Source: Herbidospora cretacea
GTDB taxonomy: Bacteria; Actinomycetota; Actinomycetes; Streptosporangiales; Streptosporangiaceae
NCBI RefSeq assembly: GCF_001570605.1
Contig: NZ_BBXG01000002.1
Location: 280,549-344,548, forward strand
Direction: 5' to 3'
Length of the DNA stretch: 64,000 nt
This document shows, one piece after another, positions 1 through 64,000 of this stretch; the stretch's first letter is position 1, and each line of letters opens with the position of its first letter. Position numbers and translations under genes: made by a program. The notes beneath the pieces were generated by a model that saw nothing but the letters and a program-made list of their open reading frames with translations, was not told the origin of the DNA and did not search any database.

Positions 1-8
1 AGAAGACC

Positions 9-218
9 GTGACGGAGACCGAGAAGGTTTATGTCCTGGAGCTGAGCAAGGAAGAGGCCGCGATCCTCGCGGAAATCGCCGGCACTGTGGGCGGTTCAAA
101 CAAGACCGTTCGAAAGTTCGTCGACCCGCTTTACAACAGGCTTTACGACTTCGGGCTGGTCAACCTGGGTTTCAAGCGCAAGTACGTTGAAGGCCACCTG
201 AAGACCATCGGCAACTAA
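9..218 (+). CDS. Hypothetical phage early protein (69 aa, start at window edge)
   Basis: Small soluble protein with no family I recognise. It starts at a GTG eight bases into the window, so a start further left cannot be excluded. The protein mixes charged helix-like stretches (TETEKVYVLELSKEEAAIL near the N-terminus) with a basic C-terminus. It is the first of a tightly packed run of small rightward genes and is followed after 28 bases by the next gene, which has its own strong ribosome binding site. Confidence 0.55.
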   Translation: MTETEKVYVLELSKEEAAILAEIAGTVGGSNKTVRKFVDPLYNRLYDFGLVNLGFKRKYVEGHLKTIGN

Positions 219-246
219 TCCGCACTGCCCTTAAGGAGACAAGGCA

Positions 247-489
247 ATGAAGGTTGAAGTCAAAGAGCGCCAGATTGAGAAGGTCCAGACCGCGACTGAA
301 GAGGTGGTGATTCTGGAGATGAACCGGACGGAAGCCACCACCCTTCGATCCCTCCTGGGATATGTGTCCGGCTCCGAGACGTCCAGTTGGCGTCGTGACA
401 CCGCAAACATCGGCTTCGCCCTGGACGGCGCGGGTATCGAATTCACCTATCGGTTCACGGGTGGCATCACCGGCAAGAGACTGTCCTGA
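247..489 (+). CDS. Hypothetical phage early protein (80 aa)
   Basis: Unrecognised small protein. The ATG follows an AAGGAGACAAGGCA leader, a clear Shine-Dalgarno site, which fixes the start. The N-terminus is a charged stretch (KVEVKERQIEKVQ) and the rest alternates strand-like segments. It ends one base before the next ATG, consistent with cotranscription in the early operon. Confidence 0.6.
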   Translation: MKVEVKERQIEKVQTATEEVVILEMNRTEATTLRSLLGYVSGSETSSWRRDTANIGFALDGAGIEFTYRFTGGITGKRLS

Positions 490-490
490 G

Positions 491-808
491 ATGAGTACTC
501 GGGTTGAGCGCCTCACGAAGGCGCTCGCCTTTCTTGAGGCGAATGAGTGGACTCAGGGTGGCTTTACGGCGACCCTGGCTGATGGCGCCACGGCCTATTG
601 CGCCGAAGGCGCATACCGGACGGCCAACGGCTTCCCCGTCACCGGATTCTCCTTCGAAGCGTCACCGGATCTCTCCTTCTTCCGTGAGGTGACTCCGATC
701 GGTGAAGCCCTCTGGGAATTCAACGACGACGAGACCAGGACCAAGGATGACGTCGTGGCCCTCTTTGAGAAGGCTATTCAGAAGGCCAAGGAGGAAGCCG
801 ATGGATGA
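491..808 (+). CDS. DUF6197-like small protein, copy 1 (105 aa)
   Basis: The layout resembles the actinobacterial DUF6197 family: an N-terminal helix followed by WTQGGF, a central Cys-containing AYCAEGA motif, and a C-terminal W-x-N-D-D ... T-x-D-D-V-x-x-L-F-x-x-A-I segment. Function is unknown in the family. I chose ATG 491 over an upstream in-frame codon at 362 because the upstream extension lies inside the preceding gene and looks like a frame shadow. The stop overlaps the next gene by 8 bases. The following one or two genes look like diverged copies, suggesting local duplication. Confidence 0.65.
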   Translation: MSTRVERLTKALAFLEANEWTQGGFTATLADGATAYCAEGAYRTANGFPVTGFSFEASPDLSFFREVTPIGEALWEFNDDETRTKDDVVALFEKAIQKAKEEADG

Positions 809-1148
809 GATTATTGCTCTTCTCAAGACGGGCCGTCGGCGGCTTACCGAGGGGGGTTGGATTCAGGGCGCCTTTGAGGCCGGCGGCAAGTATTGCTCGC
901 TCGGATCTATCCGCGCGGTCCCTCACGTCTTCCTGAATGCGCGCACGGGCGAGTTCGCCGTGTACTGGGCAGCCCGGAACGCTCTTCACGCGACCCTTGA
1001 GAAGCGCGATCAGCTCCCCGCCCACGATGATCTCGGGTTCGGCGGAAGCGTCGCCTGGTGGAATGACCGGCCTGAGCGCACCAAGGAAGAAGTCATCCAG
1101 CTTTTCGACGAGACGATTGAAAGGCTTGAGCGTGGAAGCGCAGACTAA
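801..1148 (+). CDS. DUF6197-like small protein, copy 2 (115 aa)
   Basis: It shares the pattern of its upstream neighbour: LTEGGWIQGAF near the N-terminus, then a Cys in GKYCSLGSI, then WWNDRPERTKEEVIQLFDETI at the C-terminus, the hallmark tail of DUF6197-like proteins. ATG 801 overlaps the previous stop by 8 bases, so translation is probably coupled. The family is common in actinobacteria and their phages but has no assigned activity. Identity between the two copies is confined to motifs, so the duplication, if real, is old. Confidence 0.65.
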   Translation: MDEIIALLKTGRRRLTEGGWIQGAFEAGGKYCSLGSIRAVPHVFLNARTGEFAVYWAARNALHATLEKRDQLPAHDDLGFGGSVAWWNDRPERTKEEVIQLFDETIERLERGSAD

Positions 1149-1530
1149 GAAGACTTTCAATCTGGGCCGAGGTGGGCTAGCCGAGATCCGCGGTGGGGTT
1201 CCGTGCTTCTGTGCGCTGGGAATCGTGGCCCACGAGAGAACCGGAAAGTCCTTCGAAGAGATCAAGGCGAAGCCGGATTACGGCAGCCTGATCAACAGCA
1301 CCGACGTGATCAAAATGGCAGAGGCCATTTGGGGTTCTGCCGAGGCTGCCAAACGGTATGGCTCCAGCGCTGCCGAGTTGGTAGAAGAAGCGAACTTCTC
1401 ATACTCCGACGTCTACGGCCCCAACGACAGTTGGGCATCGGTCCATCTGATTCAGGCCGCGCTCAAGGCTGTTGGCATCGACGTCGATCTGATCGACATG
1501 AGGAGATATCCGAGTGGAAACAACTACTGA
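1132..1530 (+). CDS. Hypothetical protein, distantly DUF6197-like (132 aa)
   Basis: The start is taken as GTG 1132, which has a weak purine-rich leader (AAGGCTTGAG) and overlaps the previous gene by 17 bases. The sequence has a CFCALG motif near residue 31, like the Cys-containing core of the two preceding proteins, and an NDSW element later, hinting at a third diverged member. The C-terminus (LIQAALKAVGIDVDLIDM) looks like a helix plus a strand. No function can be assigned. Confidence 0.5.
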   Translation: MEAQTKKTFNLGRGGLAEIRGGVPCFCALGIVAHERTGKSFEEIKAKPDYGSLINSTDVIKMAEAIWGSAEAAKRYGSSAAELVEEANFSYSDVYGPNDSWASVHLIQAALKAVGIDVDLIDMRRYPSGNNY

Positions 1531-1714
1531 TCCGGCTCTAGCTCAAGGCGTCGCTCAGTACGTCGCCTATCGCCGGCACGTCGGCAAGCTTGCCGATCGG
1601 ATCAACGATCAGCTTTCACTCCTCACCCCGGGCAATCCCGGGGACTGGGAGATTCTCCGCACCGTTCGTGCGCTCTTGGACGAAATCCCCATCCTCCCCG
1701 AAGGAGCAAAGTAA
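1514..1714 (+). CDS. Hypothetical helical phage protein (66 aa)
   Basis: GTG start preceded by GAGGAGATATCC, a good ribosome binding site. The protein is predicted largely helical, with a basic YRRHVGKLADRIND segment. It overlaps the 3' end of the preceding gene by 17 bases and its TAA stop overlaps the next ATG by one base, indicating translational coupling within the early operon. No recognisable domain. Confidence 0.55.
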   Translation: METTTDPALAQGVAQYVAYRRHVGKLADRINDQLSLLTPGNPGDWEILRTVRALLDEIPILPEGAK

Positions 1715-2259
1715 TGACTGACTATGTTTCTCGCACTCCCGTGAAGGCTCACCTGGTGTCCGACGCCACCACCAAGGCAGAGCTTGCCGCGGTCGTCGGC
1801 CTTGAGCACGTCAAGGGTTGCTGTGGCGTGACCGATCACGGCTACCAGGTCCGCTCGTCGCAGGGCGCGACGTGGCGCTATGCGGGCACCGGGATGTACG
1901 TCGTGAAGGATGGCGGCAAGGTTGACATTATCGGTGTCAACACGTTCGAGCGGATGTACAAGCCGGCCGCGTCGGCCGCCAAGAGCGAGACCGCGAAGAG
2001 GGACCTCAAGGTCTGGCGTGATCTTCAGGATGACATTGCCAGCGTCCGGCAGGACCTTCAGACCGCCACCGATGACCGGCGAATTGCCGCGAATCGTCTT
2101 CGGGATTCGGCCGGCAGGCCGCAGGGATGGAACGAGACTCCGGAGCAGGTCACTGCCCGCATGGCTGAGGCTCACGCCAACACCCTGGATTTCCTTCTCG
2201 ATGACCTGAGGAGCGTGGAGAAGGGCCTTGGAAAGGCTATTTCTGCACTACGGGATTGA
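1714..2259 (+). CDS. Hypothetical phage protein with C-terminal coiled coil (181 aa)
   Basis: The N-terminal half contains a CCGV motif and strand-rich sequence. The C-terminal half, roughly residues 85-175, is heptad-like and charged (KSETAKRDLKVWRDLQDDIASV), predicting a coiled coil. It lies directly upstream of the primase genes and its end overlaps the primase TTG start by about 30 bases. That suggests a replication-associated role, but nothing in the sequence proves it. Confidence 0.6.
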   Translation: MTDYVSRTPVKAHLVSDATTKAELAAVVGLEHVKGCCGVTDHGYQVRSSQGATWRYAGTGMYVVKDGGKVDIIGVNTFERMYKPAASAAKSETAKRDLKVWRDLQDDIASVRQDLQTATDDRRIAANRLRDSAGRPQGWNETPEQVTARMAEAHANTLDFLLDDLRSVEKGLGKAISALRD

Positions 2260-2608
2260 CGCCCCGAATAGGTCAGGGGAGGCGACCATGTGTTGTCCCT
2301 TCCCTGACCATCCGGAACGCAGAGCAAGTTTCTCTGTGAATTCCGACAAGGGTGTATGGGTGTGCTACTCCTGCCCCGGGGAACCCCGGGGTGGGGGGGC
2401 CATCCAATTCATCATGCGGATGGAAGAAATCCCCTATGAAGCAGCTAAGCAAAGGGCTACTGAGATCCTTGGAAGAGGCTTCCAGGCGCCACGAAATGAC
2501 GCTGATGGAGAGTCCGGAAGCTCTCTCCTACCTGCATGGGCGAGGGCTAAGCACGGCCTCAATCGACCGGTTCCGGCTCGGAGTCGTCGGCCCGGAAGCC
2601 GACGCTGA
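2228..2608 (+). CDS. DNA primase, CHC2-type zinc-binding part (first half of a split primase)
   Basis: The N-terminal zinc-binding domain of DnaG-type primases is plain: CCPFPDH followed by WVCYSC about 28 residues on supplies the Cys/His ligands, then GGGAIQFIMRMEEIPYEAA matches the helix that follows in CHC2 domains. The TTG start has a GTGGAGAAGGG leader. After about residue 85 the sequence (GRGFQAPRNDADGESGSS onward) no longer looks like primase, while a +1 frame opens into the catalytic half. Either two proteins are made from overlapping ORFs or a +1 frameshift joins them; as I recall, split primases also occur in some mycobacteriophages. It would bind template DNA for primer synthesis. 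Confidence 0.8.
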   Translation: MERLFLHYGIDAPNRSGEATMCCPFPDHPERRASFSVNSDKGVWVCYSCPGEPRGGGAIQFIMRMEEIPYEAAKQRATEILGRGFQAPRNDADGESGSSLLPAWARAKHGLNRPVPARSRRPGSRR

Positions 2609-3146
2609 ATATCAGCAATACGTTGGCCGGCTGACAATCCCCATCATCAAGGCTGCCGGGATTGTCGCCTTCAAGTACAAGTGCATCCGTGATCAGTGCA
2701 TGGCCGACAAGACCGTCAGCCCGTGGGATGAGCACCACGAAGGCCACGCGAAGTACCTTTCCGGGGATTCCCAGGCTCTCTACAACGTGGCCGCGTTGGA
2801 CAATGAGCTTGGATTCCTCGCCATGGTTGAAGGCGAATTTGACACGATGATCATGGAGCAGTGCGGAATTCCCACGGTTGGATTGCCGGGCACCTCCGGA
2901 TGGTCCAAGGGTAAGACCGCGTGGAAGCTGCTCTTGAAGGATTTCAGGAAGATCTACATCGTGCCCGACAACGATTCCCACATGGAGGCGAATGTGGGGA
3001 TGGAACTGGCGGAGCGCGTGAAGGCCGATCTTCCTCAAGCCGAAATCGTAGAGCTTCCCATTCTGACGCCGGGCAAGAAGTCCGATCCGAACCTGGTGTA
3101 TTGCGCGAAGGGGGCTGAGTTTATTCGTGGGCTCTGTGGTCTTTGA
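2436..3146 (+). CDS. DNA primase catalytic (Toprim) part (236 aa)
   Basis: This is the second half of the split primase. It begins with a DnaG core-like segment (SYLHGRGLSTASIDRFRLG). A Toprim fold follows: VEGEFDTMIMEQCG supplies the catalytic Glu, and IYIVPDNDSHMEANVG supplies the D-x-D metal-binding pair. ATG 2436 is preceded by GGAAGAA and overlaps the zinc-binding ORF by 173 bases, in the +1 frame. A later ATG at 2496 is possible but lacks a ribosome binding site. There is no helicase domain and no helicase gene nearby, so the phage probably recruits the host helicase. Confidence 0.8.
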   Translation: MKQLSKGLLRSLEEASRRHEMTLMESPEALSYLHGRGLSTASIDRFRLGVVGPEADAEYQQYVGRLTIPIIKAAGIVAFKYKCIRDQCMADKTVSPWDEHHEGHAKYLSGDSQALYNVAALDNELGFLAMVEGEFDTMIMEQCGIPTVGLPGTSGWSKGKTAWKLLLKDFRKIYIVPDNDSHMEANVGMELAERVKADLPQAEIVELPILTPGKKSDPNLVYCAKGAEFIRGLCGL

Positions 3147-3206
3147 AGAGACGATCAAAAGAGTTTGGGAGGACTACATCAATGAAGTGTGCAAGTCGAA
3201 GGTCCC

Positions 3207-3383
3207 ATGGTCGATAAGAACCGCATCACCACGGTCTACCGAGTCACAGCCGAGCTATCCCCGGGACGGCTCTATTCGCTTCGCTACTTTGCCGAGCGAC
3301 GTCACCGAAAGCTATCCGCAGCCGGCAAGCAAAACGTCAAATTCGAATACCTCACCGGAGAGTGGAGAAAAGCGGATGACTGA
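3207..3383 (+). CDS. Hypothetical basic phage protein (58 aa)
   Basis: ATG 3207 has GAAGG seven bases upstream; an in-frame GTG at 3189 would add six residues. The protein is strand-rich and strongly basic (RYFAERRHRKLSAAGKQNVKFEY), which suggests nucleic-acid binding, though no family is recognised. An 11-codon reading frame (3182-3217) with its own GGGAGG leader overlaps the start and may be a leader peptide. The stop overlaps the next gene by 8 bases. Confidence 0.5.
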   Translation: MVDKNRITTVYRVTAELSPGRLYSLRYFAERRHRKLSAAGKQNVKFEYLTGEWRKADD

Positions 3384-3660
3384 GAACCTGGTTTACGAGC
3401 GCAACGGTTACTGGAAGTGGAAGCTCCAGGGTTTCGCATCGAAGGACATGCAGGGCAATGACCTGCCTGAGCGATACACCGTTTCCCTCGGGTCGGGGTT
3501 CGCGACCACCACCATTGCCGATGAAGTGTCGTGGACCGAGGCCCACCTTGCGTTGACGCGCTTCATTGACGAAGCGAATGAGGCGATGGACAACCTCATG
3601 AATCTTGCGGTCTTCGGTCGCGATGACGTGGAACCGCCGAAGAAGAAGGCGAAGAAGTGA
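3376..3660 (+). CDS. Hypothetical phage protein (94 aa)
   Basis: I start this gene at ATG 3376, preceded by GTGGAGAAAAG. The same frame is open back to 3127, but that extension is serine-rich and overlaps the 3207 gene, so it looks like a shadow. The protein begins TENLVYERNGYWKWKLQGF and ends in a run of lysines (PPKKKAKK). It resembles small single-domain phage proteins without known role. Confidence 0.55.
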   Translation: MTENLVYERNGYWKWKLQGFASKDMQGNDLPERYTVSLGSGFATTTIADEVSWTEAHLALTRFIDEANEAMDNLMNLAVFGRDDVEPPKKKAKK

Positions 3661-3869
3661 GCAAGTATGTAGACCGCGCGGCGGTCGCCTCAAAGATTGA
3701 CCACGAAGGAGGCATCTATAGCTGGCTCCAATATGGAGCCGAAGACTACGAGATGCCTGACGATGAAACTTCGGGCGCCCTGCGCGTACTGAAGGAGTGG
3801 TGGGGCCGAGTGGAAACCGAGGCCGCCGGCTTCATGGCATTGCTGCCTGAACATTGGAGTGAGGACTAA
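3657..3869 (+). CDS. Hypothetical acidic phage protein (70 aa)
   Basis: GTG start overlaps the previous stop (GTGA arrangement) and the TAA overlaps the following ATG by one base, so it is translationally coupled on both sides. The product is acidic and tryptophan-rich (ALRVLKEWWGRVETE). No family recognised. Confidence 0.55.
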   Translation: MSKYVDRAAVASKIDHEGGIYSWLQYGAEDYEMPDDETSGALRVLKEWWGRVETEAAGFMALLPEHWSED

Positions 3870-4465
3870 TGAGTGACATCGTTGTTCTTGACACCGAGAC
3901 GAACAGCCTTCGGCCCGATCGGGTGCCGTGGGACGTGGCGATGGTCACTGTCGATGCAACCGGCACCGTCAAGGAGTATGCCGCCTTTGTCGAGATGACT
4001 CATTGGGACAAGGCCAACGCTGACCCGATGGCACTCCAGGTTGGCGGGTACTTCTCTCGCTATCCCGACTTCGTGCCTGGCGGATACGTCGGTCGCGCCT
4101 CGGGGGTTGCCCGTGATGTGGAGCGCTGGACGCGAGGCAAGACGATCGTCGGAGCGGTGCCGAACTTTGACACTGAGTGTCTCGCCGCGATGATGCGGCG
4201 TGAAGGCGTCGTGCCCAGTTGGCACTATCACCTCCTGGACATTGAGATCCTTGTCGCCGGCTACCTGATCGCCAAGGGCGAGAAGCTCAAGCTCCCGTGG
4301 AAGTCTGACGAGCTGAGCAAGGCCATCGGTGTGGACCCTGGCGACTATGACCGGCACACAGCTTTGGGCGACTGCCGTTGGACCCTGGCACAGCTCCAGG
4401 TCGTTGCCCCTCACCTCCTGGCGCCCACTCCTGCAACGCAGGATGGGCTGAGCCTCGCGGCCTAG
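3869..4465 (+). CDS. DnaQ-like 3'-5' exonuclease (DEDDh)
   Basis: A stand-alone DEDDh-family exonuclease of 198 aa. Exo I is VVLDTETNSL near residues 5-14 (D and E metal ligands). Exo II is NFDTECLAAMM around residue 98. Exo III is RHTALGDCRWTLAQL near residue 154, with the catalytic His and the last Asp. Such proteins hydrolyse single-stranded DNA or RNA 3' ends. In phages they may proofread or process nucleic acids alongside the replisome. It is coupled to the upstream gene (TAATG overlap) and separated by two bases from the next. No polymerase domain is fused. Confidence 0.85.
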   Translation: MSDIVVLDTETNSLRPDRVPWDVAMVTVDATGTVKEYAAFVEMTHWDKANADPMALQVGGYFSRYPDFVPGGYVGRASGVARDVERWTRGKTIVGAVPNFDTECLAAMMRREGVVPSWHYHLLDIEILVAGYLIAKGEKLKLPWKSDELSKAIGVDPGDYDRHTALGDCRWTLAQLQVVAPHLLAPTPATQDGLSLAA

Positions 4466-4467
4466 CC

Positions 4468-4974
4468 ATGGAAGAGATTCCTTGGCACAACGGCACGGTT
4501 CTCAGGGTCCACGAAGGATGGATGTGTGCCGGTAGGCACTGCTCGATCCACAACCCATCCGATCACCACATGGTGTCGTGGCGTCAGGGGTGGCGCTCGG
4601 ATCGCGGACTGATGGAGCGGCTTTGCCGGCACGGTGTAGGCCATCCGGACCCTGACGACATTGACCGCAAGCGCCGTGCGCGCGGCGATGACTTCGCCTG
4701 GGCGGAGGCTGTTCACGGGTGCGATGGGTGTTGTCGACTCGTCCGCGGTGAGGTCATCAAGGATCAGACGAGCACGACCGAACACAAGATGCCTGCGAGC
4801 GTCTATCGGGTTTACCCCGAAGCGGCCAATGGGCGAAACCTCTATGGGGATATCGGCGCAGCACGGAGTGTGGTCGCTGAACGCAAGCGGCACTCAGGAT
4901 GGAAGCCCGTTCTGCGTGTTTATCGGGCGAAGACCGTATGGGAAGACGTCACTCACGAATTCGTGAAGCAATGA
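4468..4974 (+). CDS. Conserved actinophage protein, Cys/His-rich (168 aa)
   Basis: The N-terminal half has a Cys/His pattern (MCAGRHCSIHNPSDHHM, then LCRHGVGHPDPDD), followed by CDGCC near residue 88, which could bind zinc. Proteins with the phrase R-x-C-x-HGVGHPDPD recur in actinophage early regions, but I know no function. It sits directly upstream of the methyltransferase with an ATGA overlap. The C-terminal half (SVYRVYPEAANGRNLYG) is strand-rich. ATG 4468 was chosen because the upstream extension of the frame lies within the exonuclease gene. Confidence 0.6.
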   Translation: MEEIPWHNGTVLRVHEGWMCAGRHCSIHNPSDHHMVSWRQGWRSDRGLMERLCRHGVGHPDPDDIDRKRRARGDDFAWAEAVHGCDGCCRLVRGEVIKDQTSTTEHKMPASVYRVYPEAANGRNLYGDIGAARSVVAERKRHSGWKPVLRVYRAKTVWEDVTHEFVKQ

Positions 4975-6035
4975 GAGTCGGCTCGGTTTGCACGGGCTAC
5001 GGCGGCCTTGAGATCGCCCTAGAGGCCCTCTTTGAGAACGTCGAACTGATGTGGGTGGCAGACACATCTAAGGCCGCGAGCCAGCTTCTAGGGGCGCGCT
5101 ACGGCGTGCCAAATCTGGGCGACATTCGCGCCGTTGATTGGTCCGCAGTCTCACCGGTTGAGGTCTTGGTGGGCGGCATCCCATGCCAGCCCTACTCAAT
5201 AGCTGGCACGCAGAAGGGAGAACAAGATGAGCGTGACCTTATCCCCGCCTTCATTGAAGCCGTTCGCGTCCTTCGACCTAAGCTCATCGTCGTGGAAAAT
5301 GTGCCCGGATTCCGCAAAGGCGGTCTTCCGCGGCTCGTCGGAGCGCTGGCCGAGATGGGGTATGACGCGCAATGGACGAGCGTACGCGCTGACGAAGCCG
5401 GAGCACCCCACATCAGAGAGCGGACATTCGTCGCTGCTACTTACGCCAACGGCCAACCTTGGCAGCAATGGCGGCGCAAGGCCACCAGAGACCAGGAGAG
5501 CCGGGGGGCATGGTCCGACACTGGCGGATCAAGTGGTGTTCACGCTCTCCCCACACCCACCGTCGCCCTAGCGACGGGAGGCCAGCGCTCAAGGAGTGGC
5601 ACACGCAAGGGCGAGAAACTTCTCTCGGGTATCGCGATTGAGCTTCTCCCCACCCCGAACACCGGCCAAAGCCCTAACGGTCATGGGATGCGTGGTGGCG
5701 CATGGGGAAACGGAAGGCAGTCCGGGAAAGACCTTACGGCGCTGGCCGGCTCCGGCCATTGGGGAAAGTACACAGCAGCAATCGAGCAATGGGAAGGCGT
5801 TCTAGGGCGCACGGCGCCCGCGCCTACCGAGATTGGCCCGAAGGGTAATCCCCGCCTAGCCGCGCCGTTCGTGGAATGGATGATGGGCTTGGGCCGTGGA
5901 TGGATAACTGATTTCGCATTCCATCGCGGGGAAATTTTCACCTTGCTCGGTAACGGCGTAGTGCCACAGCAGGCAGCAAGAGCAATCGGAGAGTTGATCG
6001 ATGGCTGGGAAGAAGATTGTCGAGTCGCCGCCTAA
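4971..6035 (+). CDS. Phage C5-cytosine DNA methyltransferase
   Basis: A complete C5 MTase of 354 aa. Motif I is SVCTGYGGLEIAL (SAM binding), motif IV is GGIPCQPYS with the catalytic Cys, motif VI is VVENVPGF, and motif VIII is APHIRERTF. Motifs IX/X are represented by LLGNGVVPQQAARAI at the C-terminus. A proline-rich linker (HALPTPT, ELLPTPN) and WGKYTAAIEQWEGVLGR precede the end, an arrangement typical of actinophage MTases. It probably protects phage DNA from host restriction; no cognate endonuclease is nearby. The start overlaps the preceding stop (ATGA). A second coding frame is embedded at 5227-5571. Confidence 0.9.
   Translation: MRVGSVCTGYGGLEIALEALFENVELMWVADTSKAASQLLGARYGVPNLGDIRAVDWSAVSPVEVLVGGIPCQPYSIAGTQKGEQDERDLIPAFIEAVRVLRPKLIVVENVPGFRKGGLPRLVGALAEMGYDAQWTSVRADEAGAPHIRERTFVAATYANGQPWQQWRRKATRDQESRGAWSDTGGSSGVHALPTPTVALATGGQRSRSGTRKGEKLLSGIAIELLPTPNTGQSPNGHGMRGGAWGNGRQSGKDLTALAGSGHWGKYTAAIEQWEGVLGRTAPAPTEIGPKGNPRLAAPFVEWMMGLGRGWITDFAFHRGEIFTLLGNGVVPQQAARAIGELIDGWEEDCRVAA
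5227..5571 (+). CDS. Embedded (overprinted) ORF inside the methyltransferase gene (114 aa)
   Basis: This +1-frame ORF lies wholly inside the MTase gene. Its ATG is preceded by AAGGGAG with a 6-base spacer, better than many single genes here. The translation has elements that in other phages form a domain beside Dcm-type MTases: SSSSWKMCPDSA, then SERWPRWGMTRNGRAYAL, then LLTPTANLGSNGG and GGHGPTLADQV. The same bases in the MTase frame encode motifs VI to VIII, so both frames look constrained. The ORF stops just where the MTase frame resumes the same LPTPT-type sequence. It may be a separate small protein or a relic of a frame-switched MTase. Conservation in relatives was not checked. Confidence 0.55.
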   Translation: MSVTLSPPSLKPFASFDLSSSSWKMCPDSAKAVFRGSSERWPRWGMTRNGRAYALTKPEHPTSESGHSSLLLTPTANLGSNGGARPPETRRAGGHGPTLADQVVFTLSPHPPSP

Positions 6036-6240
6036 CCACTTCAGCTTTGGCCAGGGCGAAGACGGGCGAGTTTATATCGGGTGGAACACCGTTACCTATT
6101 CGCCTGAACAGGTCGTGGCCGGCGGAACATTGGCGGATGGACTCGCCGCAGTGCGAGAACTGTCCGCAGACCTGATGGAAATCACCGCACAGATTGTGCG
6201 CGCTCAGGCGCGCGAAGCTAAGGAGACCGCAAGTGTTTAA
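6001..6240 (+). CDS. Hypothetical phage protein (79 aa)
   Basis: Starts within the 3' end of the methyltransferase gene (35-base overlap). The C-terminal half is a predicted helix (LADGLAAVRELSADLMEITAQIV). No family recognised. The next gene starts at a GTG overlapping its end by 8 bases. Confidence 0.5.
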   Translation: MAGKKIVESPPNHFSFGQGEDGRVYIGWNTVTYSPEQVVAGGTLADGLAAVRELSADLMEITAQIVRAQAREAKETASV

Positions 6241-6715
6241 CTGGTTCAAGCGTGACAAGAAGGCTGAGCCCGCTCCCGAGCTTGAGGGGCTGGGTACCGA
6301 CTCGGGCGTGTCTAGTGAGCGCTGGGCCGCGATGGCGGCCGGTGTCGGCGCTCGTGGCTATGAGGTGACCACCCCTGCGAGCGCTCCCGTGGATGAGGTG
6401 TACGACCAGGAGAAGGACGAGCCGGCCGAAGAGCCGGTGCCTGTGGTCGACGACGGAAAGACGGTCATTGAGGTTCCGGCAGGTCTGGACCGTGAACTGT
6501 TCGGCCTGGTCGATCCCGAGACGGGGGATGTCCGCACGTACTACGCCCTGTCTCACCTGAAGAGCGCGGCGACCCACCTCGGTGGGATTGCCAACTTCGA
6601 AGTCTGGGAGGGAGTGACGATCTGGACCCGAGTCGAAGTGCCGGGCGCCATCAATCCCCCTGACGGGGCTGTGTACATTGCCGAGCTGTACTCGACGGAG
6701 CCCGTGAATGCCTGA
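6233..6715 (+). CDS. Hypothetical acidic phage protein (160 aa)
   Basis: GTG 6233 has an AAGGAGA ribosome binding site 7 bases upstream, which decides the start. The N-terminus is basic (FNWFKRDKK). A low-complexity acidic Pro/Glu/Val stretch follows around residues 55-80, then a compact C-terminal domain (RTYYALSHLKSAATHLGGIANFEVWEGV). No function is evident. It overlaps the RNA ligase gene by 8 bases. Confidence 0.55.
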   Translation: MFNWFKRDKKAEPAPELEGLGTDSGVSSERWAAMAAGVGARGYEVTTPASAPVDEVYDQEKDEPAEEPVPVVDDGKTVIEVPAGLDRELFGLVDPETGDVRTYYALSHLKSAATHLGGIANFEVWEGVTIWTRVEVPGAINPPDGAVYIAELYSTEPVNA

Positions 6716-7289
6716 GTTCATCGCGTGGCCGAAGACTCCACGCCTCCTGAAGCCCGTCATTGTTACCGAGAAGATCGACGGCACCAACGGATGCGTGATC
6801 GTCGATGACGATGGAACCGTTCACGCCCAATCGCGTAAGCGCCTTCTACTCGAAGGCGAACAGGACAACCACGGTTTCGGGGCTTGGGTGCGAGAGCACT
6901 CCGAGGTGCTGGCCGAGACTCTGGGCCCTGGTCGCCATTTCGGGGAATGGTGGGGTCATCGAATCGGCAGAGGCTACAACTGCAAACCTGGCGAGCGCTA
7001 TTTCTCCCTCTTCAACACGAGCAAATGGGGAGAGGATGAGGGCGTTTATAGGGCTGCGGAGATCGGCCTTGATGTGGTGCCCGTTTTGTGGACTGGAATC
7101 CTGGACACAAACGAGCTTCTTCGTATCTCGGCGGCCCTGATCAAGGACGGCAGCGTGATCGCCTCCGGATTCGCTCAGCCCGAAGGAATCTGTATCTTCC
7201 ACACGGCTTCGAATCGCGTCTACAAGATGACCTTCGACAAAAACTCGCAAGACGAACTGACTCAGGCGGGATTGGTGCTCGCTGCGTGA
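6708..7289 (+). CDS. RNA ligase family protein (nucleotidyltransferase domain only, 193 aa)
   Basis: A minimal covalent nucleotidyltransferase domain: motif I TEKIDGTNG supplies the adenylated lysine (Lys22), FGEWWGHRIG resembles motif III, EGICIFH resembles motif IV and VYKMTFD motif V. The size and the EKIDGTNG form fit Rnl2-like RNA ligases rather than DNA ligases, and no OB-fold follows. It would seal nicked RNA, for example tRNAs cut by host anticodon nucleases; this phage carries three tRNA genes at 31.9-32.2 kb. The role is inferred; the family assignment is solid. Confidence 0.82.
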   Translation: MPEFIAWPKTPRLLKPVIVTEKIDGTNGCVIVDDDGTVHAQSRKRLLLEGEQDNHGFGAWVREHSEVLAETLGPGRHFGEWWGHRIGRGYNCKPGERYFSLFNTSKWGEDEGVYRAAEIGLDVVPVLWTGILDTNELLRISAALIKDGSVIASGFAQPEGICIFHTASNRVYKMTFDKNSQDELTQAGLVLAA

Positions 7290-7465
7290 GAATGCTCGGC
7301 AAGGTTCGGGATTATCAAGACTGTTGCCCAGGTCACAGTTCGCTCACCCTGGGAAATCACAAAGGCAAACGTCAATGGGTGCGGATTGTGAGACGTCGCG
7401 AGGCGAACAGGTGGCGGAAAGAAGAGGGAAATGACACAGACCTTGGTCGGGACTCCCGACCCTGA
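7286..7465 (+). CDS. Small basic phage protein (59 aa)
   Basis: GTG 7286 overlaps the RNA ligase stop (GTGA). The protein opens with VRDYQDCCPGH and continues into a highly basic helix (RIVRRREANRWRKEE). Small proteins with a D-x-D-CCPGH start and an Arg/Lys-rich tail are frequent in actinophage early regions; their role is unknown, though RNA or DNA binding is plausible. It overlaps the next gene by 35 bases. Confidence 0.5.
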   Translation: MRMLGKVRDYQDCCPGHSSLTLGNHKGKRQWVRIVRRREANRWRKEEGNDTDLGRDSRP

Positions 7466-7628
7466 TGAACAGCAAGCGCTCTTCGAAGTGAGACCGCGAA
7501 TCAGTGACGTCCTTCGGGCGTTTCAGGAACGCATCACCTGGGCGCACGCCAGTCTCATTGACATCGAGAAGAGTGTTTCTGACGCGGTGCTTGATCTCGA
7601 CAAGGCCACAAACGATTGCTTTGACTGA
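7431..7628 (+). CDS. Hypothetical helical phage protein (65 aa)
   Basis: ATG with a purine-rich leader (GAAAGAAGAGGGAA). The C-terminal half is an amphipathic helix (ASLIDIEKSVSDAVLDLDKAT). No known family. It is the last small gene before the sigma-like gene and is followed by a perfect palindrome over the next start codon. Confidence 0.5.
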   Translation: MTQTLVGTPDPDEQQALFEVRPRISDVLRAFQERITWAHASLIDIEKSVSDAVLDLDKATNDCFD

Positions 7629-7641
7629 TTCCGGGTAATTA

Positions 7642-7659
7642 ATCAGCATGTATGCTGAT
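7642..7659. promoter_or_regulatory. 18-bp palindrome over the start codon of the sigma-like gene
   Basis: ATCAGCAT-GT-ATGCTGAT is a perfect inverted repeat with a 2-base centre; the ATG at 7648 lies in its left arm. Its position fits an operator, or an RNA hairpin hiding the start codon. The gene lacks an obvious ribosome binding site, which makes control at this site more likely. Confidence 0.55.
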
Positions 7660-8394
7660 CTCCTGGAAAACAAGAAAGAGGGGGCCAAGGCCCCCTCTTC
7701 TGCTATTGACGACCTTTACCCGTTCGCTCAGCAAGTGGCATTCGGATTGGCTCGCAGGTATGTGTCATGCCCCATTGACGACATTATCCAAGAAATCGTG
7801 CTGTACTTCCTGGCAACCCCGAAGGTACTCCTTGAGTGGGAAGACTTCTGGGCCGGAGACTTCGAAGATGAGGGCGAAGCCCAGCACATGGGCAACCGTA
7901 TGAGGCTGATCGCCCGCCGTGCGGGAGAGAGGTATTGCAGGGCGGAGCTGGCCGCGCAGGTGGGCTACAAGCCCGAGGATGAGGCGTTCTACAGCGTCGG
8001 CCTACTGCGGGTACTTGTGGAGTGGTACTACAAGGAAGGCTTGACGCAGCCCACCAGGACGCAGGGCGAGAAGGTCTCAAGCTCGGGAGATCCCGCCGCA
8101 GGCGGCAACTGGCTCGTCTCGCTACTGGACGTGCAGCGCGGCTTGGAGCGCACACAACGGAAGTACCGGAACAGGTTGAAGTTCCGGTTCGCAGACATGG
8201 GCGCGTACAGCGATGCGGAGCTAGCTGCCATGGTCGCCAACCTGGCCACAGCCAAGGGCAAGCGTGAGCGCATCGAACGCATCTTGGGCACCACAGAGAA
8301 GGGCATCGGTAGCCGAGTGTCGTACGCCCTGGTCAAGCTCCAGAAGGCATTGGGTGGGTCAAGCCCGTACCGCAAGGACCCCATGGGGGACTAG
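7648..8394 (+). CDS. Phage sigma-factor-like protein (248 aa)
   Basis: The N-terminal half (residues 20-60: LYPFAQQVAFGLARRYVSCPIDDIIQEIVLYFL) resembles sigma region 2 (core binding). The C-terminus (GSRVSYALVKLQKALGG) resembles the end of a region-4 HTH of the RRVxRALRKLQ type. The order and size fit phage sigma-like regulators of the ECF/SigK kind, which could direct late transcription; no direct proof. An intrinsic-terminator-like hairpin lies in codons 10-17. The gene is followed immediately by a promoter and structured RNA. An alternative is an HTH protein without sigma activity. Confidence 0.55.
   Translation: MYADLLENKKEGAKAPSSAIDDLYPFAQQVAFGLARRYVSCPIDDIIQEIVLYFLATPKVLLEWEDFWAGDFEDEGEAQHMGNRMRLIARRAGERYCRAELAAQVGYKPEDEAFYSVGLLRVLVEWYYKEGLTQPTRTQGEKVSSSGDPAAGGNWLVSLLDVQRGLERTQRKYRNRLKFRFADMGAYSDAELAAMVANLATAKGKRERIERILGTTEKGIGSRVSYALVKLQKALGGSSPYRKDPMGD
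7677..7698 (+). terminator. Terminator-like hairpin inside the 5' end of the sigma-like gene
   Basis: AGAGGGGGCC-aa-GGCCCCCTCT forms a 9-10 bp GC-rich stem followed by TCTGCT. It is translated (Lys-Lys-Glu-Gly-Ala-Lys-Ala-Pro), so it may act as an attenuator that trims read-through from the early operon into the regulator gene. The weak U-tract argues for partial rather than complete termination. Confidence 0.4.
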
Positions 8395-8395
8395 C

Positions 8396-8425
8396 TTGTG
8401 TCAAGCCATGATCAACTTGTATACT
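8396..8425 (+). promoter_or_regulatory. Probable promoter of the structured RNA
   Basis: TTGTGT at 8396-8401 and TATACT at 8420-8425 are separated by 18 bases. The hexamers match sigma-70-type consensus well, starting two bases after the stop of the sigma-like gene. No rightward ORF follows, only the structured region and a terminator. Confidence 0.5.
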
Positions 8426-8431
8426 ATGAAT

Positions 8432-8604
8432 TGTTCGGCTCTGACCGGTTGAACAACGCCGACGGGCCTCCCGCCCGACGAGGGGATGAACCGCCGCTCC
8501 GTAGGAGCCCGAAAGCCAAAAGGCTAGGGTGACCGCAAGGAGCGGCGGTTCTGCTGTTTCTGGACAAATAAAAAAATCCCCCTCCCGAAGGAGGGGGTTC
8601 TTGC
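8432..8604 (+). ncRNA. Putative structured phage RNA
   Basis: The stretch between the promoter and the terminator has no credible ORF but strong pairing. A 13-bp stem, GAACCGCCGCTCC at 8488-8500 with GGAGCGGCGGTTC at 8539-8551, closes a 38-base loop. The loop holds AGCC-AAAA-GGCT (8514-8525). An alternative hairpin GCTCC-gta-GGAGC (8496-8508) is mutually exclusive with the long stem. Upstream there is CGGGC-ctccc-GCCCG (8463-8477). A transcript of about 170 nt with its own promoter and terminator is likely. I recognise no known RNA family. Confidence 0.5.
8571..8602. terminator. Bidirectional intrinsic terminator
   Basis: CCCCCTCC-cgaa-GGAGGGGG (8578-8597), with TTCTTGCT on the right and AAAAAA on the left (a T6 run on the minus strand). 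It can end both the rightward structured RNA and the leftward Lsr2 gene. Confidence 0.75.
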
Positions 8605-9236
8605 TATTCAGCAGCCGTTACCGGCTCGACCTTCGCCCTAGGGGCCCTCTTGCGTGCGGGCTTCTTGGGTGGCTCCTGCGTCGGTTCGGCATCGGGCTCC
8701 GGAGGTGCCGCCTGGAAGGTGACGACCTTCGCCAGTGCCCGAACGGCTTCCTGTGTGTGCTCGTCGCCCTGGGCGACATCGGCGGGCTTCGCCGGCTCAT
8801 CCTTTAAGGGCTGCTCAGCAGGCGCCGCAGGCTCAGGCCTGGGCTCGACGACGCGAGTCGTCCGGGGACTCCCGGCAGCCCGCCACTTCTCGACAACCCC
8901 CGAACCGATGCGCCCACGCTCGCTCACCTGGTAGCCGTTGGCCCGAGCCCACGCGCGGATGGCCGCGCCCTCCTCCCGAATGGCAGCCTTCGCCGCAGCC
9001 GAGCCCGTAGTCGTCGGCCTACCGGCCCGACCGGTGCGAGTGGCGGGAGGGGGGGCCGAGGCGGCAGCCTTCCTGCCCTTGTTCGCGTAGAACTCTAGGA
9101 CCTTCCGCAGCTCCGCCGCGTTGGCGTCGTTCAGATCGATCTCGTAGTTGACGCCATCGAGCGAGAACGTGACCGTCTCGGCAGCCGGGCTGCCGTCCAG
9201 GTCATCGGTAACGGTGGTTACCACTTTCCTTGCCAT
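8604..9236 (-). CDS. Phage Lsr2-family nucleoid protein with long C-terminal extension (210 aa)
   Basis: Residues 1-60 match the Lsr2 dimerisation domain (VVTTVTDDLDGSPAAETVTFSLDG, then YEIDLNDANAAELRKVL). Residues about 90-120 form the DNA-binding domain, with the IRAWARANGYQVSERGRI signature whose RGR inserts into AT-rich minor grooves. Cellular Lsr2 is about 112 aa. Here an extra stretch of about 90 residues, Pro/Glu/Ala-rich and ending in a basic KKPARKRAPRAK tail, is added. Lsr2 silences AT-rich foreign DNA, so a phage copy could interfere with host silencing or control the lysogenic state. The ATG is preceded by AGGAG and a start-associated repeat. Confidence 0.85.
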   Translation of the reverse strand: MARKVVTTVTDDLDGSPAAETVTFSLDGVNYEIDLNDANAAELRKVLEFYANKGRKAAASAPPPATRTGRAGRPTTTGSAAAKAAIREEGAAIRAWARANGYQVSERGRIGSGVVEKWRAAGSPRTTRVVEPRPEPAAPAEQPLKDEPAKPADVAQGDEHTQEAVRALAKVVTFQAAPPEPDAEPTQEPPKKPARKRAPRAKVEPVTAAE

Positions 9237-9250
9237 ATCTCCTACTTTCT

Positions 9251-9261
9251 GCGCTGTGTGC
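9251..9261 (-). repeat. Start-associated repeat GCACACAGCGC, copy 1
   Basis: Read on the minus strand, GCACACAGCGC lies 15 bases upstream of the Lsr2 start codon, before its AGGAG. Two identical copies precede the genes starting at 9723 and 10058. Confidence 0.6.
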
Positions 9262-9271
9262 GATTCTAAAG

Positions 9272-9295
9272 GCTAGGGCCCCGATAGGCCCTAGC
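9272..9295 (-). terminator. Hairpin at the end of the winged-helix gene
   Basis: GCTAGGGCC-ccgata-GGCCCTAGC is a 9-bp stem that includes the stop codon of the leftward gene and is followed (minus strand) by CTTTAGAATC. A weak intrinsic terminator between this gene and Lsr2. Confidence 0.5.
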
Positions 9296-9521
9296 GCCTG
9301 CGGTTCTGCTCGTACTCTTGCCGTTCGTAGTCTGGAAGGTCGTTGGCCTTAAGCCATGCCGTAACCCGCGACAACGGGAATTCTTGCGTGCCTCGCCTGT
9401 CGCCTGGGCGGCTCCGCCCCGTGGGGAAACCCTCCCGCCTTTGATACCGCTTGAACGCCTCTCGGGACACCTGAAACCGCCTGGCTAGCTCCGAGAGGGT
9501 TTCCCATTCCGTTTCTGTCAT
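9291..9521 (-). CDS. Winged-helix DNA-binding protein, excisionase/MerR-like (76 aa)
   Basis: A single HTH domain: LSELARRFQVSREAFKRY as the helix-turn-helix, a basic wing (GFPTGRSRPGDRRGTQEF), then PLSRVTAWLKAN. This is the layout of excisionase-type or MerR-like winged helices. In a temperate phage it could be the recombination directionality factor for the integrase at 41.6 kb or an early regulator; the two cannot be separated by sequence. Its start overlaps the C-terminal part of the next leftward gene. Confidence 0.65.
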   Translation of the reverse strand: MTETEWETLSELARRFQVSREAFKRYQRREGFPTGRSRPGDRRGTQEFPLSRVTAWLKANDLPDYERQEYEQNRRR

Positions 9522-9723
9522 TCGTCGCGTGCTTTCCGCTGGAAGCGGCAGCCGTAGGAGTGCCCGGCAAGGCCGGCGTACTCCTGATCATCCTTTCGTG
9601 CATTTCCTTCATCTCGTCCTGCATCTCTCGCACACCTATCCAAATGCAGGTGCCGATGAAGAGCAGGCCAATGCAGAAAACCCCGATGGCGATCAAGGCC
9701 GCCCCGATGATGATGTTGTGCAC
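9349..9723 (-). CDS. Small membrane protein, long overlap with downstream gene (124 aa)
   Basis: The GTG start is directly preceded by the start-associated repeat. Residues 3-31 are one long hydrophobic segment (IIIGAALIAIGVFCIGLLFIG), followed by a charged EMQDEMKEMHERM helix. From about residue 67 the frame runs through the winged-helix gene (172-base overlap), where its sequence looks unconstrained. The functional part is probably the membrane anchor plus helix. A lysogenic surface or exclusion function is possible but unproven. Confidence 0.5.
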   Translation of the reverse strand: MHNIIIGAALIAIGVFCIGLLFIGTCIWIGVREMQDEMKEMHERMIRSTPALPGTPTAAASSGKHATNDRNGMGNPLGASQAVSGVPRGVQAVSKAGGFPHGAEPPRRQARHARIPVVAGYGMA

Positions 9724-9724
9724 G

Positions 9725-9735
9725 GCGCTGTGTGC
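9725..9735 (-). repeat. Start-associated repeat GCACACAGCGC, copy 2
   Basis: The repeat ends one base before the GTG start at 9723 on the minus strand, where a ribosome binding site would normally not fit. Confidence 0.6.
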
Positions 9736-9776
9736 CTTTCCGTTCCGTGCGTAGGGCCCAATGCCCCACGACCAAT

Positions 9777-9800
9777 GGAGAGGGCCGTGAAGCCCTCTCC
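9777..9800 (-). terminator. Hairpin downstream of the 80-aa gene
   Basis: GGAGAGGGC-cgtgaa-GCCCTCTCC is a 9-bp perfect stem between the genes at 9816 and 9723. There is no T-run on the minus strand, so it may be a processing or stability hairpin rather than a strong terminator. Confidence 0.45.
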
Positions 9801-9815
9801 AAAGGACCTGAGACG

Positions 9816-10058
9816 TTAGAGCCCGGTTACTGCCCTTGCCCTCTCCCTCGCAATCGCAAGAGAGGTGTCGGCGTCCTCGCCCGTGTGGTAGAGGAAGGCC
9901 AGGATATCCTTCATGAGCTCCTCTGCCGCATCGCGCTCACTGAGGCGCTCGCCTGCGGTGTTCTCCTGGACGTCTGAGATGTGGGCTTCGGCAACCCTGA
10001 GCGCCTCCTTGAGCGTCTCAGGCATTTCCCATTCCTTCTCTTCGTCTTCGTGTTCCAT
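9816..10058 (-). CDS. Hypothetical acidic helical protein (80 aa)
   Basis: Very acidic N-terminus (EHEDEEKEWEMPE) followed by helices (LKEALRVAEAHISDV and AAEELMKDILAFLYH). The ATG follows the third copy of the start-associated repeat by one base. No family recognised; acidic phage proteins of this size sometimes mimic DNA, which is speculation here. Confidence 0.55.
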   Translation of the reverse strand: MEHEDEEKEWEMPETLKEALRVAEAHISDVQENTAGERLSERDAAEELMKDILAFLYHTGEDADTSLAIARERARAVTGL

Positions 10059-10059
10059 G

Positions 10060-10070
10060 GCGCTGTGTGC
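10060..10070 (-). repeat. Start-associated repeat GCACACAGCGC, copy 3
   Basis: Identical to the copies at 9251 and 9725. It ends one base before the ATG at 10058 and no separate Shine-Dalgarno sequence is seen. Confidence 0.6.
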
Positions 10071-10145
10071 AATCCCTCGTTCTAGATGATCATCTTCCCG
10101 ATGTTTTCCCCTCGCCGGTTCCCCGATGATGTTTGGTTGGGACGT

Positions 10146-10523
10146 TTAGGCTAGTTCGAAGTGGACGACGCGAATGCCCGCGTTCGCGGCACGGGTCACG
10201 TAATCCGTGGTGTCTGCATCTCCTTCCTTATGGAATGCGTACACGACGTCAGGGCGTGCGTCTAGCGCTTTATCGGCAGGTAGGCGTTTTTCGACAAGCC
10301 TGCCCGCGTAGCGGGGAACATGCTCTTCACACCATCGCCTGACCATTGCGTCAACTCCGCCTTTACGGATGTCACCGTTGCCGGCGTCACCGTGCATGAC
10401 TATGAGCTTTCCAGGGCGACCAGGGGCGCTCAGAACGCGCCCCATGGCCTGATAGAGCCCCATGTGTACGTCCCATTCCCGCCAAGGAGGCCAGGAACAA
10501 GAACCGACGACAAGCACTTTCAC
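10146..10523 (-). CDS. SLOG-family nucleotide-binding protein, YspA/DUF2493-like (125 aa)
   Basis: A Rossmann-like protein beginning KVLVVGSCSW. The glycine/aspartate motif VMHGDAGNGDIRKGGVDAMVRRW corresponds to the HGDAxGAD...A..W signature of YspA-like SLOG proteins. SLOG domains bind nucleotide-derived ligands or cleave them and are frequent in phages and in defence systems. The partner or ligand is unknown. It starts at a GTG overlapping the upstream membrane gene by 4 bases. Downstream lies about 90 bases with a GATGATCATC palindrome. Confidence 0.65.
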   Translation of the reverse strand: MKVLVVGSCSWPPWREWDVHMGLYQAMGRVLSAPGRPGKLIVMHGDAGNGDIRKGGVDAMVRRWCEEHVPRYAGRLVEKRLPADKALDARPDVVYAFHKEGDADTTDYVTRAANAGIRVVHFELA

Positions 10524-10771
10524 CTGTCATCCTGCTGCGCCTGGACATACGCCGTGAACGAGCCATATCCAGTCGACTTCCGTAGCATCGGCAAGAACAG
10601 CCACCGCGTTCCGGCAGTGCCGTATGCGAAGCTGCCCAGTGGACGCACGACCAGTTCGGGGATTTTCTCCAGAACGTAATGAGCGAGCCAGAGATACCCC
10701 GCGAAGTAGAGAAAAACCACGATCAGTGCTGGCACCTTCGGTGCGAACCACTCGTGAAAGTTCTCCATCAC
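10520..10771 (-). CDS. Small membrane protein (83 aa)
   Basis: One clear transmembrane segment at residues 13-33 (VPALIVVFLYFAGYLWLAHYV), flanked by an amphipathic N-terminus and a soluble C-terminal half. It is coupled by 4-base overlaps to genes on both sides. Function unknown; its neighbour encodes the SLOG protein, so the pair may work together. Confidence 0.55.
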   Translation of the reverse strand: MMENFHEWFAPKVPALIVVFLYFAGYLWLAHYVLEKIPELVVRPLGSFAYGTAGTRWLFLPMLRKSTGYGSFTAYVQAQQDDR

Positions 10772-11253
10772 ATGAAGTTGCCGATGTAGGCAGGCGCTTC
10801 CGGCGGGGTGGTCACTTCCTCGCCATCCTCCGCCATGTCACGGAACGTCTGAATGATTCTCGTCCGGTGATTGCGAACGAAGTGCTTGTGACACACCCGC
10901 GAACGCCATCCGCGCACGCACGGCACGATGGTCACGGCGATGTCCCCGACCACGGTCACGGGCTGTTCCTTGTATCCGCCGTTGATGGCCTTCATGAAAA
11001 GCCCCTCGGCGGGGCACTCCTTGAGAAGGCAGTCATCCTCATGCTTGTCCCAATGACGGAACAGAACCTCCTTCAGAAGGCGCGCTGCGCTCTTCCGACT
11101 GGTTGTCGCACGCGACAGACCAATCGTGATTGAGGGAGGGCCGAACATACCCCCATTCGACGCGAGGATTGACACGGCGTGGTAGTGCTTCGGCCAGATA
11201 GGCGCGATGACGCGCGAAACGATCCGGTCGCGAACTTTACGAATACCGATCAT
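10768..11253 (-). CDS. Hypothetical phage protein (161 aa)
   Basis: Soluble protein with an N-terminal basic stretch (IGIRKVRDRIVSRV), a KHYHAVSIL strand and a Cys/His cluster (CLLKECPAE, then CVRGWRSRVCHKH). No family recognised. Its start overlaps the stop of a 35-aa membrane peptide gene (TGATG), indicating coupled translation. Confidence 0.5.
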   Translation of the reverse strand: MIGIRKVRDRIVSRVIAPIWPKHYHAVSILASNGGMFGPPSITIGLSRATTSRKSAARLLKEVLFRHWDKHEDDCLLKECPAEGLFMKAINGGYKEQPVTVVGDIAVTIVPCVRGWRSRVCHKHFVRNHRTRIIQTFRDMAEDGEEVTTPPEAPAYIGNFM

Positions 11254-11360
11254 CAGTCACCGAGCCACATGATCAGGATCGCCACCAGGGCGAATCCGAT
11301 GATCACAGCTTCGGCAGAACTGAGACGTCTCACCTCTATCCTTTCTTGATCGCCGTCCAT
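11253..11360 (-). CDS. 35-aa single-pass membrane peptide
   Basis: A short ORF with a charged N-terminus (MDGDQERIEVRR) and one transmembrane helix (AVIIGFALVAILIMWLG). The stop overlaps the next start (TGATG). It is the first gene of the leftward cluster after the repressor. The architecture resembles phage membrane micropeptides, but the role is unknown. Confidence 0.5.
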   Translation of the reverse strand: MDGDQERIEVRRLSSAEAVIIGFALVAILIMWLGD

Positions 11361-11380
11361 TGTTGCGATTGGCGCAACAA
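11360..11380. promoter_or_regulatory. Inverted repeat TTGTTGCG / CGCAACAA
   Basis: 8-bp arms separated by 5 bases, lying across the start of the 35-aa gene. It could be an operator for the adjacent GntR-type regulator, or part of the terminator next to it. Confidence 0.4.
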
Positions 11381-11413
11381 AAAGACCCCAGAGGAAATAA
11401 TCCCTCTGAGGTC
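11379..11413 (-). terminator. Intrinsic terminator of the GntR-like gene
   Basis: On the minus strand GACC-CAGAGG ... CCTCTG-GGTC (small bulges) forms a hairpin followed directly by TTTTTG. It separates the regulator gene from the leftward membrane-protein cluster. Confidence 0.7.
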
Positions 11414-11428
11414 ATCTATATGCGTCAA

Positions 11429-11716
11429 TCAGTCTCGCTTGGGAGCTCCACCCGTCTCAGGGTCGCTGACGTAGGTCCCGAGCCCGATCACGGCGTACGC
11501 CTCTCCGCTCTCCAGCAGCTCATCAAGGACTCGCCGCGCCGTGCGGCGTGCGATCCCGAACCTTGCGGCCATCGCCGGCTCACCGGGTAGCCGGTCACCA
11601 GGGACCAGGACGCCATCAGCGATCAGCTTGCGGAAATGATCAACCAGCGTCCGGTACTTGGGCACGTCGTCATAGAACCGAACCTCCGGCTCCTCCTGGT
11701 GGTCACGCTCGCTCAC
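11429..11716 (-). CDS. GntR-type winged-helix regulator, DNA-binding domain only (95 aa)
   Basis: A GntR DNA-binding domain: YRTLVDHFRKLIADGVLVPGDRLPGEPAMAARFGIARRTARRVLDEL contains the G-D-x-LPxE motif and the recognition helix. There is no effector-binding domain; the protein ends with GLGTYVSDPETGG, the usual wing. Stand-alone GntR domains act as repressors in actinobacterial plasmids and phages. Placed at a divergent point (a rightward gene starts at 11813), it is a good candidate for a lysogeny or copy-control repressor. Confidence 0.8.
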   Translation of the reverse strand: MSERDHQEEPEVRFYDDVPKYRTLVDHFRKLIADGVLVPGDRLPGEPAMAARFGIARRTARRVLDELLESGEAYAVIGLGTYVSDPETGGAPKRD

Positions 11717-11812
11717 ACGATCAACGTATGTGACCAGCGGTGACGCAGCCTACCGGGGCGTACGTGTCGTGAGGGGTAGGCAGGCGTAGGCATCTCGACG
11801 TACGCTGCCGCT

Positions 11813-12031
11813 ATGCACACAGCATTGCCCGAAGAGCTACGGCCATACATCGGCCCATGGGACATCCGCGAACGACCAGGAGGCGGTTACATCGCTTACG
11901 AGAACTTCCTAGATCCATCCATGCGCAATGGCGCCCAGGGCGACACGCCTGAAGCGCTGATAGCGGCCATGGACACGCGAGTTGATTGGGTGAATCTCTA
12001 CTTCGGAAAGCCGGGGACAGCATGTCCGTGA
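11813..12031 (+). CDS. Hypothetical phage protein (72 aa)
   Basis: Rightward gene diverging from the GntR-like gene across about 100 bases. The product contains DIRERPGGGYIAYENFLDPSMRNG and no known motif. The stop overlaps the next gene by 10 bases. It may be under control of the divergent repressor. Confidence 0.5.
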   Translation: MHTALPEELRPYIGPWDIRERPGGGYIAYENFLDPSMRNGAQGDTPEALIAAMDTRVDWVNLYFGKPGTACP

Positions 12032-12336
12032 CCAATGCAGAGTACATGCCATTGCCCTCGGAATGGGACGCCGGGACGCAGGCCGGTCAATGGCTGATCA
12101 AGTGGATGTGGCGCAACTACACGGGCCTTCCGGGCGCACTGGTCGGCTCGGTGAACGGCCGTCGCATCGCTTCCATCCGGAAGGAGAGCGGCAAGCACGT
12201 GGTGACCTACCACATTCCCGCACCGCGCGGCGCGGCCATCGACGTATCCAGGCATGACACCCTGAAGCAAGGCCAGGGCGCGGTCGGGGTTCAGTGGTTG
12301 CAGTTCACCAAGGACATCGGCGCGGTTCGCGCCTAG
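12022..12336 (+). CDS. Hypothetical phage protein (104 aa)
   Basis: ATG 12022 overlaps the preceding gene. The N-terminus is Trp-rich (PSEWDAGTQAGQWLIKWMWRNYTG) and the rest strand-rich with basic residues. No family recognised. It is followed by a clear terminator, so it closes a two-gene rightward unit. Confidence 0.5.
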   Translation: MSVTNAEYMPLPSEWDAGTQAGQWLIKWMWRNYTGLPGALVGSVNGRRIASIRKESGKHVVTYHIPAPRGAAIDVSRHDTLKQGQGAVGVQWLQFTKDIGAVRA

Positions 12337-12350
12337 ACACAGACGAGCTC

Positions 12351-12373
12351 GGGGCCCCTACGGGGGCCCTTTC
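12351..12373 (+). terminator. Intrinsic terminator of the two-gene rightward unit
   Basis: GGGCCCC-tacg-GGGGCCC followed by TTTCT. It stands between convergent genes ending at 12336 (+) and 12437 (-). Confidence 0.7.
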
Positions 12374-12436
12374 TGTTGCGTCTGATCGCTCCGAGTCCCT
12401 CACGACTGTCCAAGCTCATGAGGGAGTGCGCAATGA

Positions 12437-12700
12437 TCAGCTTGTCAGGAAGTCTGGGCTATCGCAGTCGAGAGGCTTGCCATCGGCGAGAGATGGAAGA
12501 TAGCGCTCGGCATCCCATCGGGTCTCTCGCCAGAAGGCGACCGCAGTCGTGCCACCTCTGATCCGCTCCCGCTCATTGACTCGTTCGACCACGTGATCTG
12601 CGGTCTCTGGATCTGCATACACGCCCCAACCGCTTTCCCGAACCTCATCGTTTCGGGTATCGCGGATGATGACGTAGTAGGCGGTTTTCGTCGCAGGCAT
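12437..12700 (-). CDS. Hypothetical phage protein (87 aa)
   Basis: ATG 12700 (MPATKTAYYVIIRDTRNDEV) is preferred over an upstream TTG. The sequence is strand-rich at the start, then has a helix with basic residues (ADHVVERVNERERIRGG). Unknown function. It is the last gene of a leftward run of small proteins. Confidence 0.5.
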   Translation of the reverse strand: MPATKTAYYVIIRDTRNDEVRESGWGVYADPETADHVVERVNERERIRGGTTAVAFWRETRWDAERYLPSLADGKPLDCDSPDFLTS

Positions 12701-12778
12701 CGGCCGTCCTAGCCTTGTCGGGATTGCCAACCCCCACGATCATGGGGAACCTCTCGACGCCAACCAAGAGCCTAGCGC

Positions 12779-12922
12779 CTACTTCGGCGCTGTAGCCGTC
12801 CATCGGTGGTTCTCGTAACAGACCATGATGGCCGTGAGGCCATCTCCGCCGTAGTTGCTGAGCACAAAGCCTTGTGCTCCGCACGTCGGGCAGTGTTGTG
12901 GCTGGAAGTTGCAATCAGGCAT
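12779..12922 (-). CDS. Small zinc-ribbon-like protein (47 aa)
   Basis: A 47-residue ORF with HCPTCG and later Cys/His residues (VCYENHRW), consistent with a small metal-binding knuckle. Its ATG overlaps the stop of the upstream gene (ATGCCTGA), indicating coupling. Confidence 0.5.
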   Translation of the reverse strand: MPDCNFQPQHCPTCGAQGFVLSNYGGDGLTAIMVCYENHRWTATAPK

Positions 12923-13103
12923 CGCCGGCTACCTGGCCAGCGGTCGGGATCACGAAGTTGTACTTGACCCCACAGGGAACGCAGAACCGTCGCGGGGTTC
13001 GGACGTATTCCTTGCCCTGGAGCTTGAACGCGACCGCGGAACCGCCGTAGGACGGTAGCCAGACCACGCAGACAAGGCACTGCCTACGCTTCACGGGTCG
13101 CAT
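12915..13103 (-). CDS. Small CxxC-CxxC protein (62 aa)
   Basis: Two Cys pairs (QCLVCVVW and RRFCVPCGVKY) about 35 residues apart suggest a zinc ribbon. The start at 13103 (MRPVKRRQ) lies within the end of the preceding gene; the longer frame upstream is probably a shadow. It is followed directly by another Cys-rich small gene. Confidence 0.5.
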   Translation of the reverse strand: MRPVKRRQCLVCVVWLPSYGGSAVAFKLQGKEYVRTPRRFCVPCGVKYNFVIPTAGQVAGDA

Positions 13104-13326
13104 CCTTGAACTCGGCCGGTATCTCCGCGATGAACTGATCCACGAACCGATCAAGGTCCACGAGCGGATTCGCGGTCAGACCCCACACAGCATCGCTGAC
13201 GTGAAGGATGGCCCATTGATCGCCACGGGGCTCTATGCGCCCCGCGAGCAAGGTCGGCCCCGGCGTTACCGCCATGACCAGAAACTCACCGCCCTTATCG
13301 GCACGGATGAGCATGTATGCGCTCAT
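13084..13326 (-). CDS. Hypothetical phage protein (80 aa)
   Basis: Begins SAYMLIRADKGGEFLVMAVTPG and continues with strands and an amphipathic C-terminal helix (LDRFVDQFIAEIPAEF). The ATGA-type overlap with the upstream gene shows coupling. No known domain. Confidence 0.5.
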   Translation of the reverse strand: MSAYMLIRADKGGEFLVMAVTPGPTLLAGRIEPRGDQWAILHVSDAVWGLTANPLVDLDRFVDQFIAEIPAEFKDATREA

Positions 13327-13628
13327 GCGCCCACCTCTTCTTTCCAGACTTCGGTGAGCAGCTCATATCGACTGCCCTCAAGGCTGGGAAGGTCGAACCC
13401 CAAACTGATCACATCCGTACCGGACAATCCGATCTTCCGGCCATCCAGATTGCGACGTGAGAGAATCTGCTCCAGCACATCGGAGCCGAAGTAACTCATG
13501 TCGAGATTTTCCCAATCGATCTCGCCGCGCCAGTCGGCGGGGATATAGATCGAGTGTGCTGCGCTGCGGTCATCCAGGAATCGGATTCCCGCACGAACAC
13601 GCTTGCGTAACTGTTCCCTGTAGTGCAT
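13323..13628 (-). CDS. Hypothetical phage protein (101 aa)
   Basis: Start at ATG 13628 (MHYREQLRKRVRAG); an in-frame ATG at 13649 is possible. It has a basic N-terminal helix, a DWRGEIDWENLDMSYFG segment and an acidic C-terminus. Function unknown. Confidence 0.5.
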   Translation of the reverse strand: MHYREQLRKRVRAGIRFLDDRSAAHSIYIPADWRGEIDWENLDMSYFGSDVLEQILSRRNLDGRKIGLSGTDVISLGFDLPSLEGSRYELLTEVWKEEVGA

Positions 13629-13677
13629 CACGGCCTTTCTGGAGTGCATTGGTGCTGTTGCTGATCACTCCATTGCA

Positions 13678-13701
13678 TGGCCGGGCCCCGATGACCGGCC
13701 A
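13678..13701 (-). terminator. Hairpin downstream of the 93-aa gene
   Basis: TGGCCGG-gccccgatga-CCGGCCA, flanked by ATTGCA / TGCAAT, forms a long imperfect stem between leftward genes. Probably a terminator, though no T-run is present. Confidence 0.4.
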
Positions 13702-13713
13702 ATGGTGCAATGA

Positions 13714-13995
13714 TCAGACTTCAATCCAGGCCCAGCCTGAAGGCCAGTGGTACCAACCATCGATCTCGGGAATGACCTCCCGCCAATCGCGGTCTACGAT
13801 GTGAATGGAGCCACCCACCCACTCAAAATGCATCTCACAATTCAGGTCGGTGGTGAAATCCCAGACGAGCCGCGCCGCGATGCGGCGACTGAATCGCGGG
13901 ATCTCCGACCCGTTCCACGTCTCTTCCGACACCTCACATTCGTACTTGGTGGTGCTTCCGTCGAGAGCGACGGCGGCTTTACGCCACTGGGGCAT
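13714..13995 (-). CDS. Hypothetical Trp-rich phage protein (93 aa)
   Basis: Predicted beta-rich, with many tryptophans towards the end (GWYHWPSGWAWIEV). No family recognised. It is flanked on both sides by hairpins that would isolate it as a single-gene transcript. Confidence 0.5.
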   Translation of the reverse strand: MPQWRKAAVALDGSTTKYECEVSEETWNGSEIPRFSRRIAARLVWDFTTDLNCEMHFEWVGGSIHIVDRDWREVIPEIDGWYHWPSGWAWIEV

Positions 13996-14022
13996 TAGCT
14001 ACTCCCATCTGTTCCGGCCATA

Positions 14023-14058
14023 CAAAAGGGCACACCTCCCATTGGGAGAGATGTGCCC
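14023..14058 (-). terminator. Intrinsic terminator downstream of the 14,075-14,440 gene
   Basis: On the minus strand GGGCACA ... TGTGCCC encloses CTCCC/GGGAG and is followed by TTTTG. Confidence 0.65.
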
Positions 14059-14074
14059 GATGCACTTCCGGCGA

Positions 14075-14440
14075 TCAAAGGACGATACACGCGCGCCGCA
14101 AGCGCTCGTAAATCTCACACTCATCCTCCGGGGTGAAACCCCGGAGCCTTACCGTGGTCTCATCTTCGGTCGGCGGAGCCGTGACGTATTCCGTGTGCGA
14201 ATACCAGCCCCCCGGCTGAAACGGCATCCGGCTGTACTCCAGGGCACCGATGTTGGTCAGAGCCGATGCGACGACATCGGCCGGGGAATCCAGGTCGTCA
14301 TCATCGGCTAATTCTGCGTCGACATCGATCACGGATTCTTCACGGCGCGTGCCGTAGTCTCCGTCTTGATCCTTGACCCGATCTCCATCTCCGGTCCATT
14401 CAATGCCGTAGATGGTCGTGATCTCCAGTAAACGCGGCAT
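14075..14440 (-). CDS. Hypothetical acidic phage protein (121 aa)
   Basis: Start at ATG 14440 (MPRLLEITTIYGIEW). A low-complexity acidic segment (DVDAELADDDDLDSPADV) occupies the centre. The C-terminus (GFTPEDECEIYERLRRACIVL) is helical. Function unknown. Confidence 0.5.
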   Translation of the reverse strand: MPRLLEITTIYGIEWTGDGDRVKDQDGDYGTRREESVIDVDAELADDDDLDSPADVVASALTNIGALEYSRMPFQPGGWYSHTEYVTAPPTEDETTVRLRGFTPEDECEIYERLRRACIVL

Positions 14441-14471
14441 GGTCACCTCTCGTTCAACTAGCCATGCGGTA

Positions 14472-14497
14472 GGACGCCCATCCGGAGATGGGCGTCC
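14472..14497 (-). terminator. Perfect 11-bp hairpin after the 83-aa gene
   Basis: GGACGCCCATC-cgga-GATGGGCGTCC, immediately downstream of the leftward gene ending at 14507. Likely terminator. Confidence 0.55.
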
Positions 14498-14506
14498 GAT
14501 GCATTT

Positions 14507-14758
14507 CTAGGCGTAGATCGGTCCCTTGTGTGCGGCGTAGCGGATGCGAGCCTGGCGACAGCCCGTCTCCCACAACGCGGTGAGCACTTCGGGGAAGTCG
14601 GGATCATCGCTGGGGATTTTGATCGTCTTGTATTCGATCTCAGCGCACCACGCGCCATTGATCATGAACCGATACGCTCTATCCGTGGCAAAGATCTGGA
14701 CGTTACCCGAGAGCGCCAAGAGGCGCATGTTCACCGGGATAACATCGACTAATGACAC
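14507..14758 (-). CDS. Hypothetical phage protein (83 aa)
   Basis: GTG 14758 is fixed by AAGGAG five bases upstream. The product is a mixed alpha/beta protein (MRLLALSGNVQIFATDRAYRF, then ALWETGCRQARIRYAAHKG). Unknown function. Confidence 0.55.
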   Translation of the reverse strand: MSLVDVIPVNMRLLALSGNVQIFATDRAYRFMINGAWCAEIEYKTIKIPSDDPDFPEVLTALWETGCRQARIRYAAHKGPIYA

Positions 14759-14828
14759 GTTTCTCCTTATGGTCTGGCGACAAGGCGATCCCGTGTGAGC
14801 CGACAAATGCCGGCTTGTGGTGCAACGC

Positions 14829-15017
14829 TTAGCGACTGAACGCACCTTCCATGAGCATCGTGTTTTGGCAGATCTCGCAGTCCTTGACGTGCTCTCGTAA
14901 GTCCTTCTGTACCTCCTTGTCGCTGTGGGTCGTGCCAACGTGCTTGGCAGTGTCCACTATCAGAAACGCCCCGTCGCACTCACCAAGAAGTTCGACGCGC
15001 TCCGTGTTGAAATACAT
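14829..15017 (-). CDS. Hypothetical phage protein with CxxC (62 aa)
   Basis: Contains HVKDCEICQN near the C-terminus, a short H-x3-CxxC like the first half of a zinc finger, after an N-terminal alpha/beta stretch. No family recognised. Confidence 0.45.
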   Translation of the reverse strand: MYFNTERVELLGECDGAFLIVDTAKHVGTTHSDKEVQKDLREHVKDCEICQNTMLMEGAFSR

Positions 15018-15111
15018 ATTTCGTATCCTCTCGAATTAATTTGCTGACCCGCAGAGGATTGCCTTGTCGCGATTGTGTCTCTTTGTGAGGCCAACGGGGT
15101 TGGCCATGCTG

Positions 15112-15315
15112 CTAACTGAAGTGCTGGACAATGGCGTTCATGGCGCTCTCCTCCGTGGAGTAGTCGCCCTTGAGTCGTTTCCAAGACTCGAACCCTTGAG
15201 TGCGAATCTTGATGTGGGGTGCCCAAAGGCCACCCTTGATTGACTTGGTACGGCCCACGATCTGCGCGCCTTTGATGGCGTCTCGACCACCGAAGCTGTT
15301 GCTACGGAATTCCAT
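15112..15315 (-). CDS. Hypothetical phage protein (67 aa)
   Basis: Start chosen at ATG 15315 (MEFRSNSFGGRDAIKG), which overlaps the stop of the upstream gene. It contains basic strands (TKSIKGGLWAPHIKIR) and a C-terminal helix. Function unknown. Confidence 0.45.
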   Translation of the reverse strand: MEFRSNSFGGRDAIKGAQIVGRTKSIKGGLWAPHIKIRTQGFESWKRLKGDYSTEESAMNAIVQHFS

Positions 15316-15605
15316 CAGTCGATGACGTTCCACGGCGCATAGGGTCCGTGACCACCGATTCTCAGACTCGCATCCGAGATCTTGTCGGCACCCACGATGG
15401 AAGCCTCTTGCTCGACTGGAATGCGTAGGACCTCAGCCGTCATGATTCGCCATTCGGGGTATGTCGCGACGGCGGTGTAGTGCGTAAGCGGGACCTTCCA
15501 TATGGCACCGGCGCGATCGTACGCCCGAATGTCGTATGTAAAGGTGACGTCCGGAACTTTCTCGGAACTGTTGTATGCGTCAACCTGTACGCGATACGTG
15601 TTCAT
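15315..15605 (-). CDS. Hypothetical phage protein (96 aa)
   Basis: ATG 15605 has GAGGAAACG upstream. Strand-rich protein (NTYRVQVDAYNSSEK, then VTFTYDIRAYDRAG) that could form a small beta sandwich. Coupled to the downstream 67-aa gene. Confidence 0.5.
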   Translation of the reverse strand: MNTYRVQVDAYNSSEKVPDVTFTYDIRAYDRAGAIWKVPLTHYTAVATYPEWRIMTAEVLRIPVEQEASIVGADKISDASLRIGGHGPYAPWNVID

Positions 15606-15691
15606 TGCGTTTCCTCTCATTGGGCCGTTGACCTCACAGAGAGACACATTCGCTAGTGATCACGACCCTTTATGGGCTCACGGGGTGAGGG

Positions 15692-16015
15692 CTAATTGGC
15701 TGAACGTGAAGCGAATTGAGCGGAACGCGCGGCGATTGCCGCATCCATGATGCGACGACGTTCGGCGCTGTGCTGCATGGCTCGGTTATGGCGGATCTCG
15801 CCTTTGATGCCGCTATAGACCGCAAGCGGAACAAGGATGATCGCCAGCCCCGTGATTGCCACGATGGCGAGGCTAAGAACGGTAGACGTGACGTCGCCAC
15901 GGTCGGTCGAATAGGCGATGGCTTCCATCCCGAACGGGAGGATCTCCACCGCGCAGACGATAGTGAGAACCGAGCAGAGAATCATCTTGGCGACGAATGC
16001 AACGGAATCGAACAT
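15692..16015 (-). CDS. Two-pass membrane protein (107 aa)
   Basis: ATG 16015 follows CAGGGAGAGCAC. Two hydrophobic segments are visible, residues about 5-28 (VAFVAKMILCSVLTIVCAVEIL) and 45-66 (VLSLAIVAITGLAIILVPLAV), then a basic cytoplasmic tail (RHNRAMQHSAERRRIMDAA). It is the first gene leftward of the palindromic promoter region at 16.27 kb, so it may be expressed in the lysogen, for example for superinfection exclusion; this is inference. Confidence 0.55.
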   Translation of the reverse strand: MFDSVAFVAKMILCSVLTIVCAVEILPFGMEAIAYSTDRGDVTSTVLSLAIVAITGLAIILVPLAVYSGIKGEIRHNRAMQHSAERRRIMDAAIAARSAQFASRSAN

Positions 16016-16269
16016 AGTGCTCTCCCTGGAGATCGGACGGAAGCCCGTGAACCCATAGAGAGTCATGATCACCTGCCTTTCACGCGACCATTCGGGAGCT
16101 GGACAGAGCCAAGATCGATGCCCCTTGCGAGGCCACCCCATCCCTAGCGGTGCAGGCTATGAAGTTCTTAAGAATCGTTCGCGAGTGCCCGTTTCGGGCC
16201 CGATCTACTTGCTATCCGCGAGCCTTTGCTAGGGGCCTTCGGCGCTTTCGTTCGGTGCGATGGGTCAAT

Positions 16270-16289
16270 ATTGGGTACCGGTACCCAAT
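16270..16289 (-). promoter_or_regulatory. Perfect 20-bp palindromic operator within a leftward promoter
   Basis: ATTGGGTACC joined to GGTACCCAAT is a perfect palindrome. On the minus strand TTGACA (16297-16292) lies two bases upstream of it and CAATAT 18 bases further on, so the palindrome fills the spacer of a leftward promoter. This is a classic position for a repressor; the stand-alone GntR-like protein is a candidate. It would control the leftward genes from 16015. Confidence 0.55.
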
Positions 16290-16343
16290 CCTGTCAACAC
16301 AAATTCTGAGATTCTGTTTCATCCCAGTTCATTGTGTGGACGA

Positions 16344-16423
16344 GTGAAGACCTTCCAAGCGGCTGCTTGGGTGACCAGGAGTCGCCGACAGTCCTAGATG
16401 ATCTGGATTCCTAAGGTCTTCAC
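16344..16423 (+). ncRNA. Structured non-coding element with three-way-junction potential
   Basis: GTGAAGACCTT (16344-16354) pairs perfectly with AAGGTCTTCAC (16413-16423). Inside lie CCAAGC-ggct-GCTTGG (16355-16370) and CCAG ... CTGG (16375-16406), giving a closed three-way junction. A small hairpin GGCCCT-aa-GGGCT follows. No convincing ORF covers it. Either strand could be transcribed. Unknown family. Confidence 0.4.
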
Positions 16424-16899
16424 TCCAGGCCCTAAGGGCTGGATTCATCGCTCGGTTCGGGCTTGCGTTCATCGCCCTGATGAGGTGGCCGCGATTCCAG
16501 GGAATTCGGTGGGATTGGATTGTCAGCACGCTGCCATTCGTGGTAAGCGCCCGTACATGCGCCTCGCCGGCGCACATATCACGAGGTCAGGGCCCATATG
16601 CGGTCAGATTGGCTTTCAAATGAGACAGGTGCCTTGCCTGTGCGCCAGGTGGCGCAAGGCTGTGACCTGCGGTGATAGAATGAAAATGACAACCGTTATC
16701 GTTCCCACCGCGCATGAGCTGATCTTGACCCGCCGGCTTTAAATGCCGGCCCCCCTTCCCCCTCTACTATCCATCCCGATATTTTTGTATAACTTCACCC
16801 CCCTGACCTGCATGTATCTGGCGTTACCAGATCGTTATGTTTTTTGTTTAAGGAAGGTTCCATTTCCTCAAGCAATACATATATAGGGGGTTGATTAAT
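16424..16899. other. Non-coding stretch with palindrome, Fur/Zur-like box and AT-rich segment
   Basis: No convincing gene is seen. A palindrome TGCGCCA-gg-TGGCGCA lies at 16641-16656. A Fur-family-like box starts with TGAAAATGAC at 16681. An AT-rich stretch (about 16,780-16,898) contains TTTTTTGTTTAA and ACATATATAG, the most AT-rich DNA in the window. Weak ORFs here have atypical composition and no ribosome binding site. Confidence 0.4.
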
Positions 16900-17122
16900 G
16901 GGGCGCTGGCTCGGCGCCCCTGTGTCGCCCTGCGGGGCGACGGCAACCACTAGCCAGTGCTTGCCTGGCCTCCGGCCCCGAAAGGCCGGAGCTTGTGATG
17001 GCTTCCATCACGATTGATCGGTGAGCCATGCCTATCGCCGCCTCGGTGCGGCGGTGACAAACCCATGACTTTCTGTAGTGCCTATAGAGCGCAAGCGGGG
17101 AAGGGCTTTTGGGCCCTTCCCC
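16900..17122. other. Array of six different hairpins
   Basis: Consecutive perfect stems: GGGGCGC/GCGCCCC (16900-16920), GTCGCCC/GGGCGAC (16924-16941), CTCCGGCC/GGCCGGAG (16970-16991), GTGATGG/CCATCAC (16995-17011), CGCCGC/GCGGCG (17036-17053) and GGGGAAGGGC/GCCCTTCCCC (17097-17122). Stem sequences differ, so this is not a repeat array. It follows an AT-rich stretch and lies upstream of the YkgJ gene end. Candidates are a structured RNA, a replication origin or a terminator cluster. Confidence 0.45.
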
Positions 17123-17230
17123 TTACGCAATGGTCTTGCAGTGGCGGGGCCCTAGCTCCCGCAGTAGCAAGTAAGGCGATGCACCTAGCGGTGCCCCTCA
17201 GTCCTTCGCCGGCTACGCGAGCGCAGCGGG

Positions 17231-17737
17231 CTAATGTTGGGCGGATGATCTTGATCCCCTCACGAGGTTTTCCACGTATCGGCCACGCGCCACCAGGCGC
17301 GCGTGATCGGGGTTCTGGTCGAGATACTCATATCCCGGCAGCTCGAACGGATCGGCTCCGCCGATCGAACGGCTGAGGTGGAGCAGCTCCATCGACTCGG
17401 CATGTGTGAGGTAGCGCCCCTCAATCGGTTTGCAGCCCCACACGCAGACAAGCATCTTGCTTGCGCCCCAGATACGGCAGATCATTGGTCGGCGGTCGTA
17501 GACCGAGCAGCGACGCTGCGCATTGAGCGCGGGGCACTTGGCCCCGTCGTTCCGGACCTGAGCGGCGATCATCGTAAGGCGATCCGGTATTCGGATTCCC
17601 GCTTCCGTGATGCGCTGCCGCTCCCGAGGGCTCATGTCGATAGAGCTGCATTCGGTCCAGCAATCCCCTACGCAGTTGACGGCCGGCACTCGGGCGTATA
17701 GCTCTTCAAGCGCCGCGTCTTGTTCTGAACGCCGCAT
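17231..17737 (-). CDS. YkgJ-type cysteine-cluster protein (168 aa)
   Basis: Cysteines are placed as in YkgJ-like (UPF0153) proteins: CVGDCWTECSSID near residue 22, KCPAL near 68, RRCSVYDRRPMICRIW at 75-90, then CVWGCKP. The C-V-Y-x-x-RP-x-x-CR core is diagnostic. These proteins bind a metal (zinc or an Fe-S cluster); their biochemical role is unknown. It stands alone, leftward, between two structured non-coding stretches and just upstream of the terminase gene. Confidence 0.75.
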   Translation of the reverse strand: MRRSEQDAALEELYARVPAVNCVGDCWTECSSIDMSPRERQRITEAGIRIPDRLTMIAAQVRNDGAKCPALNAQRRCSVYDRRPMICRIWGASKMLVCVWGCKPIEGRYLTHAESMELLHLSRSIGGADPFELPGYEYLDQNPDHARLVARGRYVENLVRGSRSSAQH

Positions 17738-18157
17738 TTCTTACCTTGCCTTTGGTGCGCAGTTTCGGTGCCGGAGTGAGCGGGGTGGGTGTGGTTAGAC
17801 GGCGATCTAACGGGGCGCGCTCACTCCGGCTCTTGGCGTCCGTGCTGGAGTCCGGGGAAGACTCGCACGATGTCGTGACGCCAAGCTTTGAAGAGCCGAT
17901 GACTACCCGTGGTCGCAGGTGTCGGTTCGAATGCGTGCCCATTGAGCAGCCATCGGCCCAGCTCGGCAGCCCTATGTAACCGCGGTGGGCCACCGAGAGT
18001 TTGAGAAGGTCAGACGCATACACGCATGGCAGCTCGGCGAGAACGACGCCCGGCATGCATACGCCTGACCTATTTACCCTCCTGACGTTCCGACCTTCCA
18101 CCAGGTGAACCCCCATTCGCGCTGGGTTCCGGTCGGACAAAACATACTTTAGCCACA
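17738..18157. other. Non-coding region upstream of TerL (candidate packaging site)
   Basis: About 420 bases without a convincing gene. The first part (17770-17898) is a stack of nested inverted repeats, listed separately. The rest (17,900-18,157) shows no clear dyads or ORF. Its place directly before the large terminase is where cos or pac sites lie in many phages. Confidence 0.4.
17770..17898. repeat. Nested inverted repeats
   Basis: Outer dyad 1: a 13-bp arm starting GCCGGAGTGAGC (17770-17782) pairs with 17818-17830 and encloses GTTAGA-cggcga-TCTAAC (17794-17811). Dyad 2: CGGCTCTT (17827-17834) pairs with AAGAGCCG (17891-17898). The overlapping CTTGGCGTC (17832-17840) pairs with GACGCCAAG (17877-17885). 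Inside is GTGC..GAGTC / GACTC GCAC (17842-17868). Such layered symmetry is unlikely by chance. Confidence 0.6.
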
Positions 18158-20011
18158 TTGCGGACTAGTAATCAAGCAGTCAACCGCGTTGGAATTGCCA
18201 AGGCCAAGGAACTGGTATTAGCCCAGCTCAGAGCCGGTAGGACCGTTGCATCCGCGACGGCTGCCGTGGGCAGAGGGCCCCGAAGCTACGAGTACTGGCT
18301 TCGAAGTGACGCGGATTTCAAGGCTCAGGTTCAAGTCGTGCGGGCCGTCCGTGAAGACGGTCCGACTCCCGCCAACCGCTCGATGACCTTCGCCGACTGG
18401 CGCCTGAAGTACCTACAGGCTGCGACGTTTCCGCACCAGCTCAACATGATCGACGTCATCGAGAACCGGGAGCCTCGCTGGCTCCATCCGTCGATGCGGT
18501 ACGAGCAGAACGACCGGCAGATGGTTCTCATCAACATCCCGCCTGACCACGCGAAAACGGTCACATGCACCATTGACTACGTTACGTATCTCTTGTGCAT
18601 GAATCCGGACGAGCGAATCGTCCTGGTATCAAAGACGGCCGAACTTGCTAGCCAGATGCTTTGGGCCATCAAGCAGCGTTTGACTCACCCGAGGTATGCC
18701 CAGCTCCAACAGGACTTCGGGCCCCCTGAGGGGTTCGACTCTGACGACGCTCAGTGGCAGTCCACGAAGATCCTGTTCCCGAGTGCCATCCGGAATCCGG
18801 AGGAGAAGGACCCTACGGTCCAGATCGTTGGCATCGGAGGACAGATCTACGGGGCGAGAAGCACCAAGATTTTTGTCGACGACGCAGTCCTTCTCTCCAA
18901 CGCCTCTCAGTACGCCAGTCAGAAAAGATGGCTGGAACAGGACGTTTTGTCTCGGCTTGGTGACACCGGGCAACTGATCGTGGTTGGCACTCGCGTCGAC
19001 ACGGTTGACCTGTATCGGGAGCTCCGCAACCCGGACAACTATGAGGATGGCGTTTCGCCTTGGACCTACCTCGGCATGCCGGCCGTCCTGGAGACGGCGG
19101 ATGATCCGAACGACTGGGTGACGCTCTGGCCGAAGAGCGACCGGCCGTGGCCGCGGAGTGATGACCTTCCGGATGAGGATGGGCTTTACCCCCGATGGGA
19201 TGGGCCTCGCCTTGCTCGTCGACGGAAGAGCATCGATCCCCGTGTCTGGTCGATGGTCTATCAGCAGATGGACGTGTCAAGCGACGCGATCTTTGACCCG
19301 AGAGACATCCGTGCCTGCGTCAACGGCAACCGCACGGTTGGCCGACTGAGCGCGAACAACAAGCATCACGACCGGCCAGACGGCATGGACGGCCTCTATG
19401 TCATCTGCGCTATGGACCCTGCTATGGCCGGCGAGACGGCCACCGTTGCCTATGCGGTTGATCCGAAGACGCTGAAAAGGTACGTGCTCGAAGCGCATCG
19501 CATGCGCGCTCCTTCGCCATCAGCAATCCGAGACATCATTGAGAGCTGGACCACGAAGTATGAGCCGTCATGCTGGATCGTCGAAAAGAACGCCTTTCAG
19601 CTCTTTCTCACAAGGGATGAGCAGATCCGCTCCTTCCTTGCGAATCGCGGTGTTGCGATGCTTGAGCATTACACCGGGACCAACAAGCTTGACCCTGATT
19701 TCGGCGTGGCTTCACTTTCTCCTCTCTTTAAAGAGCGGATGATCTCGCTTCCTTCCTCGCACAACTCGGAAGGCGTGAAGGCTCTCATTGAGCAGCTCGT
19801 CACCTGGCGCCCTGGAGCCAAGGGCAAGGACCTTGTTCAGGACCTTCCGCTAGCGCTCTGGTTCGCGGAGATCAAGGCGAGGCAAGTGGTTGAGCAGCGC
19901 ACCTTGCGCGCGAAAAGCCATATGAGTTCGAAGTATGTTCCGCGCTACCGGCGCGGATATCAAAACGTCATCCATATTGATGATCTGATCCAGGCGAGCA
20001 ACGCCGCATAA
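18158..20011 (+). CDS. Terminase large subunit with N-terminal HTH region (617 aa)
   Basis: Packages phage DNA into proheads. Residues 12-65 form a helical HTH-like segment (AKAKELVLAQLRAGRTVASATAAVG) that looks like a small-terminase DNA-binding domain fused to the motor. The ATPase follows: INIPPDHAKT at 126-134 as Walker A and KIFVDD at 237-242 as Walker B. A nuclease domain begins near CAMDPAMAGETATVAY (about residue 418), with further acidic residues downstream. Start is TTG 18158. No separate small terminase gene is seen upstream, which fits the fusion. The portal gene follows with a one-base overlap. Confidence 0.9.
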   Translation: MRTSNQAVNRVGIAKAKELVLAQLRAGRTVASATAAVGRGPRSYEYWLRSDADFKAQVQVVRAVREDGPTPANRSMTFADWRLKYLQAATFPHQLNMIDVIENREPRWLHPSMRYEQNDRQMVLINIPPDHAKTVTCTIDYVTYLLCMNPDERIVLVSKTAELASQMLWAIKQRLTHPRYAQLQQDFGPPEGFDSDDAQWQSTKILFPSAIRNPEEKDPTVQIVGIGGQIYGARSTKIFVDDAVLLSNASQYASQKRWLEQDVLSRLGDTGQLIVVGTRVDTVDLYRELRNPDNYEDGVSPWTYLGMPAVLETADDPNDWVTLWPKSDRPWPRSDDLPDEDGLYPRWDGPRLARRRKSIDPRVWSMVYQQMDVSSDAIFDPRDIRACVNGNRTVGRLSANNKHHDRPDGMDGLYVICAMDPAMAGETATVAYAVDPKTLKRYVLEAHRMRAPSPSAIRDIIESWTTKYEPSCWIVEKNAFQLFLTRDEQIRSFLANRGVAMLEHYTGTNKLDPDFGVASLSPLFKERMISLPSSHNSEGVKALIEQLVTWRPGAKGKDLVQDLPLALWFAEIKARQVVEQRTLRAKSHMSSKYVPRYRRGYQNVIHIDDLIQASNAA

Positions 20012-21828
20012 TGCTTTTCTCACACTACACTCCCCGCCCGCTAACGCCCCTCAAGGCCATCTTTGCCAAGGTTGACGAGCTTAGGGCTAGCCAGTCTGAG
20101 CGTGATCGTGCTGACGCTGATGTCTTCGCAGTGCGAGACGGCAATATCGACGATGTCTTTCCGGGAATGTTCTCGGAGGACTTTCCGAAGCCGATCATTG
20201 CGAACTTCGTCGACATCGCCGCGCGTGATGTAGCGGAATCACTGGCTCCGCTTCCGAGCTTCAACGGCTCGGCGACCAATATGGTTTCGGATGCGGCCCG
20301 ATCGAAGGCCGACAAGAAGACCAAGGGCATGGCCCACTATCTGACGCACTCTGATCTACAGACGCAGATGTATAGCGGTGCCGACTATTACGCCTCTTAT
20401 GGGCGTATGCCGATCCTGATTGAGCCGGACTTTGAGGCGCGCTCGCCGCGCTGGCAATTGATCGATCCTCGCAATACGTATGCGGAAGTCGATCGCTACG
20501 GTAAGTGCCACGCCTTCACGCAGGTGTTCAAGAAGAGCATTGCCGAACTATGCATCGAGTATCCCGAGTATGCGGATCGCATTCCCGGACCGACCGATAC
20601 GCCATATTCTCAAAGCATGATCGAAGTCATCCTTTATCGGGATGACGAACGCACGATGATGTACGCGCCGGAGCGGCATAACCTGGTCCTGGCGGACGCG
20701 AAGAACACCATGGGTGAATGCGCGGTAGCCTACGCAGAACGCCCCGGCCTTAAGCGCGGTAGAGGTCAATTCGCCGATGTCCTCTGGACGCAGGTAGCCC
20801 GTAACCGTTTCGCCAATCTGGCGATGGCGGCAGCCGAGCGAGCAGCCGAGGCACCCCTTGCGGTGCCCATGGATGTCCAAGAGTTCTCTCTCGGTGCAAT
20901 GGCTCTACTTAGGAGCCAGAATCCCGAGAAGATTCGCATCGTTGGTGCCGATCTGCCGCAAGCGGCTTTCGCCGAATCACAGCTTCTCGACAATGAACTT
21001 CGCATCGGTGCCCGTTATCCGCAGACGCGGACGGGTAATCTTGATAGCAGCATCATCACTGGTCAAGGCGTACGCGCTCTAGAGGGCGGATTTGATAGCC
21101 AGATCCGTGCTGCGCAAGACGTCTTCGCCGGTGCCTTTCGTGAGGCCATGCGGCTCAGCCTCAAAATGGATGAGCACTATTGGCCCGATGATGAGCGAAG
21201 CATTCGCGGCAACCAAGATGGTGTGCCGTATGAGATCCGCTGGAAGCCTAGCCGAGATATAGACGGCGACTATTCTGTCGACGTTTCCTATGGTTTTGCC
21301 GTTGGCCTTGATCCGAACCGGTCGCTCGTCTTCATTCTCCAGCTTCTTGGCGCACGCCTCATCAGTAAGGATCTGGCTAGGCGGCAGTTTCCCTTCGGCA
21401 TCAATGTCACGCAAGAGGAACAGCGCATTGTCGTCGAAGACCTGAGAGACTCTCTGGTCCAGTCTTTGGCCGGCTACGCGAACACCATTCCATTGCTGGC
21501 GGAACAGGGAATGGACCCAGCCAGCGCAATCAGTAAAATCGCAGCGGTCATCAAGGGCGCCCAAAAGGGCAAGGCCCTGGAAGACATTGTTGAGAAGGCG
21601 TTTGCCCCACCCGAGGCCCCGCCAGGGGCCATGTCTCCTACCCTTCCCGGTTCTGACGGCATGATGCCTCCCGGAATGGGTGCCCCTGGCGGTATGCCTC
21701 CGGCCCCCGGCCAAGCCCAGATGGGTCCTGGCGGATCTCCGGATCTGATTACCATGCTCGCTGGTCTTAATTCCAGCGGTGCGCCAACTACTAATGTCAA
21801 CATCAAGCGAAGGCAACCCGCGTTCTAG
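20011..21828 (+). CDS. Portal protein (605 aa)
   Basis: Position directly after TerL, size, and a long alpha/beta body with a C-terminal Gly/Pro/Met-rich tail (residues 530-590) identify the portal, the dodecameric entry ring for DNA. Characteristic stretches include NFVDIAARDVAESLAPLP and the SQLLDNELRIGARYPQTRTG segment near residue 330. The Met/Gly/Pro-rich tail is shared in composition with the 120-aa protein encoded at 22.3 kb. The stop overlaps the next GTG. Confidence 0.85.
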   Translation: MLFSHYTPRPLTPLKAIFAKVDELRASQSERDRADADVFAVRDGNIDDVFPGMFSEDFPKPIIANFVDIAARDVAESLAPLPSFNGSATNMVSDAARSKADKKTKGMAHYLTHSDLQTQMYSGADYYASYGRMPILIEPDFEARSPRWQLIDPRNTYAEVDRYGKCHAFTQVFKKSIAELCIEYPEYADRIPGPTDTPYSQSMIEVILYRDDERTMMYAPERHNLVLADAKNTMGECAVAYAERPGLKRGRGQFADVLWTQVARNRFANLAMAAAERAAEAPLAVPMDVQEFSLGAMALLRSQNPEKIRIVGADLPQAAFAESQLLDNELRIGARYPQTRTGNLDSSIITGQGVRALEGGFDSQIRAAQDVFAGAFREAMRLSLKMDEHYWPDDERSIRGNQDGVPYEIRWKPSRDIDGDYSVDVSYGFAVGLDPNRSLVFILQLLGARLISKDLARRQFPFGINVTQEEQRIVVEDLRDSLVQSLAGYANTIPLLAEQGMDPASAISKIAAVIKGAQKGKALEDIVEKAFAPPEAPPGAMSPTLPGSDGMMPPGMGAPGGMPPAPGQAQMGPGGSPDLITMLAGLNSSGAPTTNVNIKRRQPAF

Positions 21829-22043
21829 TGACTCCCGAAGATATCGAATGGCGCTTTGCCTTTCATGCCGCGACCAACGAAGAGAAGCGCGACGCACATA
21901 CCAGCGTCAGGCAGGCGCATAGGCGTCTAGCAGACGACCTGAATAGTCGGCTCCCCGAAGGCCGGGAAAAGTCGCTAGCGATCACCAAGCTAGAAGAGTC
22001 GATGTTCTGGTCTAACGCCGCCATCGCACGAAACAAGGAATAG
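21828..22043 (+). CDS. Acb2/Tad1-like small helical protein, possible anti-CBASS factor (71 aa)
   Basis: A two-helix hairpin protein: FAFHAATNEEKRDAHTSVRQAHRRLADDL, then LPEGREKSLAITKLEESMFWSNAAIARN. The P-x-G-RE-x-S-x-A-x-x-x-LEE-x-x-x-W-x-NAAIAR pattern is that of the Acb2-like hairpin family often found beside phage structural genes. Known Acb2 sequesters cyclic nucleotides made by CBASS. It starts at GTG 21828, overlapping the portal stop. The assignment rests on recognised pattern only; ligand binding is unproven. Confidence 0.6.
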   Translation: MTPEDIEWRFAFHAATNEEKRDAHTSVRQAHRRLADDLNSRLPEGREKSLAITKLEESMFWSNAAIARNKE

Positions 22044-22046
22044 ATA

Positions 22047-22244
22047 ATGGCTAACGCAACCGCCATCCCCCGGAATCCGCTTCGCGGTGGCATGTGTACT
22101 CCTCACGAGCAGACTCCTTGGACCTCCGGTGTTCCGAAGCCGGTCCGAAGTGCCGGCGTCCAGAAGTTCATGAACGTGTCAGAGACCAAGCCGGGTAGCG
22201 GCACCTCTGGCGACGGCAAGACTCACCGCAGTATTGGTAAGTAG
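22047..22244 (+). CDS. Hypothetical phage protein (65 aa)
   Basis: Three bases after the previous stop. Rich in Gly, Pro, Ser and Thr (PRNPLRGGMCTPHEQTPW, then ETKPGSGTSGDGK), probably unstructured; perhaps a minor virion component. No family recognised. Confidence 0.5.
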   Translation: MANATAIPRNPLRGGMCTPHEQTPWTSGVPKPVRSAGVQKFMNVSETKPGSGTSGDGKTHRSIGK

Positions 22245-22345
22245 CAATCGCTAATGGCCATGGTGGGCCCCGCACACCCACCAATCCCGCCCCTGCATCG
22301 GGGCCTGGAGCCCTCTCCAAAAGGACTGACGGCGCTCAGCCTCGC

Positions 22346-22708
22346 ATGAGGATTCCTGACGCCCAATATGGTGAGCAATCAGCCTTCCAGGATATCCAGG
22401 GTGGCGCTCCCATGGCTGCGGGCGGAGGCGGCCCTATGCCGCCGATGAATACGGGAATGCCGCCTGTAGATGTGGTGCCCTTCGGGGCACCCACCATGCG
22501 CCCTAACGAGCCCGTCACTTCTGGTATTGACCTCGGCCCTGGGCCTGGTAGTGCTTCTCTCGGCCTTCTGGACGAAGCGGCGCTCGCTCGCCGGGCTGAC
22601 ATGGATGCGCTCTACGCCTATCTGCCCGTGCTCGAATTCCTGGCCAATCGGCCGAATGCCACGCAATCACTGAAGAACGTTGTCAGACGCCTGAAGGCGT
22701 CCCACTAA
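22346..22708 (+). CDS. Gly/Pro/Met-rich virion-associated protein (120 aa)
   Basis: The N-terminal 60 residues are low complexity (MAAGGGGPMPPMNTGMPPVD), like the tail of the portal. The C-terminal 45 residues are helical (LDEAALARRADMDALYAYLPVLEFLA). A structural or assembly role beside the portal is likely from position. The stop overlaps the start of the 1,714-aa gene. Confidence 0.5.
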   Translation: MRIPDAQYGEQSAFQDIQGGAPMAAGGGGPMPPMNTGMPPVDVVPFGAPTMRPNEPVTSGIDLGPGPGSASLGLLDEAALARRADMDALYAYLPVLEFLANRPNATQSLKNVVRRLKASH

Positions 22709-25700
22709 TGAGCTCTTGGACTGATCGCTTCTCCGCCGCTTTGACGGCCCTGCAAGACGCCTACGGCGCCGCGTTCGACTGGAGTACACAGCCGTTCGAA
22801 GTCAACACTCCGGCGTACATCGACATCACGAACCGTCTCGGCCGAGTCCTCGGCGGGGTGACCAACGCTTTCGGGAACACTCTGGCCGGCGCTGCGGAAG
22901 GCACCTTTGAGGGCGTTGGCTGGGGCCTGGAAAACCTGGTGGCCGAGCCCATTTCGGCGGCAGCCACCACGGCTAGCCTCACCGATTCCCCGGCTTGGCG
23001 TCAGCAGCTTGGCGCGGCCAACTGGATGGAAGCCGTCAGCAAGATCGGTACCACGTGGGACCGCGCTCGCAAGATGGCCGACACTCGTTCGGCCGGCAAC
23101 AGCCTCGCGCTGATGTTCGCTACTGATGACGTCCTGGCGGAAGAGGCTAGGATCTCGGAGCTTCAAGACGGCTTCTTGTGGAACGCCACCACGGGCACGA
23201 TTGATGCCGCTATCTCCTGGTTCGGCGATCCGACCATCGTGGGATTGAAGGCGGTATCCGGCGCGAACGCAGTTCGTAAGGGTTTCAATGTCGGGCATCG
23301 TGCATCCGACCGCGGTTGGACCGCGTTCCTTGCTGGTGCCGGGGTTGGCCCTGGTGTTCAGAGCGCGGATGACATCGCGGACTCCAGGGCCGTGACGAAC
23401 TTCCTGAAGTGGAAGCAAGGCAAGAGCGGACGGGAGATCGCCAACCACCAGGCGGTCAAGGCATCTGCCTACCCGAGCGTGATGGCTGGCCTTCTCCAGG
23501 AGGCCGACGAGCAGACCTCACGCCTGATCATCGCCGTTGGCTACGGCAGCGAAGCTGCCTACCAGCGCCTAGCTAGTCGGCGGGATGATCTCGCGTTCCG
23601 CATCGCCCGCGCTGACAACATCCTGAACTCGGCCGTTGACTTTGAGCTGGTCAAGAGCGGCACCTATAAGACCTTCCTTCCGAAGGCCCTTCCTTCGCAG
23701 GGCCCTAAGGCTCCCGAGCCTGAGCAGCTTCCGCTGTTCGACATCGGCCAGTTCCCGGCCGGTGAGCCCGGCATGGGCGGCAAGGCCGCCAAGGGCAAGA
23801 AGAAGGCGAAGAGTCCGACCGATACCGATGATCTCGACTTCGGCGGGCAGCCTGCCGGCAAGTCTTTTGAGTATCCGTCGATCTCCGGCAATCTGCCGAA
23901 GACCGTTCAGGGCAACATCATGATCGCGCCGAAGGCGGGCGATCGGGTAACCGGCCTTGGTGGCATCTCGGTCGACGCTGGTCCCTACATGATGTCCGGC
24001 CCCGTCAACGAAGAGGCGATCAAGGACCTCATCCCATACTTCAATGGGCTATCGCAGGCAGACGCCTACCGGGCGATTGCCAGTCTCGACAACCCGATCC
24101 CTGGCCTGCCTCCGAAGCCGGCATGGCAGAAGGCAACTGACTGGCAGATGCACGACGAGACCCTAAACGCCCTCGGTCAGGGCTTTGATGAGTCGTCGTC
24201 GATGCGCATCAAGCCGTGGCCGATCGCCAGTCAGCGCGCAATGCTGATGGCTCAGGAGGAGATCAAGCGCAAGAGTGGGTCCGAAATGGAGCTGCTCATT
24301 GCCGCCATTGGTCCTGGTGGTGAGAACCCCGGGCGTGGCGTATGGGCCAGCATGCAGGACTATGCGATTCGAAATGATCGCGACCTGGCCAAGGCCGATA
24401 GGGCGCTTGCCTACGATTGGTCGAGTAAGTCTCTCGCGGATGAATCCGTGATCTTCCCGAAGGCTTTCGGTCTTCCGGTTCGAGTGATCCGGGATTTCCC
24501 GCTTGGCGTGGCGCGCAGCTTCACGCAGAAGCGCGCTCCTAGTTGGATCGACTTCAACCGTGGAGATTCCCACGCGGGCTTTGCCGCGTTCCTGAATGGC
24601 GCTCGGATCTTCTCGAATGGCCAGCGTGAGACGTACATGCGCCAGTATATGGCTGCGTGGACTCCCGAGGCTAAGCGCAAGGTCGTCGAAGCTGCCGAGA
24701 CTGACGCTATCAATTTCATGGCCATCAAGTATGGACTTGATGATGAAGCTGCCGCAGCACTTGCCAAGGAGTCGACTGGCACGCGGAACCGTCTCGTTAA
24801 GGCGATGACGGAGAAGCGCGAGAACAAGTATGCATCGCCGGCCGTCCTTGACCACATCGCGTTTGACGACGATGTTCTTCCGGTGACTTCGCGTCTTTTT
24901 GAGACGCAGGCCGTTAACTCGATGCCTCTGCTCAACCTTGACCGATATGAGCGCGTCTTTCGCGCCAACTCTGAGATCCTGAGTGCCTTTGCGCGCAAGC
25001 GCGCGGACATCGGCGATTTCATGGACAAGGCGCATGACGTCTTCTCTCAGGTCTGGTCCTTCTCGGTTCTCATGCGGTTCGGGTATACGATCCGGACGCT
25101 GACTGATGACATGCTGCGCAGCATGGCTGCGCTCGGTGCTATGAGCATCATGGGCGGCATCAATGCCGGTTTGAAGACCGCGTTCACATGGGACATGGGC
25201 AATGCATGGTCCTGGGGCGATCTAATTCGGAATAAGCAAATCACCCTGAAGGACTCGGCCCCCGCGAAGCGCCTCAAGAACGCTGTCACTCATACGAAGA
25301 TCGGCGCACTCAAGCTTGGCGCCGGAGCCTTGGCGACAAAGGCCATGGACTCAGCGGACCTGCAAGAGTTGCGTTCAATCGTGCAAGAGGCTGTTGACAG
25401 GCATGGCCGAGACCTTGAGTCAGTTCGAATTCAAACCGAAGACGGCTTTGAGTATCGCGGTCATTACATCACCGGCGCCTATGAAGGTGTCGGGAAGCCT
25501 TATAAGGAAATTGTCGGCGGATCGTATGACGCCATCGCGCGTACGTCCAAGGAGATGATTGAACGGCTCCGCAGCGAATACGCTGCGTGGGACGTCAAGA
25601 ATCCGACCGACGCAGACCATCTGTCCTCATGGCTGTACGCCATCAATGAGCAGATCTTTAAGAGTCCGCTGGGTAAGCGGTTCATGCGCGGCGAGACTGC

Positions 25701-27852
25701 CGAACAGGTAGAGCGCTGGCTGCGTCGCACGCCCGAAGGGCAGCATGTTCGCAAGCTGATCGGCCCGAACGGCAAGGACCCTGAGCTGCTGGCCGGCATG
25801 GCTCAAGCCATTGTTGATCACTATGTGCCGGTCCTTCGCGCCCATGAGAATCCGATGATTCTGCGTGATGCCGTGTTCCGTGGGCAGCTTGACGAGAAGA
25901 TGCTTGAGGAGTTTTTCCCTGACGTCGCGATGCGCCCTCAGGTCCACGGTCCCACCATTGATTGGAACCTGCACCAGGGCGGTGTCCGCAAGTGGATGGA
26001 TTCAATTGTCTCGAATGGTTTCAAGTGGCTCAGCCAGGTTCCGACTGACCGTCTGATCAGGCATCCCACGTTCCGTGTGCTCTATCAGGATTCCGTGAAG
26101 CGTCAGATTGACAATGCGATGCTCTCCGGTGAAGACGTCACGTGGGGGATGCTTTCCGCATTCGAGCACACTGCGCGCGAGACCGCGCTCAAGAATATCA
26201 ATAACCTGCTCTACAACGTTTCCAGCCGGAGCAACGCGGCCCATGCCGCGCGTTTCATGACGGGCTTCTTCTCCGCCTGGGAAGATTCCATCAAGCGCTG
26301 GTCTCAGTTGGCGGTTGCCAAGCCGCAGCTACTCTTCTACGGCAGCAAGATTTGGGATGCCCCGAATAACATGAATCTCGGGAGCACCGAGAACGAGTTC
26401 GGTCAGCGCGTTCCGCGCCTTGCGGTTGTCGACGAGCATGGCCGGCAGGTTAAGAGCATGGTCATCAATGGCCGCACGGTCTTCGCCACCTATGATGAGG
26501 ACACCGGCAAGTGGTCGGAATTCAATTCGAACCTGAACGACAAAACGAAAATCGTTGCTCGCCTGCCTGACTGGTTGCGGAAGTGGATCGGAGAAGGCGC
26601 TGAGAGCTATGACGCGGTTCCCATCCCCAAGTCGTCACTCAATCTGATCCTTCAGGGTGATCCCTGGTGGCTGCCCGGTGCGGGGCCACTCATGCAGATC
26701 CCGATTACGCAGCTCCAGCAGAAGAACCCCACGGGGTTCCAAGACGTCTACAAGTGGGCTATTCCGTTCGGGCCTCAGTCCTTCGCTGACGTCATGCTTC
26801 CCGGCTGGCTGAAGCAAAAGATGAAGGCGAACGAGGGAATCGAAGACCCGTCATACGCTTTCACCTGGACGCAAATCATGCAGACAGAGGAGATGCGTAT
26901 CCGGGAAGGCCGCCGCACGCGGCCGGCCAGTGAAGTGGAGTTCCGCAAGGAGATCGACAGGCGCACTCAAGCGGCGTACAACGTCCGGTCTTTCACTCGG
27001 TTCTTCCTGCCCTTCTCGGCAGACCTGCAAAGCCCGTATCAGTTCTTCATTGACCGCTACCAGCAGATGCGCGAGCACTACGGCCAGGAGGCCGACGAGC
27101 GGTTCTATGAGAAGTATGGCGACGATCTCTATATTTTCACCAACAGCCTGAGCAAGGGCAATATCGGCGCTACGGCGACGAAGACCGCTTGGGAAGCGAC
27201 CAAGAAGCATGGCGATCTGATTGCGCAGAATCCCGAGTATGGCGCTCTGATCATGGGGCCGGACGTCATGACCGGCAAGTTTGATCAGTACGTTCATTCA
27301 GCTCAGTTCGGCCAGAAGGTTGGTCCTGGCTCCCTGATGACGACGCGCGAGCGTCGCTCACCCTTGGACGCCCTGAGGGAAACGAACATCCGCCTGGGCT
27401 GGACCAAGTTGAACGCATGGATGAATGAGTTGAACGCTGAGGCCGTCGAGAAGGGTCTTGATGATAAGACCGTGGCCAAGGTGCGTACGGCTCTCACGGA
27501 GCGTCTCAGCGCTGAGAACAAGGATTGGGGGGACGAGTATACGAAGTCGGATCGCGATGCGATCCCGAAGCGTATCGAGTTCTTCAAGTCTCTCGTTCAG
27601 AACGCTGAGCTTCTTTCGCAGCCGAACCGCACCGACCTTCGGACCCTCAATGAGTACCTGAAGGCGCGTGCCCAGTTCGTTGCCATCCTTCAGGCGAAGC
27701 AGAAGGCGCAAGTCCCGTACACCCTGGACGCTCAGGCCAACGCTCATATCAAGAATGCTTGGGAGCGCGTTCAGCGCTATTTCGAGATCAGTGACACCCG
27801 ATTCGGTGACCTGTTCTCGCGGTATCTCACTAACGATAAGTTGCAATTTTAA
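22708..27852 (+). CDS. Very large virion protein, probable internal/ejection protein (1,714 aa)
   Basis: The largest gene of the phage. It lies between the portal and the virion peptidase, ahead of scaffold and capsid, not among tail genes as a tape measure would be. The sequence is mostly helical, with no transmembrane clusters typical of tape measures and no catalytic motif I recognise. A Pro/Lys-rich linker (PLFDIGQFPAGEPGMGGKAAK) lies near residue 345. The C-terminal third contains conserved-looking aromatic stretches (AHAARFMTGFFSAWEDSIKRW near 1180). By analogy with podoviruses it is probably an internal core protein ejected with the DNA. The exact role is unknown. Confidence 0.6.
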   Translation: MSSWTDRFSAALTALQDAYGAAFDWSTQPFEVNTPAYIDITNRLGRVLGGVTNAFGNTLAGAAEGTFEGVGWGLENLVAEPISAAATTASLTDSPAWRQQLGAANWMEAVSKIGTTWDRARKMADTRSAGNSLALMFATDDVLAEEARISELQDGFLWNATTGTIDAAISWFGDPTIVGLKAVSGANAVRKGFNVGHRASDRGWTAFLAGAGVGPGVQSADDIADSRAVTNFLKWKQGKSGREIANHQAVKASAYPSVMAGLLQEADEQTSRLIIAVGYGSEAAYQRLASRRDDLAFRIARADNILNSAVDFELVKSGTYKTFLPKALPSQGPKAPEPEQLPLFDIGQFPAGEPGMGGKAAKGKKKAKSPTDTDDLDFGGQPAGKSFEYPSISGNLPKTVQGNIMIAPKAGDRVTGLGGISVDAGPYMMSGPVNEEAIKDLIPYFNGLSQADAYRAIASLDNPIPGLPPKPAWQKATDWQMHDETLNALGQGFDESSSMRIKPWPIASQRAMLMAQEEIKRKSGSEMELLIAAIGPGGENPGRGVWASMQDYAIRNDRDLAKADRALAYDWSSKSLADESVIFPKAFGLPVRVIRDFPLGVARSFTQKRAPSWIDFNRGDSHAGFAAFLNGARIFSNGQRETYMRQYMAAWTPEAKRKVVEAAETDAINFMAIKYGLDDEAAAALAKESTGTRNRLVKAMTEKRENKYASPAVLDHIAFDDDVLPVTSRLFETQAVNSMPLLNLDRYERVFRANSEILSAFARKRADIGDFMDKAHDVFSQVWSFSVLMRFGYTIRTLTDDMLRSMAALGAMSIMGGINAGLKTAFTWDMGNAWSWGDLIRNKQITLKDSAPAKRLKNAVTHTKIGALKLGAGALATKAMDSADLQELRSIVQEAVDRHGRDLESVRIQTEDGFEYRGHYITGAYEGVGKPYKEIVGGSYDAIARTSKEMIERLRSEYAAWDVKNPTDADHLSSWLYAINEQIFKSPLGKRFMRGETAEQVERWLRRTPEGQHVRKLIGPNGKDPELLAGMAQAIVDHYVPVLRAHENPMILRDAVFRGQLDEKMLEEFFPDVAMRPQVHGPTIDWNLHQGGVRKWMDSIVSNGFKWLSQVPTDRLIRHPTFRVLYQDSVKRQIDNAMLSGEDVTWGMLSAFEHTARETALKNINNLLYNVSSRSNAAHAARFMTGFFSAWEDSIKRWSQLAVAKPQLLFYGSKIWDAPNNMNLGSTENEFGQRVPRLAVVDEHGRQVKSMVINGRTVFATYDEDTGKWSEFNSNLNDKTKIVARLPDWLRKWIGEGAESYDAVPIPKSSLNLILQGDPWWLPGAGPLMQIPITQLQQKNPTGFQDVYKWAIPFGPQSFADVMLPGWLKQKMKANEGIEDPSYAFTWTQIMQTEEMRIREGRRTRPASEVEFRKEIDRRTQAAYNVRSFTRFFLPFSADLQSPYQFFIDRYQQMREHYGQEADERFYEKYGDDLYIFTNSLSKGNIGATATKTAWEATKKHGDLIAQNPEYGALIMGPDVMTGKFDQYVHSAQFGQKVGPGSLMTTRERRSPLDALRETNIRLGWTKLNAWMNELNAEAVEKGLDDKTVAKVRTALTERLSAENKDWGDEYTKSDRDAIPKRIEFFKSLVQNAELLSQPNRTDLRTLNEYLKARAQFVAILQAKQKAQVPYTLDAQANAHIKNAWERVQRYFEISDTRFGDLFSRYLTNDKLQF

Positions 27853-28964
27853 TGGACTGGTTCGCGGATTTCTGGGATAACCTCTTCGGCGGCATGATCG
27901 GCTCGGGCAAGTATGTGTCCGGCCGGCAGGCGTCTGGTGGACTCGACGTCGATCCCTGGCGCCCGATCATCATGAGCGTCCCCATCCTGGGGGCATACGC
28001 CACCATGGCCCTGGGTGATCCCTCGCCCACGCCTTCGGCGCGGTTGTCGGCCGCCACCAGTCCGGTAGATCAGGAGATCGCCAGGGCGACCAGTGCGCCC
28101 GGTGCCAATCCTTCCCCTAGCCCGGCAACCTCTGGCCCCTCGCCTTCGCCTGCCAGCCCTCAGGCCACGGCCCCGCCCGCGTCATCTAATGACGCCGCCG
28201 TGGCGCAAGCCATCGCCGATGCCCTAGGAACAAACCCCGCAGCCGAAGTTCCCGGCAATCCGCTCTACGGCAACATCCCTGACGGCCGAGTGCTTCTCTC
28301 CACCAAGACTCCCGCTGACGCTCCGCGGTATGGGCGTAGCCCTACAGCTATGCGGGTCTCTGGCACCTGGTCGACGATCGCGGAAGCTATCGCTCAGGTG
28401 AACGACTGGGATGCCAAGAAGGTTGAGGGGTTCATGACTCGCGCCATCGGTGCCGGTCTGATCTCCAAGCCCTCGGCAAATCTCGACGACGTTGAGAATC
28501 TCTGGGGCGCGCTGGTTCTTCGCACGGCGAAAATGAATGAACGCGGTATCAAGATCACCCCTTGGCAGCTCCTTGAGCGCTACCAGACGGGTGCTGTGAT
28601 TGGAGGCGCTCAGTCCCAGGCTCGTACGGTCACCTCTACCAGCGTCAACTACACGGATGCGCCTACGGCTAAGGCGACGATCACCCAGGCCCTTCGCGGT
28701 GTCCTCGGTCGAGACCCGACAAAGAAGGAAACTTCCACGTTCCTGGCAGCCCTGAAGGCTGCCGAGAAGAAGAATCCGACGACGTCAACAACGACCACCA
28801 ACGCCGATGGCACGAACGTGTCGACGACCACGAAGCAAGGTCTCAACCCGGCTGCGTTCGCTCAGGAATGGGCGATGGGCCACGACAAGGATGAGGCCGC
28901 CGCTTACCAGGCGTCCACCTATTACATGTCGGCGTTCTTTGATGCGCTCTCCGCGCCGGTCTAA
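27852..28964 (+). CDS. Virion structural protein with Pro/Ser/Ala linker (370 aa)
   Basis: The short N-terminus contains a hydrophobic segment (IIMSVPILGAYATMAL). A 60-residue Pro/Ser/Ala/Thr-rich linker follows (residues 55-115), then a globular helical part (WSTIAEAIAQVNDWDAKKVEGFM) and a Thr-rich stretch near residue 315. It starts one base before the end of the large gene. Probably another internal virion or head-tail component. Confidence 0.5.
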   Translation: MDWFADFWDNLFGGMIGSGKYVSGRQASGGLDVDPWRPIIMSVPILGAYATMALGDPSPTPSARLSAATSPVDQEIARATSAPGANPSPSPATSGPSPSPASPQATAPPASSNDAAVAQAIADALGTNPAAEVPGNPLYGNIPDGRVLLSTKTPADAPRYGRSPTAMRVSGTWSTIAEAIAQVNDWDAKKVEGFMTRAIGAGLISKPSANLDDVENLWGALVLRTAKMNERGIKITPWQLLERYQTGAVIGGAQSQARTVTSTSVNYTDAPTAKATITQALRGVLGRDPTKKETSTFLAALKAAEKKNPTTSTTTTNADGTNVSTTTKQGLNPAAFAQEWAMGHDKDEAAAYQASTYYMSAFFDALSAPV

Positions 28965-28966
28965 AT

Positions 28967-29566
28967 ATGCCTTGGCCTCCCACGTATGAGACCGATCTTC
29001 CGATCCCCATCAGTGACCAGCTCACTTCGCCCGTGATGGCGGGCCTCAATACTGAGGTAGTTCCCGGCGTTGAGGGCGTTGGGGTGCCTGTCGATCAGGC
29101 TGCCGGAATCCTCGCCCCGGGCGTGATGTCTCCTACCGACTTCGGTTTTGACGCTCTTCCAGAACTTCCCGAGCCCGCAATTCCTGACGTTAGCGGCAAG
29201 CGCCAAGCCATCATTGACGACGCGCTCACGCAGATCGGCAAATGGTATGTGTGGGGTGGGGAGTCCGACGCGGAAGGCGGCTTTGATTGCAGCGGTCTAC
29301 TCTTCTGGGCCTTCACCAAGAACGGCGTAGACATCCCTCGCGTGTCTGGAGCTCAAGCGGCAAGAGGCAAACGAGTCGACATCACCAAGCTACGGCCTGG
29401 CGATTTGGTCGCCTGGGAGAACAACCCGGAAGCGCCTGGCGCTGATCACATCGCGCTCTACCTCGGCGACGGCTGGATTTTGGAAGCGCCCCGCACTGGG
29501 CTCAAAGTGCGCAAAAGAAAGCTCCGCGCCAATGAAGGCGCGTGGGGCGTAGCTATGGATTACTGA
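28967..29566 (+). CDS. Virion-associated NlpC/P60 peptidoglycan peptidase (199 aa)
   Basis: The C-terminal half (residues 80-199) is an NlpC/P60 domain: WYVWGGE, then GGFDCSGLLFWAF with the catalytic Cys, LRPGDLVAW, and GADHIALYLGDG with the catalytic His. The N-terminal 80 residues lack a signal peptide and are Pro/Val-rich. It would open the cell wall during DNA injection, as in virion-associated lysins, rather than lyse cells, given its place among internal proteins. The stop overlaps the next start. Confidence 0.85.
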   Translation: MPWPPTYETDLPIPISDQLTSPVMAGLNTEVVPGVEGVGVPVDQAAGILAPGVMSPTDFGFDALPELPEPAIPDVSGKRQAIIDDALTQIGKWYVWGGESDAEGGFDCSGLLFWAFTKNGVDIPRVSGAQAARGKRVDITKLRPGDLVAWENNPEAPGADHIALYLGDGWILEAPRTGLKVRKRKLRANEGAWGVAMDY

Positions 29567-30459
29567 TGCCGACTAAGAAGCCGAAGACTCAAGCGGAGTG
29601 GGCGGAGCATTACGGCTGGACTCTTGCCCTGCTCAAGAGTGATAGCTCTCTCTGGAAACTATTCAACGACGCCATCAAGGGCAACTGGGATCAGAAGCTT
29701 TTCGTCAGCAAGCTCAAAGATACGTCTTGGTATAAGAAGTACGGCGAGACGGGCCGTAAGGCCCTAGCACTCAAGCAGGCCGACCCTGGCACTTGGCGTG
29801 AGCGTGTACGCGCGATCTATCAGGAAATCATGCAGATGGCCGGCACTATGGGTGTCCGGGCGAATTGGCAGACCTATTGGGACATGGCCGAGGATGCTTT
29901 CACCTTTGGCTGGACCAACGCACAGATCAAGCGGAGCCTTGCCGAGTACATCACGACCACCAAAAGCGGTGCCTTCGCCGGCCAAGCGGGCGAGTACGAA
30001 GAGCAGCTTCGGCAGTACGCATACAGCATGGGCGTGAATCTCGACAACGGCACGATCAAGAATTGGGTCAAGGGGATCTCTGCGGGTATCCGCACCGCTC
30101 AGGACTACAAGGGTGAAATCCAGAAGATGGCCATCAGCGCCTTCCCTGGGCTCGCCGCTCAGATCAAGGGTGGCATGACCGTCAGGGATCTGGCCGACCC
30201 TTACATGTCGTCCATGGCCCGAATCCTGGAGATCAACCCGCAAGCGTTGAAGATGGATGATCCGTCAATCAGGCGCGCACTCCAGGGTATCGGCTCCGAT
30301 AGCGGCGGCAACGCCACCGCAGGCAACAGCACCATGCCCCTGTGGCAGTTTGAGAACGAGCTGCGCAAAGACCCGCGGTGGCTCTCTACCAACAATGCTC
30401 GACAGTCGCTCAATTCGACCGCTCGCGGCATCCTCCGTGATTTCGGGCTGGCCAACTAA
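29566..30459 (+). CDS. Virion structural protein (297 aa)
   Basis: Mostly helical with many aromatic residues (QAEWAEHYGWTLALLKSDSSLW, then ANWQTYWDMAEDAFTFGW). ATG 29566 overlaps the peptidase stop, which favours it over the in-frame codon at 29542. It lies in the internal-protein cluster and is probably a core or connector protein. No annotated family recognised. Confidence 0.55.
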   Translation: MPTKKPKTQAEWAEHYGWTLALLKSDSSLWKLFNDAIKGNWDQKLFVSKLKDTSWYKKYGETGRKALALKQADPGTWRERVRAIYQEIMQMAGTMGVRANWQTYWDMAEDAFTFGWTNAQIKRSLAEYITTTKSGAFAGQAGEYEEQLRQYAYSMGVNLDNGTIKNWVKGISAGIRTAQDYKGEIQKMAISAFPGLAAQIKGGMTVRDLADPYMSSMARILEINPQALKMDDPSIRRALQGIGSDSGGNATAGNSTMPLWQFENELRKDPRWLSTNNARQSLNSTARGILRDFGLAN

Positions 30460-31550
30460 TGCCCTATATTTTCGATCCCGTAAGCTATGCCTACATCTGG
30501 TACGAGGAAGGCCAAGAGCCTCCGCAGGTAGGCTCTGGTACGGACGTCATCCCGGGCTATTCGGATTACTACTACAACGCCAATCCTAATCAGCCGGCAT
30601 CACAGCAGCAGACCGCATACGCGCAGTCTCAAGCGAACGCGACCGTGGTCAACATGGATGCGCCTGGCTATGGCCAGAACACGCAGCCAGCGGTCTACAA
30701 CACGTCGTCGACTTCAACGACCAGCGCTGATCAGAACGCGCAGAACAACGCTTACGAGTATCTCAAGCGCGTCTTCGAAGGCTATGGCCTCGGCACCCTG
30801 GCGCCGAAGATTCTGGAGTATATCCAGAAGGGCTACGACACAGACACTATCGCCCTCATGCTTCAAGACACGTCGGAGTATAAGACGCGGTTCAAGGCCA
30901 ATGACGCGCGTCGCGCGGCCGGTGTCAGCGTTCTGAGTCCTGCCGAGTACATCGCCCTTGAGCGTCAGTATCGGCAACTTCTGAGTACTGCCGGGCTGCC
31001 CGAAGGATTCTTTGACTCGCACGACGACTTCACCTCCTGGATTTCCGGCGATGTGTCGCCGGCTGAGATCCAGGAGCGTGTGACCATGGCGTCTCAGGCG
31101 ATCTATTCCAGCGATCAGAACTATGTGGCGACGCTTCGCAGTTACGGCCTGGGCGATGGCGATCTAGTGGCGTACATGCTGGACAGTAAGCGCGCTCTAC
31201 CTCTCCTGCAAAAGACGGTGAGAGCGGCTCAGATCGGCGCTGAGGCTTCTCGGAATGCTCTCGGGTTGAACCAGGCCAGGGCCGAGCAGTTCGCCGATCT
31301 CGGTGTTACTCAGGACCAGGCGCGTAGCGCATACCAGACCATTGGCGAGATCCTTCCGACCGCTGAAAAGCTCGGCCGAATCCACGGCGAATCGCTGGGC
31401 CAATCGGATCTGGAAGACGAGATGCTTGGCGGTTCTGGCCTTGCCAGCGCGAAGCGCAAGCGCATCGCCATGAAGGAAGCTTCACAATTCTCCGGCTCAT
31501 CTGGAGTCGGCTCTAAGGCGCTCTCGGGTCGCACCCGGAGTGAATACTAA
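30459..31550 (+). CDS. Virion structural protein (363 aa)
   Basis: An N-terminal Tyr/Gln/Ser-rich region (residues 20-85) precedes a helical body: AYEYLKRVFEGYGLG, then LAPKILEYIQKGYDTDTIAL. The protein ends in basic and serine residues. Together with the preceding protein it forms the end of the internal-protein block. Role inferred from position. Confidence 0.55.
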   Translation: MPYIFDPVSYAYIWYEEGQEPPQVGSGTDVIPGYSDYYYNANPNQPASQQQTAYAQSQANATVVNMDAPGYGQNTQPAVYNTSSTSTTSADQNAQNNAYEYLKRVFEGYGLGTLAPKILEYIQKGYDTDTIALMLQDTSEYKTRFKANDARRAAGVSVLSPAEYIALERQYRQLLSTAGLPEGFFDSHDDFTSWISGDVSPAEIQERVTMASQAIYSSDQNYVATLRSYGLGDGDLVAYMLDSKRALPLLQKTVRAAQIGAEASRNALGLNQARAEQFADLGVTQDQARSAYQTIGEILPTAEKLGRIHGESLGQSDLEDEMLGGSGLASAKRKRIAMKEASQFSGSSGVGSKALSGRTRSEY

Positions 31551-31563
31551 AAGGTATTGATCA

Positions 31564-31872
31564 ATGTCTCATGTTTCTAGTGTCAACGGCCTGACCGGCA
31601 ATGTCACCGCTGAGGATGTTCTCGCTTCCATTCCGACTGGGACCAACAAGCGGGCGGGCCGTAGCTCGGCCATGGTTGCTGGCACTATTACAGTCAGCAA
31701 CACCCTAGTGAAGGCTGGTTCTCTTATCTTTCTCACGCCTCACGGCACGGGGGGCACTGCTGGCTCAGTTTCGGTGTCCGCGATTGTGGCGGACACGAGC
31801 TTCACGATTACCAGCACTTCTAACAGCGACACCCGGACCGTGAACTATCTGATTGCGGAACCGGCAGCGTAA
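31564..31872 (+). CDS. Small beta-rich virion protein (102 aa)
   Basis: Begins SHVSSVNGLTGNVTAEDVL, the SVNGxTGxV pattern common at the base of phage fibres and head fibres. The rest is Thr/Ser/Val-rich beta sequence. Possibly a head fibre or decoration protein. It is followed by the tRNA cluster. Confidence 0.55.
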   Translation: MSHVSSVNGLTGNVTAEDVLASIPTGTNKRAGRSSAMVAGTITVSNTLVKAGSLIFLTPHGTGGTAGSVSVSAIVADTSFTITSTSNSDTRTVNYLIAEPAA

Positions 31873-31902
31873 GCAACCGGGAGGGCCTAGCCCTCCCCAC
31901 GC

Positions 31903-31977
31903 AGCGGGGTAGAGCAGTTCGGAGTGCTCGACGGCCTCATAAGCCGTAGGTCATGGGTTCAAATCCCATCCCCGCTA
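31903..31977 (+). tRNA. tRNA-Met (anticodon CAT)
   Basis: Acceptor stem AGCGGGG/CCCCGCT (31903-31909, 31970-31976). Anticodon stem ACGGC-ct-CAT-aa-GCCGT with CAT at 31938-31940. T-loop GGGTTCAAATCCC. Two bases differ from the usual D-arm (AGAGCAGTTCGG). It could instead be read as Ile2 if lysidine-modified. No encoded CCA is evident. Confidence 0.85.
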
Positions 31978-31982
31978 CACAT

Positions 31983-32054
31983 TCCCTGTTCGTCTAACCG
32001 GCAGGACTCCCGACTTTGGATCGGGCAACGCACGTTCGAATCGTGCATAGGGAG
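31983..32054 (+). tRNA. tRNA-Gln (anticodon TTG)
   Basis: Acceptor TCCCTGT/ATAGGGA with one G-T pair (31983-31989, 32047-32053). Anticodon stem CCCGA-ct-TTG-ga-TCGGG with TTG at 32016-32018. T-arm ACGTTCGAATCGT. Separated by five bases from the Met tRNA. Confidence 0.85.
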
Positions 32055-32092
32055 CAAGAGTTATGGCCTTCTCTTCAAAAAGAGCCATCCAC

Positions 32093-32162
32093 GGACGCTA
32101 GCTCAATGGCAGAGCAGCCGACTTTTAATCGGCGTTATCAAGGTTCGAGTCCTTGGCGTTCG
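32093..32162 (+). tRNA. tRNA-Lys (anticodon TTT)
   Basis: Acceptor GGACGCT/GGCGTTC with wobble pairs (32093-32099, 32155-32161). Anticodon stem GCCGA-ct-TTT-aa-TCGGC with TTT at 32124-32126. T-arm AAGGTTCGAGTCCTT. The acceptor stem is weaker than in the other two tRNAs. Confidence 0.8.
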
Positions 32163-32278
32163 ACCCATACACAGACCGACCGGCCCTGTGATGCGTCTTA
32201 GCCCGGTAGCGAGAGCCATTCATGATCCCCCAATCATGGATGCGGCTTGCGATCAAACCACTTTGGGAGTAGCAGCAA

Positions 32279-32815
32279 ATGACCCAGTTCGACGATTGGG
32301 ATTTCGAAGACGACGAGCCGGAGACGGCTCCGCAGGCCAAGGCAGCCCCGCTGCCCAAGGAACTGCGAAAGTTGATCCGCGACGCCAAGGCGCGCGAGAA
32401 GTCCCAGGCTGAAGAAATCGAGACGCTCAAGCGCACCCTTCGCGAAGGTGCTGTGGCCAGTGCTCTCACTGCACGGAATGTGCCGGCAAAGGTGAAGTCC
32501 CTCATCCCCGAATCGGTGGGTGCGGACCCTGAGGCAATCGGCAAGTGGCTCGACGAATACAGCGACCTCTTCGGAGGCCAGCAGACCGCGAATCCGTCCA
32601 CCCCTGGTGGAGATGTCCCGGCTGTCGCCGTTAATCCCGTCATCGCCAATCCCGACATTGCCGCTATCCAGCGCATGCAGAACACGGCCTCTACCGGCGA
32701 AAGCCTCGGCGGAGCCCTTCAGCAACAGTGGGATCGGGTCAATGATCCGAATCTAACCGAAGAGCAGCTTGACGCCATGATTGCCGCCGCGAAGACGGCG
32801 CCCAGAATGGCATAG
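32279..32815 (+). CDS. Scaffolding protein (178 aa)
   Basis: Placed directly before the major capsid gene. Acidic N-terminus (FDDWDFEDDEPET), then a helical coiled-coil region (KELRKLIRDAKAREKSQAEEIETLKRTL) and an Ala/Gln-rich C-terminal helix (LTEEQLDAMIAAAKTA). This is the usual composition of scaffolds that guide prohead assembly and then leave. Confidence 0.75.
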   Translation: MTQFDDWDFEDDEPETAPQAKAAPLPKELRKLIRDAKAREKSQAEEIETLKRTLREGAVASALTARNVPAKVKSLIPESVGADPEAIGKWLDEYSDLFGGQQTANPSTPGGDVPAVAVNPVIANPDIAAIQRMQNTASTGESLGGALQQQWDRVNDPNLTEEQLDAMIAAAKTAPRMA

Positions 32816-32843
32816 CTCACAGGGGTAAAGGGCCCCTCTTTCA

Positions 32844-33812
32844 ATGGCTAATCAGTATACGAGCACCGATCCGAGTACCCTTGGTACCGATCTGGTGCAA
32901 GCGGCCTACGATCGTAAGATTCGCTTTGCGCTTCGCGCTACGCCTATGTTCCGATCGATTGCCGATTCTCGCCCCGAACAGCAAACCAATCCGGGCGACA
33001 GCGTCACCTTCCAGTTCTACAACGACCTTGCCCCGGCAACGTCGGAGCTGGATGAACTGACCGATCCCGACGCAGTTTCCATTCCCAGCACGAGTAACGT
33101 ATCAGTGACTCTGCGTGAATATGGTAACCCCGTCCTCATGACGCGCAAGCTCCGCATGTTCGCTCTGTCGGACGTGGACCAGGCCGTGAGTAACATGGTC
33201 GCCTACAACATGCGCGATTCTATCGACGGCATTGTTGGCCCCATTCTCAATGGTGGCACGAACGTCATGCGGCGAAACTCCTCGACCCTGAGGAGTAACC
33301 TGATCGCGGCTGGTGCCGGCACCACTGGTGCCATTACCTCTGCCGACACGCTGAGTTCTCCGATGGTTCGGCTTGGTGTTACCAAGCTGCGTGGTGCGAA
33401 GGTTATCCCGCGTCAAGCGGACCTGTTTACGTCGTTTCTCCATCCTGATTGTTCGCACGATCTGAAGGCTGAAACTGGCTCGGCTGCGTGGCGCGATCCT
33501 CACAACCTGTCGGGTGCCGATGCGATTTGGGCTGGCCAGCTCGGTATCTACGAGGGAGCCCATTTCGTCGAGTCGCCGCGTATTATCAGCGCGACCGATG
33601 GCAACAGCTCTACACGGGTCTACCGAAATCTGATGTTCGGCCGAGAGGCGCTCGCGGAAGCGGTCGCCGAAGAGCCGACCATTGTAATCGGTAATGTGAC
33701 CGATAAGCTCATGCGCTATACGCCGATTTCCTGGAGGGCCACGCTGGGATGGAGCATCTTCCGTCAGGCTGCGCTCATCCGGATGGAAACCGCTAGCTCG
33801 GTCTCCCTCTAA
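32844..33812 (+). CDS. Major capsid protein, N4-gp56-like HK97 fold (322 aa)
   Basis: Fits the N4-gp56 family: GDSVTFQFYNDLAPA early, then VSVTLREYGNPVLMTRKLRMFAL, an alpha-helical AVSNMVAYNMRDSIDG, and a C-terminal domain ending in WSIFRQAALIRMETA. Position after the scaffold and size agree. It would form the icosahedral shell. A strong terminator follows, as is common after capsid genes. Confidence 0.85.
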   Translation: MANQYTSTDPSTLGTDLVQAAYDRKIRFALRATPMFRSIADSRPEQQTNPGDSVTFQFYNDLAPATSELDELTDPDAVSIPSTSNVSVTLREYGNPVLMTRKLRMFALSDVDQAVSNMVAYNMRDSIDGIVGPILNGGTNVMRRNSSTLRSNLIAAGAGTTGAITSADTLSSPMVRLGVTKLRGAKVIPRQADLFTSFLHPDCSHDLKAETGSAAWRDPHNLSGADAIWAGQLGIYEGAHFVESPRIISATDGNSSTRVYRNLMFGREALAEAVAEEPTIVIGNVTDKLMRYTPISWRATLGWSIFRQAALIRMETASSVSL

Positions 33813-33831
33813 TCCGTAACGCCTTCTAGAA

Positions 33832-33861
33832 GGCCCTCAGCTCAACGCTGGGGGCCTTTTT
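33832..33861 (+). terminator. Intrinsic terminator after the capsid gene
   Basis: GGCCCTCAGC-tcaac-GCTGGGGGCC (33832-33856) followed by TTTTTC. Downstream late genes must then rely on read-through or another promoter. Confidence 0.8.
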
Positions 33862-33876
33862 CTATTTGGACACTAA

Positions 33877-34290
33877 ATGGCTAACACCCTGTACGACAAG
33901 GGCCGTGAGAAGTTTCTGACCGGTGCCCTGAGCTGGTCATCGGACAACATCAAGGTCTATCTCGTTCGCGGCTACACGCCCAACACGAGCACCCACGAGT
34001 TCGTGAGTGATGTGACTGGCGGTGGTGGTGGCACGATCGTTGCGACCAGCGCGAACCTTTCCAGCAAGACGACCACGGCCGGCGTAGCCGATGCCGCAGA
34101 CGAAACCTATTCGAGTGTTTCCGCAGGCGCTTCCTGTGCCCACCTGGTCATCGCCAAAGACACCGGCTCCGCCGCGACCAGTCCCCTAATCGGCTATATC
34201 GACACCGGAACCGGGCTGCCGGTGACGCCCAATGGCGCGGACATCGCGATTGTCTGGGACTCGGGAAGTAACAAGATCTTCAAGCTGTAG
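33877..34290 (+). CDS. Beta-rich virion protein, probably decoration or fibre base (137 aa)
   Basis: Begins ANTLYDKGREKFLTGALSW and continues with Thr/Ala/Gly-rich strands (GGGGGTIVATSANLSSKTTTAG). Proteins with this A-N-x-LYD-x-x-REKFL start are common in actinophages near the capsid; the role is structural but not fixed. Confidence 0.6.
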   Translation: MANTLYDKGREKFLTGALSWSSDNIKVYLVRGYTPNTSTHEFVSDVTGGGGGTIVATSANLSSKTTTAGVADAADETYSSVSAGASCAHLVIAKDTGSAATSPLIGYIDTGTGLPVTPNGADIAIVWDSGSNKIFKL

Positions 34291-34296
34291 GCAATC

Positions 34297-35646
34297 ATGA
34301 CGATTACCTATCAGTCAATTACAACTGCCACCGCGTCGACAGGCGGAACCAGTTATAACGTGGCTCGCCCGACTAGCACGGCTAGCGGTGATCTGCTTAT
34401 TGCGTTCGCTTCTCTAGATTCAAGCCTAAACACAACCGCTACCGTATCTGGTGGCACCACATGGAATTATCTAGGTGGCTATGAGGGCGGCGATGCGCTC
34501 CCCCTTGCCATCTATTCCAAGATTGCTGGTGGCTCCGAGCCATCCAACTACGCATTCGGAAAATCGACAGGCGATGATGCGGCAGGTGCGGTTATGCGCC
34601 TCACTGTCACGGGTACTCCAGTGCTGACCATTGCGGTTTCAACGGAGGTTGGCGGAGCTACAGCCGTAGCACCTACCATTAACGCTGTCACCTCGGCCGA
34701 CTTTCTTGTCCGCGGCGTGGTTGGATATGAGGGTGTCACCTGGACTCCGCCGGGAAGTCATACAGAACGCGCTGATTTTCGTGTCGGTTCGGCGACCGGT
34801 CTTACAATCGCCACTCGAACGGTTGCAGGCTCCGGCGCTACCGGCACCGCCGCGTTTACCCCGAGCGCTTCGACGGGCTCATATCTGACCTCGTTCTCTA
34901 TTATCGTCACCGAGGCGGCGGCCAGTCAGACAGTCAGCCCTACGGGCATCGCATCGGCAGAGGCGTGGGGAAGCTCAAGGCTGAACCTCCGAATCCGGCC
35001 GGGCTCGATCGCCTCCGCGGAGGCGTGGGGTACTGCCGCACTCCAGATGGATCAGACGGTCTCACCGACTGGCATCACAACCGCGGAAGCCTGGGGAGCA
35101 AGCGCACGCCTCAATCTGAAGGTCAATCCGTCTGGCATTGCCAGTGGAGAGGTGTGGGGCTCGCCCATCGTGGGCGGCCTGGCGGTAGCACCTGGCGGCA
35201 TCCCCTCAGGCGAAGCCTGGGGAACGCCTGCGATCCTCGCTCACCAGATCATCAGACCTGATGGCATCGCCTCTGCGGAGGCGTGGGGCGATCTGGATAT
35301 CGACTTCCCCCCTCTGTTCATCCGCCCCTTCGGCATCGAGAGCGCGGAGAGATGGGGAGATGTAGAGGTCAGGCGCCTTGGTCGCTTCGTCCTTCGGCCT
35401 GGTCGAGTCCAGGAGACACCGGCAGCGCTCGACAAGATGCACATCCGTGTCGGCATCCACCGTGGGATCAGCATCATCCGTCGCGTAGACGGCTCATGGG
35501 CGCAAGTGCGCTATCCCAGCCTTGAGGAAATCCTAGAGGCGCAGCGCTATTACCGAGGTGGCGGAATCCATCAATTGACTGACGAAGAGGCGCAAGAGCT
35601 GGTTGACGCCGGCTACGGGAGCCTAGTCCACTTGGAACCTATCTGA
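34297..35646 (+). CDS. Repeat-containing fibre-like protein (449 aa)
   Basis: The N-terminal 200 residues look like a carbohydrate-binding beta sandwich (SYNVARPTSTASGDLLIAF, then TPSASTGSYLTSFSI). Residues about 213-355 hold seven imperfect repeats with the core GIASAEAWG (variants GITTAEAWG, GIPSGEAWG, GIESAERWG). The C-terminus ends in ITDEEA-like helices (LTDEEAQELVDAGYG). Such GI-x-SAEA-(W/F)-G repeats occur in phage tail fibres. A role in host-surface binding is probable. Confidence 0.65.
   Translation: MTITYQSITTATASTGGTSYNVARPTSTASGDLLIAFASLDSSLNTTATVSGGTTWNYLGGYEGGDALPLAIYSKIAGGSEPSNYAFGKSTGDDAAGAVMRLTVTGTPVLTIAVSTEVGGATAVAPTINAVTSADFLVRGVVGYEGVTWTPPGSHTERADFRVGSATGLTIATRTVAGSGATGTAAFTPSASTGSYLTSFSIIVTEAAASQTVSPTGIASAEAWGSSRLNLRIRPGSIASAEAWGTAALQMDQTVSPTGITTAEAWGASARLNLKVNPSGIASGEVWGSPIVGGLAVAPGGIPSGEAWGTPAILAHQIIRPDGIASAEAWGDLDIDFPPLFIRPFGIESAERWGDVEVRRLGRFVLRPGRVQETPAALDKMHIRVGIHRGISIIRRVDGSWAQVRYPSLEEILEAQRYYRGGGIHQLTDEEAQELVDAGYGSLVHLEPI
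34935..35365 (+). repeat. Seven tandem GIASAEAWG-type coding repeats
   Basis: The repeat unit encodes about 20-24 residues with the core G-I-x-S-x-E-x-W-G. Copies are diverged in DNA, so they are maintained at protein level rather than recently expanded. Confidence 0.6.
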
Positions 35647-35909
35647 TGTTTGAGTGCAAATGCACATGGGTGACCGTGCCCCATCCCCATTGGGGTGCGT
35701 GCCAGCAGAGCAAGAATCTTCGGGTCGCCTTCTGCGGTTCAGCAACTAATCCCGGCAATGACGCCACGGCCGATAAGCGGTGGCAGAAAGATCTACGAGC
35801 GTACGCCGATGCTAGGCGACAAGGCATTCAGCCCGCTAGCACGAAGAGAGTCGCTGTGGATTATGCCGTCAAGGAGTCCAACCGCACTGGAGTAGCTTAT
35901 GCCGCTTGA
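35646..35909 (+). CDS. Hypothetical phage protein (87 aa)
   Basis: Cys/His-rich N-terminus (FECKCTWVTVPHPHWGACQQ), then a basic helix (TADKRWQKDLRAYADARRQG). Its TGA overlaps the ATG by one base with the fibre gene stop. Unknown role in tail assembly. Confidence 0.5.
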   Translation: MFECKCTWVTVPHPHWGACQQSKNLRVAFCGSATNPGNDATADKRWQKDLRAYADARRQGIQPASTKRVAVDYAVKESNRTGVAYAA

Positions 35910-36129
35910 CATTCAAGGTGAGCTGAATCGGCTGGCCAAGACAAGCGGACTGGGCGAAGCCGGGGCGGCTAACATCTGGGCCGGCACCAATGGCCTTGGA
36001 ACCGTGGGCGCGCTCAACGCGCTGAATGGCACGGTCGGGCTCGACTATCAAGGCGTTGCTAATGCTCTGGCCGGCACTGTCGGCCTCGGCATCGCCGGGG
36101 CCCTCTCACAGATTCCGACACCTCCGTAA
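35899..36129 (+). CDS. Small Gly/Ala/Leu repeat protein (76 aa)
   Basis: Contains short periodic units (AGTNGLGTVGALNALNG, then TVGLDYQGVANALAG) with about 20-residue spacing. Proteins of this kind recur next to actinophage tail genes. It overlaps both neighbours. Function unknown, presumably virion-associated. Confidence 0.5.
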   Translation: MPLDIQGELNRLAKTSGLGEAGAANIWAGTNGLGTVGALNALNGTVGLDYQGVANALAGTVGLGIAGALSQIPTPP

Positions 36130-37022
36130 TGAACCTTTCTCAGTTGACCGATCGAGTGATCTCGAATCTCAAGGGCTTCTCGGCTGATCAGGACTCACAG
36201 ACTCACATCACTGCGCCTCTGGCGATCGGTGATCTATCCGTGGCGGTTGACGATATCAACCGCATTTCGGAGGGATTGGCCGAGATCGGCGATGAGATGC
36301 TGTGGATTCGTCGAGTCGACCCTTCTGCCGGAACAATCCTTATCGCGCCTTACGGGCGCGGTTATGATGGCTCTACAGCCCGGGATCATGACATGGAATC
36401 GCGGATCATTTCCGCGCCCAAGTTTCCCCGGCATCAAGTGAAACTCGCCATTAATGACGCCGTGGACAGTGTCTATCCTGACCTGTACGCGATCGACGAA
36501 TTTGAGTTTCCGTTTGTCGCGGCTCGGACCACATATGAAGTGCCGGCTGAGGCCGATCAGATTCGGCGTATAACCTGGCACTCTATCGGCCCTTCGAAGA
36601 TGTGGATTCCCATCAAGCGATGGCAGTTCGATCCGCGTGCGGATACTGACGAATTCGCATCTGGTAAGAGCGTCGACCTGTATCAGGCGCCCGTTCCGGG
36701 GCGCACTGTTCGTGTGACCTTCACCAAGCCCCCTTCGGGCTTCACTGACGACTCAACGGATTTCGCCACGGCTACGGGCCTACCGGCTTCGTCCGCTGAC
36801 GTCATTGTCTGGGGTGCCTGTTTCAGGCTGGTCGGCCTGCTGGAAGCGCCTCGGCTCAACATCCAGGCCATCGAGCAGCAGACCAAGAGTCAGCTCGTTC
36901 CGCCCGGCTCTTCGCAGAGCGCGGCTCGGCACTTCCTTCAGCTCTATCAAATGGGCCTGATGGCTGAGCGTGAGCGGCTCCAGAGAAACGACCCCACCCA
37001 AGCGCACTTCGGATATCGGTAA
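36129..37022 (+). CDS. Probable head-tail/tail-tube adaptor protein (297 aa)
   Basis: A largely beta protein with N-terminal NLSQLTDRVISNL and a C-terminal helical tail (HFLQLYQMGLMAERERLQRND). The order (before fibres and the beta-propeller-like protein) and size fit a tubular-A or adaptor-type protein of short-tailed phages. The assignment is from position and overall pattern only. Confidence 0.5.
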   Translation: MNLSQLTDRVISNLKGFSADQDSQTHITAPLAIGDLSVAVDDINRISEGLAEIGDEMLWIRRVDPSAGTILIAPYGRGYDGSTARDHDMESRIISAPKFPRHQVKLAINDAVDSVYPDLYAIDEFEFPFVAARTTYEVPAEADQIRRITWHSIGPSKMWIPIKRWQFDPRADTDEFASGKSVDLYQAPVPGRTVRVTFTKPPSGFTDDSTDFATATGLPASSADVIVWGACFRLVGLLEAPRLNIQAIEQQTKSQLVPPGSSQSAARHFLQLYQMGLMAERERLQRNDPTQAHFGYR

Positions 37023-38005
37023 TGGCTCGTAACTACAGCAACGTAGCGGTTCAGACCACACTCACTTCAGGCATTTCCAACTCGGCTACGTCTCTTTCCG
37101 TGGGAACGGTCACCGGCTATCCGGCCGCACCCTTCACCATCATCGTTGATCCTGGCCTGGCAACTGAGGAACTGATTGAGGTTGGCGCGGTTTCAGGTAC
37201 CGACTTCAATAGCTGTACCCGAGGGATCGACGGCACACCGGCCCAGTCTCATAGCTCTGGATCGGTAGTGGTGCATGGCACCAGCGCCCGGGATTTCCGG
37301 GAAGCGAATGACCATGTGACTGCCACGACCAGCGTTCACGGCATCACGAATACGGCGAACCTTGTCACACTGGCCGGCACTCAGACGCTCACCAATAAGA
37401 CCCTGACGTCGCCGACGATTAACGGCGGCACGTATTCCGGAACGCTGACGGGCCAGCCCACCATCAGTGATTTCACCAACGCTGATCACAATCACACCAA
37501 TGCCGCCAATGGCGGCACTCTGACGACTGCGGCTATCTCTGGACTTGAAGCCCGGCTAGAAGAGCTAGAAGAAGGCGGCGGGGGCAGTAGTTTGCCTTAC
37601 GCCTATTGGGGTGCACAATCGGAACAGGCGTCAGGGAACAACACGATCGACTTTGGAACCCCGACCGCCCAATCAGGTTCTATCTGGTCGTCCGGCGCTC
37701 CGGATAAGATCGTCGCGCCGATGGCCGGGATTTATCTCGCCTATATTCAGGTTGAGCATCAAGATGCCAGCTTCCAGCCTGCCACTTTCCGGCCCGAATT
37801 TACCCACCACGCCTCTAATGGTGGTGCCATCTATTGGTACACCAATACCACGACGACCAACCAAGAAGATCTTTGCCGAGTAGCTCTTTCTGCTACCATC
37901 CCCATGGCCGCTACCGACTACCTCACTGTTCGTAGTTATAATATCGGCTTCGGTACAACGCTCATCCCTCAGAGGCTTTCCTTCGTCTGTATCAGGGCTC
38001 TTTAA
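37022..38005 (+). CDS. Tail fibre with C-terminal jelly-roll-like domain (327 aa)
   Basis: Residues 1-100 form a beta domain. Residues 105-165 are a Thr/Asn/Gly-rich shaft (LTNKTLTSPTINGGTYSGTLTG, with two TL(T)xK/P-type repeats). A short coiled coil (GLEARLEELEEGGGG) follows. The last 135 residues resemble C1q/TNF-type heads (GIYLAYIQVEHQDAS). Overall a homotrimeric receptor-binding fibre. Confidence 0.65.
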   Translation: MARNYSNVAVQTTLTSGISNSATSLSVGTVTGYPAAPFTIIVDPGLATEELIEVGAVSGTDFNSCTRGIDGTPAQSHSSGSVVVHGTSARDFREANDHVTATTSVHGITNTANLVTLAGTQTLTNKTLTSPTINGGTYSGTLTGQPTISDFTNADHNHTNAANGGTLTTAAISGLEARLEELEEGGGGSSLPYAYWGAQSEQASGNNTIDFGTPTAQSGSIWSSGAPDKIVAPMAGIYLAYIQVEHQDASFQPATFRPEFTHHASNGGAIYWYTNTTTTNQEDLCRVALSATIPMAATDYLTVRSYNIGFGTTLIPQRLSFVCIRAL

Positions 38006-39897
38006 TGCCTGCGCCGAAGAGCCTCTTAACGCTCACACTGCCCCATCCGATATACCGGTTGGCCTCGGTAGCGAGTCCGTATCAGGACCTCTACGGGTCG
38101 TACGATTACGCCATCGGTGGAGTGCCCTTTCTTGCGGATATCAGCGGGGAAAGCCCGCTGGTTCGCGGAACCGCCGCATACAAGAAGGACCAGTTTGACA
38201 ACGCGGATGAGCCCGGGGAACAGACCCTAGTCGGTTGGTGGCTGCGCTCTCAGAGCTCTTGGCATCTCGGTACCGGCATCACCAATGCAGATGTCCGGCT
38301 TGATGAGACGGCTCAGTTCCGCTTCGCCGACGCTGAAGGCGTCGATCCCTGGACTCCAGGTCAGATGACGTTGCTCAAGGCGACCAGCGCTGTTGAGCCG
38401 GGAGGGACGACAAGCCTCTGTTTGGGCTTCACCGATGCAGGCGCCGATTACGTTCTCTATGCGAGTGATGACGACCTGGCGAAGGTGGACGCCTCCGGGG
38501 CGTCTACTGCGATCACGTGGGGTGGCATCGGCTCCATCCTCTCGATCACCTCTGATGGTGAGTCGTGGTATGCCGCCGCGGATGACGGTATCTACAGCGG
38601 TCCGTTGGCCGGCACCACGGGTGCCAAGCTCTGGACGATCGCCGCGACCACGGCTGTAGTGCGATGGGTCAAGGGCCGCCTCATGGCCGGCATAGACAAC
38701 GCGCTCTATGAACTGGTGCCCCCCGTGGGGGCTGCACCTCACGCGCTCCCTACTGCCACCTATACGCATCCCGTTGATTCGTGGATCTGGGCAGACATCA
38801 CCGAGGGCCCTGAATCGATCTTCGCCATCGGCTACTACGGTGCCGAGTCCTTCATTCTCAAGCTGGCACTCGATACAGGCGGGGCCCTGCCGTCCCTCAC
38901 CAGTGCGACCGTGGTAGCGGAGCTGCCCCGTGGGGAGACCGGCCGATCGATCTACGCCTACCTTGGTGCCTATCTCTTCATCGGCACCTCCCGAGGTGCC
39001 CGTGTAGCGGTGATCGGACCGCAAGGCGTGTTGCAGTATGGCCCGCTGATTCCCGCTTCGGAGCCGGTTCTTGACTTCGTCGGCATCGGCGATTTCGTAT
39101 GGGCTACCTACTCGAACGGCTTCGCTGACGGCACGTCGGGCCTCATGCGTATCAGCCTCAGGGATGTCCTACCTAGTGGCCGGCAGCCATACGCCAAGGA
39201 TCTCTGCGTCCATGAAGCCGGAACCGTTTCCGGCGTGACCACGATCGGATCATCCAGTCGGCTGGCTATTGCCGTTGAAGGCGAAGGGCTTTTCTTCGAG
39301 CATGAGACCGACTATGAGGAGTCGGGCCATATGCTCACTGGCCGCATCCGGTTCAACTATCTTGGCCCGAAGTTGTTCAAGCAGTACAACATTCGAGCCA
39401 CCCTTAACGGCCCTATCGCTGTTGCCAGCGTGGACAGTGCGGGTAATGAGGTCAACCTTGCGAGCGTCGACAATGACTCGTTGCAGGATGAAGACCTGGC
39501 GATCAACTTTCCAACCGGTCCGCAAGAGTTTCTGAGTATGCGGTTCACGCTGAACCGGGGTGAGCTCGACGAGACTCCGGTATTCCGTGGATACCAGATC
39601 AAGGCTCTACCTGGTGGCCCAAGGCCACGGCAGTTCATCATTCCTCTTCGGTGTTATGACCATGAGAGCAGTCTTGCCGGCGTTCGATCCGGCTATAAGG
39701 GTTTTGCCCTCAAGCGACTGGAAGACATGGAAGCGCTCGATAGCACGGGTGACGTGGTTCTCTTCCAGGATCTCAAGCGCGGAACCGCGCAATCGGTCGT
39801 CATTGACCAGATCGAATTTCGCCAGCGCATCGGCCCTCAGCCTAACGGCCAAACGTGGGGTGGGACGCTCACTGTAAGCCTAAGGACGATCAACTGA
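38005..39897 (+). CDS. Beta-propeller-like tail nozzle/tube protein (630 aa)
   Basis: Long, entirely beta-rich sequence with recurring four-strand units (LCLGFTDAGADYVLYASDDDLAKVD, SWYAAADDGIYSGPLAG, GESIYAYLG-type), as in propeller domains. The C-terminal 120 residues form a distinct domain (FIIPLRCYDHESSLAG). Similar proteins in podovirus-like actinophages form the tail nozzle. No enzymatic motif is seen. Confidence 0.55.
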   Translation: MPAPKSLLTLTLPHPIYRLASVASPYQDLYGSYDYAIGGVPFLADISGESPLVRGTAAYKKDQFDNADEPGEQTLVGWWLRSQSSWHLGTGITNADVRLDETAQFRFADAEGVDPWTPGQMTLLKATSAVEPGGTTSLCLGFTDAGADYVLYASDDDLAKVDASGASTAITWGGIGSILSITSDGESWYAAADDGIYSGPLAGTTGAKLWTIAATTAVVRWVKGRLMAGIDNALYELVPPVGAAPHALPTATYTHPVDSWIWADITEGPESIFAIGYYGAESFILKLALDTGGALPSLTSATVVAELPRGETGRSIYAYLGAYLFIGTSRGARVAVIGPQGVLQYGPLIPASEPVLDFVGIGDFVWATYSNGFADGTSGLMRISLRDVLPSGRQPYAKDLCVHEAGTVSGVTTIGSSSRLAIAVEGEGLFFEHETDYEESGHMLTGRIRFNYLGPKLFKQYNIRATLNGPIAVASVDSAGNEVNLASVDNDSLQDEDLAINFPTGPQEFLSMRFTLNRGELDETPVFRGYQIKALPGGPRPRQFIIPLRCYDHESSLAGVRSGYKGFALKRLEDMEALDSTGDVVLFQDLKRGTAQSVVIDQIEFRQRIGPQPNGQTWGGTLTVSLRTIN

Positions 39898-40211
39898 TGG
39901 ACCCCATTTGGGTCGGTGTACTCATTACCGTTCTCGGTGCTGCGGCCATCGGCCTCGGCACTGTTCTTATCCGGACGATGATTCGCGGTTTCAGGGATTA
40001 TCTGGAAGACGAGATCCATGCGAAGCTGGTCCCTAACGGTGGGTCGTCTCTCGCGGATCGAATCACGAAGCTGGAGCAGACCGTTACCGTTCTCGCCGAA
40101 AAGATCCAGGACCCAGCATGTACGAATCCGAATTGCCCGGATCGATTCCGATGCGAGCATACCCAAAGACCGAGGCGACGGGGAAGCCGTCGCGGGTCAT
40201 ATGGCTCGTAA
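39897..40211 (+). CDS. Holin-like or membrane-anchored protein (104 aa)
   Basis: One transmembrane helix at residues 5-26 (WVGVLITVLGAAAIGLGTVLI), then a coiled coil (SLADRITKLEQTVTVLAEKI), a CTNPNCPDRFRC zinc-like motif and a strongly basic tail (RPRRRGSRRGS). Positioned at the start of the lysis cassette, so a holin or holin partner is plausible. ATG 39897 overlaps the preceding stop. Confidence 0.5.
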   Translation: MDPIWVGVLITVLGAAAIGLGTVLIRTMIRGFRDYLEDEIHAKLVPNGGSSLADRITKLEQTVTVLAEKIQDPACTNPNCPDRFRCEHTQRPRRRGSRRGSYGS

Positions 40212-40594
40212 GCGGTCTCGATGACGCCTATTCCGCGATCACAACCGCTCGCTATCTGAACAGCACACACAAGGCCGTGCATCTCGTATGGGACCCAGAG
40301 ACGGGGGCCATTGTTCAGATGATGCCTGCGGGCACTACAGGGCCGTACAGAGGGATTCCCAAGGATTGCCTTGACGGTTCTATCACAGTGATGGCTACCG
40401 CCCGCCAGGGCAAGCCATTCACCGCCACACCTCTCGTCGGCCTTGACCGGCTGATGAAGTTCATTCGCGGTCATGAGATCCCCGACGTATTCCCCTTCGG
40501 ACCTCCCGGCCACCAGAGCCGTATCGGTTCCGAACCGGGCCATTACGCCTATGAGACAGGACCCATTGATGTCGATCGAATCCTTCGAAGCTGA
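40118..40594 (+). CDS. Putative lysis-cassette protein, PGRP/amidase-like remnant (158 aa)
   Basis: Contains AVHLVWDPETGAIVQMMPA and later GPYRGIP, a pattern seen in peptidoglycan-recognition/amidase folds (H followed by a strand and Q-x-x-P-x). The full set of zinc ligands is not evident. It overlaps the membrane protein gene by 94 bases and precedes the endolysin. Its role in lysis is inferred from context. Confidence 0.4.
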   Translation: MYESELPGSIPMRAYPKTEATGKPSRVIWLVSGLDDAYSAITTARYLNSTHKAVHLVWDPETGAIVQMMPAGTTGPYRGIPKDCLDGSITVMATARQGKPFTATPLVGLDRLMKFIRGHEIPDVFPFGPPGHQSRIGSEPGHYAYETGPIDVDRILRS

Positions 40595-40649
40595 CTTTGT
40601 CGATGAAGGTTTTCCCGAAGAAGTAGAGGTGCCGGAAGGTGAAGACTGA
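40569..40649 (+). CDS. 26-aa acidic micro-ORF before the endolysin
   Basis: MSIESFEADFVDEGFPEEVEV and a short acidic end. It overlaps the genes on both sides (26 bases upstream, 11 bases downstream), so it could couple translation into the endolysin. Whether a protein is made is uncertain. Confidence 0.35.
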   Translation: MSIESFEADFVDEGFPEEVEVPEGED

Positions 40650-41244
40650 CCAGCTCCTAGATTTCGCACTCAAGACTCAAGGTCGGTACAGCCGGCCGAA
40701 CAAGTTCGCTACCTGGTATGCGAACATCGTCAAGGACAAGGCGTATGCGACGGCCGCATGGTGCGATGTGTGGGTTTCGTGGATCGCCGATCAAGTGGGC
40801 GCCACAAAGGACGTCGGGCGTTTCGCCTATTGCCCCAGCCATGCGAATTGGTTCAAGAAGAATAAGCGATGGGGCACCACGCCCAAGCGTGGGGCCGTGG
40901 TGTTCTTCGACTGGAATGGCGACAAGGTCGCCGATCACGTCGGCTATGTCGTTGACGTTCTCCCTGATGGCCGAATCAAGGCGATCGAAGGGAACACCAC
41001 CAAGGGTGGCGTCAAAAACTCTGTAGCACTCCAGACACGCAGTAAGGCTGACATCTTCGGGTACGGCTACCCGGCCTATCTGGATTCGCCGGCCAAGAGC
41101 TATACCGTGGTGAAGGGCGACACCCTTAGCGGCATCGCGAAGAAGTACAGCATGACTTGGCAGAAGCTCTATGAGCTGAACAAGGGCACCATCGGTGCCG
41201 ATCCCAAGCTGATCAAGCCGGGCCAGAAGCTCAGGCTTCCTTAG
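40639..41244 (+). CDS. Endolysin: CHAP amidase/peptidase with C-terminal LysM
   Basis: Degrades host peptidoglycan at lysis. Residues 1-150 form a CHAP domain: TAAWCDVWVSWIADQVG with the catalytic Cys, KRGAVVFFDW, and ADHVGYVVDV with the catalytic His. Residues 153-201 are a LysM wall-binding module (SYTVVKGDTLSGIAKKYSMTW, then NKGTIGADPKLIKPGQKL). There is no signal peptide, so export depends on a holin. The GTG start has a CCGGAAG leader. Confidence 0.88.
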   Translation: MKTDQLLDFALKTQGRYSRPNKFATWYANIVKDKAYATAAWCDVWVSWIADQVGATKDVGRFAYCPSHANWFKKNKRWGTTPKRGAVVFFDWNGDKVADHVGYVVDVLPDGRIKAIEGNTTKGGVKNSVALQTRSKADIFGYGYPAYLDSPAKSYTVVKGDTLSGIAKKYSMTWQKLYELNKGTIGADPKLIKPGQKLRLP

Positions 41245-41447
41245 TCCAACTGGCAGCCCTCTGAGGCTGCGGCGACTCTGATCTGTTGAATGCGGGGCTC
41301 CGCCTCCGCGGAGTCCAGGCCGACCGTACTCGCGAGCATCGCACCCCACTTGTCACAGCTAGTGAACGTATCCTCACTGCTACTTGCATAAAGCTGCACT
41401 GCCAGGAAGAGGAACGCGCCGATCGTTAAGGCGTGCCATAACCGCAT
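41241..41447 (-). CDS. Small secreted or membrane protein (68 aa)
   Basis: Leftward ORF at the end of the late operon, with a signal-anchor start (MRLWHALTIGAFLFLAVQLYA) and two Cys further on (TSCDKWG, EGCQLD). AAGGGG precedes the ATG. It could be a lysogenic-conversion or superinfection-exclusion protein. A chance ORF is not excluded. Confidence 0.45.
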   Translation of the reverse strand: MRLWHALTIGAFLFLAVQLYASSSEDTFTSCDKWGAMLASTVGLDSAEAEPRIQQIRVAAASEGCQLD

Positions 41448-41556
41448 ATTGAGCCCCTTGAAGTCAAGCCCGAAACGTGCCTAGATTGTGTAAGCCCGCA
41501 TAGGGCCTGCTCCACTATGACGCCTCATGCGCAACCCTGGTTGCCAGACACACCAA

Positions 41557-41590
41557 AACAGCCCCCATCCCAGTAGGGATGGGGGCTGTT
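41557..41590. terminator. 15-bp bidirectional terminator between late genes and integrase
   Basis: AACAGCCCCCATCCC-agta-GGGATGGGGGCTGTT, a perfect stem, followed by TTGTCC on the right and by CACCAAA (TTTGG on the minus strand) on the left. It separates the late operon end from the leftward integrase gene end. Confidence 0.8.
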
Positions 41591-41639
41591 GTCCCGTACG
41601 AGTTTTGCACACAGCGCCAGGGACGGCCTCAGGCTACCA

Positions 41640-42812
41640 CTAGCGTCGGCGTGCTCGGTCGAACAGGTTGACCACATTGCCAGCACCAACAGCCTTCGCC
41701 AGAGGCTCCGGCTCGGGAGTCGCTTCGGTCGGTACCGATGTCAGGCTGGTAGCTGCCTTGCGTTCGGCCACCAGGCCCGAAAGAAAGTCGGTCGCCTCGG
41801 CAAGCTCGGCAGAGATTGTCGACATCGACTTACGGACGCCCTTGAAATCTTCATAGATCTCGTCCTGGTCGAGATACGACTTCTCCGTCGTGGCCTGATT
41901 CGCGTGACCGGCAGCCAATTGAGCCACCCTAACCGGGCTTGCATGCCCGGCCTGCTGGGCCGCCCGATGAACCGCCGTGGTCGCGGTCTTACGAAGGACG
42001 TGAGTATTGTCGCCCTTCTCGTGGGCAACACCGCTTGCGTCTAAGATCGCGGCGAAGTCTCGGTGGGGGTTGGAGATCCGGTTAGCCGGGTTGAGTCTCC
42101 TCACTCGCGGCCGGCCCCTCTGGGCCTGCCCAACCGTCATCGTTGCCGGGAAGACGTACCAATCGGCCTTCGGCTCCACGCCGGTTTCCTTCTGGTAGTA
42201 ATCCTTCCACGCAACCAGCAGAGCGCGAATCTCGTCGTTGAGTACCATCTTCTCGCCCCACTTGCGAGATTTGGTGTTGTCGAAATAGATGTCGCTGGTG
42301 TCCCACAGAATGTCTGACCACTTCATTCCGGTGACTTCAGAGATGCGCCGTTCAGAGAGGCGCATGAACCATGCCAAGTAGTAATCGCGTGGGTGCTTCT
42401 TGCGCCCGGTTTCGGCGATCTTGGCGAACTCGTCGTCAGTCACGCGCCGGTTGCGTGTGGTGCCGCTCTTGGATTTCTCCCGCGCGGGGATGACATCAAC
42501 GGGGTTCGGACCCCAGGGGATGTAGGACATGCGCATGAGCCATTCACCGATGGCCTTGTATCCCAGGCGGTATTGCTCGTATGTCCCGTCCAGCCATCCG
42601 GGAGACCGCTCCAGGAAGAACGCGAGAAGGTTGTCCCCGGTGAAGTCGCTCGTCACGGGCTCGCGCCGCAGGTGGCCAGCCAGGAACTTGGTGAGGGCTG
42701 CGTACCGGTAGCCGTACCCCTCGGCCGTGCTGGGCGCCTTCTTCGCCATCCTGAGCACGGCTACGTGCTCGTCCCCTGCCTTGCCAAGCAAGATGATCTT
42801 AGTGTCAGTCAT
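41640..42812 (-). CDS. int: Tyrosine-type site-specific integrase (390 aa)
   Basis: The N-terminal 120 residues are a SAM-like core-binding domain (AVLRMAKKAPSTAEGYGYRYAALTKFL). The catalytic domain has the first Arg in RLSERRISEVTGMKW, the H-x-x-R motif in THVLRKTATTAVH, the third motif AAGHANQATT, and the nucleophile Tyr in EKSYLDQ. A further 60-residue C-terminal tail is Pro/Glu-rich and dispensable-looking. It catalyses attP x attB recombination. Its start lies close to the phage/chromosome junction, with attP expected nearby. Confidence 0.92.
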   Translation of the reverse strand: MTDTKIILLGKAGDEHVAVLRMAKKAPSTAEGYGYRYAALTKFLAGHLRREPVTSDFTGDNLLAFFLERSPGWLDGTYEQYRLGYKAIGEWLMRMSYIPWGPNPVDVIPAREKSKSGTTRNRRVTDDEFAKIAETGRKKHPRDYYLAWFMRLSERRISEVTGMKWSDILWDTSDIYFDNTKSRKWGEKMVLNDEIRALLVAWKDYYQKETGVEPKADWYVFPATMTVGQAQRGRPRVRRLNPANRISNPHRDFAAILDASGVAHEKGDNTHVLRKTATTAVHRAAQQAGHASPVRVAQLAAGHANQATTEKSYLDQDEIYEDFKGVRKSMSTISAELAEATDFLSGLVAERKAATSLTSVPTEATPEPEPLAKAVGAGNVVNLFDRARRR

Positions 42813-43018
42813 GCGAGATCCCCAGGTGCGCTAGACGTGCATGCCCGCACCCCTGTCACATTAAACGGCCGACTTGACAGCCTGCGATCGAAATGATACG
42901 GCGTCAGGTCGCTCGCAATGAGGCCTCAAGGACGGTGAAAGTCCTGTGCAGGCAGGGAGTTCTATCAATGGGGCGTGCCCCGGAAACGGGGTCGTCCTCA
43001 AAACCCCTGGAGTTTCCA
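42813..43018. other. Probable phage/chromosome junction (att region)
   Basis: Composition changes from phage-like to chromosomal across this 206-base gap. It holds a CTGTCA ... TGACAG dyad (42853-42858 and 42875-42880). A promoter for the chromosomal gene is possible: TTGACA at 42874-42879 with TACGGC about 17 bases on. CCCCG-gaaa-CGGGG (42979-42992) is a 5'-leader hairpin. No tRNA gene or duplicate of the left end is visible, so the exact att core cannot be fixed from this window. Confidence 0.4.
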
Positions 43019-43537
43019 ATGCGTTTCCGTACTGTCCTCGGTGCCGTCACCACCGCGACCGCTCTGACCCTCGGCATGGGCATGCTCGCCTCCGCCGCCA
43101 ACGCCGCCCCGCTCTCCGCCAACGACTGGGACTACGACAGCGACTGGGGCTACTACTACAGCCACAACGGCAAGGCCAAGGCCAAGGGCTACATCGACGT
43201 CTCCTACGACGAGGAGGAGTCGAACACCGTCCACATCAGCGGGAAGCTCTACGACCGCGACTACCGGACCGAGCACCAGGGCGGCAAGTGCGGCTACGTC
43301 GCCTTCCGCTACACCTCGTGGGACGACCACGAGGACGACTGGTCCTCCAGCTACAAGACCTACAAGCAGTGCGGCACCCACGGCTACAAGAAGATCGACT
43401 TCTGGCGCAGCGACGTCGCCCAGGTCGAGGTGAAGGTCTGCCAGATCGGCCTGCACAGCAGCTTCCCGACCAAGTGCGGCTCCTGGCACGAGATCTACAA
43501 CGCGTGGGACGACGAGTACGACTACACGGCCGCCTGA
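43019..43537 (+). CDS. Secreted protein with signal peptide (172 aa)
   Basis: A Sec signal peptide is clear: MRFRTVLGAVTTATALTLGMGML, then ASAANA-APLSAN, with cleavage expected after Ala-Asn-Ala. The mature part is Tyr/Trp/Asp-rich with paired cysteines (GGKCGYVAFRYTSW, YKQCGTHGYKK, VKVCQIG, TKCGSWH), so two disulfides are likely. It resembles small secreted actinobacterial proteins of unknown function. The first gene on the chromosomal side of the prophage. ATG 43019 was preferred over the upstream in-frame codon because the signal peptide starts there. Confidence 0.75.
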   Translation: MRFRTVLGAVTTATALTLGMGMLASAANAAPLSANDWDYDSDWGYYYSHNGKAKAKGYIDVSYDEEESNTVHISGKLYDRDYRTEHQGGKCGYVAFRYTSWDDHEDDWSSSYKTYKQCGTHGYKKIDFWRSDVAQVEVKVCQIGLHSSFPTKCGSWHEIYNAWDDEYDYTAA

Positions 43538-43662
43538 CCGTTCCCTCGCTTCACATAGATAGGAGACAATCGTTCCAAAGCGACTGGTGACACGTCACTT
43601 TGGGAAGCACTTCCGCAGCAGAAGGACAGCGGCCGGTGCCGGCGATGGTCACCCGGACACGC

Positions 43663-43696
43663 AGCGGCCCGCCCCCCGGCATGGGGGCGGGCCGCT
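43663..43696. terminator. 14-bp bidirectional terminator
   Basis: AGCGGCCCGCCCCC-cggcat-GGGGGCGGGCCGCT, followed by CGTTCCGTTTT. Lies between convergent genes. Confidence 0.75.
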
Positions 43697-43727
43697 CGTT
43701 CCGTTTTCGGCTCGAAGGAATGGCTGA

Positions 43728-44375
43728 TCAGGCGGCTGCGTGCGCGTAATGCATACGCGCGAGGATCCGTTCTCGTACCGCCGGCCATTCGGAGCGCAGG
43801 ATCGAGTAATACGCCGTATCTCGGACCGTGTTGTCGGCGCCTCGGCTGTCCGCTCGCCGCACACCGTCGAGGTGTGCGCCGAGGGCCTCGATGGCGGCCC
43901 GGGATCGGTGGTTGCGTACGTCTGCCTTGAGGGTTATCCGGTGGACCTGCCAGGTCTCGAACGCGAGGGAGAGCAGAAGGTACTTCGCCTCCCGGTTGAC
44001 ACCCGTGCCCTGGGCGGAGGCGCCCAGCCAGGTGTAACCGATGTCCGCGACTGACGGGACCTCGCCCACCACGCCTTTGGTGCCCGGCGGCCAGGGCATG
44101 GGGCCCTGCCAGTACTCCAGGTGCATCAGACGGGTGGCACCGACCACGCGGTCGGTGTGCAGCCACCGGATGGCGAAGGGCATCGTGCGGCCCTCCGCCT
44201 GCTCAGCCAGAGCGGCCTCCACATAGGAGACCATCTCTTCCCGGCCTGCGGGAACGCGAGTAAACGAGTACGTCGCGCGGTCCTCGCTCGCCGCGTCGAC
44301 CAGGTCGTCGACGACCGCGAGGGTGAGCGGTTCCAGGCGCACAAGGCGCCCGGACAGGGTGACAAAAGCGGGCAT
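43728..44375 (-). CDS. GNAT-family N-acetyltransferase, RimJ/RimL-like (215 aa)
   Basis: Matches the Acetyltransf_3 pattern: VRLEPLTLAVVDDL at the start, ADIGYTWLGASAQGTGVNREAKYLLLSLAF with the acetyl-CoA-binding loop, and HRITLKADVRNHRSRAAIEALGAHLDGV, the RimJ/RimL N-R-S-x-x-A-I-E-x-LG motif. Transfers acetyl from acetyl-CoA to an amine; the substrate is unknown. ATG 44375 places the family's usual N-terminus first. Leftward, single gene. Confidence 0.8.
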   Translation of the reverse strand: MPAFVTLSGRLVRLEPLTLAVVDDLVDAASEDRATYSFTRVPAGREEMVSYVEAALAEQAEGRTMPFAIRWLHTDRVVGATRLMHLEYWQGPMPWPPGTKGVVGEVPSVADIGYTWLGASAQGTGVNREAKYLLLSLAFETWQVHRITLKADVRNHRSRAAIEALGAHLDGVRRADSRGADNTVRDTAYYSILRSEWPAVRERILARMHYAHAAA

Positions 44376-44537
44376 GAGCACATGATGGGGTCTGGACGAC
44401 ATGTCTGGTGCCAAATGACACACGACATCTTGTGGAACCCCAGGTGGAGCGCCCACCATAGCCTTAAAACCGCAGGTCAGAAGCGTTTCTTCGCACCCTT
44501 GGCACGGCGGTCCAGGGTAAAGATTCGACAAAGATCG

Positions 44538-45848
44538 TCAACGCGCCGGAGCGGGTGCCAGGAACATCCCCCTTCGGGCTCTCGACGGCTCTCTGGCGGT
44601 CAGCCCGGAGAGGGCTTCCTCCAGGTGGTCGAGCGATTCGGCCACCCACGGGAGCGCCAGCGGATCGGAGCCGTGCAGCGCCGCCAGACGCTGTTCGGCG
44701 GTCTCGCCGTACAGCAGAGAGGTGGCGACGCGGACCCGGGCCGAGCGGGGGTCGTCGCCGAAGGCGGTGCCCGGCAGGACACCGACGCCGTGGCGGTCGA
44801 GCAGGGTCCGGGCAAGCTCCTCGGAGCTGTCGAAACCGGGGATCTGCGGATAGAGGTAGAACCCGCCCTGCGGCACGTCCACCTTCGCGCCCGCGCGGGC
44901 GAACCGGTCGGCGACCGCGCGGGCCACGGTGGCGTGCAGCCGCCGTGAGTCGTCGATACGTTCCACGATCTCCTCGGGCTCCTCGAACGCGTACGCGGCG
45001 GCGTGCTGCACCGGCGCGGCCGGGGCCGACCAGATCTCGCTGGCCACCGCGAGCAGCCGCTGGCGCAGCGCCCACCCGTCGGGGGTGTGCGGCAGCCGGG
45101 CCACGCCGATGCGCCAGCCGCCCAGCGCCAGCGACTTGCTCAGGCCGCTGGTGATGACGGTGCGTTCCGGGGCCACGTCGGCCGGGCTCAGGAAAGGCGT
45201 GGCGGCGGGGTCGTGCACGAGGTCGCGGTAGATCTCGTCGGAGATGATCACCAGGTCGAGCTCGCGGGCGACCTCGGCCAGCCTCCTGACCGTCTCCGGC
45301 GTGGCCAGCCGGCCCGTCGGGTTGTCCGGCAGCGTGACCAGGACGGAGCGGACCGTCCGGCCCTGCGCGCGGGCGTGCAGCACGGCCGACCTGACCTGGT
45401 CGGGGTCGGGCACGCCCCCCTCACCGGCGGCGGTCGGCACCAGGATCGGGCGCACCCCCACGATCTCCGCCTGCGCGGCGTAGCTGACCCAGCTCGGCAT
45501 CGGCAGCACCATGTCCCCGGGAGACCTCCACTCGCCCGGGTCGGCGCCGATCGCGACCAGCAGTCCGAACAGCAGCGACTTGCTGCCCGGTCCGCAGACC
45601 ACCAGGTCGGGGTCGGTCGGCAGCTCGCGCCGCGACCAGTACCCGGCCGCCGCCGCACGCAGCGCGGCCAGCCCCGCGACCTCGCCGTAGCCGTTGCTGA
45701 CACCCGCGTCGGCGAGACGGGCCAGCAAGACGGGGTGAACGGGCAGTCCGGCTTCGCCGAATGCGAGATGGAGCACCCGTTGTCCTGACCTCCGTCTTCG
45801 GGCGATGTCCTCGTTTGCGGCCAGAGTTGCCGAAAGTGTGACGTGCAT
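44538..45848 (-). CDS. PLP-dependent class I/II aminotransferase (436 aa)
   Basis: Fold type I aminotransferase. Lys238 in TSGLSKSLALGGWRIG is the PLP lysine. VTLPDNPTGR (about 171-180) and IISDEIYRDL (201-210) contain the Asn and Asp/Tyr that hold the cofactor. The C-terminal Arg lies in RVRVATSLLYG. The start is fixed by CAGGAGGAATCAGT. The gene diverges from a LysR regulator across about 100 bases with a perfect dyad, so it is a likely target of that regulator. Substrate unknown. Confidence 0.85.
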   Translation of the reverse strand: MHVTLSATLAANEDIARRRRSGQRVLHLAFGEAGLPVHPVLLARLADAGVSNGYGEVAGLAALRAAAAGYWSRRELPTDPDLVVCGPGSKSLLFGLLVAIGADPGEWRSPGDMVLPMPSWVSYAAQAEIVGVRPILVPTAAGEGGVPDPDQVRSAVLHARAQGRTVRSVLVTLPDNPTGRLATPETVRRLAEVARELDLVIISDEIYRDLVHDPAATPFLSPADVAPERTVITSGLSKSLALGGWRIGVARLPHTPDGWALRQRLLAVASEIWSAPAAPVQHAAAYAFEEPEEIVERIDDSRRLHATVARAVADRFARAGAKVDVPQGGFYLYPQIPGFDSSEELARTLLDRHGVGVLPGTAFGDDPRSARVRVATSLLYGETAEQRLAALHGSDPLALPWVAESLDHLEEALSGLTAREPSRARRGMFLAPAPAR

Positions 45849-45874
45849 ACTGATTCCTCCTGAATGCTGTGGAA

Positions 45875-45897
45875 CGTACCCACCTTGTGTGGGTACG
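45875..45897. promoter_or_regulatory. Inverted repeat in the aminotransferase/LysR intergenic region
   Basis: CGTACCCAC-cttgt-GTGGGTACG is a perfect 9-bp dyad in the divergent promoter region. It is a candidate binding site for the adjacent LysR-type protein, or a leader hairpin. Confidence 0.5.
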
Positions 45898-45945
45898 GGC
45901 ATCAGGACAAGCGAGGCTTTTCGGTGCCGGGCATAAGGAGATCCG

Positions 45946-46890
45946 ATGCTGGATCTGCGACGTTTGACGTTGTTCTGCGAGTTCGCCCGAAGGGGCAGCA
46001 TCGCCGCCACGGCAGCCTCTCTCGGCTACAGCGCGTCGGCGGTATCGCAGCAGCTCGCGGCGTTGGAACGGGAGGCGGGAGCGGCTCTCCTCGACCGCAC
46101 GAGCCACAGCGCCGAACTCACCGACGCGGGGCGGCGGCTGGTCGTCCACGCGGAGCGGATCCTGGCGATGGTGGAGACGGCCGAGTCCGACCTGTCGGCC
46201 CATGCGGGGACTCCAACCGGGCGGGTCGTCATCACCGCCTTCCCCACCGCCGCCGTCGCCTTCGCGCCCGCCCTCGCGCAGTCGCTGCGGCGGCACAAAC
46301 AACTGGCGTTCCGGCTGTCGCAGAGCCGGTCGGGGCGCGGCATGCGGGAGGTCGAGTCGGGCGAGGCGGACATCGCGCTCGTCGACGACTGGTGGGGGCG
46401 GGTGCGGCGGCGCGAGACGCTGACCGTCTTCCCGCTGCTGCGCGACCCGCTGGTGCTCGTCGTGCCGCGCCGGCACCGGCTGGCCAACCTCGACGAGCCG
46501 GTCGACCCGGCCGACCTGCGCGACGAGGCGTGGATGGCGACCCCCGAGGGCGAGCCGTCCCGGACCGCCGTCGACCGGCTGCTCACCGACGTCGGGGGCG
46601 CGCCGCCGGTGGCCTGGGAGTTCGAAGGTCTCGGGACGATCCTGAGCCTGGTCGCCAAGGGGATCGGGATCGCCGCCGTGCCCGCGCTGTCGCTGGCAGC
46701 CGGGGTGCGGGGGGTGGTGGTCCGGGAGTTCCCGGGGGAGCCGGTCGAGCGGGTCATCACCGCCGTCGCGCGCGAGTCGTCGGTGCACCGGGCGTCGGTC
46801 GCCGCCTCACTGCGGGCGCTGCACGTCGCCGCCCGGTATCTGGCCAGCGATCTCGGCTATCTGTCCACCACGAACGGGTTCGCCGACTAG
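45946..46890 (+). CDS. LysR-family transcriptional regulator (314 aa)
   Basis: N-terminal LysR HTH: LDLRRLTLFCEFARRGSIAATAASLGYSASAVSQQLAALEREAG (residues 2-45). An effector-binding periplasmic-binding-like domain follows (VVITAFPTAAVAFAPALA onward). Divergent to the aminotransferase, which it probably regulates; the inducer is unknown. AAGGAGATCC precedes the ATG. Confidence 0.85.
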   Translation: MLDLRRLTLFCEFARRGSIAATAASLGYSASAVSQQLAALEREAGAALLDRTSHSAELTDAGRRLVVHAERILAMVETAESDLSAHAGTPTGRVVITAFPTAAVAFAPALAQSLRRHKQLAFRLSQSRSGRGMREVESGEADIALVDDWWGRVRRRETLTVFPLLRDPLVLVVPRRHRLANLDEPVDPADLRDEAWMATPEGEPSRTAVDRLLTDVGGAPPVAWEFEGLGTILSLVAKGIGIAAVPALSLAAGVRGVVVREFPGEPVERVITAVARESSVHRASVAASLRALHVAARYLASDLGYLSTTNGFAD

Positions 46891-46899
46891 TTTTGGCCG

Positions 46900-47568
46900 G
46901 TGCCGTCGTACACGATCGAACGCCTGCTCACCGCGGGAACCAGCAAGGTCGTCGCCGGGGTCGACGAGGTCGGCCGGGGCGCCTGGGCCGGGCCGGTGTC
47001 GGTCTGCGCCGTGGTGACCGACTTCAGCGAACCACCCGAGGGGCTGACCGACTCCAAGATGCTCGCGCCCGGCAAGCGGGAGGCGATGGTGTCCCTGCTG
47101 GAGTCATGGGTGGTCGGGTACGGCCACGGCGAGGCCTCCGTCGAGGAGATCGACACCCTGGGGATGACCGAGGCGCTGCGGCGCGCGGCCCGGCGGGCGC
47201 TGGAGGCGCTGCCGATGAGGCCCGACGTCGTCATCCTGGACGGGAAACACGACTACCTCGGCGCGCCCTGGCCGGTGCGGTGCGAGATCAAGGGCGACCT
47301 CAACTGCGTGTCGGTGGCGGCGGCGTCGGTGCTGGCCAAGGTGCGGCGCGACCTGTTCATGGCCACTCTGACCGGGGCTGACATTTACGGATTCGCAGAG
47401 AACGCGGGGTATCCCGCGCCGAGCCACCAGGCCGCGCTGGCCGAGCACGGGCCGGGCGAACACCACCGGCTCTCCTGGTCCTACCTCGACGACCTGCCGA
47501 AGTGGCGGCACCTGAAGCGCCACCGCGACCCGGCGGTAGGAGAGGGCCAGCTGAGCCTCTGGGGCTGA
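46900..47568 (+). CDS. rnhB: Ribonuclease HII
   Basis: Removes RNA from RNA-DNA hybrids and cuts at single embedded ribonucleotides. The [13 protein letters not shown] motif (residues 20-32) supplies the first two catalytic acids, [10 protein letters not shown] the third Asp, and [14 protein letters not shown] the fourth region. [11 protein letters not shown] is the usual HII C-terminal motif. The GTG start is 9 bases after the LysR stop. Length is close to bacterial HII enzymes. Confidence 0.9.
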
Positions 47569-47598
47569 CTCCCGTTCCGCGCCGGTCAGCGAGGTGGT

Positions 47599-48240
47599 TC
47601 ACCCTTTGGCGCGAAGCATCTCTTTCAGCTCGCCGATCTCCTTGAGCGCTTCGCGGAGGAGGGCCTCGGTGTCGTCGCCGGTGTCGAATCGGCGGCCGAA
47701 CCAGGAGGCCAGGGTCGCGGTCACCACGCCGAGGAGGGCGACGCCGCCGAGCATCAGCGCCGAGCCGATGAGCCGGCCGTCGGGCGTGACCGGATAGGTG
47801 TCGCCGTAGCCGGTGGTCGTCATCGTCGTGACGGCCCACCAGGTGGCGTCGCCGAAGGTCAGGATGGTGGCGCCGGGGGCGTGGCGTTCGGCGTGCAGGA
47901 CCGCGAGGCTGGCGGCCAGGCCGAGCATCAGCGTGCTCGTGGCGGTGAAGGCCAGCACCCTGCGCTGGAAGCCGAGACGCCGCTGGAGCATCCGCACCGG
48001 CATCAGCAGCGGCAGCACGATGACGAGCAGGTCCAGGACGTTGGCCTTGGCGAACGCCTTCTTGTCGTGGGCCAGCACGAACCTGATCACGTATTCGGCC
48101 AGGAACAGCAGCCAGCAGCCCAGCTGGGCGAGCCAGCAGGCCAGTTTCCAGTCGCGCGGGAGCTGCGGGAAGAGGATCGGGGTCGCGTACGCGACCAGGA
48201 AGACGCCCGCGAAGACGAGCAACCGCCACTCGGCCCTCAT
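47599..48240 (-). CDS. Voltage-gated-type potassium channel (213 aa)
   Basis: Several transmembrane helices (VFAGVFLVAYATPIL, LGCWLLFLAEYVIRFVL, VLDLLVIVLPLLMPV, FTATSTLMLGLAASLAVLH), a pore loop ATWWAVTTMTTTGYGDTYPVT with the TTGYGD selectivity filter, and a final helix (LIGSALMLGGVALLGVVTATLA). S4 is poor in regular Arg repeats (PVRMLQRRLGFQRR), so voltage sensing is uncertain. The C-terminus is a short coiled coil. Confidence 0.85.
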   Translation of the reverse strand: MRAEWRLLVFAGVFLVAYATPILFPQLPRDWKLACWLAQLGCWLLFLAEYVIRFVLAHDKKAFAKANVLDLLVIVLPLLMPVRMLQRRLGFQRRVLAFTATSTLMLGLAASLAVLHAERHAPGATILTFGDATWWAVTTMTTTGYGDTYPVTPDGRLIGSALMLGGVALLGVVTATLASWFGRRFDTGDDTEALLREALKEIGELKEMLRAKG

Positions 48241-48290
48241 GGCGATCAAGTCTAGGCGGGCGCCTGGTGTCTTACCTGGTCAACGCGCTG

Positions 48291-48677
48291 CTAGCAGTCG
48301 ACGAGCTCCGGCTGCTGGTTGAGGATCTGGGCGCGCGCGGTGGTGAAGTCGGCCAGTTCCGCGGTGGCCGACGGGTCGAACACGGCCACCCGGTGGCAGT
48401 TCTGGAACGCCAGCTTCACGTTGAAGTGGCGTTCCAGCGCGCCCCGCATGGCGTCACTGGCGAGGCAGCGCAGCAGCTGCCCCCGGGCCGCCTCGTCCGG
48501 CGGCGGGACCATGTTGTCGGCGAAACTCGCGCCCGACTCGGTCCTCGTTCTGACCAGCTCGCTGATCAGCTCCCACGCGTACGGCAACGAGTCGCGGACG
48601 CACGCCACGAATGCGGCGTCGTCCACGTCACCGGCCCTGGCCTGGTCGAGCAGATCGTTCGGAACGGTCAGCGACAT
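48291..48677 (-). CDS. SCO5389-family protein (128 aa)
   Basis: Matches the actinobacterial SCO5389 family (SLTVPNDLLDQARAGDVDDAAFVACVRDSLPYAW at the start, then FADNMVPPPDEAARGQLLRCLASDAMRGALERHF). Function is unknown; the family is conserved in filamentous actinobacteria next to an ATP-binding protein, as here. The start ATG 48677 gives the family's normal N-terminus. It is co-oriented with and 36 bases downstream of the ATPase gene. Confidence 0.8.
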   Translation of the reverse strand: MSLTVPNDLLDQARAGDVDDAAFVACVRDSLPYAWELISELVRTRTESGASFADNMVPPPDEAARGQLLRCLASDAMRGALERHFNVKLAFQNCHRVAVFDPSATAELADFTTARAQILNQQPELVDC

Positions 48678-48712
48678 GAGGCTTTCTCCTCTCGGTTGGG
48701 GCACTTTTGACG

Positions 48713-49639
48713 TTATGCCAAGGCGACGCTCCCGAAAATGAAGTCGGGGTCGATTTGCCCGGCCAGGTCCTGGCCGGTCGCCTTGTTCGCCCAGGCGCGC
48801 GCGTTCCGCAGGTGGAACTCGTGCGCCTGGCGGCCGAACTTCGCCCAGTCCTTCTCGGCCGCGTCGACTCGGTCGAGCAGGGTCTGGAGTCCGGCGAGGT
48901 TCCCGGGCTCCAGGTCGTCGAGGGTGAAGGAGCGGCCCTGTTCCATGGCCCGTACGGCCGGGCTGTGGTCGAGGCAGGTGAGCAGGTCGGCGCCCACCTG
49001 GTCGCGGAGGAACGCCCGGTCGCCGGCGGTCTGGATCTTGTTGCCGACGACCGCGATGGCCACGTCGAACTCGGCGGCGTACTGCTTGTACTGGTGGTAG
49101 ACGCCGACGCCCTGGCGGGTGGGCTCGACGACGAGGAAGGTGACGTCGAACTTGGTGAACATCCCGCTGGCGAACGAGTCGGCCCCGGCGGTCATGTCGA
49201 CCACGACGTACTCACCCGGGCCGTCGACCAGGTGGTTGAGGTAGAGCTCGACCGCGCCGACCTTCGAGTGGTAGCAGGCCACCCCGAGGTCGTTCTCGCC
49301 GAACGGGCCGGTGGCCATCAGCCGCAGGCCCTCGACCTCGACCGAGGGGAAGAACGGGTCGTCGAGGGTGGTCAGGCGCGAGCCCCGGCCGGGCGGGGTC
49401 GTCTTGACCATGGCCGCCGCCGAGGGGATGCGCGGGTTGTCGCCGCGCAGGTGGTCTTTGATCTCGGTGAGCATGCCGCCGAGCGGGCGCGGCTGACCGG
49501 CGCCGAGGACGAGCGCGAGATGCTGGTTGATGTCCGCGTCGACGGCCACGACCCGGGCGCGGGTCGCCGCATAGCGGGCGAACAGCGAGGAAAGGGTGGT
49601 CTTACCGCTACCGCCCTTGCCGACGAAGGCAACACGCAC
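48713..49639 (-). CDS. CooC/MinD-type P-loop ATPase (308 aa)
   Basis: The start is a deviant Walker A (RVAFVGKGGSGKTTLSSLF), then VVAVDADIN, and a switch region YVVVDMTAGADSF. FLVVEPTRQGVGVYHQY follows, typical of CooC/ParA-like ATPases that load metal centres or act in partitioning. It is the SCO5388-like neighbour of an SCO5389 protein. A metalloregulator-like box lies 22-36 bases upstream of its start, hinting at a link with metal supply. The target protein is unknown. Confidence 0.8.
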   Translation of the reverse strand: MRVAFVGKGGSGKTTLSSLFARYAATRARVVAVDADINQHLALVLGAGQPRPLGGMLTEIKDHLRGDNPRIPSAAAMVKTTPPGRGSRLTTLDDPFFPSVEVEGLRLMATGPFGENDLGVACYHSKVGAVELYLNHLVDGPGEYVVVDMTAGADSFASGMFTKFDVTFLVVEPTRQGVGVYHQYKQYAAEFDVAIAVVGNKIQTAGDRAFLRDQVGADLLTCLDHSPAVRAMEQGRSFTLDDLEPGNLAGLQTLLDRVDAAEKDWAKFGRQAHEFHLRNARAWANKATGQDLAGQIDPDFIFGSVALA

Positions 49640-49660
49640 GGGTGGTCTCCCTGATCACGA

Positions 49661-49675
49661 CAGTGAAAATGATTG
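49661..49675. promoter_or_regulatory. Fur/Zur-type box upstream of the ATPase gene
   Basis: TGAAAATGATTGTCG is close to the TGAAAATGATTTTCA-like consensus of actinobacterial Zur/Fur proteins (13 of 15). It is positioned just upstream of the leftward ATPase start. The assignment is by pattern only. Confidence 0.5.
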
Positions 49676-49698
49676 TCGTAATCAGTGTGCCATGGACC

Positions 49699-51219
49699 TC
49701 AGGTCTGCGTGGGGGCGTATGCCCGGAAGACCCTCAGCAACGTGGGCCGCATGCGCTCCCATTCGGCGGCGGTGGTCGTCCAGGTGAGAACAGTGGTGGT
49801 GGTTTCGGTGGAGATGACGCGCCGATATTGGTGGTACGTCTCCCCCTTCACCAGGTGTGTTTCCTTGGCGTCACGAACCTGGCGCCAGGTGAACTCCCAG
49901 TCGGCCGCCGACCCCAGCCGCGACCCGACGGTCTTCAGGCGCAGTTTCCGGTACGCCTCCACGTTCGGATAGAGGAACGCCTCGGCCTCGTGGAGGGCGG
50001 CCAGCGGATCGGTGCCGACCTGGTTCGTCATCTCTATCGACAGGTGGCCGCGCCTGCGCGGGTCGACCCACCAGACGGAGTATTCGCCGACCGAGCGCTT
50101 CCACGTCCTGGGCGCCATGGCGTGCCAGCCGGCCGGGGAGTCGTACGGGACCAGCTTGAACCTCAGCGGGGCGACCGGCGAGGGCGACGGCGAGGGGAGC
50201 GTGACCGGCGCGGTGGTCGGGCCGGTCGCGGCGGTGCGGGTGGTGATGACGGTCGTCTCCGGGCGTAACAGGGCCCAGCCGCTGATCGCGCCCGCGACCA
50301 CGACGACGGCCGCGCCGACCGCGATGAACCGCATCCGCATGCTGCCCCGCACCGGCTTCGGCTCGGGCGGGGCCGGCGGCGGCTCGAAGGCCGCCAGCAT
50401 CGCGTCGGCCGCCTCGTGGGACGGCCGCCGTTTCGGGTCGCGCGCCAGCAGCGCCGCCAGCACCGGCCGCAGTTCCTCGGGCGCGGCCGACACGTCGACG
50501 TCCCTGGGCACCCGGGCGGGCCTGTCGTCGGGCTGCGGCACCGGCTTGCCGGTGACCGCGAAATAGAGCGAGGCGCCCAGCGACCACAGGTCGGCGGCCT
50601 CTCTGACCGGCGCGTCGGGGTCGCTCCGCTCGGGGGCGCGGAACGCCGACGTCGACCGCGCCGAACTCCACGACTCGCCGTGGGCGGGCGACCGTTCGCC
50701 GACCCGCTTGGCGAACACCGGGTCGGCCGCCACCGCGCCCACCCCGAAGTCGGCCAGCACGATCCGGCCGTCGTGCCCGACGAGGATGTTGGCGGGCCGG
50801 ACGTCGCCGTGACGGACCCCCGCCGCGTGGGCGACCGTGAGGGCGGCCAGAGCGGTCCTGACCACGTGGGCCGCCTTGGGCACCTCCAGCGGCCCGTCGC
50901 TGGCCACGATCCCGTCGAGCGACCGGGAGCGCGCCAGGTCCATGACGATCCACAGGGTGTCGTCTTCCTCGGCGACGTCGAAGACCGCCGCGATGCCGGG
51001 GTGGCGCAGCCGCTCGGCCTGGCGGGACTCCCGGGCGATGCGCTGCCGCAGGGCCGTCGCGCGGGTCTCGCGCAGCCCGGCGGGGAGCAGCACCTCGCGG
51101 ACCGCGACGGGACGGTCGAGCAGGTCGTCGTGGCCTTCCCAGACGACGCCGGTGTTGCCTTGGCCGAGCGCCCGCACGAGCCGGTATCGCTTGACGACGA
51201 GCTGCCCCGGACTTCCCAT
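49699..51219 (-). CDS. Membrane Ser/Thr kinase-like protein lacking the VAIK lysine (506 aa)
   Basis: Domains: kinase (residues 10-270), transmembrane helix (about 307-327, MRFIAVGAAVVVVAGAISGWAL), Thr/Pro-rich linker, extracellular domain (about 350-500). The kinase fold is clear, but DRPVAVREVLL has Arg41 where the ATP-binding Lys sits, and HGDVRPANILV replaces HRDLKPxN. The DFG (LADFGVG) and APE (RAPER) motifs are intact. It may be a pseudokinase or use an alternative lysine. The extracellular domain resembles none I know. Leftward, apparently single gene. Confidence 0.8.
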   Translation of the reverse strand: MGSPGQLVVKRYRLVRALGQGNTGVVWEGHDDLLDRPVAVREVLLPAGLRETRATALRQRIARESRQAERLRHPGIAAVFDVAEEDDTLWIVMDLARSRSLDGIVASDGPLEVPKAAHVVRTALAALTVAHAAGVRHGDVRPANILVGHDGRIVLADFGVGAVAADPVFAKRVGERSPAHGESWSSARSTSAFRAPERSDPDAPVREAADLWSLGASLYFAVTGKPVPQPDDRPARVPRDVDVSAAPEELRPVLAALLARDPKRRPSHEAADAMLAAFEPPPAPPEPKPVRGSMRMRFIAVGAAVVVVAGAISGWALLRPETTVITTRTAATGPTTAPVTLPSPSPSPVAPLRFKLVPYDSPAGWHAMAPRTWKRSVGEYSVWWVDPRRRGHLSIEMTNQVGTDPLAALHEAEAFLYPNVEAYRKLRLKTVGSRLGSAADWEFTWRQVRDAKETHLVKGETYHQYRRVISTETTTTVLTWTTTAAEWERMRPTLLRVFRAYAPTQT

Positions 51220-51299
51220 CACGCCTGCCTCTGCACCCGGGCTGACACCCTTTGGACTGGGAGTCTCGCATAACTAATGGGGCAGAGGTGAGATAAGCG

Positions 51300-51692
51300 T
51301 CACAGGGTAGGCAGAGATCCGTCCGCGAGATGGGCCAGGGTCACGCCGGTGAGCACGCGGGTCTCGTTCTCGCGCAGCGTCGCCCAGACCTTCTCCAGGG
51401 GCTCGGACGCGCCGAAGAACGCCTCGTTGTCCTGGGGGACGCCCTCGATCACGATGATCACCTCGGCGAGCGTGATCTGGTCGGCGGGGCGGGCCAGCCA
51501 GTAGCCCCCGTCGGGGCCGCGCTGGCTGTGGATCAGTCCCGCCCGCCTGAGCTGCAGCAGGATGTTGTCGAGGAACCGTCGGGGGATGCGCTGGGCGGTG
51601 GAGATGCGTTCCGCCGGGACGGGCCCCGGAGGGGCGGCCGCGAGTTCGGCCGCCGCTCGGAGCGCGTAGTGGGTGCGGGCCGACAGGCGCAT
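51300..51692 (-). CDS. Rrf2-family transcriptional regulator without Fe-S cysteines (130 aa)
   Basis: Rrf2 winged helix: MRLSARTHYALRAAAELAA, then ERISTAQRIPRRFLDNILLQLRRAGLIHSQRGPDGGYWLARP. No cysteine occurs, so it senses something other than an Fe-S cluster, like CymR-type sulfur regulators. It is the last gene of the sulfonate ABC operon. A dyad 17 bases upstream of the operon's first gene is a likely operator, giving autoregulation. Start MRLSA (51692) matches the family. Confidence 0.8.
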   Translation of the reverse strand: MRLSARTHYALRAAAELAAAPPGPVPAERISTAQRIPRRFLDNILLQLRRAGLIHSQRGPDGGYWLARPADQITLAEVIIVIEGVPQDNEAFFGASEPLEKVWATLRENETRVLTGVTLAHLADGSLPTL

Positions 51693-51697
51693 GCCTG

Positions 51698-52555
51698 TCA
51701 GCCGATCCGCTGGTCCAGACCCCACCGCCGGCGCAGCGCGTTGTCCGCCGCACCGAAGAGCACGTCGACCACGATGCCGATGAGCAGAATGACGATCATC
51801 GTGGCCAGCAGGCGGGCCGAGTCGGCCAGCTCACGGGCGAAGTGGAGCTGCTCGCCCAGTGACGGCTGGTTGGCGATGATCACGAGGATCTCGCCGGCCA
51901 TCAGCGACCGCCACGCGAAGGCCCAGCCCTGCTTCAGTCCCGCCAGGAACGACGGCAGCGAGGCGGGCAGGATCAGGTGGCGGTAGAGCGAGAGCCTCCG
52001 CAGGCCCAGGACGTGTCCTGCCCGGAGCAGGATCGGTGGGGTGTAGTCGACGCCGGTGATGAGGCCGTTGGCGATCGACGGCGCCGCGCCGAGCACGACC
52101 ACGAAGGTGATCGCGTTCTCGGTGAGGCCGAAGAGGAGGATGGCGAGGGGGAACCAGGCGATCGACGGCATCGTCTGGAGGCCGGTGATCAGCGACCCGA
52201 AGGCCGCCCGGAGCAGCTTGATCCGGGAGACCGCCGCGCCGACGACGACGCCGACGACGATGGCCAGCAGGAAGCCCGAGACGGCCCGGCGCATCGTGGT
52301 GGCCACGGCGTGCCAGAACTCGCCTTCACCCAGGCGCGTGCCGAGCTCGCCGAGCGCGGTGGCCGGTCCGGCGAAGACGTATTCGGGCCAGAAGCCAGCC
52401 AGGACGACCGCTTCCCAGATGATCAGGACGATCGCGATGGCCAGCGCCATCGGCCACACGCGGCCCCAGATCGCGGCGGGGATGTTGCGCTTGGCCTTGA
52501 CCTGGGTCTCGAGCGCGTCGAGCCCGGCGATCTGATCACGGGTCTCAACGGCCAT
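51698..52555 (-). CDS. Aliphatic sulfonate-type ABC transporter permease (SsuC/TauC-like)
   Basis: Six-helix inner-membrane permease with the EAA motif region ASLPSFLAGLKQGWAFAWRSLMAGE, typical of SsuC/TauC/NrtB permeases. Helices begin at about residue 35 (MALAIAIVLIIWEAVVLAGFW). It works with the ATPase gene upstream and the SBP. Its start overlaps the ATPase stop by about 10 bases and its end nearly abuts the Rrf2 gene. Confidence 0.85.
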   Translation of the reverse strand: MAVETRDQIAGLDALETQVKAKRNIPAAIWGRVWPMALAIAIVLIIWEAVVLAGFWPEYVFAGPATALGELGTRLGEGEFWHAVATTMRRAVSGFLLAIVVGVVVGAAVSRIKLLRAAFGSLITGLQTMPSIAWFPLAILLFGLTENAITFVVVLGAAPSIANGLITGVDYTPPILLRAGHVLGLRRLSLYRHLILPASLPSFLAGLKQGWAFAWRSLMAGEILVIIANQPSLGEQLHFARELADSARLLATMIVILLIGIVVDVLFGAADNALRRRWGLDQRIG

Positions 52556-53330
52556 GCCGGCTCACCTCCTCCTTGAGCCGGACCGTGATCTCGCCTGCGA
52601 GCTTGGCGACTTCCGCCGATTCGGTGCGCCGCGGCCTCTCCAGGTCCACCGTGTAGTCCTCGATGACCGTGCCCGGGCGGCTGGACAGGAGAACCACCCG
52701 GTCGCCCAGGCGGACCGCCTCGCGGACGTTGTGCGTGACGAACAGGATCGCGAGGTTGCGCTCGCGCCAGATGCGCTCCAGTTCGTCGTGGAGCAGGTCG
52801 CGGGTCATCGCGTCGAGGGCGCCGAAGGGTTCGTCCATCAGCAGGACGTCGGCCTCCTGGGCGAGCGCGCGGGCGAGGGAGACGCGCTGGCGCATGCCGC
52901 CGGACAGTTCGTGGGGGCGCTTCTTGGCGAAGCCGCCGAGGTGGACGACGTCGAGGAGCTCGGCCGCCCGTTCCTTGCGCTTCTTGCGGTCGAGCGCCCG
53001 CAGGGCCAGCTCGATGTTGCCCGTCACGGTGAGCCAGGGGAACAGCGCCGGTTCCTGGAACATCATGGCGATCTGCTTGCCGCCGGTCTCGATGGTCCCG
53101 GCGGACGGCCGGTCGAGGCCCGCGACGAGGTTGAGCATGGTGCTCTTGCCGCAGCCCGACGCGCCGAGGAGACAGACGAACTCGCCCTGCGCCGCGGACA
53201 GGGAGACCTGGTCGAGGGCGAGGAGGCTGGTGGCGCCCCGGCCGTACACCTTGGAGACGGCGTCCAGCCGGACGGCGGGCGCGGGGCCCTCCGTCCGGCC
53301 GTGGCCGAGCTCCTGAGCAGGAGCTGTCAC
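52545..53330 (-). CDS. Aliphatic sulfonate-type ABC transporter ATPase (SsuB-like)
   Basis: All ABC motifs are present: Walker A GASGCGKST, Q-loop FQEPALFPW, signature LSGGMRQR, Walker B VLLMDEPFGALD, H-loop VTHN. The GTG start at 53330 overlaps the SBP stop (GTGA). The frame continues far upstream, but that stretch overlaps the SBP gene and has shadow composition, so it is not part of the gene. Confidence 0.88.
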   Translation of the reverse strand: MTAPAQELGHGRTEGPAPAVRLDAVSKVYGRGATSLLALDQVSLSAAQGEFVCLLGASGCGKSTMLNLVAGLDRPSAGTIETGGKQIAMMFQEPALFPWLTVTGNIELALRALDRKKRKERAAELLDVVHLGGFAKKRPHELSGGMRQRVSLARALAQEADVLLMDEPFGALDAMTRDLLHDELERIWRERNLAILFVTHNVREAVRLGDRVVLLSSRPGTVIEDYTVDLERPRRTESAEVAKLAGEITVRLKEEVSRHGR

Positions 53331-54406
53331 TTGTCGCTCACCGCCGTCTCGCCCTTGGCGGACAGGATGCCGTTGAGGGTGGTCAGGTCGTAGATGCCGT
53401 TCAGGTCGATCGGCTTGAGCAGGCCCACCTTGATGGCGTGGTCGGCGCTGCCGGTCAGCGACGAGGCGATCGGGTCGTTCGTGAACGTGATGTTCTTGAA
53501 CGCCGAGTCGAGGACCTCGGGCTTGAGGGGCTTGCCGGTCAGCTTCTCGAGCTGGGAGTTGACCGCCGCCGACGCGCCGGCCGGGTCGGAGTTGATGTAG
53601 GCCGTCGACTCGACGTGGCCCTCCACCAGCTTCTTCACCAGGTCGGGGTGCTCCTTGGCCCATTCCTGCCGGACGATCAGGTGGGTGATCACGAACTGCT
53701 TGTTCGGCCACAGGTCGCGCTCGTCGATCAGGATCTTGCCGCCGCTCTCCTGGATCAGGCGGCTGGCGAAGGGCTCGGGCACCCACGCGGCGTCGATGTC
53801 ACCGGTGGCGAAGGTCTGCAGGGTCTGCGAGTTCTCCTGCGGGACGATCGACACCTCGCCGCCACCCTTGGTGTCGGTCTTGATGCCCTTCTCGTCCAGG
53901 TAGTAGCGGAGCGCGACGTCCTGGGTGTTGCCGAGCTGCGGGGTGGCGACCTTCTTGCCCTTGAGGTCCTCGATGGTGTTGATCTCGGGCTTCACGATCA
54001 GGTAGACGCCCCCCGACGCCGCCCCCGCCACGATCTTGATCGCCGTTCCCTTCGACTTCTCCCACGCGTTGATCGCGGGGTTCGGGCCGATGTAGGTCGC
54101 GTCGATGGCCCCCGAGAAGACCGCCTCGATGGCGGCCGGACCGGCGTTGAAGGTCGTCGTCTTCAGGGTGACGTTGTCGCCCAGAGCCTTGGTGTAGAAG
54201 CCCTTCTCGACGCCGACGAGGGCGGTCGAGTGGGTGATGTTCGGGAAGAAGCCGAGCCGCAGCTCGCTCTTCTCCGCAGCGCCGCCGGCGGGAGCCGAAG
54301 CGCCCCCTTCAGCGGTGGTTCCGCCCCCGCCGCAGGCGGCCGCGAGCGAGGTGACCATCACCGCGGCCAGCGCGGCGACAACCCCGCGAACCCTGCGAGC
54401 CTTCAT
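53327..54406 (-). CDS. Substrate-binding lipoprotein of the sulfonate ABC transporter (SsuA-like)
   Basis: Lipoprotein signal MKARRVRGVVAALAAVMVTSLAAAC with a Cys lipobox (LAAAC), then a Gly/Ser/Ala-rich linker. The body matches SsuA/NrtA-type binding proteins (LRLGFFPNITHSTALVGVEKGF, then IGPNPAINAWEKSKG, DIDAAWVPEPFASRL). ATG 54406 has CAGGGAGAAGCG upstream. It would deliver sulfonates or related sulfur compounds; the exact ligand is not set. Confidence 0.88.
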   Translation of the reverse strand: MKARRVRGVVAALAAVMVTSLAAACGGGGTTAEGGASAPAGGAAEKSELRLGFFPNITHSTALVGVEKGFYTKALGDNVTLKTTTFNAGPAAIEAVFSGAIDATYIGPNPAINAWEKSKGTAIKIVAGAASGGVYLIVKPEINTIEDLKGKKVATPQLGNTQDVALRYYLDEKGIKTDTKGGGEVSIVPQENSQTLQTFATGDIDAAWVPEPFASRLIQESGGKILIDERDLWPNKQFVITHLIVRQEWAKEHPDLVKKLVEGHVESTAYINSDPAGASAAVNSQLEKLTGKPLKPEVLDSAFKNITFTNDPIASSLTGSADHAIKVGLLKPIDLNGIYDLTTLNGILSAKGETAVSDK

Positions 54407-54422
54407 ACGCTTCTCCCTGATT

Positions 54423-54439
54423 CCTACTAAATAAGTCGG
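54423..54439. promoter_or_regulatory. Putative Rrf2 operator before the sulfonate operon
   Basis: CCTACT-AAATA-AGTCGG is an inverted repeat (CC-n-ACT / AGT-n-GG) 17 bases upstream of the SBP start. Rrf2-family sulfur regulators bind such dyads; binding by the neighbouring Rrf2 protein is inferred. Confidence 0.5.
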
Positions 54440-54514
54440 GTTAGGGAGTATTAAAGAGCGATCCAAGATTCCCGTCAAGTCCAGTAGGTTTTTGGACGTA
54501 TATGCCGGAATCGG

Positions 54515-55801
54515 CTACGCGCAGGACGCGTCGAGGTCGACCGCTTTGGTCTTCGCCTTGGCTTTGGCGCTCGCGGCGACCGGGCGGGGCGTCAGCTCGT
54601 CGTGGACCTTCGACCTGATCAGGTCCCAGTCGGGGTTGCCCGTGCGGATCAGCGGCGGGACGAACTGGAGGCTCTTGATGTCGGCGCCCTTCACCTTCGG
54701 GGCCAGGTCGATGAGGTCAGGCAGCAGGCTGCGGGGGATGTCGGTCGACACGAAGCGCTTGGTCACGTCCGCGATGCGTTCGAAGCCGCGCAGGACCTTC
54801 AGCGGGTCTGCCTGGTCGGCCACCGCGTTCAGCAGGCACTTCTGCCGGCCCATGCGCTGGTAGTCGTCGCTGTCGGTGCGGGAGCGGCCGAACCACAGGG
54901 CCTGGGTGCCGTTCATGTGATGGGTGCCGGCCTTGATGAGGCCCTCGCGGTAGGCGCCGAAGACGATGTCGTTCTTCACGGTGATCGTCACGCCGCCCAT
55001 GGCGTTGATGATCTGGGCGAAGCCCTTCATGTCGACCATCGCGTAGTAGTCGACGTCGAGGCCGAGGATGTCGCCGATCGTCGACTTCAGCAGGTCGGCG
55101 CCGGAGTCGCCGTGGTCCTCGCCCCACTGGAAGACCTCGTTCAGCAGGGCGGCGGAGGGATAGTCGTCGACCGGGACGTTCTGCAGGTTCCGCGGCAGCG
55201 AGAACAGCACCGACTCGCCGGTACGGGTGTCGACCGAGGCCACCGTCATGCTGTCGGTCCGCGCGCCGGGCCGGTCGGGGGCCGAGTCGGCGCCGACGAG
55301 CAGGACGTTCAGGCGCTCCTTCCCGGCCCACGGGTCGGGGTCGGGATCGACCACCGGGGTCAGCGCCTGCGGGACGGGCTCGGGGGCGTCGGCGGCGAAG
55401 ACCGAGGTGACGACCTCGTTCGACACGTACGCCACCCGGGACGCGTAGCCCAGCGGCGCGACCACCAGCGCGCACAGCCCGGCCACGGCGATCAGCGGCG
55501 GTCCCAGCCGCACCCGCCGGGGGGCGACCACCAGCCACGACCACACGATCACCGCCGCCCACACCACGGCCACGGCGACCGCGGCGGCCGAGGCGGTGTC
55601 GAGCCGGTCGAGCAGCAGGGACGGCAGGTGGGACCAGGCGTTGGAGACCACCGTCACGACGGCGGAGACCACCAGCAGGTAGACGGCGGCCAGGGTCAGG
55701 CCGGTCCGGGTCCGGCCCGCCCAGATGTGGGCGACACCCCAGAGGAACGCCGAAGCCAGCGTCAGTGCCAAGGCCCGACGCAGGCTCCGGTTTTCGCGCA
55801 T
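54515..55801 (-). CDS. LCP-family cell-wall glycopolymer transferase (428 aa)
   Basis: Four N-terminal membrane helices (LALTLASAFLWGVAHIWAG to LIAVAGLCALVVAPLGY), then a LytR-CpsA-Psr domain: LNVLLVGADSAPDRPGARTDSMTVASVDT, FSLPRNLQNVPVDDY with the Arg-Asp pair, and FGRSRTDSDDYQRMGRQKCLL. LCP enzymes attach polymers such as teichoic acid or arabinogalactan to peptidoglycan. The C-terminus is Lys/Ala-rich. A second LCP protein is encoded next to it. Confidence 0.85.
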   Translation of the reverse strand: MRENRSLRRALALTLASAFLWGVAHIWAGRTRTGLTLAAVYLLVVSAVVTVVSNAWSHLPSLLLDRLDTASAAAVAVAVVWAAVIVWSWLVVAPRRVRLGPPLIAVAGLCALVVAPLGYASRVAYVSNEVVTSVFAADAPEPVPQALTPVVDPDPDPWAGKERLNVLLVGADSAPDRPGARTDSMTVASVDTRTGESVLFSLPRNLQNVPVDDYPSAALLNEVFQWGEDHGDSGADLLKSTIGDILGLDVDYYAMVDMKGFAQIINAMGGVTITVKNDIVFGAYREGLIKAGTHHMNGTQALWFGRSRTDSDDYQRMGRQKCLLNAVADQADPLKVLRGFERIADVTKRFVSTDIPRSLLPDLIDLAPKVKGADIKSLQFVPPLIRTGNPDWDLIRSKVHDELTPRPVAASAKAKAKTKAVDLDASCA

Positions 55802-55887
55802 GACGCCCCATATGCCCGGTTCGGTGAGTGGCTAACGTTCCTCGCAGGCAGTTCACGGGCCGTTCGGGCCGTGTTTCCTGCTGTTTC

Positions 55888-57297
55888 CTATTGGGTTGTG
55901 CAGGTGTCGTGGGTCGCGTCGAAGCCCTCGACGTCCTCGATCGAGGGCTTGGGCTGCTTGAGACCTTGGTAGTCGGCGCCGAGCACCAGCACGACCTGCT
56001 GGGTGGAGCCGGCCTTCACCTCGAACGTCGTCGACCTCTCCAGCTCGCGGAACACCCGCACCGCCCGGGTCTGGCCGTTGGGGGTGTACTTCACGAACGT
56101 CTTCGCGTACGGCTTCGGCGCGTCCTCGACCTTGAGGATGTGGTAACCCCGCTGCTCAAGGACGGCCGCCACATTGGTGGCCAGGCCCGAGCGGCCCGAG
56201 CCGTTCTGCACGACCACGTGGATCTGGCTGCGGGGGATCTTCTGCTCGCCCGATACGAGCTTCGTGGTCAGCTGGTCCTTGGCGGCCATCGTGAACAGGG
56301 CCTTGGCCTGCGGCTGCGTCCACTCGACGCGCCCCGGGCTGGTCAACGAGTAGTGCCAGGGCGTGGTGATGAACCGGATCGAGCCCGCCTTGAGACCCTC
56401 GGCGCTCAGCGCCAGGTCCTTCAGGACAGTGGGCGTCAGGTCGGGGTCGGTGGTGATCGACTTGGTCACCGCGTCGAGCAGGTTGAGCAGCGCGCCGGGG
56501 TTGGTGAGGGTCTCGCCGCTCATCGCCTTCTTGGACATCGCGGCCAGGAACATCTGCTGGCGCTGGATGCGGCCGATGTCGGAGCCGTCGCCGAGGCTGT
56601 AGCGGGCGCGCACGTAACCCAGCGACTGCTCGCCGTTGAGCGTCTGGCGGCCGGGCGGGAGGGTCAGCAGGGCCTTCTTGTCGTGGATCCCCGGTTCCGG
56701 GACGCAGACCGGCACGCCTCCCAGCGCGTCGACCATGCCCTTGAAGCCGGTGAAGTCGACCTTCACGTAGTGGTCGATGTGGATCTTGGTCAGCGACTCG
56801 ATCGTCCGCCACGTGCAGCCGATGCCGCCCGAGTTGAACGACTCGTTGATCATGCCGACGTGGGCGTTCTGGCCGGGGAAGCCCTTGCGGGCCGGGCACT
56901 GCGGCAGCTGGACGAGCGAGTCGCGCGGGAAGCTGATCAACGTGGCGCCGTCCCGCTTCGGGGAGATGTGGGCCAGGATGATCGTGTCGGTGCGCTCGCC
57001 GGCGAAGACGCCGTATTTCTTGTTCGCGCCGTTGCGCACGTCGGAGCCCACGATCAGCACGTTCATCGCCGGGCTGACCTTGACGGGCCGCGACCCGAGG
57101 TCGGTCGTCGGGACCGCCTCGTGCTTCACGTTCGTGGTGACCTTCACGTAGCCGGTGACCACGAAGCTCACCGCGCCGACCACGACGCCGAGCACGGCCG
57201 CGATCAGCACCTGCACCCACGCGACCCAAAGGCGGCGGGGAGGTTTCTCCTGGAGCGGCAGGACAATCGGCTCCGGACGCACGTCGACCTGACTCAA
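55888..57297 (-). CDS. LCP protein with C-terminal LytR_C domain (469 aa)
   Basis: One N-terminal transmembrane helix (VLIAAVLGVVVGAVSFVVTGYV). The LCP domain contains NVLIVGSDVRN, ISFPRDSLVQLP, and YVRARYSLGDGSDIGRIQRQQ with the catalytic Arg cluster. The C-terminal LytR_C domain begins near IHVVVQNGSGRSGLATNVAAVLEQRGYHI and ends with VLVLGADYQGL. It probably works beside the other LCP protein in wall-polymer attachment; both are leftward but separated by 86 bases. Confidence 0.88.
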   Translation of the reverse strand: MSQVDVRPEPIVLPLQEKPPRRLWVAWVQVLIAAVLGVVVGAVSFVVTGYVKVTTNVKHEAVPTTDLGSRPVKVSPAMNVLIVGSDVRNGANKKYGVFAGERTDTIILAHISPKRDGATLISFPRDSLVQLPQCPARKGFPGQNAHVGMINESFNSGGIGCTWRTIESLTKIHIDHYVKVDFTGFKGMVDALGGVPVCVPEPGIHDKKALLTLPPGRQTLNGEQSLGYVRARYSLGDGSDIGRIQRQQMFLAAMSKKAMSGETLTNPGALLNLLDAVTKSITTDPDLTPTVLKDLALSAEGLKAGSIRFITTPWHYSLTSPGRVEWTQPQAKALFTMAAKDQLTTKLVSGEQKIPRSQIHVVVQNGSGRSGLATNVAAVLEQRGYHILKVEDAPKPYAKTFVKYTPNGQTRAVRVFRELERSTTFEVKAGSTQQVVLVLGADYQGLKQPKPSIEDVEGFDATHDTCTTQ

Positions 57298-57369
57298 CGC
57301 CCAACCCCCGGGGGAACACGGCCCGGGGCCACCCCCCGGTCACCGCTGCAAAGTGTAACGACGAATCCC

Positions 57370-58389
57370 CTAATGCCCGGCCGAAACCGGCGGTCCGGTG
57401 CTTCCACGCGGGTTCAGACTTGCCGCCCGATCCTCGAACGAATCCGTCGAAGCGCCGTCGATCAGCCCCAGGAGCAGCCGTGCCGCCTGAGCGCCGTAAG
57501 CGGGGATGTCCCTGGTCAGGGCGGTCAGCGGGGGGCGTACGACCTGAGAGAGGGGCGAGTCGTCCCAGGCCACGATCGACAGGTGGGCCGGGACGGTCAG
57601 GCCCATCTCCTGGGCGACCGACAGCCCGGCGACGGCCATGATGTCGTTGTCGTAGACGATCGCGGTCGGCCTCACCCGCGACGACAGCAGCCGGCGGGTC
57701 GCCCGCGCGCCCTGCTCACCGGTGTAGTCGGTGTGGACGACCGGGCAGTCGTCGAGGCCGGCGCAGGCGCGGGCGAACGCCTGGTCGCGCAGCGTGGTGT
57801 GGACGAGTTTCGGCAGGCCCGCAATCCGGGCGATCCGCCGGTGGCCGAGGGCCACGAGGTAGTCGACGGTCTCGCGCACGGGCGCGCCCTCGTCGGACCA
57901 GACCGACACCAGCGTCCCCGAGCCCGACGGGTCGCCGATGACGACGACCGGCATGCCGAGGTCCTCCATCACGGGGACGCGCGGGTCGTCGACGTGCAGG
58001 TCGACGAGGAACGCGCCGTCGATGCGGCCCTCGCCCCACCACCGCTGGTGCACCGTGATCTCGCTGGGGTGGTCGCCGACGACCTGGAGCATCAGCGCGA
58101 AGTCGCGGGACGACAGCTCGGCCTCCAGGCCGCTGATCAGCTCCATGAAGAACGGCTCCATGCCGAGGATGCGGGCCGGGCGGCACAGCGCCAGGCCGAT
58201 CGCGTTGGCGCGGGCGCCGTTCAGGGCGCGTGCGGCGCTGTTCGGCCGCCACCCGATTTCATCCGCTATAGCAAGAATGCGCTGCCGGGTGGATTCCGAC
58301 ACACCGGGTTGCCCGTTGAGCGCGTAGGACACCGCACCCTTCGAAACCCCCGCCTGACGTGCGATATCAGCGATCGTCGGTCTTTTCAC
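57370..58389 (-). CDS. LacI-family regulator, probably of the adjacent importer (339 aa)
   Basis: N-terminal LacI HTH (TIADIARQAGVSKGAVSYALNGQPGVSESTRQRIL), the hinge (NSAARALNG), then the periplasmic-binding-like effector domain. It diverges from a family-5 ABC importer whose upstream DNA contains a perfect CebR/CelR-type operator. The recognition helix SKGAVSYALNG differs from the GRGTVSRVING of CelR, so the regulator need not be CebR itself. Repression relieved by a beta-glucoside or oligosaccharide is inferred. Confidence 0.85.
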   Translation of the reverse strand: MKRPTIADIARQAGVSKGAVSYALNGQPGVSESTRQRILAIADEIGWRPNSAARALNGARANAIGLALCRPARILGMEPFFMELISGLEAELSSRDFALMLQVVGDHPSEITVHQRWWGEGRIDGAFLVDLHVDDPRVPVMEDLGMPVVVIGDPSGSGTLVSVWSDEGAPVRETVDYLVALGHRRIARIAGLPKLVHTTLRDQAFARACAGLDDCPVVHTDYTGEQGARATRRLLSSRVRPTAIVYDNDIMAVAGLSVAQEMGLTVPAHLSIVAWDDSPLSQVVRPPLTALTRDIPAYGAQAARLLLGLIDGASTDSFEDRAASLNPRGSTGPPVSAGH

Positions 58390-58407
58390 GCACCCACCCT
58401 GTCGCCC

Positions 58408-58424
58408 TACTTAACTGGTTCAGC
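58408..58424 (+). repeat. Direct repeat TACTTAACTGGTTCAGC, copy 1
   Basis: A near-identical copy (TACTTATCCGGTTCAGC, 15 of 17) lies 65 bases downstream. Both flank the TTGACA-containing centre of the divergent promoter region and may be regulator sites. Confidence 0.45.
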
Positions 58425-58437
58425 ATATATGAGGCTA

Positions 58438-58466
58438 TTGACACGTATGTCATGCAGATTTTACCG
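58438..58466 (+). promoter_or_regulatory. Possible promoter of the importer operon
   Basis: TTGACA (58438-58443) with TTACCG 17 bases on; TTGACACGTATGTCA also contains a TGACA/TGTCA dyad. The -10 element is weak, so the start is uncertain. Confidence 0.3.
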
Positions 58467-58472
58467 TCACGG

Positions 58473-58489
58473 TACTTATCCGGTTCAGC
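58473..58489 (+). repeat. Direct repeat TACTTATCCGGTTCAGC, copy 2
   Basis: Second copy of the 17-bp repeat (15 of 17 identical). It lies between the possible promoter and the palindromic operator. Confidence 0.45.
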
Positions 58490-58515
58490 CATGAATCACA
58501 CATCGGAGTGCCCCT

Positions 58516-58529
58516 TGGGAGCGCTCCCA
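58516..58529. promoter_or_regulatory. CebR/CelR-type operator TGGGAGCGCTCCCA
   Basis: A perfect 14-bp palindrome identical to the operator of CebR (Streptomyces) and CelR (Thermobifida), LacI-family repressors of cellobiose/cellulose genes. Located 76 bases upstream of the SBP start, downstream of the likely promoter. Confidence 0.8.
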
Positions 58530-58604
58530 GCATGTCGGCCGGGGGCTCCCACCGGTCGACCCGTCGGGGGTTGGCCTTTACGTGTGGAAGCAAGGAGAAG
58601 GACG

Positions 58605-60362
58605 ATGCGGAACCGTGCTACCCGGTTTCTGATCCCTGTCGTGGCCGCCAGCCTGCTCGCGGCCGCGTGCACGAGCGGCGGTACGCCCACCCCGGCCCCC
58701 GGGGCGACGGCGCCGGCCGCGCCGGCTCCGGCCGCCGAGGGCGGCGCGTTCCCGCGCAACGAGACGCTCTACACCAGCGGCACCCAGTGGGGCCCGCCCG
58801 CCAACTTCAACCCGATCCGCGAGTGGGACTCCGCGACCGGCACGAAGGGCCTGGTCTACGAGACGCTGTTCCACTTCGACCCGGTCGCCGGGAAGCTCAC
58901 CCCGTGGCTGGCCGCGAGCGGGGCGTGGACCGACGACACGACGTACGAGGTCAAGCTGCGCCCGAACATCACCTGGTCGGACGGCAAGCCGTTCACGGCC
59001 GAGGACGTGAAGTTCACCTTCGAGCTCGGCAAGATGGAGACCGTCCCCTACCACAACCTGTGGAACTGGCTCTCGTCCGTCGAGGCGCCCGACGCGTCGA
59101 CCGTGAAGTTCACCTTCTCCAAGGCCAACTACCAGCAGTGGGACTTCAACATCTACAGCCGCTCGATCGTGCCCAAGCACATCTGGGACGGCCGGGCCGA
59201 GAAGGACGTCCTCGACGGGATCAACGAGAACCCCGTCGGGACCGGCGCGTACAAGTACCACAGCCACGACCAGGACCGTGTGGCGTGGGTGAAGAACGAC
59301 ACCTGGTGGGGCAAGGCCCAGCTCAACCTCGACCCGAAGCCGAAGTACATCGTCGACATCGTCAACTCCTCCAACGAGGTGGCGATGGGCCTGCTGCTCC
59401 AGAAGGGCCTCGACCTGTCCAACAACTTCCTGCCGGGCGCGGCCAACCTGGTCAAGGGCCCCTTCGGCATCAGCACGTTCTACCCCGAGCCGCCCTACAT
59501 GCTCTCGGCCAACACGGCCTGGCTGGTGCCCAACACGAAGAAGAAGCCGCTCGACGACGCCGCCTTCCGCAAGGCGCTGGCCACCTCGGTCGACGTGAAG
59601 AAGATCGTCGAGGGCGTGTACGGCAACCTCGTCAAGCCCGCCAGCCCGACCGGCCTGCTGCCGCAGTGGGACCAGTTCGTCGACCAGGCGGTCGTGGGCC
59701 AGAAGGGCTTCGCGTTCGACACCGCCAAGGCCAAGCAGATGCTGGCCGACGCCGGTTACAAGGACACCAACGGCGACGGCCTGGTCGAGAACAAGGACGG
59801 CTCGAAGATCGCGATGAAGCTCATCGTGCCGGCCGGCTGGACCGACTGGATGGAGGCCATCCGCGTCATCGCCACCGGGGCCAAGGCCGCCGGCATCAAT
59901 GTCGAGGCCGAGTTCCCCGACTACAACGCCCTCGTCGAGGCCCGCAACTCGGGCAAGTTCGACCTGGTCATCAACAACGAGCGGCAGCTGTCGAACTCGC
60001 CGTACACCTACTTCGAGTACGTCTTCCAGCTCCCCGTCCAGGCGCAGCAGAACACCGTGAACTTCGCCCGGTACGAGAACGAGCAGGCCTGGAAGCTGGT
60101 GCAGGAGCTCGACTCCACCAAGACCGACGACATCGAGGGCATGAAGAAGGTCTCCTCGCAGCTTGAGGCGATCATGCTGGACGAGATGCCGGTCATCCCG
60201 CTCTGGTACAACGGCCTCTGGTCGCAGGTCAGCAGCACGACGTGGAAGAACTGGCCCTCCAGTGAGGGCAGCGCGCCCAAGTCGGCGCCCACGATGTGGC
60301 GCAACTGGCTGGAACTCGGCGGCTTCGAGTCCCTCGCCGCGCTGCAGCCGGTCGCTCCCTAG
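58605..60362 (+). CDS. Family-5 (peptide/cello-oligosaccharide-type) ABC substrate-binding lipoprotein (585 aa)
   Basis: Lipoprotein signal MRNRATRFLIPVVAASLLAAAC with Cys lipobox, a Pro/Ala-rich linker, then an SBP_bac_5 body: FNPIREWDSATGTKGLVYETLF, then WSDGKPFTAEDVKFTFELG and PVGTGAYKYHSH. Family-5 proteins bind peptides but also cellobiose-type sugars (for example in Thermotoga). The CebR-type operator upstream favours a sugar. ATG 58605 follows AAGGAGAAGGAC. Confidence 0.88.
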   Translation: MRNRATRFLIPVVAASLLAAACTSGGTPTPAPGATAPAAPAPAAEGGAFPRNETLYTSGTQWGPPANFNPIREWDSATGTKGLVYETLFHFDPVAGKLTPWLAASGAWTDDTTYEVKLRPNITWSDGKPFTAEDVKFTFELGKMETVPYHNLWNWLSSVEAPDASTVKFTFSKANYQQWDFNIYSRSIVPKHIWDGRAEKDVLDGINENPVGTGAYKYHSHDQDRVAWVKNDTWWGKAQLNLDPKPKYIVDIVNSSNEVAMGLLLQKGLDLSNNFLPGAANLVKGPFGISTFYPEPPYMLSANTAWLVPNTKKKPLDDAAFRKALATSVDVKKIVEGVYGNLVKPASPTGLLPQWDQFVDQAVVGQKGFAFDTAKAKQMLADAGYKDTNGDGLVENKDGSKIAMKLIVPAGWTDWMEAIRVIATGAKAAGINVEAEFPDYNALVEARNSGKFDLVINNERQLSNSPYTYFEYVFQLPVQAQQNTVNFARYENEQAWKLVQELDSTKTDDIEGMKKVSSQLEAIMLDEMPVIPLWYNGLWSQVSSTTWKNWPSSEGSAPKSAPTMWRNWLELGGFESLAALQPVAP

Positions 60363-60375
60363 TCCTTCTCGATAC

Positions 60376-60404
60376 GGCCCTCCTTCTGACGACGAGGGAG
60401 GGCC
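60376..60404 (+). terminator. Hairpin between SBP and first permease gene
   Basis: GGCCCTCC ... GGAGGGCC, 8-bp stem with a 13-base loop and no T-run. Such hairpins after an SBP gene often lower downstream expression or stabilise the SBP mRNA. Confidence 0.5.
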
Positions 60405-60422
60405 TCCCTAGGGAGAACCCTT

Positions 60423-61418
60423 TTGCGTCGCTATTTCGGCAGGAAACTCCTCGTCTACGGGCTCACCTTCTTCATGGCCGTGACGGTCAACTGGCTGGTG
60501 CCGCGGCTCATGCCGGGCGACCCGGTCGCGAGCATGCTGGCGCGGGCCAGGGTCGCGCAGCCGGAGGCCCAGGAGGCCCTGCGGGTCTACTACAACAACC
60601 TGTTCGGCTTCGACCTCCCCTGGTGGCAGCAGTATCTGAACTCGTGGGGGTCGCTGTTCCGCGGCGACTTCGGGATCAGCCTGTGGGCGTTCCCGACGCC
60701 GGTCGCCGACCTGCTCACCCGCGCGGTGCCCTACTCGCTCGCGCTGCTCATCCCGTCGATCCTGATCAGCTGGGTGGTCGGGAACCGGCTCGGCGCGCTC
60801 GCCGCCCGCCGCAAGATCCTCGACAACACGGTCCTGCCGGTCTCGTACGTCCTGACCGCCACCCCCTACCTCTGGCTGGCCGCCCTGATGGCCTGGGCTT
60901 TCGGCATCGTGTGGGGGATCTTCCCGGTGGCCGGCGGCTACAGCTTCTCCATCACGCCCTCGTTCACCTGGGACTTCTTCCTCGACCTGGCGTGGCACTG
61001 GCTGCTGCCGTTCGCGTCGCTGTTCCTGGTCGCGCTGGGCGGCTGGGCGATCGGCATGCGCAACGTGATCATCTACGAGCTTGAATCCGACTACGCCAAC
61101 TACCTGTCGGCGCTCGGCGCCCCGCAGCGGCTCATCCGGCGGTACGCCTTCCGCAACGCGGTGCTGCCGCAGATCACCGGGCTCGCGCTCCAGCTCGGCG
61201 TGCTGGTCGCGGGCGCGCTGGTGACGGAGATCGTGTTCTCGTACCCGGGGCTGGGGTCGCTGATCCTGGCGGCCATCCAGAACAAGGACTTCTTCCTGCT
61301 GCAGGGCGCGTTCCTGTTCATCGTGCTCGGCGTGCTGATCGCCAACTTCATCATCGACGTGGTCTACGTGATCGTCGATCCGCGCACACGAGTGGGAATG
61401 GCGGGTGCCTCGGCATGA
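60423..61418 (+). CDS. Family-5-type ABC transporter permease 1 (DppB-like)
   Basis: Six transmembrane helices with an N-terminal domain LPWWQQYLNSWGSLFRGDFGIS, typical of DppB/OppB-type permeases, and the EAA-loop region YLSALGAPQRLIRRYAFRNAVLPQITG. The TTG start is preceded by GGGAGAACCC. It pairs with the next gene's permease; ends four bases inside it. Confidence 0.85.
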   Translation: MRRYFGRKLLVYGLTFFMAVTVNWLVPRLMPGDPVASMLARARVAQPEAQEALRVYYNNLFGFDLPWWQQYLNSWGSLFRGDFGISLWAFPTPVADLLTRAVPYSLALLIPSILISWVVGNRLGALAARRKILDNTVLPVSYVLTATPYLWLAALMAWAFGIVWGIFPVAGGYSFSITPSFTWDFFLDLAWHWLLPFASLFLVALGGWAIGMRNVIIYELESDYANYLSALGAPQRLIRRYAFRNAVLPQITGLALQLGVLVAGALVTEIVFSYPGLGSLILAAIQNKDFFLLQGAFLFIVLGVLIANFIIDVVYVIVDPRTRVGMAGASA

Positions 61419-62257
61419 GGACGGAGGCGCTCTACTTCGCGGTCCGCAACACGAAGCTGCTGGTCGGAGCCGGGATCATCCTGGTCCTGCTGGGAATCGG
61501 GGTCATCGGGCCCTTCTTCATCGACAAGGCCCCGACCGAGTACGTCGGCATGCAGATGCAGCCGCCCGGCGGGGAGTTCTGGCTCGGCACCAACACCTTC
61601 GGCCAGGACCTCTGGGCCCAGTTCGTGCACGGCCTGCGGACCACTTTCCTGGTCGGCGCGCTCGGCGGGGGCATCGCGGCGGCCATCGGCATGGTGGTCG
61701 GGTTCGTGGCCGGCTACAAGGGCGGCTGGGTCGACGAGATCCTCAACATGCTGACCAACATCATCCTGGTGCTGCCGACGCTGGCCGTGCTGTTCATCCT
61801 CAACGCCTACCTGGGCGTCCGGAGCGCGGGCATGCAGGCCCTGTTCATCGGGCTGACGCAGTGGCCGTGGGCGGCCCGGTCGATCCGCGCGCAGACCTTC
61901 TCCCTGCGCGGGCGCGACTTCGTCGACCTGGCCCGGCTCAGCGGGGTCGGCTCGGGCCGCATCATCATGCGCGAGATCGCCCCGAACATGAGCTCATACC
62001 TGCTGCTCACGTTCATCCTGCTGTTCGGCGGCTCGATCCTGATCGCCTCCTCGCTCGACTTCATCGGCCTCGGCCCGACCGACGCGGTCTCCCTCGGCCT
62101 GATGCTGCAACAGGCCCACCAGTGGAGCGCGATGCACCTCGGCCTGTGGTGGTGGTTCATCCCGCCCGGGGCCGGGATCACCCTGATCGTCGGTGCCCTG
62201 TACGTCGCCAACGTCGGCCTCGACGAGGTGTTCAACCCGAAGCTGAGGGAGCTGTAG
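61415..62257 (+). CDS. Family-5-type ABC transporter permease 2 (DppC-like)
   Basis: DppC-type permease: N-terminal helix VGAGIILVLLGIGVIGPFFI, the extracellular PPGGEFWLGTNTFGQDLWAQ motif, and the EAA loop FVDLARLSGVGSGRIIMREIAPNM. ATGA overlap with the DppB-type gene. Stop overlaps the next GTG start. Confidence 0.85.
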   Translation: MRTEALYFAVRNTKLLVGAGIILVLLGIGVIGPFFIDKAPTEYVGMQMQPPGGEFWLGTNTFGQDLWAQFVHGLRTTFLVGALGGGIAAAIGMVVGFVAGYKGGWVDEILNMLTNIILVLPTLAVLFILNAYLGVRSAGMQALFIGLTQWPWAARSIRAQTFSLRGRDFVDLARLSGVGSGRIIMREIAPNMSSYLLLTFILLFGGSILIASSLDFIGLGPTDAVSLGLMLQQAHQWSAMHLGLWWWFIPPGAGITLIVGALYVANVGLDEVFNPKLREL

Positions 62258-63201
62258 TGACTCTGGAAGTCGACGACCTCAGGGTCTACTACCGGACGTT
62301 GAAGGGCGACGTCCAAGCCCTCGACGGTGTCTCCTTCGGCCTCAAGGACGGCGAGATCCTGGGCCTGGCGGGGGAGTCGGGCTGCGGCAAGACCACCCTC
62401 GGCAAGGCGCTGATCAGGCTCGACGGCCGGATGAAGCACGTCGGCGGCTCGGTGACGCTCGACGGGGAGACCCTCCCGATCGGCGACGACGTCAGGATGA
62501 ACCCCTACCGGTTCAAGCAGGTCTCGCTCATCCCGCAATATTCGATGAGCGCGATGAACCCGACCCGCAAGATCGGCCGGATGGTCCGGGAACTGCTCGA
62601 ATCGCGCCGCGAGAAGCTCGACCTCACCGAACTCCACCACCGCCTGGAGCTCGTGGAGCTGCCCAAGGACGTGCTCGGCAAATACCCGATCGAGCTGTCG
62701 GGCGGCATGAAGCAGCGCATGGTCATGGTCATCTCGACCCTGCTCAACCCGTCGCTGCTGATCGCCGACGAGATCACCTCGGCCCTCGACGTCTCCACCC
62801 AGAAAGCGGTGGTCACGACGCTGAAGGGCTTCCGCGACCGGGGCTTCGTGAAGTCGATGGTCTTCATCACCCACGACATCTCGCTGACCAACCAGCTCGC
62901 CGACACGATCATGGTCATGTACGCCGGGAAGCTGGCCGAGAAGGCCCCGGCGGCCACGGTCGTGAACGCGCCGAAACACCCGTACACCCAGCTTCTGATC
63001 TCCTCGCTCCCCGAGGTGGGGGTCCGCTACGCGGACAAGCGCCTCACCGGGATCCCGGGGAACCCGCCGTCGCTGCTGAACCCGGTGGCCGGGTGCCGGT
63101 TCCGGGACCGCTGCCCGCTGGCCTTCGACAAGTGCGCCGAGGAGCCGCCGCCGGTCGAGGTCGAGAAGGACCACGTCGTCGCCTGCTGGAAGGCCGCCTG
63201 A
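62257..63201 (+). CDS. Family-5-type ABC ATPase 1 (DppD-like)
   Basis: ABC motifs: Walker A GESGCGKTT, Q-loop IPQYSMSAMNP, signature LSGGMKQRM, Walker B LLIADEITSALD (Ile in place of the usual Pro), H-loop THDIS. The C-terminus has the oligopeptide-family extension with a CRFRDRCPLAFDKC cluster. GTG 62257 overlaps the previous stop. The frame upstream of it is a shadow of the DppC-type gene. Confidence 0.88.
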   Translation: MTLEVDDLRVYYRTLKGDVQALDGVSFGLKDGEILGLAGESGCGKTTLGKALIRLDGRMKHVGGSVTLDGETLPIGDDVRMNPYRFKQVSLIPQYSMSAMNPTRKIGRMVRELLESRREKLDLTELHHRLELVELPKDVLGKYPIELSGGMKQRMVMVISTLLNPSLLIADEITSALDVSTQKAVVTTLKGFRDRGFVKSMVFITHDISLTNQLADTIMVMYAGKLAEKAPAATVVNAPKHPYTQLLISSLPEVGVRYADKRLTGIPGNPPSLLNPVAGCRFRDRCPLAFDKCAEEPPPVEVEKDHVVACWKAA

Positions 63202-63980
63202 TGCTGAAACTCGACGGGGTCACCAAGGTCTACCGGATCGGTGCGTTCGGCGGGCAGACCATGACGGCGGTCGACGAGGCCGGTTTCGAGATCAAGCCCG
63301 GCGAGGTCGTTTCGCTGATCGGTGAAAGCGGCAGCGGCAAGAGCACGATCGGCAAGATGGTGCTCCGTCTTCTTTCGCCGACCGCCGGAACCATCTCCAT
63401 TGACGGCCACGACATCAAGAAGATGGGCAAACGCGACTACTACCGCAAGGTCCAGGGCGTCTTCCAAGATCCGTTCAGCTCCTACAACCCGGTCTTCAAG
63501 GCCGACCGGGTCTTCGGGATGATCCGCGAGGTCTATTTCAAGGGCGTCCCGGACAAGGAGTGGACGGCCAAGATTGAGGCCGCGCTCGACGCGGTCAGGC
63601 TGAGCCCGGGGGCGGTGCTGAACAAGTTCCCCCACCAGCTCTCCGGCGGCCAGCTCCAGCGGCTGCTGATCGCGCGGGCGCTGCTGCTCGACATCGAATA
63701 CCTGGTCGCCGACGAGATCATCTCGATGCTGGACGCGTCCACCCGCATCGACGTGCTCAACCTGCTCGCCGATCTGAAGCTGCGCGGCCTCGGGGTGCTG
63801 TTCATCACCCACGACCTCGCGCTGGGGAACTACATCAGTGATCGGACGGTCGTCCTCCACAAGGGAAGGATCGTGGAGTACGGACCCACCGACGCCGTGT
63901 TCGAGCAGCCCGAACACGCGTACACGCGCAAGCTGCTGGCGTCGGTGCCGCAACTGCACACGAAGTGGGAGGACGCGTGA
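63201..63980 (+). CDS. Family-5-type ABC ATPase 2 (DppF-like)
   Basis: Walker A GESGSGKST, Q-loop FQDPFSSYNP, signature LSGGQLQR, Walker B YLVADEIISMLDAS and H-loop THDLALG. The D-E-I-I-S-M-L-D variant replaces the DEPTSALD seen in most peptide importers and is frequent in family-5 sugar importers. TGATG overlap with the preceding gene. The next gene begins inside its stop codon. Confidence 0.88.
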   Translation: MLKLDGVTKVYRIGAFGGQTMTAVDEAGFEIKPGEVVSLIGESGSGKSTIGKMVLRLLSPTAGTISIDGHDIKKMGKRDYYRKVQGVFQDPFSSYNPVFKADRVFGMIREVYFKGVPDKEWTAKIEAALDAVRLSPGAVLNKFPHQLSGGQLQRLLIARALLLDIEYLVADEIISMLDASTRIDVLNLLADLKLRGLGVLFITHDLALGNYISDRTVVLHKGRIVEYGPTDAVFEQPEHAYTRKLLASVPQLHTKWEDA

Positions 63981-64000
63981 TCAGGACGCTGCACGAGAAC
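63977..64000 (+). CDS. Start of next operon gene (truncated at window edge)
   Basis: GTG 63977 overlaps the ATPase stop (GTGA) and reads VIRTLHEN to the end of the window. The likely product, from the operon's context, is a glycosidase or related enzyme, but eight codons cannot tell. Confidence 0.35.

Follow-up and report, generated by a model that had tools for sequence, protein, structure and literature searches.

The 64,000-nucleotide stretch of Herbidospora cretacea DNA analysed here (the window), part of contig 2 of an 8.28-Mb genome, probably encodes a two-polypeptide phage C5-cytosine methyltransferase (MTase). The longer polypeptide, alpha, is read in frame 0, and a 114-residue product, beta, is nested within its gene in the +1 frame; beta most likely associates with alpha and provides target recognition, in full or in part. 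In relatives of the gene, the +1 frame is conserved as coding sequence, an internal start signal recurs just ahead of it, and the conserved C-terminal parts of the enzyme can be assigned to one frame or the other.

In the model that we propose, alpha would fold as the catalytic domain plus motifs IX-X, and beta would be translated independently from an internal Shine-Dalgarno (SD) sequence and ATG in the +1 frame. Beta would comprise an N-terminal part overprinted on MTase motifs VI-VIII, which may dock onto alpha, followed by an LPTP module, and it would give target recognition in trans, wholly in the relatives called type F below and partly in the window. Phage DNA would thereby be marked against restriction. 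In C5-MTases, the stretch from motif VIII to motif IX holds the target recognition domain (TRD); because LPTP modules occupy this position, we consider target recognition the most likely role of beta.

Two Reading Frames in a Phage-Like Setting

The MTase gene has a phage-like neighborhood (Table 1). Near the terminase and portal genes, a 1714-aa ORF (window positions 22708-27852) matches PHROG 10618, a family of unknown function (E 2e-77).

Table 1. Features of the MTase gene and its surroundings, in window positions
Feature	Position	Strand	Evidence or remark
Exonuclease-like protein	3869-4465		Phage-like neighborhood of MTase gene
Alpha: 354-aa C5-cytosine MTase read in frame 0; motifs I-VIII are followed by two LPTP modules and motifs IX-X	4971-6035	+	PF00145, M.HhaI profile, AF2
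AAGGGAG, SD-like, 6 bases 5' of beta ATG 5227	5214-5220	+	Sequence; SD+start enrichment in relatives
Beta: nested ORF, +1 frame, 114 aa	5227-5571	+	Sequence, tblastn, phrog_1008, shuffle test
Beta N-terminal part, overprinted on MTase motifs VI-VIII	5227-5430	+	Conserved +1 columns, Leu-codon choice
LPTP-type module of beta, +1 frame (LLLTPTANLGSNGG...LADQV)	5431-5532	+	Similar +1 module in relatives
Alpha linker, frame-0 reading of most of the beta module	5454-5546	+	Type-F substitution pattern, frame 0 open
Two frame-0 LPTP modules of alpha (LPTPTVALATGG..., LLPTPNTGQSPNG...)	5547-5757	+	Translation
Frame-0 motifs, presumably IX (RLAAPFVEWMMG) and X (GNGVVPQQ)	5850-5975	+	Translation, invariant columns
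RNA-ligase-like protein	6708-7289		Phage-like neighborhood
Terminase large subunit	18158-20011		Phage-like neighborhood of MTase gene
Portal	20011-21828		Phage-like neighborhood

The MTase frame is open from 4899, with a probable start at the ATG at 4971. Alpha is a C5-cytosine MTase by family match (PF00145, E 4e-30), by its PCQ, ENV and RxR motifs, and by its catalytic fold. A profile search aligns residues 3-161 with M.HhaI (E 2e-27), which is also the best Foldseek match of the alpha model (E 2.8e-14, TM ~0.54, with the modelled linker disordered). AF2 predicts most of residues 1-160 and 271-340 with pLDDT >90; residues 173-259, which hold the two frame-0 modules, are left unfolded at pLDDT <50, in an alignment that has few rows with LPTP modules in frame 0. 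By the motif numbering of C5-MTases, the last two alpha motifs would be IX and X.

An earlier, sequence-only reading of this DNA had described a 114-codon ORF in the +1 frame of the MTase gene, led by AAGGGAG six bases before its ATG, and both are there; the three peptides that it quoted, GGHGPTLADQV among them, are present in the translation. It had further stated that the same bases encode MTase motifs VI-VIII and that the embedded ORF stops where LPTPT begins. Frame 0 indeed carries ENV (residues 109-111) and GAPHIRER (residues 144-151) in bases that also belong to the beta ORF, and LPTPT starts at 5547, with the +1 stop codon at 5569-5571. The overprinted part of window beta retains the residues that are hallmarks of the family (PFA.YDP, SSW and WP.SG.TR.G.AY), and the SD, the ATG and one module are also kept. 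From stop to stop the window +1 ORF spans 122 codons, compared with a median of 246 in 85 loci, and it is among the 7 of these 85 with at most 125 codons.

Selection on the +1 Frame

From 113 loci, we removed 2 with no alpha match (leaving 111) and 16 duplicates, which gave 95 distinct loci; a further 9 were dropped for an alpha match or ORF that was too short, and 86 were kept. As a null, synonymous codons were permuted within each frame-0 gene. The similarity scores come from 47 loci selected on MTase residues 1-90, with no more than the 30 best taken from each search; one of them, L113, is an ordinary MTase.

At residues 121-135, +1 similarity across the 47 loci reaches z 16.6, compared with z 7.0 for the +2 control; at residues 91-105 the two are nearly equal (z 11.5 and 9.2). 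Shuffling leaves relatedness in, which inflates z, and the +1 frame also scores z 5 to 10 upstream of the overlap, so we take the +2 frame as the yardstick. By this measure residues 121-135 show a clear +1 excess and residues 91-105 a slight one. A set of 16 named phages gives z 14.5 for +1 versus 4.7 for +2 at residues 121-135, and +1 stops are absent from both segments in the 47 loci (z -3.6 at 121-135 and -4.2 at 91-105).

The choice of leucine codons in frame 0 is also telling. In the overlap, Leu is CTA in 36 of 60 loci at residue 101, where the +1 frame then reads Tyr, and CTC in 43 of 45 at residue 129 (+1 Ser); at residue 138 it is CTA or CTT in 34 of 41 (+1 Phe or Tyr). Residue 126 is CTG in 48, CTT in 28, TTG in 7 and CTC in 1 of 84 loci (+1 Trp, Leu or Phe). 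At the upstream Leu sites listed, CTA occurs in at most 5 of 50 loci (residue 15), and residue 13 is CTC in 37 and CTG in 28 of 76; some upstream sites are biased as well, namely residue 6 (CTG in 43 of 64) and residue 49 (CTC in 42 of 56). In the relatives, then, rare frame-0 Leu codons are chosen that yield +1 aromatic residues. Wobble divergence in the overlap is only modestly reduced.

Ordinary C5-MTases provide a further comparison. For these controls we used enzymes of the host's family plus one of its class, and 4 of 21 were dropped when their motifs were not found. The +1 frame is open in 3 of the 17 remaining controls versus 39 of 46 members of the studied MTase family, and the +2 frame in 2 of 17 versus 20 of 46.

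For the window itself, the probability that no +1 stop occurs over residues 87-190 is 0.12, which makes openness alone weak evidence. Scored against the family +1 columns, however, its +1 residues at MTase positions 87-160 (74 codons) reach 71.3, versus 9.9 (sd 12.0) for the null (z 5.1), and none of 2000 synonymous shuffles scored as high. The window +1 ORF is thus more than chance. The sole near copy found was an IMG/VR contig identical across both ORFs, and because no close relative was found, selection on the window's own beta is judged by comparison with the family.

Taken together, these observations indicate selection on both frames of the same bases, seen in the overlap among relatives and by the shuffle test in the window. 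They bear out the proposal of the sequence-only reading that both frames are protein-like, since frame 0 and codon usage together leave part of the +1 conservation in relatives unexplained. Relatives with an intact MTase and a closed or unrelated +1 frame had been named as what would speak against dual coding; most relatives carry a homologous +1 frame.

An Internal Start Signal for the Nested Gene

In relatives, an SD-like run followed by ATG (frame 0 ...KGTxDER) or GTG (frame 0 ...RSG) lies just 5' of the +1 conservation. The Ser of ...RSG is AGT in 24 of 60 loci, compared with 88 of 919 Ser codons overall. At the homologous position, 23 of 46 loci have an SD+start versus 2.7 under the null, with a maximum of 9 across 500 shuffles, and the highest count at 13 other positions is 3 of 46. 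Among the named phages it is found in 7 of 16 (2.1 expected; shuffles reach at most 6), and in an independent set of 39 actinobacterial-type viral contigs in 12 (1.7 expected). The Acinetobacter-type set, described below, is weakly enriched (11 of 78 versus 6.1). By its nucleotide sequence, the overprinted gene thus appears to have a start signal of its own in the actinobacterial sets, with a weaker indication in the Acinetobacter type. No start codon was present in the scanned stretch of 18 of the 86 loci, and in 14 of these 18 the +1 ORF begins only farther downstream.

Frame Usage of the LPTP Modules and Motifs IX-X

We typed the 86 loci, which are mostly actinobacterial, by motif patterns. 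Type F, with 44 loci, has its LPTP modules solely in +1 and its motif IX-X half in frame 0; another 9 loci have modules in both frames, with the IX-X half again in frame 0. The split type, with the IX-X half in +1, accounts for 16 loci, 6 of them from Pseudomonas, and in another 16 the C-terminal half was not found by pattern. We group the window with the both-frame loci, because its first module reads LLTP and so escapes the pattern. In split relatives, beta, bearing motifs IX-X, completes the enzyme.

Substitutions were counted between loci paired by DNA similarity, with frame ignored, and are given as fractions on frame-0 positions 1/2/3. Type-F loci show.30/.23/.47 in the N part,.32/.19/.48 in the overlap and.28/.23/.49 in the C half, compared with.59/.22/.19 in the LPTP region (91 segments, 38 loci); because substitutions there run in this manner, we read the type-F LPTP region as +1 code. 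Split loci show.69/.18/.13 in the LPTP region and.64/.16/.20 in the C half, and mixed loci.30/.20/.50 in the LPTP region, the last from 5 segments. Along the gene in relatives, the coding signal is therefore in frame 0, then in +1, then in frame 0 again.

Frame 0 is nevertheless kept open where the code is in +1. The type-F LPTP region has 0 frame-0 stops in 3889 codons, with 37.7 expected, and frame 0 is open through it in 44 of 44 loci versus 22.2 expected. An open frame 0 over a region coded in +1 implies that alpha is kept as one chain by way of a linker and that the conserved modules belong to beta.

A tree of 105 MTase N-parts, with the Acinetobacter-type set thinned to a third and rows lacking a motif-IX label left out, needs 8 changes in the frame of motif IX, and at least 4 of them are forced by well-supported branches. 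The place of the window in this tree is unsure, because it is a long branch.

One LPTP module of locus L031 shares 85-91% identity, across 45-48 aa, with modules of the viral contigs L166, L168 and L169. This similarity suggests that LPTP modules are exchangeable cassettes.

Homologues of Beta and Their Annotation

Searched by tblastn, window beta matched 39 phage records, all of them actinobacterial phages (best E 2e-15), and 3 Streptomyces plasmids; within the host's family, 30 of 341 genomes, the host genome included, had a match. Both an MTase and a beta match were present in 52 of the first 59 loci, and the beta match lay in the MTase +1 frame in 51 of them; the lone frame-0 exception, L053, is a match to a module only. 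Six further phage or plasmid records again had beta in +1. The sequence-only reading had likened parts of the ORF to a domain seen beside Dcm-type MTases in other phages. The phage matches do exist, but the domain proves to be the same overprinted +1 sequence (51 of 52 loci). Among actinobacterial-type viral contigs, beta is in +1 in 45 of 47, with one in frame 0 and one having no alpha match; of the 45, 26 overlap the alpha match and 19 match only farther downstream.

Window beta matches phrog_1008 (E 1e-9), as do the five relatives tried, down to 5e-42. PHROG 1008 ("DNA methyltransferase") is a family label, and its match table is silent on the overprinted N-terminal part. Window beta and the beta sequences tried from relatives had no match in Pfam or NCBIfam, and a profile of window beta matched no PDB sequence at E<=1. 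The predicted structure of beta alone is poor (pLDDT 61.5, pTM 0.34).

Annotation of the pair varies among records: some list two overlapping "DNA methylases", and others give ArV1 067a/067b, the nested Babsiella 54/55, Leyra 61/62, or K1G gp34/gp35. In Rhodococcus phage ReT1v-2 (L029 1257-1931) and Actinomyces phage xhp1 (L005 1714-2013), the annotation covers the +1 beta frame but, of frame 0, just its end; the full frame-0 MTase ORF, which starts upstream, is missing. In locus L111, the ENV region is followed in frame 0 by beta-type sequence (PFARWNPTSGVWET...), as if joined by a frame change. Six Pseudomonas loci (L010, L011, L012, L014, L015 and L016) have both frames open along nearly the entire gene, with ends within 20 bases of each other.

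Relatives Beyond Actinobacteria

In phages of Acinetobacter, Microcystis, Lacticaseibacillus, Salmonella and Synechococcus, the +1 gene carries motif IX and motif X is in frame 0. The G+C content of these loci is 37-60%, with three at 37-46%. A search with the Lacticaseibacillus beta matched 124 phage records, mostly from phages of Paenibacillus (54) and Escherichia (39), and with the Acinetobacter-phage beta as query at least 598 relatives were found among viral contigs. We kept 80 of these contigs, and in all 80 beta is in +1 and overlaps alpha. Motif IX in +1 with X in frame 0 is found in 72 of the 80; of the other 8, one shows IX in frame 0 and X in +2, and in 7 at least one of the two patterns is missing.

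Openness was assessed in the 58 of 80 loci in which all motifs were found (22 were dropped). All 58 have an alpha frame free of stops across beta's own part (3.8 expected), and in all 58 the beta frame is likewise uninterrupted in the overlap (15.8 expected); because the loci were chosen by beta, the alpha figure is the less biased of the two. For substitutions, the fractions are.67/.19/.14 (LPTP region) and.67/.21/.12 (surroundings of motif IX).

Alternative Explanations

The +1 similarity could be a by-product of a conserved frame-0 protein and G+C-rich codon usage, given that the hosts are high in G+C, that part of the +1 excess is common to the +2 control, and that upstream Leu residues 6 and 49 are biased too. 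We give this explanation practically no credence. CTA and CTT, which are little used upstream, are picked where the +1 frame has Tyr, Phe or Leu, the +1 frame is seldom open in ordinary MTases, the same gene occurs in the three phage loci of 37-46% G+C, and substitutions in the LPTP region follow the +1 frame. We therefore rejected chance and codon usage on +1 similarity, Leu codons, substitution positions and the openness of the Acinetobacter type. The succession of coding signal from 0 to +1 to 0 along one gene would also be expected if programmed frameshifting fused the three stretches into a single MTase chain. This would require two shifts, however, and +1 conservation begins well inside the conserved frame-0 part; with an internal SD+start that recurs and a frame 0 kept open across the +1 stretch, where all of the expected stops are missing, frameshift fusion is disfavored and seems to us very improbable.

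The low-confidence fold of beta would suit a separate regulator or counter-defense protein that merely shares DNA with the MTase. But the same +1 ORF carries motifs IX-X in split relatives, which makes it part of the enzyme there, and it carries motif IX in the Acinetobacter type, so that a separate function is highly unlikely. The remaining explanation concerns the window lineage, in which beta might be a remnant: an indel would have rejoined the C-terminal half to frame 0, leaving alpha to work alone and the +1 ORF to decay. Because alpha by itself has motifs I-X and two LPTP modules, all in frame 0, it might indeed work without beta, and the short window +1 ORF fits with decay. Against this stand the SD, the ATG, the hallmark residues and the one module that window beta keeps, its score relative to the shuffles (z 5.1), and the persistence of +1 coding in relatives whose IX-X half is in frame 0. 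On balance, we consider a remnant unlikely and favor the two-polypeptide enzyme.

Implications and Comparison with Known Systems

A broader idea, which we regard as quite possible though short of probable, is that in this clade of phage MTases target recognition has moved from the catalytic chain to a nested, overprinted specificity subunit. LPTP cassettes could then sit in either frame, and specificity would change by swaps of cassette or frame while the catalytic protein stayed constant, an HsdS-like division of labor within one gene length. If the two-polypeptide model is true, a common phage MTase is unevenly annotated, as alpha alone, as beta alone or as two "DNA methylases", and cloned members of the family would be predicted to seem inactive in some cases if the longer frame alone is expressed. 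The family would also offer a large, well-sampled natural example of overlapping coding with both frames measurable, and the role of the nested protein could be tested by removing one start codon.

The available text of PMC2884959, PMC3025963, PMC6070908, PMC3439449, PMC6456624 and PMC4574080 holds nothing on the alpha/beta overlap. Among the matches listed, drawn from partial texts and from coverage mostly outside the subscription literature, we recognized no paper on a TRD-bearing nested subunit of this MTase family.

Lee, Kam and Shaw are said to have described in 1995 that the small gene of M.EcoHK31I is nested in another frame. Compared by gene and motif layout, and if M.EcoHK31I is nested as reported, the window is alike in that its small-subunit gene is nested in the large one in another frame, and the Acinetobacter-type relatives (72 of 80) share the motif split, with IX in +1 and X in frame 0. 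According to the accessible part of one source, M.AquI and M.EcoHK31I are two-polypeptide C5-MTases, and M.EcoHK31I (YGGCCR) has motifs I-VIII and X in its large polypeptide and IX alone in the small one (PMC3404938). The window differs: IX and X are both in alpha, and beta consists of the N-terminal part plus one LPTP module and does not carry motif IX. The predicted TRD of M.EcoHK31I is placed, in that same part of the source, in the larger subunit and not the small one (PMC3404938), which counts against a TRD role of beta. M.AquI, as described there, has an alpha with motifs I-VIII and a beta with IX-X (PMC3404938). This is the arrangement of the split relatives, such as phages Lilbooboo, phiBT1 and ArV1, and not of the window, where IX-X are in alpha and beta is fully nested.

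Another actinophage methylase, ShiLan gp65, carries a mobile insertion, as reported in the available portions of PMC11855218 and PMC9957025. Here too a second-frame gene lies inside an actinophage methylase, but in ShiLan it is an out-of-frame homing endonuclease in the inserted stretch, whereas the window overlap is of conserved MTase motifs VI-VIII. A homing endonuclease of this type was rejected for window beta, as no HNH family was among its Pfam or PHROGs matches. Totally overlapping C5-MTases are described in Streptococcus thermophilus 5093-group phages, with an S. pneumoniae phage and Tn5252 cited alongside (PMC5601072, in the part accessible). As the arrangement is described there, these resemble the window in that a single stretch of DNA encodes two MTase products, each in its own frame; they differ in that the accessible description comes without an analysis of selection or starts (PMC5601072).

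The sequence-only reading had called the dual-coding arrangement rare. It is instead widespread in the relatives, and its kind is known from M.EcoHK31I and the streptococcal phages. The nested two-polypeptide MTase is already known in outline, and the window would be a variant of it, with motifs IX-X in alpha and a beta of 114 aa that has one module.
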